A program made the translations under genes and the position numbers. A model generated the notes under the pieces. It searched no databases, had not been told where the DNA came from, and was given only the letters and a program-made list of their open reading frames with translations. From NCBI GenBank assembly GCA_024711025.1, contig JANJTP010000026.1, positions 1 through 36,293 of the forward strand: a DNA stretch of 36,293 nucleotides, written 5' to 3'. Shown here one piece after another: positions 1 to 36,293 of the stretch. How positions within the stretch are numbered: the stretch's first letter is position 1; each line of letters begins with the position of its first letter. Origin of the DNA: Solirubrobacteraceae bacterium (GTDB lineage Bacteria; Actinomycetota; Thermoleophilia; Solirubrobacterales; Solirubrobacteraceae).

Positions 1-140
1 GGCATGGTGGCCTCGTCGGCCGACATCACGATCTCGCCGTCGATCAAGTGGCCGAGCCGGGTTTCCGCGAGGAAGCGTCGGGTCCGCTCCGACAGCGCAT
101 AGTCGCTCAACGACGCCTTCCCCTTCACCGTATCTTCCAT
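1..140 (-). CDS. aldehyde dehydrogenase, N-terminal fragment (partial)
   Basis: Only the first 46 codons are in the window; the gene runs off the left edge. The ATG at 140-138 is preceded by GAGG. The fragment reads as the N-terminal lead of an NAD(P)-dependent aldehyde dehydrogenase: a polar helix with SERTRRFLAE, then GHLIDGEIVMSADEATM, which matches the usual '..(F/L)IDGE(W)...' first strand of the family just before the 'NPATG' segment. The catalytic Cys and the nucleotide-binding region lie outside the window, so substrate cannot be judged. It diverges from the oxidoreductase at 1018 and has a TetR-type palindrome 45 bases upstream, which suggests co-regulation with the alcohol/ketone enzymes to the right. 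Family is a moderate-confidence call because the fragment is short. Confidence 0.5.
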   Translation of the reverse strand, partial: MEDTVKGKASLSDYALSERTRRFLAETRLGHLIDGEIVMSADEATM

Positions 141-184
141 CCTCGTGTCTCCATCCTCGTTGATTGTTGTCCGGGCGGGCCAAT

Positions 185-202
185 CCCGACCGACCGGTCG
201 GG
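185..202. promoter_or_regulatory. TetR-type operator palindrome, copy A
   Basis: CCCGACCGACCGGTCGGG is a perfect inverted repeat of two 8-base arms around AC. It lies 45 bases upstream of the aldehyde dehydrogenase start. The core CGACCG-NN-CGGTCG recurs at 934-947 in front of the 1018 gene. Size and symmetry fit a TetR/AcrR-family repressor site; no matching regulator gene is in the window. Confidence 0.55.
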
Positions 203-325
203 CTGTACCGATCAAATTATAGGCTCGTCCGGCATCCTGTCAACGCCGGCATCACCGCAGGCGCGATTCCCTTCGCGCTTCCCGTCGGGGGCACAAAAAC
301 ATCGAGAATTCATAAACAAGCTGAA

Positions 326-354
326 TTGCGCAGCGCAACAATCGGGATTAATAT
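326..354 (+). promoter_or_regulatory. putative sigma70-type promoter for the interrupted gene at 391
   Basis: TTGCGC (326-331) and TAATAT (349-354) are separated by 17 bases, in a locally AT-richer stretch, with the start codon of the interrupted gene about 30 bases beyond the expected transcription start. The -35 box is part of a 6-1-6 palindrome TTGCGCAGCGCAA (326-338), which could be an operator. Inference from consensus only. Confidence 0.4.
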
Positions 355-390
355 TGCACTGCACCATGATAGAAAATTAAGGAATACGCG

Positions 391-687
391 ATGCAAGCAC
401 CGATGATTCTGCCTTGGCTGGCACACAAATGGGGGGTCGGCGAGGAGCGCACGCTGACGCTGTGGAACGAGGCCTGCGTCGACGCGGACCACGCGCTGGG
501 CGCGTAGCGCGACTCGGCTTACTGGTCCTATGCGAAGGCGCGCTGGATCGACCTGCTGGATCAGGAAGTGATTGCCCGCTATCCCGCTGCGGAAACGCCG
601 TGGATCATGATGCGCCTGAACCTGCTGCGCCTGTGGGCCGGCGTACGCATGTGGGTCATCGGCCAGGGATTCGCCCGCGCCTATTGA
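391..687 (+). pseudogene. small hypothetical protein gene interrupted by an in-frame TAG
   Basis: ATG at 391 has AAGGA seven bases upstream. Translation runs 38 codons to TAG at 505-507, then continues in the same frame with coding-like sequence for 59 more codons to TGA at 685-687. The product would be about 98 residues, rich in Trp and Arg, with ...KWGVGEERTLTLWNEAC... before the stop and ...ARWIDLLDQEVIARYPAAE... after it. I do not recognise the family. GAG to TAG is a single change and Glu would fit the sequence. Reading on both sides of the stop shows the same codon style, so the interruption is recent, a sequencing error, or (least likely) a recoded stop. A promoter-like pair lies just upstream and a GC-rich hairpin downstream, so the unit was once complete. 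Confidence 0.55.
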
Positions 688-715
688 AGGCGGCAATTGA
701 ACGCGGCCGCTCGCC

Positions 716-745
716 CCGAGCCCTTGGTCAAGGCGAAGGGCTCGG
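716..745 (+). terminator. terminator-like hairpin after the interrupted gene
   Basis: CCGAGCCCTT (716-725) and AAGGGCTCGG (736-745) form a perfect 10-bp stem with a 10-base loop, 28 bases after the TGA at 687. There is no U tract. A second smaller hairpin with a GTAA loop (TCCGGG/CCCGGA, 764-779) follows. The rest of 688-1017 shows no gene, only these hairpins and the operator at 934-947. Confidence 0.35.
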
Positions 746-933
746 CGGCGAACGGTATCTGCTTCCGGGGTAACCCGGAGCGCTAACGGAATCCCGCCGC
801 CCGGGCTGTCTCCTCGTCTTCGGGCGGTCGACATGCCCGTTCCTCTTCTCGCGGGACGCACTCGCAACCCGCCGCTTCCCGTCTCCTCCGTTCACCGGAA
901 GCTCTCGACACGCCTTCCGTTTGTGGCACAATT

Positions 934-947
934 CGACCGTCCGGTCG
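934..947. promoter_or_regulatory. TetR-type operator palindrome, copy B
   Basis: CGACCG-TC-CGGTCG repeats the core of the site at 185-202 and lies about 70 bases upstream of the ATG at 1018. Two matching sites at the two ends of one divergent intergenic region argue for a shared TetR-family repressor controlling both the aldehyde dehydrogenase and the 1018 oxidoreductase. Confidence 0.5.
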
Positions 948-1017
948 GGCGCATTTCTGCAATATCGCTCCCCCCGGCGGGATTCCGGCCCGCGCCATGC
1001 CTTCGTGAGGAGTATCG

Positions 1018-2037
1018 ATGAACACACCGCAGAACAAGCAGATCCTGCTTCGGCAACGCCCCGAGGGCGCGTTGCGCGAGAGCGACTTCACACTGGCGGC
1101 GCGGCCCGTCCGCGAGATCGGCGACGGCGAGTGCCTTTCGCGCAACCTGTACTTCTCGCTCGACGCGGGCTTCCGCAAGTGGATGAACGCCGGCGCCGAC
1201 GACAACTACCTCACCGCGATGGAACTCGGCGCGCCGGTGCAGAGCATCGTGCTGGGCCGCATCGAAGCCTCCCGCCACCCCGATTACCCGGTCGGCAGTC
1301 TCGTGCTCGGGCGCAGTTCGTGGGAGGCGTTCAGCATCTTCGACGGCAGCGACTTCCTGCAGAGGCTCGACCACGACGGCAGCTTCCCGCTCCACGAGAA
1401 CGTCGCCACGCTCGGGCCCACCGGGATGACCGCCTACTTCGGCCTGATGGACATCGGTCGTCCGCGCACGGGCGACACCGTGCTCGTGAGCGCGGCCGGC
1501 GGCGCGGTGGGCTCGGTCGTCGGGCAGATCGCGAGCATCCTCGGCTGCCGGGCGATCGGCATCACGAGTTCGGAAGAAAAGTGCCGTTGGCTCATCGAAG
1601 AACTCGGCTACGACGTGGCGATCAACCACCGCGCGCCGGGGGGCCTCGCGGCGGGCATCCGCGAGCACCTGCCGGACGGCTTCGACATCTATTTCGACAA
1701 CGTCGGCGGCCCGATGCTGGACCAGGCCGTCCAGCACATGAAACTCGGCGCACGCGTCGTGCTGTGCGGGGCAATCGCCGATTACGACCGGAACGACCGC
1801 GAATCGGGCGTGTTCCACATGTGGCAGTTCATCGTGAAGCGCGCGAGCGCGGCCGGCTTCATGTTCTCGGATTATGTGGAACGCTACCCGGAAGCGGTGC
1901 AGGCGCTGTCGAAGTGGCTCGCCGAGGGGCGACTGAAAACCGTGGTCGATATCCGTGAAGGCATCGAGCAAACGCCGAAGGCATTCTGCGACATGCTGGA
2001 GGGGAAGAGCCGCGGCAAGTGCATCGTGCGGCTCTGA
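1018..2037 (+). CDS. NADP-dependent oxidoreductase, zinc-free MDR superfamily (CurA/PTGR-like)
   Basis: A 339-residue cytoplasmic protein of the medium-chain dehydrogenase/reductase superfamily, in the group of prostaglandin reductase, CurA and YfmJ, which reduce the C=C bond of alpha,beta-unsaturated ketones or aldehydes with NADPH. The start is ATG 1018 with AGGAG eight bases upstream. The opening NKQILLRQRPEG is typical of the group. The Rossmann fingerprint SAAGGAVGS is at residues 158-166, and GITSSEEKCRWL (181-192) supplies the Ser/Lys cluster that binds the NADP 2'-phosphate. The zinc-ligand cysteines of alcohol dehydrogenases are absent and the length is normal. It faces an SDR convergently at its 3' end with a shared terminator between them. 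In this setting it probably acts on an enone intermediate; the actual substrate is unknown. Confidence 0.85.
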   Translation: MNTPQNKQILLRQRPEGALRESDFTLAARPVREIGDGECLSRNLYFSLDAGFRKWMNAGADDNYLTAMELGAPVQSIVLGRIEASRHPDYPVGSLVLGRSSWEAFSIFDGSDFLQRLDHDGSFPLHENVATLGPTGMTAYFGLMDIGRPRTGDTVLVSAAGGAVGSVVGQIASILGCRAIGITSSEEKCRWLIEELGYDVAINHRAPGGLAAGIREHLPDGFDIYFDNVGGPMLDQAVQHMKLGARVVLCGAIADYDRNDRESGVFHMWQFIVKRASAAGFMFSDYVERYPEAVQALSKWLAEGRLKTVVDIREGIEQTPKAFCDMLEGKSRGKCIVRL

Positions 2038-2047
2038 GGGGCGGAGC

Positions 2048-2075
2048 GCGGTGCCGCGCTTGACCACGGCACCGC
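2048..2075. terminator. bidirectional hairpin terminator
   Basis: GCGGTGCCG (2048-2056) pairs with CGGCACCGC (2067-2075) across a 10-base loop, within the 53 bases between two convergent stop codons. It could serve both the 1018 gene and the SDR on the other strand. Confidence 0.5.
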
Positions 2076-2090
2076 TACCGTAAGACGTCT

Positions 2091-2873
2091 TCAATACTTG
2101 TCCGACTGCCCCCCGTCGATCGGGATCACCGTCGCATTGACGAAGGAAGCCTCGTCCGACAGCAGGAAGGCCACGACGTGGGCGACTTCCTCGGGGCGGC
2201 CGAGGCGCTTCATCGGGTTCACACTGACGTACTCCCGCCCCACCGCCTCCCAGTCGTCGCCGCCGATCTGGCGCAGCGCGCCTTCGACCATTGGCGTCAT
2301 GATCGCCCCGGGCGCCACCGCGTTGATGCGGATGCCGTACTGGCCGTACTCGACGCCGGCGTTACGCGTGAGACCCACCACGCCGTGCTTGCTGGCCGCG
2401 TAGCCGGCCTGGTTGCCAACGCCGCGGATGCCGCCGACCGACGCGGTGTTGACGATCGCGCCATGTCCCTGGCGATGCATCACCTGCAGCACGTACTTCA
2501 TACCGAAGAACACGCCATCCAGATTGACGGCGACGACCTTGCGGAACTCGTCGATCCCGTAATCCTCGGTCGGGTTCTGCTTGCCCTCGATGCCGGCGTT
2601 GTTGAAGAAGCCGTCGATGCGGCCGAAGCGCTCCACCGTCGCGTCGACGAAACCACGCACCGCCTGCTCGTCGGCGACGTCCGCCGTGAGCGCAAGAATG
2701 TCGGCCGCGGGTGCCGCCTGGCGCAGCGCCGCGAGCGCTTCCTCGAGTCCGGCAGCGTTGCGGTCCACGAGCGCGAGTTTCGCCCCGTCGTGTGCCAGCC
2801 GCAGCGCGGTCGCACGTCCGAGGCCCGAGCCGGCCCCGGTGATCAGTACCGTCTTGTCCCGAAATCGCGTCAT
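2091..2873 (-). CDS. short-chain dehydrogenase/reductase (classical SDR)
   Basis: A 260-residue classical SDR, presumably interconverting a secondary alcohol and a ketone with NAD(H). The cofactor loop TGAGSGLG is at residues 12-19, Asp37 at the end of beta-2 (ALVDRN) favours NAD over NADP, NNAG is at 91-94, and the catalytic Ser145, Tyr158 and Lys162 (YAASK) are all present. The C-terminal PIDGGQSDKY is standard. The ATG at 2873 has GAGG four bases upstream. It is the last gene of a minus-strand run ADH - SDR remnant - SnoaL-like - SDR with gaps of about 20-30 bases, so it is probably co-transcribed with them. Substrate cannot be deduced from sequence. Confidence 0.88.
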   Translation of the reverse strand: MTRFRDKTVLITGAGSGLGRATALRLAHDGAKLALVDRNAAGLEEALAALRQAAPAADILALTADVADEQAVRGFVDATVERFGRIDGFFNNAGIEGKQNPTEDYGIDEFRKVVAVNLDGVFFGMKYVLQVMHRQGHGAIVNTASVGGIRGVGNQAGYAASKHGVVGLTRNAGVEYGQYGIRINAVAPGAIMTPMVEGALRQIGGDDWEAVGREYVSVNPMKRLGRPEEVAHVVAFLLSDEASFVNATVIPIDGGQSDKY

Positions 2874-2892
2874 TGCCTCATCTCCCCGTCAA

Positions 2893-3336
2893 TCACAACA
2901 ACATTGGACCGATGTCGCCATCAACCTTGAACACTTCGAGCTCGCGATGGACGATGCGCCAGCCCTCCGGGCGACGTTCCAGCCGATCGCGGTATTCGCC
3001 CCACACCGTCATGATGTTCTGCGCGTAGTCGCCGAGCCCGATGTGGATGGCTTGCAGGTAGCACTTCGCGCTCGCCTTGTCGCCATCAACGACGATGCGG
3101 TAGTTGCCGAGCAGGTGCTGGGTGCGGCCGCAGCGTTCGAGCGCACTGCGCACCATGTCGCGGATCCCGTCGCGGCCGGTGAAGTCGCCGATGCCGTGAT
3201 AGGTCGCGGTCGCATCCGCCACGAAGACCTCGTCGAGGCCCGCCCACTGGTGCTCGTCGAGGTCGACCGCGTAGCGGATCAGGATCTGTTCGATGTCGCG
3301 CTGGTCGCGCAGCACTTGCACATCTGTCTGGTTCAT
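2893..3336 (-). CDS. SnoaL-like / NTF2-fold protein
   Basis: A 147-residue alpha+beta barrel protein of the SnoaL-like group: helical start with DIEQILIRYAVDLDEHQW, then DEVFVADATATYHG, GRDGIRDMV, and C-terminal strands ending in GWRIVHRELEVF. Members include small isomerases, dehydratases, ring-hydroxylating dioxygenase beta-like subunits and proteins of unknown role; the function here is not determined. I chose ATG 3336 (MNQTD) because AGGAG lies ten bases upstream; a start 18 codons earlier would overlap the upstream gene and has no ribosome site. Position between two SDR genes suggests a role in the same catabolic route. Confidence 0.75.
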   Translation of the reverse strand: MNQTDVQVLRDQRDIEQILIRYAVDLDEHQWAGLDEVFVADATATYHGIGDFTGRDGIRDMVRSALERCGRTQHLLGNYRIVVDGDKASAKCYLQAIHIGLGDYAQNIMTVWGEYRDRLERRPEGWRIVHRELEVFKVDGDIGPMLL

Positions 3337-3367
3337 CTGACCTGGACTCCTGTAAAAGGATGAGAAA

Positions 3368-3571
3368 TCAGAAGATCGAATCGCCGCCATCGACGGCGAG
3401 GATGCTGCCGTCGATGAAGCTCGCGTCGTCGCTGGCGAGGAAGGCCACCACCGCGTGCTTGGCGGCGGTGTATTCGATGCCCGCCGCAGTCGCGAGGACG
3501 CCGGCGGTCGAGGCGATGTTGATGATCACGCCGCCGCCGGTGACGATCGCCACCTTGCCTTTCAGTCTCAT
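3368..3571 (-). pseudogene. SDR remnant with two internal in-frame losses
   Basis: A 67-codon frame with a good ribosome site (GAGGAG before ATG 3571) begins MRLKGKVAIVTGGG, a normal SDR start, but residue 15 jumps straight to VIINIASTAG, which belongs near residue 135 of a full SDR. It then runs through YTAAKHAVV (active-site Tyr and Lys region) and jumps again to AFLASDDASFIDG, which belongs near residue 235, ending in AVDGGDSIF. About 120 and about 70 residues are missing. The cofactor loop lost its GIG half and most of the Rossmann fold is gone, so no enzyme activity is expected although Ser, Tyr and Lys are retained. Both joins fall in short repeated codons (GGC GGC GGC near 3530-3538; GTG GTG near 3443-3451). 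The full gene would be a second SDR of this operon. Confidence 0.7.
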
Positions 3572-3600
3572 CCTAGTCTCCTCATTTGCCTCTCCGGGCC

Positions 3601-4650
3601 TCAGTCGAGGTCGGGCACCAGCACGGCGCGCCCCATGATCTTTCCTTCGCGCAGCTCCTGCAGCACGCGCGGCCCTTCGGCGATGCCGAAGTAATGCGCG
3701 TCGACGTGGATGCGGCCGTTCTGCGCCAGCGCGATCACTTCCTGCAGCTCGGCGCGCGTACCCCACAGCGGCGTGCACACCGAGCAGCCGAAAGGCAGCG
3801 TGAGCTGGCCGAGCTGGATCACGCCGCCGCCGACACCGACCACCGTGAGCTGGCTGTTGCGTCCGACGATCTGCACGGCGAGATCCAGCGTCGGCTGTGC
3901 GCCGACGCAGTCGAGCACGAACGCCGCGCGGCGCGCGCCGGTGAAGGCGCGGATGCGTTCGGCGGCGTCCGCGCCGTCGCGGGAATTCACGACCAGTTCG
4001 GCACCCAGTTCCCGCGCATGTTCGAGCCGGCGATCGTCGATGTCGACGGCGACGACGCGCGCGCCGCTCAATGCCCGCAGCAGCTGCACCGCCATGTGGC
4101 CGAGCCCGCCGACGCCGATCACGACGACGGCCGTCCCCGGCGCGAGCTTGTGGAGGTTGCGCTTGACCGCGTGGTACGGCGTCAGCGCGGCGTCCGACAG
4201 CGGCGCCGCATCGACCGGGTCGAGGTCGCCGAGCGGCACGAGCAGCCGAGCGGCCGGGACCAGCAGGTACTCGGCGAGGCCCCCGTTCAGGCCGAGCCCG
4301 CCGCCGAGCGCACGCAGCTCGGCCGCGCGCTCGCAGAAGTTCTCCCTCGACAGCCTGCATGCGCGGCAGCGCCCACATCCCCACGGGCCGTACACGGCGA
4401 CCGCCTCGCCGACCTCAACGCCCTTGACGCCGGCTCCCAGCACCTCGACCCACCCGGCGTTCTCGTGCCCGAGCGTGAACGGCAGATCCCAGGCGAACGT
4501 CCCCTCCGGCCACTCCATCAGGTGCAGATCCGAGTGGCAGGCTCCGGCGCCCCCGACCTTCACGAGCACCTGCCCCGGCCCCGGCTCGGGCACTTCGACG
4601 TCGCGAAACTCGGGCGGCTGCTGCCACGCGGTCAACTGGTAGGCCTTCAT
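3601..4650 (-). CDS. zinc-dependent alcohol dehydrogenase (MDR family), mosaic gene
   Basis: A 349-residue NAD-dependent alcohol dehydrogenase. The catalytic zinc site has Cys38, His61-Glu62 and Asp153; the structural zinc site has Cys92, Cys95, Cys98 and Cys106. The Rossmann loop GVGGLG is at 179-184 with Asp203 (VAVDID) specifying NAD. Length and order are normal for tetrameric ADHs of the AdhT type, so the protein should fold and work. It heads the minus-strand cluster and would oxidise the alcohol whose product feeds the SDR and aldehyde dehydrogenase (inference). The oddity is codon use: of the Glu codons in residues 1-127 all but one are GAG, as in the DNA to the right; from residue 210 on most are GAA, as in the DNA to the left. 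The gene therefore appears to be joined from two sources between about 4023 and 4272. Confidence 0.88.
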   Translation of the reverse strand: MKAYQLTAWQQPPEFRDVEVPEPGPGQVLVKVGGAGACHSDLHLMEWPEGTFAWDLPFTLGHENAGWVEVLGAGVKGVEVGEAVAVYGPWGCGRCRACRLSRENFCERAAELRALGGGLGLNGGLAEYLLVPAARLLVPLGDLDPVDAAPLSDAALTPYHAVKRNLHKLAPGTAVVVIGVGGLGHMAVQLLRALSGARVVAVDIDDRRLEHARELGAELVVNSRDGADAAERIRAFTGARRAAFVLDCVGAQPTLDLAVQIVGRNSQLTVVGVGGGVIQLGQLTLPFGCSVCTPLWGTRAELQEVIALAQNGRIHVDAHYFGIAEGPRVLQELREGKIMGRAVLVPDLD

Positions 4651-4861
4651 CGCGATCCTCCTCGGCTACCGATCCGACCTTCTCACGAGAGTGTCGGCGC
4701 CGTCCCCCCTCGGCGCTCGCAGAGCGGCTCCCGCTCGCCTGGCAGCGACAGTAGCCGCGTGGTCCGACGCCCGCAAGCGAGCGCCCCGGCGCCGCGATCG
4801 GCGCGGCTTCCACCGGCGTGACCGGCAGCGCCCCGGACCGGCGGGCTACCCACTATGGCGC

Positions 4862-4878
4862 TCCGTAGTCTCTACGGA
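4862..4878. promoter_or_regulatory. 17-base palindrome upstream of the oxidase-like operon
   Basis: TCCGTAG-TCT-CTACGGA is a perfect 7-3-7 inverted repeat, about 100 bases before the GTG start at 4979. It could be an operator or a leader hairpin. Bases 4651-4978 otherwise show no gene; they contain this site and a second palindrome at 4931-4948. Confidence 0.35.
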
Positions 4879-4930
4879 TTACGGGTGCGTTTGTCCGGAG
4901 GTAGCGTCGAGCCCGACCAGCAGGTAGACC

Positions 4931-4948
4931 CCTGCCCGTCCGGGCAGG
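4931..4948. promoter_or_regulatory. 18-base palindrome close to the start of the oxidase-like operon
   Basis: CCTGCCCG-TC-CGGGCAGG is a perfect 8-2-8 inverted repeat ending 30 bases before the subunit II start. Its position suits an operator at or after the promoter, or a hairpin in the leader. It does not resemble the FNR, NsrR or Rex consensus I know. Confidence 0.35.
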
Positions 4949-4978
4949 TAGGTACTTGACGGCCCCGAAAGAGGTGAC

Positions 4979-5521
4979 GTGCGCGAGCTGACGTATACCC
5001 AGCCCCAGACCTGGATCGCGATTCTGTTCGTGATCATCGTCCTGATCCTGGTCGCGGTCTTCGTGACGATCGGCCGCAGCGCTCGACGCGACGTCCCGTT
5101 CGACGAGGTCAAGCGGGTCGGCTACGGGATCAGGACGTGGTGGCTCGCGGCGTTCGGCACGCTTCTCACCATCGGCGTCGTCGCCTCGTTCTTCCTGCTG
5201 CCGTACTCGGGCGCCCGGGGAGCTACCGGCAAGGCCCAGCAGGTGAAGGTCAAGGGCGGCCAGTACTACTGGGCGCTCTCGCCGAAGACGGTGAGCGCGG
5301 GCCGCGTCAAGTTCTTCGTCACGGCGGTCGACGTCAACCACGGGTTCGGCATCTACAGCCCCAAGGGCGAGATGCTGGGCTCCGTCCAGGCGATGCCCGG
5401 CTACACGAACAAGCTCGACGTGCAGCTCGACGAGCCGGGCGACTACCTCATCTCGTGCCTCGAGCTCTGCGGGGTCGCCCACCACAAGATGCACGCGACC
5501 TTCAAGGTCACGAAGAGGTAG
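4979..5521 (+). CDS. heme-copper oxidoreductase subunit II with CuA site (CoxB/NorS-like)
   Basis: A 180-residue membrane protein that would receive electrons from cytochrome c and pass them to subunit I. Two transmembrane segments (about 13-31 and 54-75) precede an outward cupredoxin domain. The CuA ligands are complete: His121 (VNHGF) and Cys160, Glu162, Cys164, His168, Met171 in CLELCGVAHHKM. The protein is shorter than mitochondrial-type subunit II and resembles the small subunit II of B-family (ba3-like) enzymes. Start is GTG 4979 with AAAGAGG a few bases upstream. The subunit I start is 9 bases after the stop, so the two are translationally close, in the order seen in norS-norY and in ba3-type operons. 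Whether it serves an O2 or an NO reductase depends on the partner, which lacks the active-site Tyr. Confidence 0.9.
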   Translation: MRELTYTQPQTWIAILFVIIVLILVAVFVTIGRSARRDVPFDEVKRVGYGIRTWWLAAFGTLLTIGVVASFFLLPYSGARGATGKAQQVKVKGGQYYWALSPKTVSAGRVKFFVTAVDVNHGFGIYSPKGEMLGSVQAMPGYTNKLDVQLDEPGDYLISCLELCGVAHHKMHATFKVTKR

Positions 5522-5530
5522 GGATCGCAG

Positions 5531-7516
5531 ATGGAAGCCGCGACGATCGACATCGCCCACCCACGCTCGGCCGAGCTCGCGCCCACTCCGACGGTCGCCG
5601 AGAAGCGCGTCGGCTGGCTGATGGCCGGCACCGGCCTGGCGCTGTTCCTCCTGATGATGCTGCTCGGCATCACGATGCGCCTCTCGCAGGCCGACGTCGT
5701 GGGGATCTCCGACTCCTGGTACTACCGGCTGCTGACCCTGCACGGCGCGGGGATGCTGGTCGGTGCCCTGCTGGTGATGATGGGCGCGCTCTGGTTCGTG
5801 CTGCGGCCGATCGTCGAGCTGTCGGTCAAGCGGCTGCTCTGGGCGTACGGCTGCATCGTCGGCGGCGCCGTCCTCGTCCTCGTCGCCGCGATCGTCGGCG
5901 GCTTCGCGACCGGCTGGACCTTCCTCTCGCCGCTGCCGTTCTACTCGTCCGGCCAATGGGCGACGTGGGCGACCGCGACGTTCTTCGTCGGCATGGTGCT
6001 CGTCGGCGTCGGCTTCTTCCTCTACTGCATCGAGCTCTTCACGGCGACGACGAGCCGCTACGGCGGGATGTCGCGGGCGCTCGGGATCCCCTACCTGCTC
6101 GGTCGCACCGACGAGGCACCGCCGCCGCAGGTGCTCGCGGCCACCGTCGTCGCATTCGACGGCCTGGTCGCCAGCGCCGGCGGAACGACGATCCTGATCG
6201 CGCTGATCAACCGCACGATCGACGACGGCGTGCTGATCAACGCGCTCTGGGCGAAGAACCTGACGTACTTCTACGGCCACACGATCGCCAACCTGATCAT
6301 CTACCTCGCCGCCGGCGCGATCTACGTACTGGTGCCGCGCTACGCGGGTAGGCCGTGGAAGACGACGAAGCCGCTCGCCGCCGGCTGGCTGGCGACGCTG
6401 CTGTTCGTCCTGATCGCCTTCTCGCACCACCTGTACATGGACTTCGCCCAGCCGGGCTGGGCGCAGTACGTCTCGATGGGCGCCTCGTCCGCGGCGGCGA
6501 TCCCGGTCGCGGTCGTGACGATCTACACCGGGATGATGCTGATCTGGGGGTCGCGCTACCGCTGGACGCTCGCCTCGATGCTGTTCTACCTCGGGTTCCT
6601 GGGCTGGGCGCTCGGCGGCATCGGCGCCGTGCTCGACTCGCTGATCCCGGTCAACTTCAGCCTGCACAACACTCTCTGGGTGCCGGCGCACTTCCACACG
6701 TACCTGCTGACCGGGGTGATGTTCTGGGCCATGGCGTTCGTCGCGCACCTGGCCGAGCGTGCCGCCGGACGCCCGACCCCGCGCATAGCCTCGATCGCCG
6801 CGCCGGTCATGCTCGTCGTCGGCGGCTACATGTTCGTCGGCTCGTGGTACGCCGCGGGCGCCCTCGGCGTCCCGCGCCGATACGCGCTGCACCCGCCGGG
6901 CACGCAGGCATACGACGTGGTCGGATCGATCGGCGCGATCCTCGTGCTGCTCGGGTTCCTCGTCTTCGTGGGCGCGGTGCTGAAGCTCGTCGTCTCCGCG
7001 CGCACCCGCCCGGGTGAGGCGTCCGCGGCGCCGCGCGCCGCCGCCACGCCGCTCGCGCTGGTGCCGCCGGTGCGCACGAGCGCAGGGTTCGCCGCACTCG
7101 CGGGCCTCGCGACCGTCTGCGTCGTCTCGCTTCTGCCCGGTGCCGTCGACCTGGCAACGCGCTCGGCCGAGGCGCACCACCTCGACCACACCGCGCAGTT
7201 CCTGCTCGGCGGCCTGGTCGCCCTGGGCCTGGGCTCGAGGCGCGCCCTGCTCCGACCGATTCCGGCCGGGGGGACGTGGTGGGCGCTCGTGACGGTCGTT
7301 GCGGCGCCGGCCGTGATGCTGCTCGTCATGACGCCCGCGATCTACAAGCCACTTGAGGACCACGACCTCCTCCACCTGCTCTACCACTGGGGGATCATCG
7401 TGCTCGGCCTCGCCACCGGCTGGGCAAGCGTCCGCTTCGGACGAGTCTCGGGAATGGCGATCTTCGTTCTATCCGTGTCGATGGGCGCGGCATTCGCTGG
7501 AGGTGTCGGAGGTTGA
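5531..7516 (+). CDS. heme-copper oxidoreductase subunit I lacking the cross-linked Tyr (candidate NO reductase, NorY-like)
   Basis: A 661-residue polytopic membrane protein, the catalytic subunit. The low-spin haem ligands are His71 (TLHGAG) and His389; the high-spin haem ligand is His387 (VPAHFHT); the copper/non-haem metal ligands are His250 and His299-His300 (FSHHLYMD). In oxygen reductases of families A and B the first metal ligand sits in HPxVY, whose Tyr is covalently linked to the His and needed for O-O cleavage. Here the segment is GHTIAN: Asn254 takes the Tyr position and Pro is Thr. Loss of this Tyr is the hallmark of nitric oxide reductases that evolved from B-family oxidases. The last ~150 residues add several membrane segments and His-rich stretches (AEAHHLDH, HDLLHLLYHWG) beyond the usual B-family length. 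I call it an HCO with high confidence and an NO reductase as a testable inference. Confidence 0.9.
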   Translation: MEAATIDIAHPRSAELAPTPTVAEKRVGWLMAGTGLALFLLMMLLGITMRLSQADVVGISDSWYYRLLTLHGAGMLVGALLVMMGALWFVLRPIVELSVKRLLWAYGCIVGGAVLVLVAAIVGGFATGWTFLSPLPFYSSGQWATWATATFFVGMVLVGVGFFLYCIELFTATTSRYGGMSRALGIPYLLGRTDEAPPPQVLAATVVAFDGLVASAGGTTILIALINRTIDDGVLINALWAKNLTYFYGHTIANLIIYLAAGAIYVLVPRYAGRPWKTTKPLAAGWLATLLFVLIAFSHHLYMDFAQPGWAQYVSMGASSAAAIPVAVVTIYTGMMLIWGSRYRWTLASMLFYLGFLGWALGGIGAVLDSLIPVNFSLHNTLWVPAHFHTYLLTGVMFWAMAFVAHLAERAAGRPTPRIASIAAPVMLVVGGYMFVGSWYAAGALGVPRRYALHPPGTQAYDVVGSIGAILVLLGFLVFVGAVLKLVVSARTRPGEASAAPRAAATPLALVPPVRTSAGFAALAGLATVCVVSLLPGAVDLATRSAEAHHLDHTAQFLLGGLVALGLGSRRALLRPIPAGGTWWALVTVVAAPAVMLLVMTPAIYKPLEDHDLLHLLYHWGIIVLGLATGWASVRFGRVSGMAIFVLSVSMGAAFAGGVGG

Positions 7517-7523
7517 TGTTCAG

Positions 7524-8000
7524 ATGACGGAGGAACCTGTGGAGCCCAAGCAGGAGCTGGCGCCGCCGCCCGACGGCAAGCCCGGTGGCGCCGCGGCATG
7601 GATCTTCGGCGGTTGGATCGGCGCGTTGGTCGCGGTTCTGGTCGTCGCCGCCTGGCTCGTCGGCAAGGACGAGGGCAGGCGCCAGGCTGAGAACGCCGCG
7701 CCCACCCAGGTCGCCACCGCCCCGCCGGCCAAGACCACCGCCAAGCCCGAGCCGGCTGCCCCGGCCGGCCCCGGCAAGCAGCTCTTCGCCACGAAGTGCG
7801 GCAGCTGCCACACGCTGAAGGCGGCGGGGACCAACGGCGCGGTCGGCCCGAGCCTCGACGACCTCCAGCCCGATGCTGCCCTGGTCGAGGCGGCGATCCA
7901 GAACGGCGGCGCCGGATCTGGCGCCATGCCGAAGGGGCTCGCAGCCGGCAACGACGCCAAGCAGATCGCGGACTTCGTCGCGCAGGCGGCCGGCGGGTAG
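7524..8000 (+). CDS. membrane-anchored class I cytochrome c
   Basis: A 158-residue mono-haem cytochrome c. Residues 24-46 form one membrane anchor, 50-84 are an Ala/Pro-rich tether, and the haem domain carries C92-G-S-C95-H96 with Met135 (GAMPKG) as the likely sixth ligand. It should sit outside the membrane and deliver electrons to the CuA of the subunit II encoded upstream. ATG 7524 is used because it is the first in-frame start after the subunit I stop (TGA 7514-7516), with GGAGG 11 bases upstream. The gene ends the operon, followed by a strong terminator at 8029-8053. Confidence 0.9.
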   Translation: MTEEPVEPKQELAPPPDGKPGGAAAWIFGGWIGALVAVLVVAAWLVGKDEGRRQAENAAPTQVATAPPAKTTAKPEPAAPAGPGKQLFATKCGSCHTLKAAGTNGAVGPSLDDLQPDAALVEAAIQNGGAGSGAMPKGLAAGNDAKQIADFVAQAAGG

Positions 8001-8028
8001 CCCGCGACAACCACAAGCTGGTTTGCCT

Positions 8029-8053
8029 CGAACGGCCCGCCGCGGGCCGTTCG
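8029..8053 (+). terminator. intrinsic terminator of the oxidase-like operon
   Basis: CGAACGGCCCG and CGGGCCGTTCG form a perfect 11-bp stem with loop CCG (one more T-A pair flanks it), followed by ACTTTCC. It lies 29 bases after the cytochrome c stop codon and ends the three-gene operon. Confidence 0.75.
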
Positions 8054-8072
8054 ACTTTCCGGGGCGCCGCTC

Positions 8073-8110
8073 CGTGCGAGTCCCGCGCCGCGGCGTGCGA
8101 GTCCCGCGCC
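8073..8110. repeat. 21-nt tandem repeat, two copies
   Basis: CGTGCGAGTCCCGCGCC occurs at 8073-8089 and 8094-8110 (period 21, separated by GCGG), with a third start beginning at 8115. The stretch 8054-8319 between the operon and the transporter contains this repeat and a palindrome at 8136-8149; I see no convincing gene in it. Confidence 0.6.
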
Positions 8111-8135
8111 ACGGCGTCCGGGTGAGTGTGCGCCT

Positions 8136-8149
8136 GCCGACCGGTCGGC
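8136..8149. promoter_or_regulatory. perfect 14-base palindrome, operator-like
   Basis: GCCGACCGGTCGGC is perfectly symmetrical. It lies between the end of the cytochrome operon and the 3' end of the minus-strand transporter, so there is no gene start nearby; it may be a fortuitous GC palindrome or a hairpin for the transporter transcript. Confidence 0.25.
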
Positions 8150-8319
8150 GTGCCGCCATGTGGGGAACGTCGAGGTCGCGGCTTGCCCTCATCACGGCTC
8201 GACCGCGACCACACCGGGAGGGGGTCTTTGCCGATCGGTGCGCATCGTGCGCCGCGAGCTCGACGAAGGCCACGCGACAGCTCGCGTGCGAGCCCCGCAC
8301 GCGGCTCCCGCCGCCCTCC

Positions 8320-9537
8320 CTACCCGGCCGGGACTCGCGCGCTGCGCAGCCCGCGGAGCGCTCCGCGCAGCAGCCCGATCATCGTTCCCACCCAGGCTGC
8401 GAACGCGATCCAGATCATCACGCGCGCGAGGCCCTGCAGCGGTGTGAAGTCCGAGGCGAGCGCGAGGCGGTAGGTCGCCAGCGTGTACATGCCGAGCGGG
8501 AAGACCAGGCTCCAGTACATCGGGTGGTAGCTGAGCGGGTGGCGACAGACGACATGGCGCCAGACGCCGAAGATCACGAGCAGCGGGATCCACCATGTCG
8601 CCCACGCCCACAGGATGAGCGTCGTCCCGTTCACGAACGCGTGCATCTCGAGCAGGAACGGGAGGTCGGGCAGCGTCATGATCAGCGTCGAGCCCGCGTT
8701 GGTGCTGATCGCCGCCGCGCCCATGATCACCCAGAACAGCGGGTTCATGTCAGCGGCCTCGACCCGTGTGAAGAAGATGCGATAGCTGAAGAGCGTGACG
8801 AAGATCCCGTAGAGGACGATGCCGATGCCCCACAGGGCGTAGACGGCGACGAACGCAAGCTGCTCCAGCGAGCCGAGCTCGGGCGCGATACGGCCACCGA
8901 GCAGCGCGAGCGACTCGGTGCCGACGATCGCGATCAGCCAGCCGCCGTGGACGACGTCCGCGCCGCTCTCCCCGTTGATGAACGTGAGCACCGAGAAGCT
9001 GAAGTAGCTCAGCACGACCCACGCGACGAGCGCAACGAGCCACAGCGCGATCGCGATCGTGTTGTAGCCGCGGAGCGCGAGCTGCAGGCCGAGCACGTCG
9101 GTTCCGGCGACGATCGTGAAGAACGAGAAGACCAGCCTCGGGTCGACGAGATCGGCCCACAGCCGCCGCCAGTGGCGCAGCGCGCGGGCCACCGTCGCCG
9201 CCACGAGCAGCGGGTAGGCGATGAGGTTCACGACGAGCAGGGCGTCGGAGAGCGCTCGATGGTCGAGGAAGAAGAAGGCGTTCGAGACGATCCCCGTCGC
9301 CATCACGAGCGCGAAGTAGCCCGGGTAGAGCGAGCGGACACCGGCGTCGATCGAGCCGCTCACGGTGCGCTTGCCGCTCACTGTGCGCCGCGCCGGCGTG
9401 TGGTCGCCGCCGTCCGCGCCGTCCGGCGCGTCGGAGGCTCCCCCTCCCGCTGCCTTCCCGCCGACGGTGTAGCCGGCAGCGCGCCCCTGGGTCGTCATCG
9501 AGGGCGCGATGCTACCCCCGAGAGCAGCCCCCGACAT
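8320..9537 (-). CDS. TDT/SLAC1-family transporter (TehA-like, C4-dicarboxylate/anion)
   Basis: About 405 residues with roughly ten hydrophobic helices in the tellurite-resistance/dicarboxylate transporter (SLAC1, TehA, Mae1) fold. The domain opens at YPGYFALVMATGIVSN, the conserved first helix of the family, and continues with FSFSVLTF and FWVIMGAAAISTNAG. Members pass malate, sulfite, chloride or nitrate; the substrate here is unknown. The first ~60 residues are Gly/Ala-rich and probably disordered. I prefer ATG 9537, which has AGGTG about nine bases upstream; GTG 9549 and ATG 9498 are alternatives. It ends toward the cytochrome operon (convergent) and follows PanD on the same strand with a gap of about 40 bases in which PanD ends at 9580. 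Confidence 0.85.
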   Translation of the reverse strand: MSGAALGGSIAPSMTTQGRAAGYTVGGKAAGGGASDAPDGADGGDHTPARRTVSGKRTVSGSIDAGVRSLYPGYFALVMATGIVSNAFFFLDHRALSDALLVVNLIAYPLLVAATVARALRHWRRLWADLVDPRLVFSFFTIVAGTDVLGLQLALRGYNTIAIALWLVALVAWVVLSYFSFSVLTFINGESGADVVHGGWLIAIVGTESLALLGGRIAPELGSLEQLAFVAVYALWGIGIVLYGIFVTLFSYRIFFTRVEAADMNPLFWVIMGAAAISTNAGSTLIMTLPDLPFLLEMHAFVNGTTLILWAWATWWIPLLVIFGVWRHVVCRHPLSYHPMYWSLVFPLGMYTLATYRLALASDFTPLQGLARVMIWIAFAAWVGTMIGLLRGALRGLRSARVPAG

Positions 9538-9579
9538 GCGGCGAATCACCTACGCCGCTGCGGAGGATCACGGCCGCCG

Positions 9580-9963
9580 TCAGGCCACGAGCACACCCGG
9601 GTCGCTGCCGATCTCGAGCACCCGGTTGGTCCCGGCCTCGACGTGCACGATCGTCGGCTCGCGCCGTTCGAGCTCCGCCTCGTCGTACTGCCCGTAGCTG
9701 ATGACGATGATCGTGTCGCCGCGCTGCACCAGGCGCGCGGCGGCGCCGTTGACCTTCATCTCGCCGCTTCCCGGCTCGCCCGCGATCGTGTACGTCTCGA
9801 ACCGCTGCCCGTTGTCGACGTCGACCACGTGCACCAGCTCGCCAGGGAGGATGTCGGCCCCGGCGAGCAGCTCCGAGTCGACCGTCAGCGAGCCGACGTA
9901 ATGCAGGTCGCAGTCGGTGACCGTCGCGCGGTGGATCTTGCTCTTCAGCATCGTGCGCAGCAT
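9580..9963 (-). CDS. panD: aspartate 1-decarboxylase precursor
   Basis: A 127-residue pyruvoyl enzyme that makes beta-alanine from L-aspartate for pantothenate and CoA synthesis in the cytoplasm. The start [16 protein letters not shown] is the standard PanD N-terminus, so ATG 9963 is used and not the longer frame reaching 10005. The self-cleavage site Gly24-Ser25 (HYVGSLTVD) is intact, so the chain should split into a 24-residue beta chain and a pyruvoyl-capped alpha chain. Length equals that of known PanD. No other pantothenate genes are nearby. The gene is divergent from the calcium-repeat protein at 10191, with a small hairpin (CCGGAC/GTCCGG, 10010-10025) in the 227-base gap. Confidence 0.95.
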
Positions 9964-10190
9964 CAGCCGACATTGTGACGCGCGCAGCGAAGCGCGAAAC
10001 CGCAACCCCCCGGACGGGGGTCCGGCGGGGTGGCTTTCGTAGGCTGGGAGACACCACCCCGCCCAGCGGCGACCACGCCGGCGAGCCCGTCGCGGCGAAC
10101 ATCCGTCGAGTCGCTGATCGCGGGCCGCCCCTCCGGGCCGATGATGCCGGTGGCGCCGCGTCGTCCGGCAACGCTCCGTCCACCGACCCG

Positions 10191-11429
10191 ATGCCCGAGC
10201 GGATCACCCACACAGCCGACTCACGCCGCACGCTCGCCGTCCTGCTGCTTGCCGCCGCGCTCGTCGTCGTCGTCCCGGTCCCACCGGCGCTCGCCGCGAC
10301 CTCGAGCGTCCGCGTCATGCGCGGGACACCCGGCGGCGACCGGATCAGCGTGCCGGCGGGACGCGTCGCCCAGGTGTTCGGCGACGGCGGCGCGGACCGG
10401 ATCGTCGGCGGCGCCGGGGCCGACGAGCTCCACGGCGAGGAGGGCCCGGACCGGATCGTCGGCCGCGGCGGCGACGACGCGATCACCGGCGGCTCCGGCG
10501 GCGACCGACTCCGGGGCGGTGCCGGCCACGACTCGCTCGACGGCGGATTCGGCCACGACTCGCTGAGCGGCGGCACGGGCGACGACCGGCTCGACGGCGG
10601 CGCGGCACCCGACCGGCTCGTCGGCGGTCCCGGCAACGACGTCATCCACGGCGGCAACGCGAGCGACGTCATCGACGGTGGCCCCGGGGACGACGAGATC
10701 TTCAGCGACAGCAGCGCCGACAGGATCGATGCCGGCGAGGGGGACGACGTCGTCCACGTCAACAACGGCACCGCGGTGCACTCGGTCGACTGCGGTCCGG
10801 GCGAAGACACGATCTACGTCAACCCGGTCGGCGAGCCGGCCGGGTACGCGAACCGAGCCGCCCTGCGCAGGGGCCTGATCCGGGGCTGCGAGCACGTGAT
10901 CGCCGAGTCGGCTCCGCCGCCGCCGCCGAACGCCGGGGTCAAGCGGATGGCAGGCGATCGCGGGCACACCCTTCACGGAACCGACCGCGACGACAACCTG
11001 CTGGGGGCTGCCGGCCCAGACATCGTCTGGGGCCGTGGCGGCGCCGACGTGATCTGGGGCAACTACCACCCGACCGGCCCGAGCCGCGGCCTCGACCGGC
11101 TGTTCGGCGGCGACGGGAACGACGAGATCTTCGGCAGCCGCGGCGCCAACCGCATCGACGGCGGCACAGGCGACGACCGGATCAACGGCGGCGAGCGCTC
11201 GAATCGAATCGACGGCGGCGAGGGCGACGACAGGATTCGTCTGCGCGGCCGGGGACCGAACACCGTGGACGGCGGTCCGGGGAACGACACGATCCTGGCC
11301 TACGGGAGCGGACGGGCGTTCGTGCGGTGCGGTCCGGGAGCCGACACGGTGATGATCGGCTTCAACCGGCTGATCCGCTGGTCGTCCGACTGCGAGAGCG
11401 TCAGCCACCGCTACACGACGCGCCGGTAG
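10191..11429 (+). CDS. secreted two-block RTX-like calcium-repeat protein
   Basis: About 412 residues. The N-terminus has Arg residues, a hydrophobic run [14 protein letters not shown] and an ALA-A cleavage site near residue 35, a Sec signal peptide, so ATG 10191 fits better than upstream starts. Two blocks of GGxGxDx-type nonapeptide repeats follow (about 54-205 and 263-385), joined by a Pro-rich linker (242-246). Such repeats wind into a parallel beta-roll binding Ca2+ between turns; the protein is probably extracellular. Each block ends with the same pattern, a CGPGxDT turn and then a second Cys in CExV (Cys201/Cys233 and Cys390/Cys401), which suggests a disulfide-closed cap. No enzyme domain is visible, so this is a structural or surface protein of unknown task. 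The coding DNA is itself internally repetitive. Confidence 0.8.
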
Positions 11430-11459
11430 CCGCCGGGTCGCCTGCGCATTCGCAGCGGC

Positions 11460-11499
11460 GCGCGGGCTCGCCGCGCGGGCTCGCCGTGCGGGCTCCGCC
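11460..11499. repeat. 13-nt tandem repeat, two exact copies and one variant
   Basis: GCGCGGGCTCGCC at 11460-11472 and 11473-11485, then a variant GTGCGGGCTCCGCC to 11499. It lies in the 130-base gap between the convergent ends of the calcium-repeat protein and MsrA. Confidence 0.6.
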
Positions 11500-11559
11500 G
11501 TGCAGGCCCGCAAACGTGAGGCCGCGCATCGGTCGTCGTCGCGCGGCTCTGCGACCGCT

Positions 11560-12225
11560 TCAGCTCGCGGGGACCCCGGCTCCGGCCGGGCAGCTCACGC
11601 CGGTGCCGCCCAGGCCGCAGTAGCCGCCCGGGTTCTTGTGCAGGTACTGCTGGTGGTACTCCTCGGCGTAGAAGAACGGCTCCCGCTCGATGATCTCGGT
11701 CGTGATCTCGCCATGGTCGACGGTGTCGAGGGCCGCCTGGTAGCGCTCGCGTGAGAGCTCGGCCGCGGCTCGCTGCTCGGGCCCGTCCACGTAGATCGCC
11801 GAGCGGTACTGGGTGCCGACGTCGTTGCCCTGGCGCATCCCCTGGGTCGGGTCATGAGCCTCCCAGAAGATCCGCAGCAGCTCCTCGTATCCGACGCGCT
11901 CGGGATCGAAGACGACGAGCACGGCCTCGGCATGCCCCGTCCGCCCCGAGCAGACCTCCTCGTACGTCGGGTTGGGAGTGGGCCCACCGGTGTAGCCGAC
12001 CGCGGTGCTCACGATCCCGGGCGCTCGCCAGAAGACTCGCTCGGCACCCCAGAAGCAGCCGAGCGCGAAGATCGCCGTGCGCGTCCCGTCGGGGAACGGC
12101 GACCGAATCGGCGTACCGAGCACGGCGTGGACCTCCGGGATGCCCGGCAGCTCTCCTGCGCGCCCGGGCAGCGCCTCCTCGGCACTCGGCAGACGCAGCT
12201 TGGCGGCCATGCGCTCCGGGAACAT
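11560..12225 (-). CDS. msrA: peptide-methionine (S)-S-oxide reductase
   Basis: A 221-residue MsrA, which reduces the S-epimer of methionine sulfoxide in proteins using thioredoxin. The catalytic Cys57 is in GCFWG, followed by the family features TAVGYTGG and [16 protein letters not shown], and the C-terminal [14 protein letters not shown] carries the resolving cysteines. ATG 12225 is chosen because GAGGAGG lies about eight bases upstream; the open frame extends further but without coding features. The ~50-residue N-terminal extension is like that of E. coli MsrA. It diverges from the M29 aminopeptidase at 12377. Confidence 0.95.
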
Positions 12226-12376
12226 GTGTCGGTCCTCCTCGTGGCGGGTCGCGGGAACGGCGTCGATTCCACGATACGCGCTTGTTCCCGTCGTGGCGCG
12301 AGCCCACGGGAGCCGAGGCGCCCCGCGCACGATCTGCCCACCGTCGCGAAGCGGCCCGTCGATAGGCTCACGCGCC

Positions 12377-13618
12377 ATGGCCAGCCAGGCGGGCTTCGAC
12401 CCCACGACGCAGACCGGCTTCGACGCCACGACGCTCGAGCGCTTCGCCGATCTGCTGATCGGATTCGGGGCGAACGTCCAGTCCGGTCAGATCGTCGCCA
12501 TCGGCGGCGAGATCGGCAAGGAGGAGGCGGTCCGCGCGCTCGCCGACAGCGCCTACCGGCACGGCGCGCGGTTCGTCGACGCGACGTACTTCGACCTTCA
12601 TGTGAAGCGGTCGCGGATCCTCCACGCCGCCGAGGACACGCTCGACTTCGTGCCTTCGTGGTACGGGGAGCGGATCCTCGAGCTCGGCGCGCAGCGCTGC
12701 GCGAGGGTCAGCCTGAGCGGACCGGTCGCGCCGGGCCTGCTCGACGACCTCGACCCCGCGCGCGCCGGCCGCGACCAGCTCCCGTTCGTGCGCGAGTCGG
12801 GCAGGGTCGTCAACGACGCGACGACGAACTGGTCGATCGGGCCCTGCCCGAGCCGGCCGTGGGCGGCGCTCGTGCATCCCGGGCTGGGCGAGGACGAGGC
12901 GCTCGCCCGGCTCGTCGGCGAGCTGACGCACGTCCTGCGGCTCGACGAGGACGATCCGGTCGCCGCCTGGCGGGCGCGATCGGACGCGCTCGTCGCCGCC
13001 GCCCGGCGGATCACCGAGCCGCGCTTCGACGCCCTGCGCTTCACCGGACCGGGCACCGATCTCACCGTCGGCCTGCTCTCCTCCAGCCGCTTCATGGCCG
13101 CCCGCTTCGAGACGGTCGAAGGGGTCCGGCACATGCCCAACGTGCCCAGCGAGGAGATCTTCACGACCCCCGACCCGCGGCGCGCCGACGGCGTCGTGCG
13201 CGCGACCAAGCCGCTTTCGATCGGCGGCTCGATCATCCGCGGCCTCGAGGTCGAGTTCCAGGGCGGGCGCGCGGTGCGGATCGACGCGGACGAGAACGCC
13301 GAGGTGCTGCGCGGCTACGCGGCCAAGGACGACGGCGCAGCTCGGCTCGGCGAGGTCGCGCTCGTCGACCGGGAGGGCCGGATCGGCAAGCTCGGCACGA
13401 CGTTCTTCGACACGCTGCTCGACGAGAACGCCGCGAGCCACGTCGCGCTCGGCTCCGCGTACGCGATGTGCCTCGACGACGAGGCCGACCACTCGCGGAT
13501 GAACGAGAGCCAGATCCACGTCGACTTCATGATCGGCTCCGACGAGGTCGCCGTCGACGGGCTCGCCGCGAACGGCTCGAGCGTGCCGCTGCTGCGCGGC
13601 GGCGCCTGGCAGGTCTGA
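12377..13618 (+). CDS. M29-family aminopeptidase (thermophilic aminopeptidase)
   Basis: A 413-residue cytoplasmic metallo-aminopeptidase of family M29 (AmpS/AmpT/PepS). The dinuclear-metal ligands can be placed by spacing: Glu260 ([11 protein letters not shown]), Glu326 (GEVALV), His355 ([10 protein letters not shown] with Tyr362), and His381/Asp383 ([13 protein letters not shown]). Length equals the family norm. ATG 12377 begins a short polar leader before [16 protein letters not shown], the usual N-terminal segment. The gene is monocistronic and ends 21 bases from the convergent DedA gene. Confidence 0.92.
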
Positions 13619-13639
13619 GGCGCCGGCCGCCGCAGCCGC

Positions 13640-14320
13640 TCAGCCGTTCGCCGCGTCGTCGGCGCCAGCGGCCTCAGGGCGTGTGCGCCGGCGCCACCAC
13701 CACAGACCGCCCAGGAGCGTGAGGGCGACCATGACGACGAGCAGCGCGGGCGTGCTGAACGTCCCGACGACCTCGCCGACCCGCTCCCATTCAGCCCCCA
13801 TCAGCCAGCCGGCGCCGATCAGCGCCGAGTTCCAGATGAGCGTGCCGATCAGCGTCAGGCCGATGTAGAGGGGGCGCGACATGCGCAAGAGCCCGGCGGG
13901 CAGCGAGACGAGGCTGCGCACGCCCGGGATGCAGCGCCCGACCAGAACGACGATCGGCCCGCGCCGCGCGAACCAGCTCTCGGCCCGCTCGATCTGCTGC
14001 GGGCCGACGCGCAGCAGGCGCCCGTAGCGCAGCGCGAATGGCCGCCCACCCTTGCGCGAGAGCTCGTAGAGCAGGATCGAGCCGCCGACCGAGCCGATGG
14101 CGCTGGCCAGGAGCACGAGCGGGAAGCCGAGATCGCCGGTCGACACCAGGAAGCCCGCGAGCGGCAGGACCAGCTCCGACGGGATCGGCGGAAAAACGTT
14201 CTCGGCGAACATCAGCAGTGCCAGCCCGAGGAGGCCGAGATCGGCAAGGATCTCCTGCACCAACCCCGTGGGGGCGGGCGTCGCGAAAGCGCCGATCATC
14301 CGCGTGGAGGGTAGGGCCAT
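13640..14320 (-). CDS. DedA-family membrane protein
   Basis: A 226-residue inner-membrane protein of the DedA/VTT family, related to scramblases that return undecaprenyl phosphate or phosphatidylethanolamine across the membrane. Conserved features are ENVFPPIPSE with LPLAGFL near the N-terminus and GRCIPGVRSLVSLPAG in the middle, a re-entrant loop signature. About four further hydrophobic segments follow. The C-terminal tail is short and charged. ATG 14320 has GGAG five bases upstream. It points away from the tRNA gene. Which lipid it moves cannot be told. Confidence 0.9.
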   Translation of the reverse strand: MALPSTRMIGAFATPAPTGLVQEILADLGLLGLALLMFAENVFPPIPSELVLPLAGFLVSTGDLGFPLVLLASAIGSVGGSILLYELSRKGGRPFALRYGRLLRVGPQQIERAESWFARRGPIVVLVGRCIPGVRSLVSLPAGLLRMSRPLYIGLTLIGTLIWNSALIGAGWLMGAEWERVGEVVGTFSTPALLVVMVALTLLGGLWWWRRRTRPEAAGADDAANG

Positions 14321-14408
14321 GCTCCGCCGGCAAGGATCACCGAAGCGACGGGGCGCGGCCGGCGGGCGCCGCGGCGAAGGCGCCGCTACCCTTCGCAGCC
14401 CGCCCGCT

Positions 14409-14498
14409 GGAGAGGTGCCGGAGCGGTTGAACGGGCGCGACTGGAAATCGCGTAACGGGCGTCAAGCTCGTTCGAGGGTTCGAATCCCTCCCTCTCCG
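14409..14498 (+). tRNA. tRNA-Ser (anticodon GGA)
   Basis: A 90-base class II tRNA. Acceptor arms GGAGAGG (14409-14415) and CCTCTCC (14491-14497) pair fully, discriminator G14498; anticodon stem CGCGA/TCGCG with loop CTGGAAA, anticodon GGA at 14443-14445 reading UCC/UCU; T arm GAGGG-TTCGAAT-CCCTC. The long variable arm fits Ser. CCA is not encoded. Confidence 0.95.
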
Positions 14499-14522
14499 TC
14501 ACTTGATCCTCATGCGACCCCG

Positions 14523-14545
14523 ACCCCAGGAAATAGGGCTGGGGT
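14523..14545 (+). terminator. hairpin after tRNA-Ser, possible terminator
   Basis: ACCCCAG (14523-14529) and CTGGGGT (14539-14545) form a 7-bp stem with a 9-base loop, 24 bases after the tRNA; wobble pairs extend it. There is no U tract. The remaining bases to 14810 contain the leader of the next gene and nothing else I can name. Confidence 0.35.
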
Positions 14546-14810
14546 TCGTGTCGGGAGCCGGGCCGCCGCGACCTCGGCGGCGCACCGCATCCGAGGTCCG
14601 TCGTCCCGCGCGCAGCACGCCCAGGCCGGGGCTCCGCCAGGCCCTTGCGAGCGCCCACCGAGCGGCGTAGGGTCGCCGACGGGGGGTAACGCGCGCACCG
14701 ACCGCCGCCGCGTTCGGAGTGGGCGGGGAGAGGAGAGCGATGCCGTGATCGCGAGCCAGGCGCGCCTGGCAGACCGGACCATGCTCAGCCCTCGCAGAGG
14801 GGAGAACGAC

Positions 14811-15131
14811 ATGTACGCCAGCATCCGGCGCTACCGCATGGGAGCAGGCTCGATGGACGAAGCGATGCACCTGGTCGACACGGAGCTCGCCGACCGGCTC
14901 GCCGAGGAGCCCGGCTTCGTCGACTACCAGGCGATCGACACCGGCGACGGAACGATCGCGTCGATCACGATCTTCGACGACGAGGATCAGTGCCTGCACT
15001 CCAACGACATCGCGGCCGAGTTCGTCGACGAGCACCTCGCCGACTTCGAGATCGAGCGGATCGAGGTCTTCGGCGGCGAGGCGATGGTCAGCCGCGCGGC
15101 CGACAAGGTCCTGCAGCCCGCCCACCACTGA
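14811..15131 (+). CDS. small dimeric alpha/beta-barrel-like protein (ABM-type), function unknown
   Basis: A 106-residue protein with the pattern of antibiotic-biosynthesis-monooxygenase-like ferredoxin folds: starting strand MYASIRRYRM, a helix with DEAMHLVDTELADRLAEEPGF, a strand VDYQAIDTG, then TIASITIFDDEDQC and a second helix ending in a C-terminal strand. Stand-alone members often have no known enzyme activity, and the residues needed for haem or quinol oxygenases are not recognisable. ATG 14811 is preceded by GAGGGGAG; ATG 14781 is in frame but would put the ribosome site inside the gene. No operon partner. Confidence 0.7.
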   Translation: MYASIRRYRMGAGSMDEAMHLVDTELADRLAEEPGFVDYQAIDTGDGTIASITIFDDEDQCLHSNDIAAEFVDEHLADFEIERIEVFGGEAMVSRAADKVLQPAHH

Positions 15132-15171
15132 GACGCGCAGAGCGGCGCGCCGCCCGCCATCAGGGCCGCGC

Positions 15172-15339
15172 CGCTCCGACCGCGCCCTGCGCTCGAGGCG
15201 CTCGTCGCGACCCGCTCCGACCGCGACCTGCGCTCGACGGCGCTCCTCGCGACGGGTCCGCAAGTGCAGCAGCCAGATGATGTCTCGCCGTCCCGCACAG
15301 CGGTGCGCTCGACGGCGCTCCTCGCGACGGGTCCGCAAG
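15172..15339. repeat. GC-rich direct repeats, including a 36-nt exact duplicate
   Basis: A 36-base segment beginning TGCGCTCGACGGCGCTCCTC is identical at 15229-15264 and 15304-15339. Upstream, a related unit with CGCTCCGACCGCG followed by TGCGCTCGA occurs at 15172 and 15213 (period 41), so the 36-mer is part of a degenerate three-copy array. The array fills the 216-base gap between two convergent genes. Confidence 0.75.
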
Positions 15340-15347
15340 GGTCGCGA

Positions 15348-16295
15348 TCACGAGGGCTCGCGCCGCTCGGCCCCCTCGATCTCCAGCAGCCCCTCGCCGA
15401 AGGGGTGCTCGTGATCGACCTGCAGCGTCGTGTGCGCGATCGCGAAGCGCTCTCGCAGCAGCGCCTGCAGCTCGCGGCGGCGGGCGTGGCAGTCGTCGCC
15501 GGGAGCCACGAGCACGTGCGCGGCCAGGGCGGGGAAGCCGGAGGTCACCTCCCAGACGTGCAGGTCGTGAACCTCGACGACGCCCGGCAGCGAGGCCATC
15601 GCGTTGCCGACCTCGTCGGGGCTGACGCCGCGAGGCGCCCCCTCGAGCAGCACGCGGCCCGAGTCGCGAACGAGCCCCCAGCCCCCGTAGAGCATCAACG
15701 CGGCCACGGCCAGGGCGGCGATGCCGTCGGCCTGGCCGAAGCCGGCCAGCAGGATCGCGAGCCCGGCGAGCGCGGCCGCCACCGACGAGAGCATGTCGTA
15801 GAGGTTGTGCAGGAAGGCGCCCCGTACGTTGAGGCTGTGGCGGCTCGCGCGGCCGAGCGCCCAGGCAGCAGCCGCGTTCACCGCGGTCCCGGCGATTCCG
15901 GTCACCAGGATGAACGCGCCGTCGACGTCCGGCGGCGAGGCGATCCGCATGATCGCCTCGACGCCGATGATTCCGGCGAGCACGAGCAGCGCCACCCCGT
16001 TCACCTGGGCGCTGAGGATCTCGCCGCGCCCCAGGCCGAACGTGAACGGGCCCGACGGCGGGCGCCGCGCGAGGCGCAGCGCGACCAGGGCGAGCGCGAT
16101 CGCCCCGACGTCGGTCAGCATGTGCGCGGCGTCCGAGAGCAGCGCGAGCGAGTTGGCGATCAGGCCCGCAACGACCTCGACGACCATGAACGCCAGGTTG
16201 ATCGCCAGTGCGATGGTCAGCCACCGCACGTCGGAGTCCGCGTCTATGCGGTGAGCGTGACCCCCGCCGGCATGGTTGTGGGCGGCACTCTCCAA
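15348..16295 (-). CDS. cation diffusion facilitator (Zn2+/Co2+/Cd2+ efflux)
   Basis: About 315 residues, a proton-coupled metal exporter of the CDF family (CzcD/ZitB type). Six membrane segments are visible. The transport-site acids are in LLSDAAHMLTD (second helix) and FLHNLYDML (fifth helix), the HxxxD pairs typical of zinc exporters. The N-terminus HNHAGGGHAHR is a metal-binding His patch, and the cytoplasmic C-terminal domain carries VVEVHDLHVW and QVDHEH. The only in-frame start before an upstream TAG is TTG at 16295; an ATG start would remove the first helix. A 12-base palindrome CCGAGCGCTCGG (16339-16350) lies just upstream and could be an operator or hairpin. Confidence 0.92.
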   Translation of the reverse strand: MESAAHNHAGGGHAHRIDADSDVRWLTIALAINLAFMVVEVVAGLIANSLALLSDAAHMLTDVGAIALALVALRLARRPPSGPFTFGLGRGEILSAQVNGVALLVLAGIIGVEAIMRIASPPDVDGAFILVTGIAGTAVNAAAAWALGRASRHSLNVRGAFLHNLYDMLSSVAAALAGLAILLAGFGQADGIAALAVAALMLYGGWGLVRDSGRVLLEGAPRGVSPDEVGNAMASLPGVVEVHDLHVWEVTSGFPALAAHVLVAPGDDCHARRRELQALLRERFAIAHTTLQVDHEHPFGEGLLEIEGAERREPS

Positions 16296-16359
16296 GACCG
16301 GTTCAGCCTACGACGCCGCCGGCCGCAAGGCGAACGGGCCGAGCGCTCGGTCCCGGTCC

Positions 16360-16638
16360 TCACCCCTCCGCGGGGGCGTGCAGCTCCGGGGCGCCCTCGT
16401 CGGCGGGTATCGCCAGGACGACATGGCGGCGGGAGACGGCGACGACCGCGTGCCGCGTGCCATGGCCCTCACGGCCGATCAGCTCGACGACGGCGTCGGT
16501 CAGCGGCAGGAACTCGCGCTCGGTCGCGTTGAGCACGTCGCTGATCCGGCTGCGGTAGCCGTCGCGCGCCAGCGTCACGTGGCCGGAGATCCGGTGGCGC
16601 TCCGTCTCGAGGTAGATCCGCTCGCGGCGCTGATCCAT
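16360..16638 (-). CDS. 92-residue DUF6812-like protein
   Basis: A small soluble protein: RRERIYLETERHRISGHVTLAR, then GYRSRISDVLNATEREFLPLTDAVVELI and a C-terminal strand HAVVAVSRRHVVLAIP. It resembles the actinobacterial family annotated DUF6812, of unknown function, as far as I can judge from memory. It is the last gene of the run TetR - ACAD - SixA - NUDIX - this gene, with 11 bases to the NUDIX stop. ATG 16638 lacks a clear ribosome site, consistent with translational coupling. Confidence 0.65.
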   Translation of the reverse strand: MDQRRERIYLETERHRISGHVTLARDGYRSRISDVLNATEREFLPLTDAVVELIGREGHGTRHAVVAVSRRHVVLAIPADEGAPELHAPAEG

Positions 16639-16649
16639 CGCCGGGGAGC

Positions 16650-17045
16650 CTACGCAGGTGCGACGAGCGAGGCGACGAGCTCGCGATCGTGCCGGTAGGT
16701 CAGCAGCCGGGCGGCGTCGGCGGCGGTGAGCCAGCGAAGCTCGTCGACCTCGTCGTTTGGCTCGAACTCGCCGCCGGTCGCTCGCATGCGCCAGTACCGC
16801 ACGAGCTTCGGGCGGCCGCGAGCGTCGTGGTAGCGGACCTCGTCGAGCTCGTCGCCGAGCTCGCAGCGCAGCCCGGTCTCCTCCTCGACCTCGCGCAGCG
16901 CCGCGTGCTCCCAGCTCTCGCCCGGGTCGAGCTTGCCCTTCGGCAGCGACCAATCGTCGTAGCGGGGGCGGTGGACGACCGCGACCAGGCCGTCGCGCTC
17001 GACCAGGCCGCCCGCGGCATGGACCTTGCGCGCGATGCCGCTCAT
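16650..17045 (-). CDS. NUDIX hydrolase (MutT-like)
   Basis: A 131-residue nucleotide-diphosphate hydrolase. The NUDIX box is complete: GKLDPGESWEHAA followed by LREVEEETGL, with the Mg-binding Glu cluster REVEEE. The opening ARKVHAAGGLVER and WSLPKGK match MutT1-type enzymes that cleave 8-oxo-(d)GTP or dinucleoside polyphosphates. Its ATG overlaps the stop of the SixA-like gene as ATGA, so the two are translationally coupled. In mycobacterial MutT1 the same two domains are one protein (NUDIX then RHG phosphatase); here they are separate genes in the opposite order. Confidence 0.92.
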   Translation of the reverse strand: MSGIARKVHAAGGLVERDGLVAVVHRPRYDDWSLPKGKLDPGESWEHAALREVEEETGLRCELGDELDEVRYHDARGRPKLVRYWRMRATGGEFEPNDEVDELRWLTAADAARLLTYRHDRELVASLVAPA

Positions 17046-17515
17046 CGCGCTATCGCCTGCAGCTCGCGCGGCCGCAGCAGCACGATCAGCTCGCCGCGAG
17101 CGCCCTCCAGGCGCACGCCGGCGACCGCGCCCTTCTTCATGTCGATCCGCGCGCCCGTCAGCTCGCACACCACCTGGCTGAAGTCCGGCTCGTGGCCCAC
17201 GACCAGCACCGGTCCCTGGCCCTCTTCGCCGGCGGCGACGAGGGCCAGGGCCTCGCCCGCGTCGAAGCCGAAGGCGAGCGGGCCGTGCTCGACCGGCTCG
17301 ATCCCGAGCGCCTGGCAGGCGAGCAGCGCGGTGTCGCGCGCGCGGACCTTGGGACTCGTGAAGACGAGCTTGGGGGCGATCCCGAGCCGTGCGAGCGCCT
17401 GCCCCGCGGCACGGGCCTGCTCGATCCCGCGTTCGGTCAGCGCCCGCTCGGCGTCCGGCCGCAGACCGTGTGTCTCGGCCTCTCCGTGGCGCAGGAGCCA
17501 GAGCTGGCGTGCCAT
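17042..17515 (-). CDS. SixA-like histidine phosphatase
   Basis: A 157-residue RHG-type phosphatase (branch 2-like, SixA). The catalytic His10 is in LLRHGEAE and the second His in VLVVGHEPDF; TSPKVRARDTA supplies the phosphate-binding Arg. Roles in the family are dephosphorylation of phosphohistidine proteins or of small phosphates. Tight coupling to the NUDIX gene (4-base overlap) suggests the pair does the two-step job of MutT1: the NUDIX enzyme releases a nucleotide product and the phosphatase processes a phosphate. It begins 24 bases after the ACAD stop on the same strand. Confidence 0.88.
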   Translation of the reverse strand: MARQLWLLRHGEAETHGLRPDAERALTERGIEQARAAGQALARLGIAPKLVFTSPKVRARDTALLACQALGIEPVEHGPLAFGFDAGEALALVAAGEEGQGPVLVVGHEPDFSQVVCELTGARIDMKKGAVAGVRLEGARGELIVLLRPRELQAIAR

Positions 17516-17539
17516 CGGCCGGGAGGGTAGAGCACCCGT

Positions 17540-18775
17540 TCAGCGCAGCGCCGGCACGGGCGCCGGGATCCCCTCCCGGGAGCGCAGCTCGCGGCGCGCG
17601 ATCGCGCGCAGATGGACCTCGTCGGGCCCGTCGGCGAGGCGCAGCGTGCGGGCATGGGCGTACATCGCGGCGAGCGGGAAGTCGGCCGACACCCCGGCAC
17701 CGCCGAACGCCTGGATCGCACGGTCGATGACCCGACAGGCGACCCGCGCCGCGACGACCTTGATCGCGGCGATCTCGGTCTGCGCGCCCTTGGCGCCCGC
17801 GGTGTCGATCATCCATGCGGCCTTGAGGACGAGCAGGCGCGCCTGCTCGAGCTCGATCCGCGACTCGGCGATCCACTCCCGGATCACGCCGCGTTCGGCG
17901 AGCGGCCCGCCGAACGCCGAACGGTGGCGCACGCGGTCGGCCATCAGCTCGAGCGCTCGCTCGCTCATCCCGATCGCTCGCATGCAGTGGTGGATGCGCC
18001 CTGGGCCGAGCCGCGCCTGGGCGATCGCGAAGCCCATCCCCTCCTGGGCGATCAGGTTGGCCGCGGGCACGCGCACGTCCTCGTAGACGACCTCGCCGTG
18101 CCCGTGCTGATCGTGGTAGCCGAACACCGTGAGGTCGCGCTCGACCCGCACCCCCGGAGCATCGAACGGCACGAGGATCATCGAGTGCCGTGCGTAGGGG
18201 TGGGCCTCGGGGTCGGTTACGCCCATCACGATCGCGACCTTGCAGCGGGGATCGGCGCTGCCGGTGCTCCACCACTTGCGGCCATTGACGACGTACTGGT
18301 CGCCGTCGCGGACGATCGTCGCCTGCATGTTCGTGGCGTCGCTGCTGGCGACGGCCGGCTCGGTCATCCCGAAGCAGGAGCGGATCTCGCCGGCGAGCAG
18401 CGGCGCGAGCCAGCGCTCCCGCTGCTCGGGCGTGCCGAACATGTGGAGGACCTCCATGTTGCCGGTGTCGGGGGCTGAGCAGTTGATCGCCTCCGGCGCG
18501 ATCTCGACGCTGCGGCCACTGATCTCGGCGAGCGGCGCGTACTCGAGGTTCGTGAGGCCGGCGCCGTGGCGCTCGTCGGGCAGGAACAGGTTCCACAGGC
18601 CGCGCCCGCGGGCGAGCGCCTTGAGCTCCTCGACGACCGGCGGAAGCGCGTGTGGATCGGCGGCGTCGCGGCGCTGCTGCGCGTAGACCGGCTCGGCCGG
18701 GTAGACGTTCTCCTCCATGAACGCGTAGAGCCGCTGCTGCAGCTCCTGCGCACGCTCGCTGTGGGCGAAGTCCAT
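17540..18775 (-). CDS. acyl-CoA dehydrogenase of the ACAD10/ACAD11 type
   Basis: A 411-residue flavoprotein. [28 protein letters not shown] is the typical ACAD10/11-like opening, followed by [16 protein letters not shown] (FAD/substrate loop), [14 protein letters not shown], and the C-terminal [13 protein letters not shown] and [13 protein letters not shown]10/11 relatives with an APH-fold kinase partner act on 4-phosphorylated acyl-CoAs and yield 2- or 3-enoyl/3-hydroxy products for beta-oxidation. Here the kinase gene lies just across the divergent promoter. The start is 6 bases after the TetR stop, so regulator and enzyme are co-transcribed. The substrate chain length is unknown. Confidence 0.9.
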
Positions 18776-18781
18776 TGTCTC

Positions 18782-19585
18782 TCAGCGCTCCTTCGGGATC
18801 GAATCGGTCGAGATGCCGAGCGCCCCGCACCAGAGACGCGTGAGCAGCTCGACGAGGTCGTCGAGGCTCGTCCGCACCCCGTGCACGAAGACCATCTCCG
18901 CCATCCGGCTGACCATCGCGTCGAGCGCCCTGGCGGTGGGCAGCGGCTCGAGCGAGGGATCGGCGAGCCCGGCCGACTGCCACCGGGCGATCGCGCGCGC
19001 GTTGCGCCGCGAGAAGGCGCGCTCGCGCTCGAGCCGCACGCGCCGGATCCGCTCGTCGACGAGCGCCGCCTGCTCCATCGCGGCCATGAGGCGCGCGTTT
19101 CGCCGGTAGGCGACGAGGTAGTCGCGGTGCGCGGCACGGATCCGCTCGGCCGGCGACTCGGACGCCCGGCCGGCGGCTCGATCGTCCGCGGCCCGACCGA
19201 CCCCCGGCCGCAGCAGCTCGTCCTGCAGCTCGCCCAGGAGGGCGGCGAAGATCTCCTCCTTGCCGAGGAAGTAGGTGTAGAAGCTGCCATGCGCGACGCC
19301 GGCCGCCTCGGCGATGTCGGTCGTTCGAGCCGCCAGGAAGCCCTCCCGCTCGAACACCTCGCGGGCGGCCGCGAGCAGGCGCTCGCGCGTGCGCCGGCCG
19401 CGGGCCGTCGGCGGCTCGTGCGTCGCGACCGAGCCGGAGTCGGTCGCGGCGCGAGCGCGCGAGCCGGGAGCACGTGAGCCTGGAGCGCCGACTTCAAGAA
19501 CGGCCGAGTCGGCTGTCCCCGGAGCGGCGGCACTCGTGTCGACGGCGGCTGCGACGTCGACGAGTGGGGCGGAGCGGACGATCAC
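18782..19585 (-). CDS. TetR-family transcriptional regulator
   Basis: A 267-residue repressor-type regulator. After a ~60-residue low-complexity, Ala/Gly/Ser-rich leader, the DNA-binding domain starts at RGRRTRERLLAAAREVFEREG, with the helix-turn-helix TTDIAEAAGVAHGSFYTYF. The C-terminal ligand domain ends with WCGALGIS. The start is GTG 19585, 24 bases from a perfect 18-base palindrome (19609-19626) that it probably binds, repressing both itself with the acyl-CoA dehydrogenase and the divergent APH-HAD pair. The ligand is likely an acyl-CoA. The leader may be untranslated if a start further in is used, but no good alternative start is visible. Confidence 0.88.
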   Translation of the reverse strand: MIVRSAPLVDVAAAVDTSAAAPGTADSAVLEVGAPGSRAPGSRARAATDSGSVATHEPPTARGRRTRERLLAAAREVFEREGFLAARTTDIAEAAGVAHGSFYTYFLGKEEIFAALLGELQDELLRPGVGRAADDRAAGRASESPAERIRAAHRDYLVAYRRNARLMAAMEQAALVDERIRRVRLERERAFSRRNARAIARWQSAGLADPSLEPLPTARALDAMVSRMAEMVFVHGVRTSLDDLVELLTRLWCGALGISTDSIPKER

Positions 19586-19608
19586 GAGTCGTGAGAATAG
19601 GTGAACTT

Positions 19609-19626
19609 GAAGTTGACGTCAACTTC
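19609..19626. promoter_or_regulatory. 18-base perfect palindrome, operator of the ACAD/APH regulon
   Basis: GAAGTTGACGTCAACTTC is fully symmetrical and lies between the divergent TetR and APH-kinase genes. TTGACG (19613-19618) and TAGCCT (19638-19643) with 19 bases between them form a plausible plus-strand promoter whose -35 box is inside the palindrome, so binding of the repressor would block it. Confidence 0.75.
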
Positions 19627-19720
19627 GGAATAATGGGTAGCCTGAGACGGTCATCCGTGCTCCAGACCGGGCACCCCGGAGTACCGTTCGATACCCCGAG
19701 TCGAGAGACCACCACCAGCC

Positions 19721-20812
19721 ATGTCAATCCATGCGATCGCCCATGACGACGTCGTACGCACCCATGAGCAGGGGGCCGCGAACGACCGCGAGCCGCTGGT
19801 CGTCGTCGAGCCGCTGCTGGCGCTGCTCGACGAGCACGGACTGGGCGCCGGCGAGCCGCACATCTCAGCGCTCGGCGAGGGCCACTCGAACGTCACCTAC
19901 CTCGTCGAGCGCGGCGACACGCGGTTCGTGCTGCGCCGGCCCCCACGCGGGCCGCTGCCCCCCAGCGCGCATGACGTGCTGCGCGAGGCGCGCGTGCTCC
20001 GCGCGCTGGCCGGCCGCGCACGTGTGCCGGGCGTGCTCGCCGTCTGCGAGGACCCTGCCGTGATCGGCGCGCCCTTCTACCTGATGGAGGAGGTGGCCGG
20101 CCACACGATCACCGACGCGGTCCCAAGCGCGCTCGACACGCCGGCCGAGCGACGACGGATCGGCGAGGAGCTCGTCGACGGGCTCGTGGAGATCCACGCC
20201 GTGGACTGGCGGGCCGCCGGCCTGGAGGGCTTCGGCAAGCCGACCGGCTACCTCGAGCGCCAGATCAGGCGGTTCCTCACCGTCTGGGAGCACAACCGCA
20301 CGCGCGAGGTCCCCGCCGTCGAGACGGTCGCTCGCTGGCTCGCCGACAACCGCCCCGAGTCCGGCCCGGCGACGATCGTCCATGGCGACTACAGGCTGGG
20401 CAACATGATCTACGCGCCGCGGGCGCCGGCCCGGCTGGCCACGATCCTCGACTGGGAGATGGCGACGATCGGCGACCCGCTGGCCGACGTCGGCTACCTG
20501 TGCACGCTGTGGGCCGACCGCGACGACCCGCCGGCGGGGATGTTCGAGCTGTCGGGCGTGACGCGCGAGCCCGGCTTCCCCAGCCGCGCCGAGCTGATCG
20601 CGCGGTACGAGGAGCGATCCGGGCGCCCGATGACCGACATCCGCTGGTACCGGACGCTCGCGCTGTGGAAGGCGGTCGTCTTCATGGAGGGCAACTACAG
20701 GCGGGCGCTCACGGGAGCGAGCGACGACCCGTTCAACAGGCGCTTCGGCGAGGGCGTCCTCGAGCTCGCGGGGCGCGCCGAGGCACTGGCGCTCGGCGGC
20801 GGCGATGGCTGA
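19721..20812 (+). CDS. APH-fold phosphotransferase (LvaA / ACAD10-11 kinase-like)
   Basis: A 363-residue small-molecule kinase of the aminoglycoside-phosphotransferase fold. The catalytic loop is VHGDYRLGNMI (Asp as base) and the metal site LDWEMATIGDP; N-terminal GEGHSNVTYLVE and FVLRRPP form the ATP-binding strand pair. This subgroup, with WRAAGLEGFGKPTGYLERQ, pairs with acyl-CoA dehydrogenases and phosphorylates the 4-hydroxyl of 4-hydroxyacyl-CoAs (as LvaA does for 4-hydroxyvaleryl-CoA). ATG 19721 follows the shared TetR operator by about 95 bases. The stop overlaps the next gene by 8 bases. It is unlikely to be an antibiotic-resistance enzyme given the acyl-CoA dehydrogenase partner. Confidence 0.88.
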   Translation: MSIHAIAHDDVVRTHEQGAANDREPLVVVEPLLALLDEHGLGAGEPHISALGEGHSNVTYLVERGDTRFVLRRPPRGPLPPSAHDVLREARVLRALAGRARVPGVLAVCEDPAVIGAPFYLMEEVAGHTITDAVPSALDTPAERRRIGEELVDGLVEIHAVDWRAAGLEGFGKPTGYLERQIRRFLTVWEHNRTREVPAVETVARWLADNRPESGPATIVHGDYRLGNMIYAPRAPARLATILDWEMATIGDPLADVGYLCTLWADRDDPPAGMFELSGVTREPGFPSRAELIARYEERSGRPMTDIRWYRTLALWKAVVFMEGNYRRALTGASDDPFNRRFGEGVLELAGRAEALALGGGDG

Positions 20813-21533
20813 GTCCGACGACCGGCCTTCGCCGCCGGCGAGGCGAGCCCGAGATGACGGAAGGCGGGCCGAGGAGACGCCCGGACGCGAGTCGCATGCA
20901 GTCGCGCCGCCGCGCGGCCTGCTCGTCGACTGGGGCGGCGTGCTGACGACCGACGTCTTCGCCTCCTTCCAGGCGTTCTGCCGCAGCGAGCGCCTCGACT
21001 CGCTGCTCGTGCGCGACCTCTTCCGCAGCGACCCGGAGGCGCGTCGCGCGCTCTTCGCACTCGAGACCGGGGAGCTGACCGAGCCGGAGTTCGAGGAGCG
21101 GTTCGCCGCGATCCTCGGGCTCCCCGGCGCGCGGGCGACGGGGCTGGTCGACCGGCTGTTCGGTGGCATGCGCGAGGACGTGTCGATGTTCGACGCGGTG
21201 CGCGCGGCCCGTCGGCTCGGCCTGCGCACCGGCCTGCTGTCGAACTCGTGGGGTGTCGACCGCTACGACCGCAGCCACTTCCGCACGCTGTTCGACGCCG
21301 TCGTGATCAGCGGCGAGGAGGGCGTGCGCAAGCCGGACCGCGCGATCTACGAGATCGCGATCGCACGGATGGAGGTGCCGGCGAGCGCGATCGTCTTCGT
21401 CGACGATCTACCGGGCAACCTCGCCCCCGCGCGCCGGCTCGGGATGGCGACCGTTCACCACGTGAGTGCCGGGGAGACGGTGCGCGCGCTGGAGCGCCTG
21501 CTCGGGCGGCGGCTGCCGCTGGGGGAGGCCTGA
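20805..21533 (+). CDS. HAD-superfamily hydrolase (ACAD10 HAD-domain-like)
   Basis: A 242-residue haloacid-dehalogenase-fold protein. After a ~37-residue charged leader, motif I is LLVDWGGVLTTD with nucleophile Asp42 and Gly in place of the usual second Asp; motif II is LLSNSWG, motif III GVRKPDRAIYEIA (Lys), motif IV FVDDLPGNL. The same D-x-G-G motif I occurs in the N-terminal HAD domain of ACAD10. It overlaps the kinase gene by 8 bases (ATG 20805, kinase stop 20812), so both are made together. Possible roles are clearing a phosphorylated intermediate or a regulatory phosphatase; activity is not certain given the motif I change, though other Gly variants are active. Confidence 0.85.
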   Translation: MAESDDRPSPPARRARDDGRRAEETPGRESHAVAPPRGLLVDWGGVLTTDVFASFQAFCRSERLDSLLVRDLFRSDPEARRALFALETGELTEPEFEERFAAILGLPGARATGLVDRLFGGMREDVSMFDAVRAARRLGLRTGLLSNSWGVDRYDRSHFRTLFDAVVISGEEGVRKPDRAIYEIAIARMEVPASAIVFVDDLPGNLAPARRLGMATVHHVSAGETVRALERLLGRRLPLGEA

Positions 21534-21603
21534 GGCGGCTCGCAGGCTGATGGGCCCGCGGCGAGCGAGGTCCCGCACGCACATGGCGGCCCCGCACCGA
21601 AGT

Positions 21604-21716
21604 GGCTGCAGTATCTCGTCCTATACCGGAGCTACTGCAGCCAGGCGCTGACCGGTGGCACCGGCCTGACCGCCGGCTGCAGTATCTCGTCCTATACCGG
21701 AGCTACTGCAGCCAGG
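21604..21716. repeat. two identical 42-nt imperfect palindromes
   Basis: A 42-base unit starting GGCTGCAGTATCTC and ending TACTGCAGCCAGG is identical at 21604-21645 and 21675-21716. Each folds into a hairpin: GGCTGCAGTA pairs with TACTGCAGCC (10 bp), then one mismatch, CTC/GAG, and an 11-base loop GTCCTATACCG. The units sit in the 272-base gap between convergent genes (HAD and CtaG). They could be doubled bidirectional terminators, REP-like elements, or a structured RNA; with only two copies visible I cannot choose. Confidence 0.85.
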
Positions 21717-21726
21717 ATCGCGGACG

Positions 21727-21766
21727 CGCCGGCGGACGAGCGCGGGCGCCGGCGGACGAGCGCGGG
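21727..21766. repeat. 20-nt tandem repeat, two copies plus a partial third
   Basis: CGCCGGCGGACGAGCGCGGG at 21727-21746 and 21747-21766, followed by a degenerate CGGCGGCGGACGGCG. It directly follows the second hairpin unit and precedes the CtaG stop at 21806. Confidence 0.7.
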
Positions 21767-21805
21767 CGGCGGCGGACGGCGATGAGCGCCGCGGGCTGGA
21801 GCCCC

Positions 21806-22732
21806 TCACCGCGCCGCGCCGGTACGCTCGGGCAACTCGCCGGCCGCGATCCGCTCGCGCAGCTCGGCACCGCGCCCGGCGCCGACGGCTCGTGCGGCGC
21901 GGCGCTCGCTCAGCTCGATGCCGTGCGCCGCCGCGAGCTCGACGAGGTCCTGGCGCTCGTCGGTCTGACGGGCCGTACGCAAGAAGAGCCAGCACAGCAG
22001 GCCGAGCGTCAGCAGCGACCCCTCGACCATCATCACCGCCCCCGCGGCGACCTGATCGGCCGCCGGCGAGATGCCCCATGCCGCCTCGCCGGGTGCGTAG
22101 ACGCCGTAGAAGGCCCCGCCGCCGAACAGCAAGGCGTTGCCGAGCACGGCCGCGGTGAGCCGAACGGCCACGACGTAACCGAGGATCGCGGCGTTCCCGA
22201 ACCACGACGGCTTCGGCAGGGGCCCGAGCAGCGCCAGCCACATGTTCAGGCCGAGCGCGATGAAGAGCACGTGCTGGAGCGCGTGCACGGCGTCGTCGCG
22301 CACGGCCTGCTCGTGAAGCCCCGCCACGTGCCAGGCATAGAGGTTCACCGCCCAGAGCACGTAGGCCACTACGGGATGGACGAGGATCCGCAGCACGCTC
22401 ATCCCGGGAAGGCGCAGCAGCGGGGCCAGCAGGGGTCCGGTGATCCCGAGCGCGAAGAGCAGCGCCGCCAGGTCGCCGAGCAGCAGGTGCTCGCCCATAT
22501 GCGCCCAGAAGAGCTCGTCGGCGAGCGCCGCGACGGGCGATGCCAGGGCGACGACCACCAGGGCGACGCCGACGACGAAGCAGGCGATGCGCCAGTGCGG
22601 GACGGCCCGCGGACCGCCGCGCAGCCGGGCGACGCCCATCAGGTACAGCGCGAGCCAGGCGCCCGCCACGACGAGCGCGAGCGCGACCTCGCCCACCGCC
22701 GGCCAGACGACCTCTCCCGTAGCGAGGGCCAC
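21806..22732 (-). CDS. CtaG-family cytochrome c oxidase assembly protein (caa3_CtaG type)
   Basis: About 300 residues with seven membrane helices. Conserved His/Trp features are WAHMGEHLLLGDLAALL, NLYAWHVAGLHEQAV, HALQHVLFIALGLNMW and WLALLGPLPKPSWFGN, the pattern of Bacillus CtaG and its actinobacterial relatives, needed for CuA/CuB maturation of caa3-type oxidase. It could serve the heme-copper enzyme at 4979 although it is 14 kb away. The start is uncertain: GTG 22732 and GTG 22696 are in frame; neither has a strong ribosome site. It follows the nucleotidyltransferase gene on the same strand by ~90 bases and may be read from the same transcript. The charged C-terminal tail (~60 residues) is unusual. 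Confidence 0.85.
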   Translation of the reverse strand: MALATGEVVWPAVGEVALALVVAGAWLALYLMGVARLRGGPRAVPHWRIACFVVGVALVVVALASPVAALADELFWAHMGEHLLLGDLAALLFALGITGPLLAPLLRLPGMSVLRILVHPVVAYVLWAVNLYAWHVAGLHEQAVRDDAVHALQHVLFIALGLNMWLALLGPLPKPSWFGNAAILGYVVAVRLTAAVLGNALLFGGGAFYGVYAPGEAAWGISPAADQVAAGAVMMVEGSLLTLGLLCWLFLRTARQTDERQDLVELAAAHGIELSERRAARAVGAGRGAELRERIAAGELPERTGAAR

Positions 22733-22821
22733 CGTGGCAGCGTACGCCGCGACGACGGAGCCCGCCTCGCCTCCGAGCGGGGAGCGATCACCCGCCCCGC
22801 CGGCCGACGGGGCGCCGGGGT

Positions 22822-23607
22822 CTAGCGGTCGACCTCCTCCGGCTCCTCGTACCAGCGCTTGCGCTCGCCGATCTTCGCGCGCAGCTTCCAGCGCCGGCTC
22901 TTCGGTGCGCGCTCCATCGCGTCGGCGATCGCGTCGATCCGCCCGGCGATCGTGCTGCGCTCCCCCGCGTCGAGCCCCGACTGCTCCTCGAGCCCGGCTC
23001 GCAGCCGCTCGAGGTTGAGCTCGAACGTGTGCTGCAGGCCCCAGTCGCCTGCGGTCAGCTCGGCGATCCGCTCGACGTTGATCGCGTCGTCGTCGCCCCC
23101 CGTGTCGCAGGCCAGGAGGAGCGCGTAGAGGTCGCCGCGGTCCTTCGCGTTCAGCGAGATGATCTGCAGCTTGGTCATGACCAGCTCCGCCGGCGCCAGC
23201 GTGTGCGGCACCGCCTGCAGACGCTCGGCGAGCGGCAGCTCGTGGCACATCTCGAAGGTCTCGACGAAGACGTCGACCTGGCGGTCGCGCCCGGGCTCGG
23301 GGTCGTTGAACAGCATCCGTCGGTGGCCGTTGAGCGCGTTGAACTGCTCGTCGGCGACGTAGCCGGCCTCTGCCAACAGGTCGGCCGTGGCCCGGCGGTC
23401 CTGCTTGGCGACGACGAAGTCGAGATCGGCCGGCGTGCGCTCGAACGTCGGGTGCAGCCGGGCGCCGATCAGCATCCGGATCGCCGCGCCGCCCATCAGG
23501 CGCAGCGTCAAGCCGCGCCGCTCCGCCTCCTCCGTGATCCGGTGGGCCTCCTCGTCGATGTCGGCCCTCGGCTTGCCGAGCTCGTTCCCCATCGCGACGG
23601 TCATCAT
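22822..23607 (-). CDS. nucleotidyltransferase-fold protein (MNT/AbiEii-like)
   Basis: A 261-residue protein with the minimal nucleotidyltransferase signature: LMGGAAIRML (Gly39-Gly40), then TPADLDFVV with Asp61 and Asp63, and a third acid Asp112 in RQVDVFVETFEM, so the metal triad is intact. The second half is helical with LIxRLxELTA-like repeats and a basic C-terminal tail (KSRRWKLRAKIGERKRWYEE). Relatives include AbiEii/AbiGii toxins, tRNA-modifying NTases and many unknowns; there is no antitoxin-like gene beside it. ATG 23607 overlaps the metallophosphoesterase stop as ATGA, so these two are coupled. Function in a guanidino-compound operon is unexplained. Confidence 0.72.
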   Translation of the reverse strand: MMTVAMGNELGKPRADIDEEAHRITEEAERRGLTLRLMGGAAIRMLIGARLHPTFERTPADLDFVVAKQDRRATADLLAEAGYVADEQFNALNGHRRMLFNDPEPGRDRQVDVFVETFEMCHELPLAERLQAVPHTLAPAELVMTKLQIISLNAKDRGDLYALLLACDTGGDDDAINVERIAELTAGDWGLQHTFELNLERLRAGLEEQSGLDAGERSTIAGRIDAIADAMERAPKSRRWKLRAKIGERKRWYEEPEEVDR

Positions 23608-24590
23608 CCCACGACGAACTGGTAGTCGACGCGATCGCCGTCCAGGTGGATGAGCACGCCGGAGATGCGGCCGGTGTGGTAGTCGCTGCCGGGGTTGATC
23701 GCGAGTGTGCGCCCGATGCGCGTCGCGCCCCGCGACTCGTGCACGTGCCCGTGCAGCGACACCAGCGGCTGGAAGCGCTCGATCGCCTCGCGGACCGCGG
23801 TCGAGCCGCACGGGGCGAGCTTCGGCGCGCCGGCGAGCATCACGACGTTCAGGTGCTCGTCGAGCTCCGGCGCCGTGTCGAGCTGCGAGTCGTATGGCGG
23901 GACGTGGAGGTTGAAGATGCAGCGCGAGAGATCGTCGACCTGACCGGCCAGCGACTCGATGCGCCTGTACAGCTCGTCCTCGTCGAGCTCGCGCGGCGAG
24001 TCGAACGGGGTGCGGTTGGAGTAGCCGAGCGAGATCATCGAGTGGCCGTCGAGCTCGACGATCCGCTCGTCGCACGCCTCGACCCGGGTCGCCCGCTCGA
24101 TCGCCTCGTCGACGCCGTGCGGATCGTCGTTGCCCGGCATGACGAAGCAGCGGATCGCCGGGTCGGTCAGCCGATCCTCGGCCAGCGCGAGCCAGCGATC
24201 GAACGTCTCGAGCATGACGTCCGCGAACCAGGCCTCCCGCTCGTCCTCGCTCAGGTCCGCGACGCGCCGGACCTCGTCGGCGCTCATCACGTGCGGATAC
24301 ATGCCGTTGGCGCGGATCCGCTGCTCGAGCTCGAGGCGCTCCTCCTCGCTCCCCGCACGCTCGGGCTCGCCGAACAGCTCGGCGGACCAGCCGCCGGACT
24401 GCTCGACGATCGGCACGACCACCTTCCCGGTGACATCGCCGCCCATCACGATCACCGACGCGTCGTAGACCGCGGGCGCATGCAGGAACTTGCGCCACAG
24501 GACCTCTGTGCCGTGGATGTCGGAGGCGTAGTAGAGCCGCATCGGATCGATGCGGCCCTCGCCGGAGCGTCGTCGCTTGAACAGGGCCAT
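23604..24590 (-). CDS. calcineurin-like metallophosphoesterase
   Basis: A 328-residue cytoplasmic phosphoesterase. Metal-site motifs in order: SDIHG (Asp24, His26), MGGDVTGK, PGNDDPHG, FNLHVPPYD and LHGHVHES, a complete calcineurin-like dinuclear site. The insert between the second and third motifs (ERAGSEEERLELEQRI...) is long and charged. Similar archaeal/bacterial stand-alone proteins are of unknown substrate; phosphodiesters or nucleotides are likely. ATG 24590 is 2 bases from the permease stop, and its own stop overlaps the next gene by 4 bases, so it belongs to the LacI-controlled operon. Confidence 0.88.
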   Translation of the reverse strand: MALFKRRRSGEGRIDPMRLYYASDIHGTEVLWRKFLHAPAVYDASVIVMGGDVTGKVVVPIVEQSGGWSAELFGEPERAGSEEERLELEQRIRANGMYPHVMSADEVRRVADLSEDEREAWFADVMLETFDRWLALAEDRLTDPAIRCFVMPGNDDPHGVDEAIERATRVEACDERIVELDGHSMISLGYSNRTPFDSPRELDEDELYRRIESLAGQVDDLSRCIFNLHVPPYDSQLDTAPELDEHLNVVMLAGAPKLAPCGSTAVREAIERFQPLVSLHGHVHESRGATRIGRTLAINPGSDYHTGRISGVLIHLDGDRVDYQFVVG

Positions 24591-24592
24591 GG

Positions 24593-26215
24593 TCACTCCG
24601 GAGGCAGCTCGCGGTAGGCGAGCGTCAGGTCGATTCCCTGGCGGCGGCGCAGCGCCTGCGAGACGAAGTAGATGACGAACGCCGCGGCGTAGACGACGGC
24701 GGCCAAGCCGAGCTTGCCGGGGTTCTCGCTGAGGCTCGCACCCGAGCCCGGATCCCAGAGCAGGATCGCGACGGCGCAGCCGAAGCCGAGCAGCGCGAGC
24801 GCCCCGACGAGGCTGACGAGCGGGATCCCGCCGATGCGCCTGGCGAACGGCGAGTTCTCGACCATCGGAGCCTGGCGGAACGGCAGGAGGATCCCGCCGA
24901 TCGCCGTGACCACGAGCGTCAGCGACAGCCCGAGCAGCACCGAGATCGTGCTGAACCAGGTCGTGAACGAGTAGATCGCGGTCGAGCCGATCGCCAGTGC
25001 CGCGGCGATCCCGATCGCGACGACCGGCGCGTGCGTGCGCGGGTGCACGTACGACAGGCGGGCGGGCATCACGCGGTCGAACGACCAGGCGAACATGCTG
25101 CGGCTCATTAGCAGCATCGTCTGCGGCAGCCAGGTGCCCAGGCCGATCGTGAAGCCGGCGATCGCGAGGGCCGCCAGCACCCACGAGCCCGATGCGATGC
25201 CGATGATCTCTGGGTAGGCCGGCGCGCCCGCGACGAAGCCGTAGGCGGCGGGGTCGGCGAAGCCGAGCCAGCCGTTGACCTCGTAGCCGGTCACGCCGAT
25301 GAACGCCGGCGTCAGCAGGAGGAGGCAGGCGACGGCGATCAGCACCGCGCCGGGGATCGACAGCAGATGGGTGCGCTTGCGCATCCGGATCTCGCCGGCG
25401 AAGTAGTTGCTCGAGTAGATGAAGCCGAAGATGAACCAGAAGACCGAGACCGACTTCAGGGTGGTCTCGAAGTCGAAGCCGCTCTGCGCGTAGCCGGCGT
25501 CCTTCGCCGACCCGGCGAGCTTCGAGATGGCGTCGGTCGTCCCGAGGTTCGCCGCGTAGTCGTTGAAGTTCGCGGCGAAGCCGGCCTTCGACTGGAAGAG
25601 GCCGACCAAGATCGGCACGAGGAACGCGCCGACGATGTACAGGCCGAACGCGTAGACCTGCAGGCGCAGGAAGAGGCGCAGCCCACCGAGGATGAAGACC
25701 GCCGCGGAGACCAGCACCGCGGCGGTGCCGGTGATGAAGAGCGCGTAGTCCTTGGCGAACCAATCGCCGAACGTCAGCCAGCCCTCCGAGCCGCTGAACC
25801 CGGCCATCGCCCGGCCGAACGCGCCGAAGCCGTAGGCGGCGATGTAGGTCGTGTAGACGCCGTAGACGATCGCCAGCCAGAAGACGTAGCTGAAGTTCGC
25901 GGCAAAGCCGACCGACGGATGGATCGCGCGGCTGTTGAACACGTAGTCGCCGCCGGTGCGCGGCATGATCTGCGAGAGCATCGCGTAGAGGAACGCTCCG
26001 GGCAGGCCGAGCGTCGCCGCGATCAGGAACGCGAGGATCGCGTTCGAGCCGTTGTAGGCGAACGAGTAGAGCAGCCAGAAGAAGGCGAACGTCAGCGCGA
26101 CGCTCGACCACATCACGTTGTAGAACAGGGCATCGCGGGTCTTCGCCTCGCGGACGAGGCCGGTCGCCTTGCGGGTGAACAGGCCGGGCGAGGCGCCCGT
26201 GGGTGCGGTAGCCAT
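24593..26215 (-). CDS. APC-superfamily permease
   Basis: A 540-residue transporter with about 12 membrane helices of the amino acid-polyamine-organocation fold. The first helix DALFYNVMWSSVALTFAFF and PRTGGDYVFNSRAIHP (the conserved 'GGxYVW'-like segment after helix 2) identify the family. GAGGAG lies just upstream of ATG 26215, which overlaps the amidase stop by one base. Linked to a ureohydrolase and an amidase, it most likely imports a guanidino or amide compound; substrate not provable from sequence. Confidence 0.9.
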   Translation of the reverse strand: MATAPTGASPGLFTRKATGLVREAKTRDALFYNVMWSSVALTFAFFWLLYSFAYNGSNAILAFLIAATLGLPGAFLYAMLSQIMPRTGGDYVFNSRAIHPSVGFAANFSYVFWLAIVYGVYTTYIAAYGFGAFGRAMAGFSGSEGWLTFGDWFAKDYALFITGTAAVLVSAAVFILGGLRLFLRLQVYAFGLYIVGAFLVPILVGLFQSKAGFAANFNDYAANLGTTDAISKLAGSAKDAGYAQSGFDFETTLKSVSVFWFIFGFIYSSNYFAGEIRMRKRTHLLSIPGAVLIAVACLLLLTPAFIGVTGYEVNGWLGFADPAAYGFVAGAPAYPEIIGIASGSWVLAALAIAGFTIGLGTWLPQTMLLMSRSMFAWSFDRVMPARLSYVHPRTHAPVVAIGIAAALAIGSTAIYSFTTWFSTISVLLGLSLTLVVTAIGGILLPFRQAPMVENSPFARRIGGIPLVSLVGALALLGFGCAVAILLWDPGSGASLSENPGKLGLAAVVYAAAFVIYFVSQALRRRQGIDLTLAYRELPPE

Positions 26216-27006
26216 CAGATCTCTCCTCCTGCGGATTTGACACTCACCGGAAGGTCGTCTCGCACCTGTGCGAGGTAGTCGACCAGCTCATCGCCGACCG
26301 CCATCGGGGGAACGTCGACGGTCAGCAGCTCCTCGCCGTCGCGCCCGGCCTGCGCGACGACCTCGCCGTCCGGGGAGACGGCGCGCGTACGCCCGACGAA
26401 CGTCAGACCGGACTCCTGCCCCACACGGTTGGCGTACAGCAGCGGCAGGCGGTTGTCGAGCGCGCGAGCGCGCGACGCGAGCTCGTGATCGCGCTCGTAG
26501 GGGTCCATGTTCGCCACAGCCGCGACGAGCACGTCGGCGCCGGCGTGGGCGAGCGCCCGCGCCGGCTCGGGGAACTCGATGTCGAAGCAGATCAGCAGCC
26601 CGAGCCGCCGCCCCGCCAGCGGCACGACGACGAGCTCGTCGCCCGGCTCGAAGACGCCCGGCTCGCCCCCGAAGAGATGCGTCTTGCGATAGATCGCGGC
26701 GGTCCTGCCACGCTCGTCGATCGCGAGCAGCGAGTTGGCGGCCGCGCCGTCCGGCAGGCGCTCGGCCATGCCGATCAGCACCGCCGTGCCCGCCTGCTCG
26801 GCCGCGGCACGAAGCGGCTCGAGCACGGGATCGTCGACGGCGACGGCATGCCGCCGAGCGGCCTCCAGGTCGTAGCCGCCGAGGTAGAGCTCGGGCAGGA
26901 GGACCAGATCGGCGTCGGGCGCCGAGCGCACGATCTCCGCGGCACGTGCGGCGTTCGCCGACAGGTCGCCGGGCGTCGGAGCCGCCTGCACCAGCAGGGC
27001 GCGCAT
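26215..27006 (-). CDS. carbon-nitrogen hydrolase (nitrilase superfamily)
   Basis: A 263-residue amidase-type enzyme of the nitrilase fold. The catalytic triad is Glu39 (LLPELYLGGYD), Lys108 (YRKTHLFG) and Cys140 (LLICFDIEFPE). Short members like this one hydrolyse omega-amides or N-carbamoyl groups. It starts 3 bases after the ureohydrolase stop, so the two reactions should be consecutive or parallel: for example 4-guanidinobutyramide to 4-guanidinobutyrate followed by urea release, or N-carbamoylputrescine hydrolysis. The first residues MRALLVQAAPTPGD are the typical first strand. Confidence 0.88.
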   Translation of the reverse strand: MRALLVQAAPTPGDLSANAARAAEIVRSAPDADLVLLPELYLGGYDLEAARRHAVAVDDPVLEPLRAAAEQAGTAVLIGMAERLPDGAAANSLLAIDERGRTAAIYRKTHLFGGEPGVFEPGDELVVVPLAGRRLGLLICFDIEFPEPARALAHAGADVLVAAVANMDPYERDHELASRARALDNRLPLLYANRVGQESGLTFVGRTRAVSPDGEVVAQAGRDGEELLTVDVPPMAVGDELVDYLAQVRDDLPVSVKSAGGEI

Positions 27007-27009
27007 CGC

Positions 27010-27981
27010 TCAGCGGCCCGCCCCGGCGTGGAAGGCCATCGCCTCGAGCGCGATGCGCCCGCCGATCAGCGCGGTCTTCGGGGTGGCGTCCAGGCTCGGC
27101 GCCACCTCGACGACGTCGACGCCTAGCAGGCCGTCGGCGCAGACCCCGCGGACGAGCTCGAGCGCCTCCCGGCTCGTCAGCCCGCCCGGGGTCGGACAGC
27201 ACGTCCCGGGGGCGTGGGCGGCGTCGAGGCTGTCGATGTCGAACGACAGGTAGACGCCGTCGGTGCCGTTGCGGGCGATCTCGTTCGCGCGCTCGACGGC
27301 CCAGGCGGTGCCACGCTCCCAGATCTCCTCGAGCCAGATGACGGTGATCCCGTGCTCGCGGCAGAACTCGAGCTCGGTGCGCGGGTTCATCCAGCCGGAG
27401 ATGCCGACGAGCACCATCTTCGCCGGGTCGAAGCCGGCGTCGACGGCGCGGGTGATCGGGCAGCAGTGGCTGAGCAGCTCGCCGCCGACGTCGGGAGCCG
27501 TGTCGAGATGCGCGTCGACCAGGATCAGGCCGGGATTCTCGTGGACGCTGCGGACCGCACGCACAGCCGGAATGGTGATCGAGTGCTCGCCGCCGAGCGT
27601 CACAGGCAGCGCGCCGGCGGCCAGGATCTGCTCGATGTCAGCCTGAGCCCGCTCGAACGTGCGCGCGGGATCGCCCGGGATCACGTCGCAATCGCCGCAG
27701 TCGACCGGCGAGAGCGCGTCGGCGACGTCGAAGTCGTACATGGCGTTGTAGGTCAGGAGCTGAACCGACACGTCGCGCATTCCGCGCGGCCCGTAGTTGG
27801 TGCCGGTGCGGCTGATGTTCGTCGAGTCGAAGGGAATCCCGTAGACGGCCGCACGCGCGCCGGCCGCGCGCAGCTCGTCGGCTCGAGCGGGAACGTGCGG
27901 GAAGCGCATGAACGAGCCGGCGAGCCCCGCATGAAGCAGGCTCGTCCACATCGTCCTATCGGCTGGGTCGCTCGTCGGCAT
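27010..27981 (-). CDS. ureohydrolase (agmatinase/guanidinobutyrase family), substrate unknown
   Basis: A 323-residue dinuclear-metal enzyme that releases urea from a guanidino compound. Metal ligands: His133 (GGEHS), Asp156/His158/Asp160 (DAHLD), Asp248/Asp250 (SFDIDSLD); all present. Two substrate-loop segments differ from agmatinases: SHCCPITR (171-178) in place of SHGTP-type, and GTCCPTPGG (259-267) in place of GTGTPEPGG, so agmatine is not a safe assignment. Start ATG 27981 has AAGGAG seven bases upstream. It is the first gene of a minus-strand operon whose promoter (TTGACT/GATAAA, 28067-28039) contains a LacI operator. Guanidinobutyrate, guanidine or another guanidino acid are candidates. 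Confidence 0.88.
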   Translation of the reverse strand: MPTSDPADRTMWTSLLHAGLAGSFMRFPHVPARADELRAAGARAAVYGIPFDSTNISRTGTNYGPRGMRDVSVQLLTYNAMYDFDVADALSPVDCGDCDVIPGDPARTFERAQADIEQILAAGALPVTLGGEHSITIPAVRAVRSVHENPGLILVDAHLDTAPDVGGELLSHCCPITRAVDAGFDPAKMVLVGISGWMNPRTELEFCREHGITVIWLEEIWERGTAWAVERANEIARNGTDGVYLSFDIDSLDAAHAPGTCCPTPGGLTSREALELVRGVCADGLLGVDVVEVAPSLDATPKTALIGGRIALEAMAFHAGAGR

Positions 27982-28008
27982 CGGTCGTCTCCTTCGTCAC
28001 CACACGCG

Positions 28009-28059
28009 CCAAAACGCTTTGGCACGCTTGAGGTATGGTTTATCCCAAAACGCTTTGGC
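28009..28059. promoter_or_regulatory. paired LacI-family operators
   Basis: CCAAAACGCTTTGGC occurs twice exactly, at 28009-28023 and 28045-28059, 36 bases apart, between the divergent ureohydrolase operon and the LacI gene. The near-palindrome with a central CG is typical of LacI-family sites. Confidence 0.85.
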
Positions 28060-28067
28060 GAAGTCAA
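28039..28067 (-). promoter_or_regulatory. promoter of the ureohydrolase operon
   Basis: On the minus strand TTGACT (28067-28062) and GATAAA (28044-28039) are separated by exactly 17 bases. One LacI operator (28045-28059) fills the spacer, so bound repressor would exclude RNA polymerase; the other operator lies just downstream of the expected start. Confidence 0.65.
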
Positions 28068-28084
28068 GCCCCGACCCCCCTCAG

Positions 28085-29131
28085 ATGACCGCAAGCCCCT
28101 CCGACGACCGGCCGCGCCCCGCCTCGATCCGCGACGTCGCCGAGGCCGCCGGCGTCTCGATAACGACGGTCTCCCATGCCCTGAACGGCAAGGGCCGGAT
28201 CGCCGCATCCACCCGCGAGCGCGTACGGCGCGCCGCGAAGGAGATCGGCTACCGGCCGTCCGCCAGCGCGCGCAGCCTGGCCGGCGGGCGCACCGGCCTG
28301 CTGGCGCTGAGCGTCTCGTCGCCGACCGACCTGCTGCTGTCGCTGGCGGACGTCGACTACTTCATGCAGCTCACGAACGCCGCGACGATCACGGCGCTCG
28401 AGGCGGGCTATGCGCTCGTCACCCTGCCGGTCGCCAAGGACGAGTCGCTGCTCACGCGGGTGAACGTCGACGGCGCCGTGATCGTCGACCCGGTCGCCCG
28501 GGACCCGTCGATCGCCCACCTGCGCGAGCGAGGGGTGCCGGTCGTCACGACCGGGCGCGAGCTGGGCTCGGAGGAGCGGGGCTGGTGGGTCGACAACGAC
28601 CACCGCGCGAGCACCCGGTGGGCCCTCGATCACCTGGAAGCGCAGGGCGCGAAGCGCGTCGCGCTGATCACCGGCCCGCCGATCGTCTCCTACTCGGCCG
28701 ACCTCATCGCCGCCTATACCGGCTGGTGCGCCGAGCGCGGCTACGAGCCCCTCACCGAGACCGTGACCCGCAGCGCCACCGAGGCCGGCGGCTACGCGGC
28801 CGCCACCCGCCTCTTCACCCGGTCGCCGCCGCCCGACGCGATCTACGTCGGCCTCGACCGGCTCGCGCTCGGCGCGCTGCTCGCCGCACAGGCCCGGGGG
28901 CTCTCGGTCCCCGGCGACGTGCTCCTCGCGGCGTGCACGGACTCGGCCGCCAGCCGGGCCGCCGATCCGCCGCTGACCGCCGTGAACCTCGGCCCCGAGC
29001 GCATCGGGCATGCCGCCGCCGAGATGCTGATCGACCTGGTCGAGGGCCGCGAGCCCGCCGAGGCCCATCGGGTCATGCCCGTCGAGCTCGTCGTGCGCGA
29101 CTCGACCGAGCGGATGGCGGCGCGGGTGTGA
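28085..29131 (+). CDS. LacI-family transcriptional regulator
   Basis: A 348-residue repressor. The N-terminal HTH SIRDVAEAAGVSITTVSHAL and hinge RPSASARSLAGG are standard; the effector domain is a periplasmic-binding fold starting GLLALSVSS. The effector is unknown, but LacI members usually sense sugars, nucleobases or, less often, other small molecules; a guanidino-compound or a derivative would be expected here. ATG 28085 follows the operators; an earlier in-frame start at 28019 lies inside the operator pair and is unlikely. It is divergent from the ureohydrolase operon and convergent with the aldehyde dehydrogenase. Confidence 0.9.
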   Translation: MTASPSDDRPRPASIRDVAEAAGVSITTVSHALNGKGRIAASTRERVRRAAKEIGYRPSASARSLAGGRTGLLALSVSSPTDLLLSLADVDYFMQLTNAATITALEAGYALVTLPVAKDESLLTRVNVDGAVIVDPVARDPSIAHLRERGVPVVTTGRELGSEERGWWVDNDHRASTRWALDHLEAQGAKRVALITGPPIVSYSADLIAAYTGWCAERGYEPLTETVTRSATEAGGYAAATRLFTRSPPPDAIYVGLDRLALGALLAAQARGLSVPGDVLLAACTDSAASRAADPPLTAVNLGPERIGHAAAEMLIDLVEGREPAEAHRVMPVELVVRDSTERMAARV

Positions 29132-29233
29132 CGCGGCGGGCGGGCGTCGGCGCACGGGCGTGACGAGCCGCGGCGCAGTTGCCCGGAGCGCACGCCGGAA
29201 GAGCGTCACCCGGTCTCACGCGCCTCGCGCGCC

Positions 29234-30781
29234 CTACCTCCGCCGCCCGCGCCCGTAGAGCAGCTTCAGCACCGCGACCACCCGCTTCGTCCCCCGCGCC
29301 GTGTACGGGAACATGTGCATGTCGCGCCGCGGGAAGCCGCGTGAGACGACGATCGTCTGCGGCTCGCAGTACTTGCGGATGCCGCCCGCGCCGTGGCGCT
29401 GGCCGAGGCCGGACTGCTTCGCGCCGCCCATCGGCAGCTCGAGCGCGACGTAGTTGATCGCCGCGTCGTTGACGCAGACGGCGCCGCTGCGCAGCCGCCG
29501 CGCTATCGCCTCGCCGCGAGCAAGGTCCTTGGTGAAGACCGAGCCGCCGAGGCCGTAGATCGAGTCGTTCGCCAGGCGGATCGCCTCCTCGGCGTCCCGC
29601 ACCTTCATGATCGGCAGCGTCGGCCCGAACGTCTCCTCGGTCATCACCGCCATCTCCTGGGTGGCGTCGTCGATGACCGTCGGCTCGAAGAACATGCCCG
29701 ATCCCTCGCGCCGGCGTCCGCCGACCAGCACCCGGGCGCCCTTGGCGATCGCGTCCGCCACCTGACGTTCGATGACGTCGAGCTGCGGCGGGAAGGTCAC
29801 GGCGCCGACCTCCGCCGTCCCGGGCCCGCCGGACGGGCCCTGCCGCAGCGCGACGACCTTGTCGCGGACCTTGGCCACGAACTCGTCGTGGACCGGCGCC
29901 TCCACGTAGACGCGCTCCACGGCGATGCAGGTCTGGCCGCCGTTCTGCATCGCGTAGAAGACCGCCACGTTCGCGGCGCGCTCGAGGTCAGCGTCGCGCA
30001 GGACGATCATCGGGTCCTTGCCGCCGAGCTCGAGCGAGCACGGGATCAGCCGCTCGGCGGCCCGGATCGCCACCTGGCGACCGGTCCGCGTCGAGCCTGT
30101 GAACATCACCATGTCGACCTCGTCGACCACCGCACGGCCGGTGTCCGCGGCGCCGGTGGCGACGGCGAAGACGTCGGGCGGCAGCCCGCAGGCCTCCATG
30201 CACTCGCGCATCACCAGCGACGTGAGCGGCGTGATCTCGCTGGGCTTGAGGACGACCGCGTTCCCGGCGGCGAGCGCCGGGATGCAGTCGCCGAACGAGT
30301 TGGTCAGCGGGTAGTTCCACGGCCCGATCACGCCGACGACGCCGAGCGGCCGCCAGCGGACCGCGAGCCGCCGGCCCTTGACGAGCATGCTCGAGCTGCG
30401 GACGCGCTCGTCGGCGAGGTAGCGGGGAGCGCTCCTGGCCCAGAAGCCGAGGGCGTGGGCCGCGTAGGCGACCTCCGCGGCGAGCGCATCCTCGTACGTC
30501 TTGCCGGTCTCCGAGACGATCGCATCGATGATCCGCTCGCGCTGGTCGATCACCCACTTCTGGGCGCGCAGGAGGATCCGGCCGCGCTCCTGGAAGCCGA
30601 GCGCCTCCCAGCCGGGCTGCACCCGGCGGGCGCGCTCGACGATCTCGCGGACCTCGTCGGCACCGGCCCGCGGAACCGTCGCGACGACCTCGCCGGTCGC
30701 CGGGTTGACGACCGGGATGGCCGTGACCGCGCCCTGCGCGACCGCGGCCGCCTCGGCGCCCTGCTGCTCAACGCTCGCCAT
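29234..30781 (-). CDS. aldehyde dehydrogenase (NAD(P)-dependent)
   Basis: A 515-residue aldehyde dehydrogenase. Motifs: GPWNYPLTNSFGD, LKPSEITPLTS, GSTRTGR (nucleotide loop), ELGGKDPMIV (general-base Glu) and GGQTCIAVERVYV (catalytic Cys), EETFGPTLPI. ATG 30781 has GGAGGG upstream; a start 11 codons earlier lacks one. The C-terminal tail KRVVAVLKLLYGRGRRR is extended and basic/hydrophobic, unusual for soluble members and typical of membrane-associated fatty-aldehyde types. It could oxidise an aldehyde from amine catabolism (e.g. succinate semialdehyde) given the ureohydrolase cluster next door, but it is beyond the LacI gene and not under the visible operators. Confidence 0.9.
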   Translation of the reverse strand: MASVEQQGAEAAAVAQGAVTAIPVVNPATGEVVATVPRAGADEVREIVERARRVQPGWEALGFQERGRILLRAQKWVIDQRERIIDAIVSETGKTYEDALAAEVAYAAHALGFWARSAPRYLADERVRSSSMLVKGRRLAVRWRPLGVVGVIGPWNYPLTNSFGDCIPALAAGNAVVLKPSEITPLTSLVMRECMEACGLPPDVFAVATGAADTGRAVVDEVDMVMFTGSTRTGRQVAIRAAERLIPCSLELGGKDPMIVLRDADLERAANVAVFYAMQNGGQTCIAVERVYVEAPVHDEFVAKVRDKVVALRQGPSGGPGTAEVGAVTFPPQLDVIERQVADAIAKGARVLVGGRRREGSGMFFEPTVIDDATQEMAVMTEETFGPTLPIMKVRDAEEAIRLANDSIYGLGGSVFTKDLARGEAIARRLRSGAVCVNDAAINYVALELPMGGAKQSGLGQRHGAGGIRKYCEPQTIVVSRGFPRRDMHMFPYTARGTKRVVAVLKLLYGRGRRR

Positions 30782-30885
30782 CTGCCCTCCTGCTCTGGTT
30801 CGACGCGCTGTCAAGCGAGGCTACCGCAGCGAGGGCGTCGCGCGCGGGGCAGCCCCGGGCCGCCCAGCGCCCGCGCCGACCGGTC

Positions 30886-31344
30886 CTACGCCGCGATCTC
30901 GACGGCCGTGATGCCGATCGGCTCGACCGGCATGTCGCGCCCGTCGGTGGCGACCGCCGACATGCGATCGACGACGTCCATGCCGTCCGTCACCCGGCCG
31001 AAGACGGTGTGCTTGCCGTCGAGCCACGGGCACGCCTCGGTCGTGACGATGAAGAACTGCGAGCCGTTCGTGTTCGGGCCCGCGTTCGCCATCGCCAGCG
31101 CCCCGCGCACGACCTTGTGCTCGTTGAGCTCGTCCTCGAACGTGTAGCCCGGGCCGCCGGTGCCCGTGCCCTGGGGACAGCCGCCCTGGATCATGAAGTC
31201 CGGGATCACGCGGTGGAAGGTCAGGCCGTCGTAGAAGCCCTTGCCGGCGAGGGTCGTGAAGTTCTCGACCGTCTTCGGGGCCTCGGCGTCGAACAGCTCG
31301 ATCGTGATGTCGCCCTCGGTGGTCCTCATCGTCGCCGTGGACAT
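30886..31344 (-). CDS. cyclophilin-type peptidyl-prolyl isomerase
   Basis: A 152-residue cytoplasmic cyclophilin catalysing cis/trans isomerisation of Xaa-Pro bonds. The active site is intact: [13 protein letters not shown] (Arg), GSQFFIVT (Gln/Phe), and [12 protein letters not shown]. There is no signal peptide. GAGGAG precedes ATG 31344. Standard length for the small bacterial form. It is downstream of the zinc-ribbon gene on the same strand, separated by ~48 bases. Confidence 0.95.
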
Positions 31345-31392
31345 GCGGCGCTCCTCTCTGTCGTGGTCGATGCGCTCGGCCCTGGCCGGGCG

Positions 31393-32424
31393 CTAGTTGG
31401 GCTGCGAGAACAGCCGGATCTCGTTGAAGCGCACCGTCGTGCCCTCGCGAGGCGGGATCGTCACCCACAGGAGGACCTGGCGGAAGCGCTTGCCGACGTC
31501 GGCGAGCTTCAGCTCGATCCTGCCGTCGTGGCGCTTGTCGCGCTTGGCGGCCGGCACGGAGCCGGCGGCCCCTTCAGGCGGCTTGCCGTCGACCGAGCCC
31601 ACCTCGGCGAGCTTCGTCCACAGCGGATCGTCGGCGGTCAGCGGGGGGTCCACGCGCGGAGAGCCGAACACCTGCAGCGTGAATCCCGACGTCTTCGTGA
31701 GCAGCTCGAGGCGCGCAAGGTCGGTCTTCTCACCCAGGTCGAGCAGGTAGCCGACGGCCATGTCGGCGCCCTCCGGCGTCGTGACGAACCACGAGCTCCC
31801 GCGAACCCCGTCGATCGCACGCTCGGGGTCGCCGGTGGCGCTCGCCCGCGCGGCGGGGTCGTAGAGCGAGCCGGCACCCGCGGCGATCACGATCGGGGCG
31901 GCCTTCTTCTCCGTCGTCGTGGTGGTCGTCGTGCCGGGCGTCGTGGTCGTGGGCACCTCGTCGATGCCGGTGATCGGGTCGAGCGGCTGGACGTCGGTGC
32001 TCGGCTCGTCGAGCGGCGGAAGGGGCTCCAGGTCGGTCGTCGGCTCGACGGTCGTCGTCGGCAGCGGCGTCGTCTGCGCGACGGTCTCGACCTTCGTCGC
32101 GCGGGGCGGCCGCTTCTCGGTCAGGGCCGCGTAGCTCGCCGCGACCGCGCCGCCGGCGAGCACGAGTGCCAGCGCGCCCGCCAGCACTACCGCGCGTGCG
32201 CCGGGCAGCCGCCGCGGCGCCGTCACCGCGGCACCGCACTCCAGGCACCAGTCCTGCCCGCCGGCGACCGGGGTTCCACAGACCCCACAGACCGGGCCCG
32301 ACGGCTCCTCGGGCAGATCCGCGATCGGGGCCAGCAGCCCGTCAGCGGGCAGAGGCCCTTCGAAGGCGTCGGGCACATCCTGCGCCGGATCGTCCCGCCA
32401 CGGCTCGCCGTCGAGGCTCGTCAT
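31393..32424 (-). CDS. zinc-ribbon membrane protein with Thr-rich linker and discoidin-like C-terminal domain
   Basis: A 343-residue protein. Residues ~42-65 form a zinc ribbon CGVCGTPV...CLECGAAV (four Cys), then a single membrane helix VVLAGALALVLAGGAVAAS, a Thr/Pro-rich extracellular linker (PTTTTPGTTTTTTTEKK) and a C-terminal ~170-residue domain starting AGAGSLYDP and ending TTVRFNEIRLFSQPN, whose RAIDGVRGSSWFV and EVGSVDGK resemble F5/8 type C (discoidin) folds. So the ribbon faces the cytoplasm and the sugar/lipid-binding-like domain faces out. Such architecture is recurrent in Solirubrobacterales; function unknown. ATG 32424 is used; earlier starts enter the helicase region. Confidence 0.75.
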   Translation of the reverse strand: MTSLDGEPWRDDPAQDVPDAFEGPLPADGLLAPIADLPEEPSGPVCGVCGTPVAGGQDWCLECGAAVTAPRRLPGARAVVLAGALALVLAGGAVAASYAALTEKRPPRATKVETVAQTTPLPTTTVEPTTDLEPLPPLDEPSTDVQPLDPITGIDEVPTTTTPGTTTTTTTEKKAAPIVIAAGAGSLYDPAARASATGDPERAIDGVRGSSWFVTTPEGADMAVGYLLDLGEKTDLARLELLTKTSGFTLQVFGSPRVDPPLTADDPLWTKLAEVGSVDGKPPEGAAGSVPAAKRDKRHDGRIELKLADVGKRFRQVLLWVTIPPREGTTVRFNEIRLFSQPN

Positions 32425-32445
32425 GCGCGCGGCCAGCTTGGCACA

Positions 32446-32462
32446 TGTGCGCGAGGCGCACA
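32446..32462 (-). terminator. small hairpin downstream of the helicase gene
   Basis: TGTGCGC-GAG-GCGCACA gives a 7-bp stem with a 3-base loop in the 49-base gap between the helicase stop (32474) and the zinc-ribbon start (32424). It has no U tract; a weak terminator or leader hairpin. Confidence 0.3.
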
Positions 32463-32473
32463 AAGGCCAACCG

Positions 32474-33895
32474 TCACCCGCGCAGCTCCTCCGCGCGCAG
32501 CACCGCGCCGTTGACGCGCTGGCCGTCGAGGCGCTCGAGCACCCGCGGCGCCTCCTCGCGCGGGACCGAGACGAGCGAGAAGCGCTCGAGCACCTGCACG
32601 TCGCGAACGGCCTCCCCGTCGAGCCCGGCAGCCCGTGTGAGCGCGTGGACGACGTCGGCCGGCTCGAGGCCGTCGGCGCGACCGGCCGCGAGGACGAGTC
32701 GGGAAGTCGGCTCGTCGTCACGGCGGCGCAGTCGCGGCTTCTCGTGCCGGCGCGGGCGCTCGGCGACCGGCGCCGGCGGGACGTGCGCGCCCGGTGTCCA
32801 CTGGGAGATGGTCGTGCCGATGTGCTGCTCGATCGCGGTCAGCTCGCGCGTCTGGCGCGACTCGACGAACGTCACGGCCCGGCCCGAGCGCCCGACGCGC
32901 CCGGTGCGCCCGATGCGGTGGACGTAGACATCCGGCGAGGTCGGGACGTCGAAGTTCACGACGTGCGTGACGGTCGAGATGTCCAGGCCGCGCGCGGCGA
33001 CGTCGGTCGCGACGAGGATCGGCACGCGGCCCGCCTTGAAGGCGAGCATCACGCCGTCGCGCTGGCCCTGCGACATGTCGCCGTGCAGCGCGCGGACGTT
33101 CATCCCGGTGTCGCGCAGCGTGCGGAAGAGCTGGTCGGCGCGGATCTTCGTGCGCACGAAGACGATCGCCTGCGTCGGGCGCTCGGCGCGCAGCACCTCG
33201 GCGAGCCGGGCGGGCTTGTCCTTCGCGGCGACCTCGAGCTGGAACTGCTCGACGCTGTCGACCGTCAGCGTCTTGGCCTCGACCTTGACGAGCACCGGTT
33301 CGTAGAGGTAGCGGTCGGCGAGCGCACGGATCGGCGGGGGCATCGTGGCGCTGAAGAGCGCGGTCTGGCGACCGTTCGGCGTCAGCGAGAGGATCCGCTC
33401 GACGTCCTCGAGGAAGCCGAGGTCGAGCATCTCGTCGGCCTCGTCGAGCACGACGAAGCGGCAGCCGTGGAGGATCAGGGACGCGCGCTGGACGAGGTCG
33501 AGCACGCGGCCGACGGTGCCGACGACCACATGGCCGCCGGCGCGGAGCTGGGCCTGCTGGCTGCGGATCGGTGCCCCGCCGAAGACGGCCACGACGTCGA
33601 CGCCCTTGCGCTGCCCGTAGGCGCGCAGTGCCTGCGTGACCTGGATGCACAGCTCGCGCGTCGGGGTCAGCACGAGCGCCTGCACCTCGCCGACGCCGGG
33701 ATCGACGTGCTCGAGGACCGGCAGGCCGAACGCGGCGGTCTTGCCCGAGCCCGTCTGCGCCTGCCCGATGATGTCGCGTCCCTCGAGCAGCGGCGGGATC
33801 GCCTGCTCCTGGATCGGGCTGGGCTGCTCGTAGCCGACGTCCTCCAGCGCCTGCATAAGGGGCTTGGACAGGCGCAGGTCGGCGAAGGTGCTCAC
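32474..33895 (-). CDS. DEAD-box RNA helicase with DbpA-type RNA-binding domain
   Basis: A 473-residue ATP-dependent RNA helicase. Motifs: Q (PSPIQEQAI), I (AQTGSGKT), Ia (TPTRELC), II (VLDEADEML), III (SAT), IV (IVFVRT), V (ATDVAARGLD), VI (HRIGRTGRVG). After a basic linker the C-terminal ~75 residues (SRLVLAAGRADGLEPADVV onward) match the DbpA-type RNA-binding domain that recognises structured RNA such as 23S hairpin 92. The protein likely helps ribosome assembly or cold adaptation. The start is GTG 33895 without an evident ribosome site; an upstream frame is not open. Confidence 0.93.
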   Translation of the reverse strand: MSTFADLRLSKPLMQALEDVGYEQPSPIQEQAIPPLLEGRDIIGQAQTGSGKTAAFGLPVLEHVDPGVGEVQALVLTPTRELCIQVTQALRAYGQRKGVDVVAVFGGAPIRSQQAQLRAGGHVVVGTVGRVLDLVQRASLILHGCRFVVLDEADEMLDLGFLEDVERILSLTPNGRQTALFSATMPPPIRALADRYLYEPVLVKVEAKTLTVDSVEQFQLEVAAKDKPARLAEVLRAERPTQAIVFVRTKIRADQLFRTLRDTGMNVRALHGDMSQGQRDGVMLAFKAGRVPILVATDVAARGLDISTVTHVVNFDVPTSPDVYVHRIGRTGRVGRSGRAVTFVESRQTRELTAIEQHIGTTISQWTPGAHVPPAPVAERPRRHEKPRLRRRDDEPTSRLVLAAGRADGLEPADVVHALTRAAGLDGEAVRDVQVLERFSLVSVPREEAPRVLERLDGQRVNGAVLRAEELRG

Positions 33896-33979
33896 CCGCA
33901 GGAGGTTAGGGGGTCGGCCTCGGGGGCCCGGATCGCCGCGACGCCCGGAGCGTCGCGTGCGTGCCGCGCCGGCGCCGGC

Positions 33980-34939
33980 TCAGCGCGCCGGGTCCAGGAC
34001 GAGCTTGCCGGTCGTTCGCCGCGCGGCGATGTCCCGCTGTGCCTGCGCGGCCGCGCTCAGCGCGTATGTCGTCGCGGCGGCGAGGCGCAGCTCGCCGCGC
34101 GCCGCCCGCTCGAAGAGGTCGGCTAGCGGCGGGCCGAGCAGCGCCGGGCGCTCGAGGCAGTGGCGCAGCCAGAACCCGGTCACGCCGGTTCCCGCCCGCA
34201 TCAGCCGCCGTGTGCTGACCGTGTTCGTGCGCCCGCCGGACACGCCGTACGTGACGAGGCGCCCGAACGGCGCCAGCGCCTCGATCGAGGCGTCGAAGAC
34301 CTCGCCGCCGATCGCGTCGAGGACCACGTCGACCGGCGCCCCCGAGTTGGCGACCGCAAGGCGTGCGGCGAGCCCCTCGGGCGCCCCGTCGATTGCCGCG
34401 TCGGCGCCGAGCTCGAGCGCCAGCGCCCGCTTCTCCGCGCTCGAGGCCGTCGCGATCACGCGACCCGCCGCGCAGAGCGGCCGTGCGAGCTGCACGGCGA
34501 GCGACCCCGTGCCCCCGGCCGCGGCGTGCACGACCAGCGCCTCGCCCGGCGCGAGGCGGCCGGCGGTGCGCAGCAGGTGCCACGCGGTGAGCCCCTGGAC
34601 GAGCAGCGCCAGCCCCGTGGCGTCGTCGACCGCGTCGGGAACGGCGAAGCAGTGACGCTCGGCCACGACCGCGACCTGGGCGTAGCCGCCGCGCCCTCCG
34701 GTCAGCGCCACGACGCGCTCCCCGGTGCCGCGACGCACGCCCGCGACCTCGGCGCCCGGGACGAACGGCAGCTCGGTCGGCGCCAGGTACTCGCCGCGGC
34801 GCTGGTGCATGTCGGCGAAGTTGACCCCTGCGAGAGCAACGTCGACCACGACCTCGCCGGGGCCCGGCTCCGGCTCCGGAAGCTCGACGAGCGCAAGCAC
34901 CTCCGGCCCGCCGAGCTCCTGCTGCTGCACCGCACGCAT
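33980..34939 (-). CDS. NADPH:quinone oxidoreductase-like MDR protein
   Basis: A 319-residue zinc-free medium-chain reductase of the quinone oxidoreductase group. MRAVQQQELGGPEVL is the normal N-terminus (ATG 34939), GVNFADMHQRRGEY is the conserved active-site segment, AAAGGTGSLAVQLA the NADPH loop, and VDVVLDAIGGEVFD the following strand. Structural-zinc cysteines are absent. It diverges from the PfkB kinase with only ~30 bases between starts, so a promoter must overlap the coding regions. The open frame runs far upstream of this start but without coding signal, so the long version is rejected. Confidence 0.92.
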   Translation of the reverse strand: MRAVQQQELGGPEVLALVELPEPEPGPGEVVVDVALAGVNFADMHQRRGEYLAPTELPFVPGAEVAGVRRGTGERVVALTGGRGGYAQVAVVAERHCFAVPDAVDDATGLALLVQGLTAWHLLRTAGRLAPGEALVVHAAAGGTGSLAVQLARPLCAAGRVIATASSAEKRALALELGADAAIDGAPEGLAARLAVANSGAPVDVVLDAIGGEVFDASIEALAPFGRLVTYGVSGGRTNTVSTRRLMRAGTGVTGFWLRHCLERPALLGPPLADLFERAARGELRLAAATTYALSAAAQAQRDIAARRTTGKLVLDPAR

Positions 34940-34969
34940 CGCGGCCGGGAGGCTACCCTCCGGCGCCTC

Positions 34970-35905
<936 letters not shown>

Positions 35906-35922
35906 TCGCGCCGCGCTGGGCT

Positions 35923-36020
35923 CCGTTCCACGGCTCGCCGCGCCGCTCGGCGCGAGGACCCACCGCCCTCGGCCCCGTTCCACGGCTCGGCGCGCCGCCT
36001 CGGCGAAAGGACGCACCGCC
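35923..36020. repeat. ~45-nt direct repeat, two copies
   Basis: A unit starting CCGTTCCACGGCTCG and ending CACCGCC occurs at 35923-35967 and 35975-36020 (offset 52) with a few differences. It fills the gap between the PfkB gene and the small membrane protein. Confidence 0.7.
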
Positions 36021-36067
36021 GCGAGAGCTTCAGCGGCGCCCCTCGGAGGGGCGTAGCATCGGAGGCG

Positions 36068-36293
36068 ATGAACGGCTGGACGTTCGTCTACCTGATGCTG
36101 GTCCTGAAGATCCCGATCGTCGCGCTTCTGTGGCTCGTCTGGTGGGCGGTTCACCAGACGCCCGACGAGGAGGCCGGCGGGGACGGCGGCGAGGGCCGCG
36201 ACGTCCCGCCGCGGATCCCGCGCGGCCCGGCCTCGCGCGTCTCGCGCCGCGGTCCGCACCGCGAGCCGCGGCCCGCGATCGGCGGTGGCCACG
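36068..36293 (+). CDS. small single-pass membrane protein (partial)
   Basis: At least 75 residues, continuing past the window. One hydrophobic helix (WTFVYLMLVLKIPIVALLWLVWW) is followed by an acidic Gly-rich stretch and a basic Pro/Arg tail. It resembles short 'MNGWTFVYL' proteins that I associate with Solirubrobacterales; function unknown. ATG 36068 has GGAGG three bases upstream, and a short GC hairpin (CGCCCC/GGGGCG, 36037-36053) lies before the ribosome site. Confidence 0.7.
   Translation, partial: MNGWTFVYLMLVLKIPIVALLWLVWWAVHQTPDEEAGGDGGEGRDVPPRIPRGPASRVSRRGPHREPRPAIGGGH

What the first reader, a model, noticed from the sequence alone, without database searches (positions are those of the whole stretch)
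4979..8000. Heme-copper operon with Asn in place of the active-site Tyr: candidate B-family nitric oxide reductase
Subunit I keeps His71, His250, His299, His300, His387 and His389, but the HPxVY motif is GHTIAN, so the cross-linked Tyr needed for O2 cleavage is replaced by Asn254. The partner has a full CuA site and a cytochrome c follows, so electrons would come from cytochrome c as in NorSY (sNOR) of nitrifiers. Tyr loss with retained His ligands is the signature of NO reductases derived from oxidases. An actinobacterial (Thermoleophilia) member with a fused C-terminal membrane region would be little described.
Basis: partly seen in the sequence, partly recalled or inferred. Interest (0 to 1): 0.82.

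Follow-up and report, generated by a model that had tools for sequence, protein, structure and literature searches.

The report
Actinobacterial sNOR-type putative NO reductase operon
A soil-type actinobacterium carries a cytochrome-oxidase-like operon whose catalytic tyrosine is replaced by asparagine; it belongs to the already described but little-tested sNOR group of predicted nitric oxide reductases, here in a form where a copper-assembly-like membrane domain is fused onto the enzyme.

Summary
In detail: a three-gene operon (CuA subunit II 4979-5521, subunit I 5531-7516, membrane-anchored cytochrome c 7524-8000) in which subunit I keeps all six haem/CuB histidines but has Asn254 where oxygen reductases have the cross-linked Tyr. 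The Asn is invariant in 99 of 99 relatives, which form one clade (100/100) sister to Tyr-bearing B-family oxidases and include the Silicibacter (Ruegeria) pomeroyi gene, an organism the literature lists as having sNOR. New: a Thermoleophilia branch (window and about 15 relatives) in which the downstream five-helix membrane protein is fused to subunit I. That domain is a divergent CtaG-like (caa3 assembly factor) protein with five invariant histidines; in other phyla it is a separate gene, often fused to cytochrome c. Carriers are enriched in respiratory nitrate reductase (9 of 12 against 42 of 307). Most likely it reduces NO to N2O with electrons from cytochrome c, but the activity is inferred, and O2 reduction remains a live rival. 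New variant of a known kind.

The parts
4979..5521 (+). subunit II (NorS/CoxB-like): two N-terminal TM helices (aa 6-37, 54-79) and a cupredoxin domain with a complete CuA site
   Evidence: ORF; Pfam COX2 E=3e-7; TM and CuA motif
5336..5347 (+). NHGF, first CuA ligand (His)
   Evidence: aa 120
5456..5491 (+). CuA motif CLELCGVAHHKM (C, E, C, H, M ligands)
   Evidence: aa 160-171
5531..7516 (+). subunit I (NorY/CoxA-like), 661 aa: 12-helix haem-copper core plus fused C-terminal domain
   Evidence: (AlphaFold pLDDT 86.4, pTM 0.91)
5741..5743 (+). His71, low-spin haem ligand on helix II
   Evidence: invariant
6278..6304 (+). HTIANLIIY: His250 (CuB), Asn254 in the slot of the cross-linked Tyr, Tyr258 one turn further; all three invariant in the Asn clade
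6425..6430 (+). His299-His300, CuB ligands on helix VII
6689..6697 (+). His387-Phe-His389, high-spin and low-spin haem ligands on helix X
7016..7513 (+). fused C-terminal CtaG-like membrane domain (about five helices, aa 496-661)
   Evidence: helices; homologous separate ORFs; profile match to Caa3_CtaG
7175..7189 (+). HHLDH (His549, His550, His553), invariant histidines of the fused domain
   Evidence: A3
7328..7387 (+). MTPAIY...LLHLLYH: invariant Met600, Pro602, Tyr605, His615, His619 of the fused domain
   Evidence: A3
7524..8000 (+). membrane-anchored mono-haem cytochrome c (CGSCH at 7797-7811), likely electron donor to CuA
   Evidence: PF13442 E=3e-7; TM aa 21-50; a cytochrome c gene follows in most Thermoleophilia relatives

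Best explanation
The operon encodes a cytochrome-c-fed haem-copper enzyme of the sNOR (NorSY, type II CuA-NOR) group. Electrons pass from the membrane-anchored cytochrome c to CuA in subunit II, to the low-spin haem and then to a high-spin haem/CuB (or FeB) site held by His250, His299, His300 in subunit I. Because the cross-linked Tyr that delivers an electron and a proton for O-O cleavage is replaced by Asn254, the site is suited to two-electron reduction of 2 NO to N2O rather than four-electron reduction of O2. The fused C-terminal five-helix CtaG-like domain most likely serves assembly or metal loading of the site, or acts as a permanent third subunit. The physiological setting is probably removal or respiration of NO arising during nitrate reduction. 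Shown here: gene layout, residues, clade, co-occurrence with narG, CtaG-like kinship. Inferred: substrate NO, electron path, role of the fused domain.
For: Asn254 in 99/99 clade members and Tyr in 36/36 A- and B-family proteins; clade 100/100 containing Ruegeria (Silicibacter) pomeroyi, Silicibacter being listed for sNOR in PMC8756737 Table A4, whose operon is II-I-SCO-orf1-FNT-cytochrome c; Asn listed as the sNOR and CuANOR active-site residue, and the bNOR genes with the same Asn were matched to the purified NO reductase of B. azotoformans (PMC3475470); subunit II with two N-terminal helices and a 12-helix subunit I as in type II CuA-NOR; no Tyr in the cbb3 slot (position 293 is V/T/I/L); no other NOR-like haem-copper gene found in the window genome, whose other PF00115 matches look like A-family oxidases; narG in 9 of 12 carriers against 42 of 307 non-carriers in the class, Fisher p=5e-6.
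Against: No sNOR has been purified and assayed to my knowledge; for Nitrosomonas europaea a high-affinity oxidase role was argued (PMC6967387). The five carriers examined have only NirK-like proteins below the curated cut-off and without the usual catalytic His255, so an internal NO source is not established. The operon lacks SenC/SCO, usual in described sNOR clusters. One carrier (G478) also has a qNOR-like gene (L168). The narG association is not corrected for phylogeny.
Confidence: 0.74

Rival explanations
1. A high-affinity O2 reductase that works without the Tyr, for instance with another residue (invariant Tyr258 one helical turn beyond Asn254, or Tyr391) supplying the radical or proton.
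For: Tyr258 and Tyr391 are invariant in the Asn clade and absent from oxidases; N. europaea sNOR is induced by O2 limitation and was proposed to be an oxidase (PMC6967387).
Against: The known O2-reducing families keep the cross-linked Tyr (PMC8756737 Table A4); the genome already has A-family oxidases; co-occurrence with narG; bNOR with the same Asn is a proven NO reductase (PMC3475470).
Confidence: 0.17
2. A NO-detoxifying scavenger rather than a respiratory enzyme: same chemistry, little energy conservation, used against NO made by other soil organisms or chemically.
For: No convincing nirK or nosZ in the carriers examined; patchy distribution, 12 of 319 genomes in the class.
Against: narG enrichment and the dedicated cytochrome c and CuA chain point to a respiratory link.
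Confidence: 0.3
3. A member of bNOR (type I qCuANOR) or of nNOR rather than of sNOR.
For: bNOR shares Asn and CuA (PMC8756737, PMC3475470); nNOR defining residues could not be read here.
Against: bNOR has a 13-helix subunit I, a one-helix subunit II and a 46-aa small subunit (PMC3475470); here 12 core helices and two helices; the clade includes the Silicibacter/Ruegeria sNOR gene.
Confidence: 0.12
4. A decayed, non-functional oxidase.
For: The Tyr is lost.
Against: All other ligands, CuA, haem c and gene order are kept across many phyla; Asn is invariant.
Confidence: 0.01

Closest known systems
sNOR (NorSY; type II qCuANOR) of Silicibacter/Ruegeria, Geobacillus, Deinococcus and ammonia oxidisers
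   Same: Asn for Tyr, six His, CuA subunit II, 12-helix subunit I, cytochrome c as likely donor, same clade as Ruegeria pomeroyi WP_011241963 (38% identity)
   Different: no SenC/SCO next to it; CtaG-like domain fused to subunit I; Thermoleophilia branch
bNOR (CuANOR) of Bacillus azotoformans
   Same: Asn for Tyr and CuA; proven NO reductase
   Different: 13-helix subunit I, one-helix subunit II, 46-aa small subunit; sequence not available here for a tree
B-family (ba3-type) oxygen reductases, e.g. Thermus thermophilus and L038-L043 of the same class
   Same: sister clade, about 28-34% identity
   Different: keep the HPxVY Tyr; lack Asn254, Tyr258, Ala366, Asp369, Tyr391
Caa3_CtaG (PF09678) cytochrome caa3 assembly factor
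   Same: the fused C-terminal domain shares the H..H, PxxY and HxxxH pattern (profile match 95%, E=6e-9)
   Different: shorter (about 165 against about 240 aa), below Pfam cut-off, encoded as part of the enzyme

Membership tests
sNOR | haem-copper subunit I with the six-histidine set | tested here: met
sNOR | Asn in place of the cross-linked Tyr | tested here: met
   signature from PMC8756737 Table A4
sNOR | CuA subunit II with two N-terminal TM helices and a 12-helix subunit I (type II of PMC3475470) | tested here: met
sNOR | same clade as a gene from an organism listed for sNOR | tested here: met
   Ruegeria (Silicibacter) pomeroyi inside the Asn clade, 100/100; Nitrosomonas and Geobacillus sequences not available
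sNOR | operon with senC (SCO) | tested here: not met
   no SCO beside the operon in the window or in Thermoleophilia relatives; present in Ruegeria and proteobacterial relatives. Treated as a usual companion gene, not a defining part
sNOR | 4-5 helix third membrane protein (orf1/cbaC2) | tested here: inconclusive
   a five-helix domain is present, fused; homology to Ruegeria orf1 not detected
sNOR | NO reductase activity | not testable with these tools
   no sequence test
bNOR (CuANOR) | 13-helix subunit I, one-helix subunit II, small extra subunit | tested here: not met
   features from PMC3475470
B-family O2 reductase | His-Tyr cross-link Tyr on helix VI | tested here: not met
C-family (cbb3) O2 reductase | cross-link Tyr on helix VII | tested here: not met
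   positions 291-294 against Ruegeria CcoN
eNOR / gNOR | Gln (eNOR) or Asp (gNOR) in the Tyr slot | tested here: not met
   Asn; residues from PMC8756737
nNOR | residues defined by Murali et al. 2024 | not tested
   paper not held
Caa3_CtaG (C-terminal domain) | Pfam PF09678 score over gathering cut-off | tested here: not met
   best 22.7 against 27.7 bits in a Bacillota copy; window copy no hit
Caa3_CtaG (C-terminal domain) | remote homology by profile-profile comparison | tested here: met
   hhalign 95.4%, E=5.8e-9; controls at most 0.7%

The most novel reading that the evidence does not exclude
The part of the Asn clade that carries the CtaG-like domain and no SenC, mostly with a cytochrome c (Thermoleophilia, Planctomycetota, Verrucomicrobiota, Eremiobacterota, Methylomirabilota, Bacillota, Deinococcota), is a distinct kind of NO reductase with a permanent CtaG-derived subunit whose five invariant histidines bind a metal or haem, and with an Asn254-Tyr258 pair replacing the Tyr chemistry.
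Probability: 0.2. Interest if true: 0.72.

Novelty: new variant of a known kind. Interest (0 to 1): 0.5.

Why it matters
If these enzymes reduce NO, standard annotation (they are called cytochrome c oxidase) hides a large set of possible N2O producers in Actinomycetota, Planctomycetota, Eremiobacterota and others. The fused CtaG-like domain gives a natural single-polypeptide version of a catalytic subunit and a putative assembly partner, which makes two open questions testable: what sNOR reduces, and what CtaG does.

Tried and rejected
Compensating Tyr as in cbb3: rejected, helix VII slot is V/T/I/L. Homology of the fused domain to Ruegeria orf1: not detected. Foldseek of the fused domain alone against PDB: no match with E<=0.001. 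Single-sequence comparison with CtaG was too weak (7%); it became clear only with a CtaG alignment. NirK as NO source: only sub-cut-off homologues with catalytic His255 replaced. NosZ: none, matches only to cupredoxin domains. The Haloarcula/Halobaculum plasmid hits taken as possible eNOR references were ordinary A-family oxidases. Three loci that first seemed to lack Asn (L093, L094, L101) had been read in a wrong frame; read by profile search, no member of the clade lacks it.

Full report
Observation. The window holds three co-directional genes: a CuA subunit II (4979-5521), a haem-copper subunit I of 661 aa (5531-7516) and a membrane-anchored cytochrome c (7524-8000). Neighbouring genes (a zinc alcohol dehydrogenase upstream on the other strand, a TDT-type transporter and PanD downstream on the other strand, by my reading of the translations) are not obviously linked to respiration, so the operon appears to stand alone.

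How special is Asn254? Relatives were fetched from the Actinomycetota and from 84,980 named genomes (249 relatives, 80 kept). In a joint alignment all 99 sequences of the clade have Asn at this position and all 36 A- and B-family sequences have Tyr. Five positions are 99/99 in the Asn clade and absent from the oxidases compared: Asn254, Tyr258, Ala366, Asp369 and Tyr391. Tyr258 lies one further helical turn along helix VI from Asn254; helix VI is a continuous helix 238-272 in the model, so His250, Asn254 and Tyr258 lie on roughly one face. That Asn254 faces the metal is inferred from its position four residues after His250, exactly that of the oxidase Tyr. The cbb3 alternative (a Tyr on helix VII) is excluded by alignment with Ruegeria CcoN.

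What it is. Asn in place of Tyr is the published signature of sNOR and of CuANOR/bNOR (PMC8756737 Table A4; PMC3475470). A plasmid search gave a named anchor: Ruegeria pomeroyi DSS-3, formerly Silicibacter (my knowledge of the synonym), 38% identical, with Asn (GHVFIN) and the operon subunit II, subunit I, SCO, orf1, formate/nitrite transporter, cytochrome c, next to an Rrf2 regulator. Silicibacter is listed as an sNOR organism in that table, and norSY-senC-orf1 is the layout in ammonia oxidisers (PMC4940428). In a maximum-likelihood tree the Asn clade has support 100/100 and is sister to Tyr-bearing B-family proteins of the same class (whose best solved relatives are ba3 oxidases), with A-family proteins outside; the window and L044 pair at 100/100 inside a Thermoleophilia clade of 100/100. 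Subunit II has two N-terminal helices and subunit I a 12-helix core, as described for type II CuA-NOR, and unlike bNOR with 13 helices, one helix and a 46-aa small subunit.

Two operon layouts. Relatives fall into a proteobacterial/acidobacterial group, mostly with SCO downstream of subunit I, and a larger group (97/93) without SCO there, in which subunit I is followed by a small membrane protein with the pattern HHxxH ... MxPxxY ... HxxxH. That protein is separate in Bacillota, Methylomirabilota, Opitutaceae and others, fused to a cytochrome c in Planctomycetota and many Eremiobacterota, and fused to subunit I only in Thermoleophilia, including the window, where a separate cytochrome c usually follows. 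Nine columns are invariant among 37 aligned copies, among them five histidines. A Bacillota copy scores 22.7 bits against PF09678 Caa3_CtaG (cut-off 27.7), six of 37 copies hit that family weakly, and a profile comparison with an alignment of 30 CtaG proteins gives 95.4% and E=5.8e-9, while reversed CtaG, the subunit I core, FNT, DedA and Ruegeria orf1 give at most 0.7%. I conclude that it is a divergent CtaG-like domain. CtaG is named in Pfam as an assembly factor for cytochrome caa3, so an assembly or metal-loading role is the first guess, not shown.

Genomic setting. The window genome (97% complete) has A-family oxidase genes on C19 and C67 and no other NOR-like haem-copper gene among its PF00115 matches. 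In a sample of 319 genomes of the class, 12 carry this subunit I and 51 carry narG; 9 carry both (Fisher p=5e-6). The carriers belong to four family-level groups; the test ignores relatedness. NosZ is absent in the five carriers examined. NirK-like proteins occur in those five but fall below the NCBIfam cut-off and lack catalytic His255, judged by eye from the motif. One carrier has a qNOR-like gene in addition (L168).

Verdict. The finding is sound and its interpretation as an sNOR-like candidate NO reductase is supported. It is a new variant (Thermoleophilia branch, CtaG-like domain fused to the catalytic subunit, no SCO beside it) of a known kind whose reaction has not, to my knowledge, been proven biochemically. 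For N. europaea sNOR a role as high-affinity oxidase was argued (PMC6967387), so the substrate remains the open question.

Noticed in passing
L161 1501-2835 (-), L160, L167, L204, L206-L211, L051 6886-8400 (-): A conserved A-family-like subunit I homologue in Solirubrobacterales that has lost most haem and CuB ligands (helix II His to Tyr, GHPEVY to FTGxYM, HH to QN, AHFH to AATHF). It occurs in about 28 genomes of family-level group f2 and near kin at 40-76% identity, in two cases within a few kb of the sNOR operon. Apparently a non-catalytic haem-copper-fold protein, worth its own study.
   Followed up: partly
window 21806-23248 (-): A regular CtaG (PF09678, 167 bits) lies about 14 kb from the operon in the same window; the genome has a second one on contig C71.
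   Followed up: no
L101, L104, L113, L115, L118, L123: Proteobacterial relatives have a CxxCH haem c motif in the same open frame as the CuA subunit II.
   Followed up: no
L052: Record labelled Burkholderiales, but its subunit I groups in the Thermoleophilia clade and its fused domain is the same as that of genome G752 of the window's class (L146): probably a mislabelled MAG.
   Followed up: partly
L131 (G000:C24:30391-31173), L130, L132-L134: NirK-like multicopper proteins in all five carriers examined keep the copper ligands and Asp98 but lack catalytic His255 (FHVVGxxFD), and score below the curated NirK cut-off.
   Followed up: partly
L044 8444-8920: The nearest relative has a second cytochrome c gene in tandem after the first.
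   Followed up: no
window 9975-11429 (+): Probable secreted protein with glycine-aspartate-rich RTX-type calcium-binding repeats (translation).
   Followed up: no
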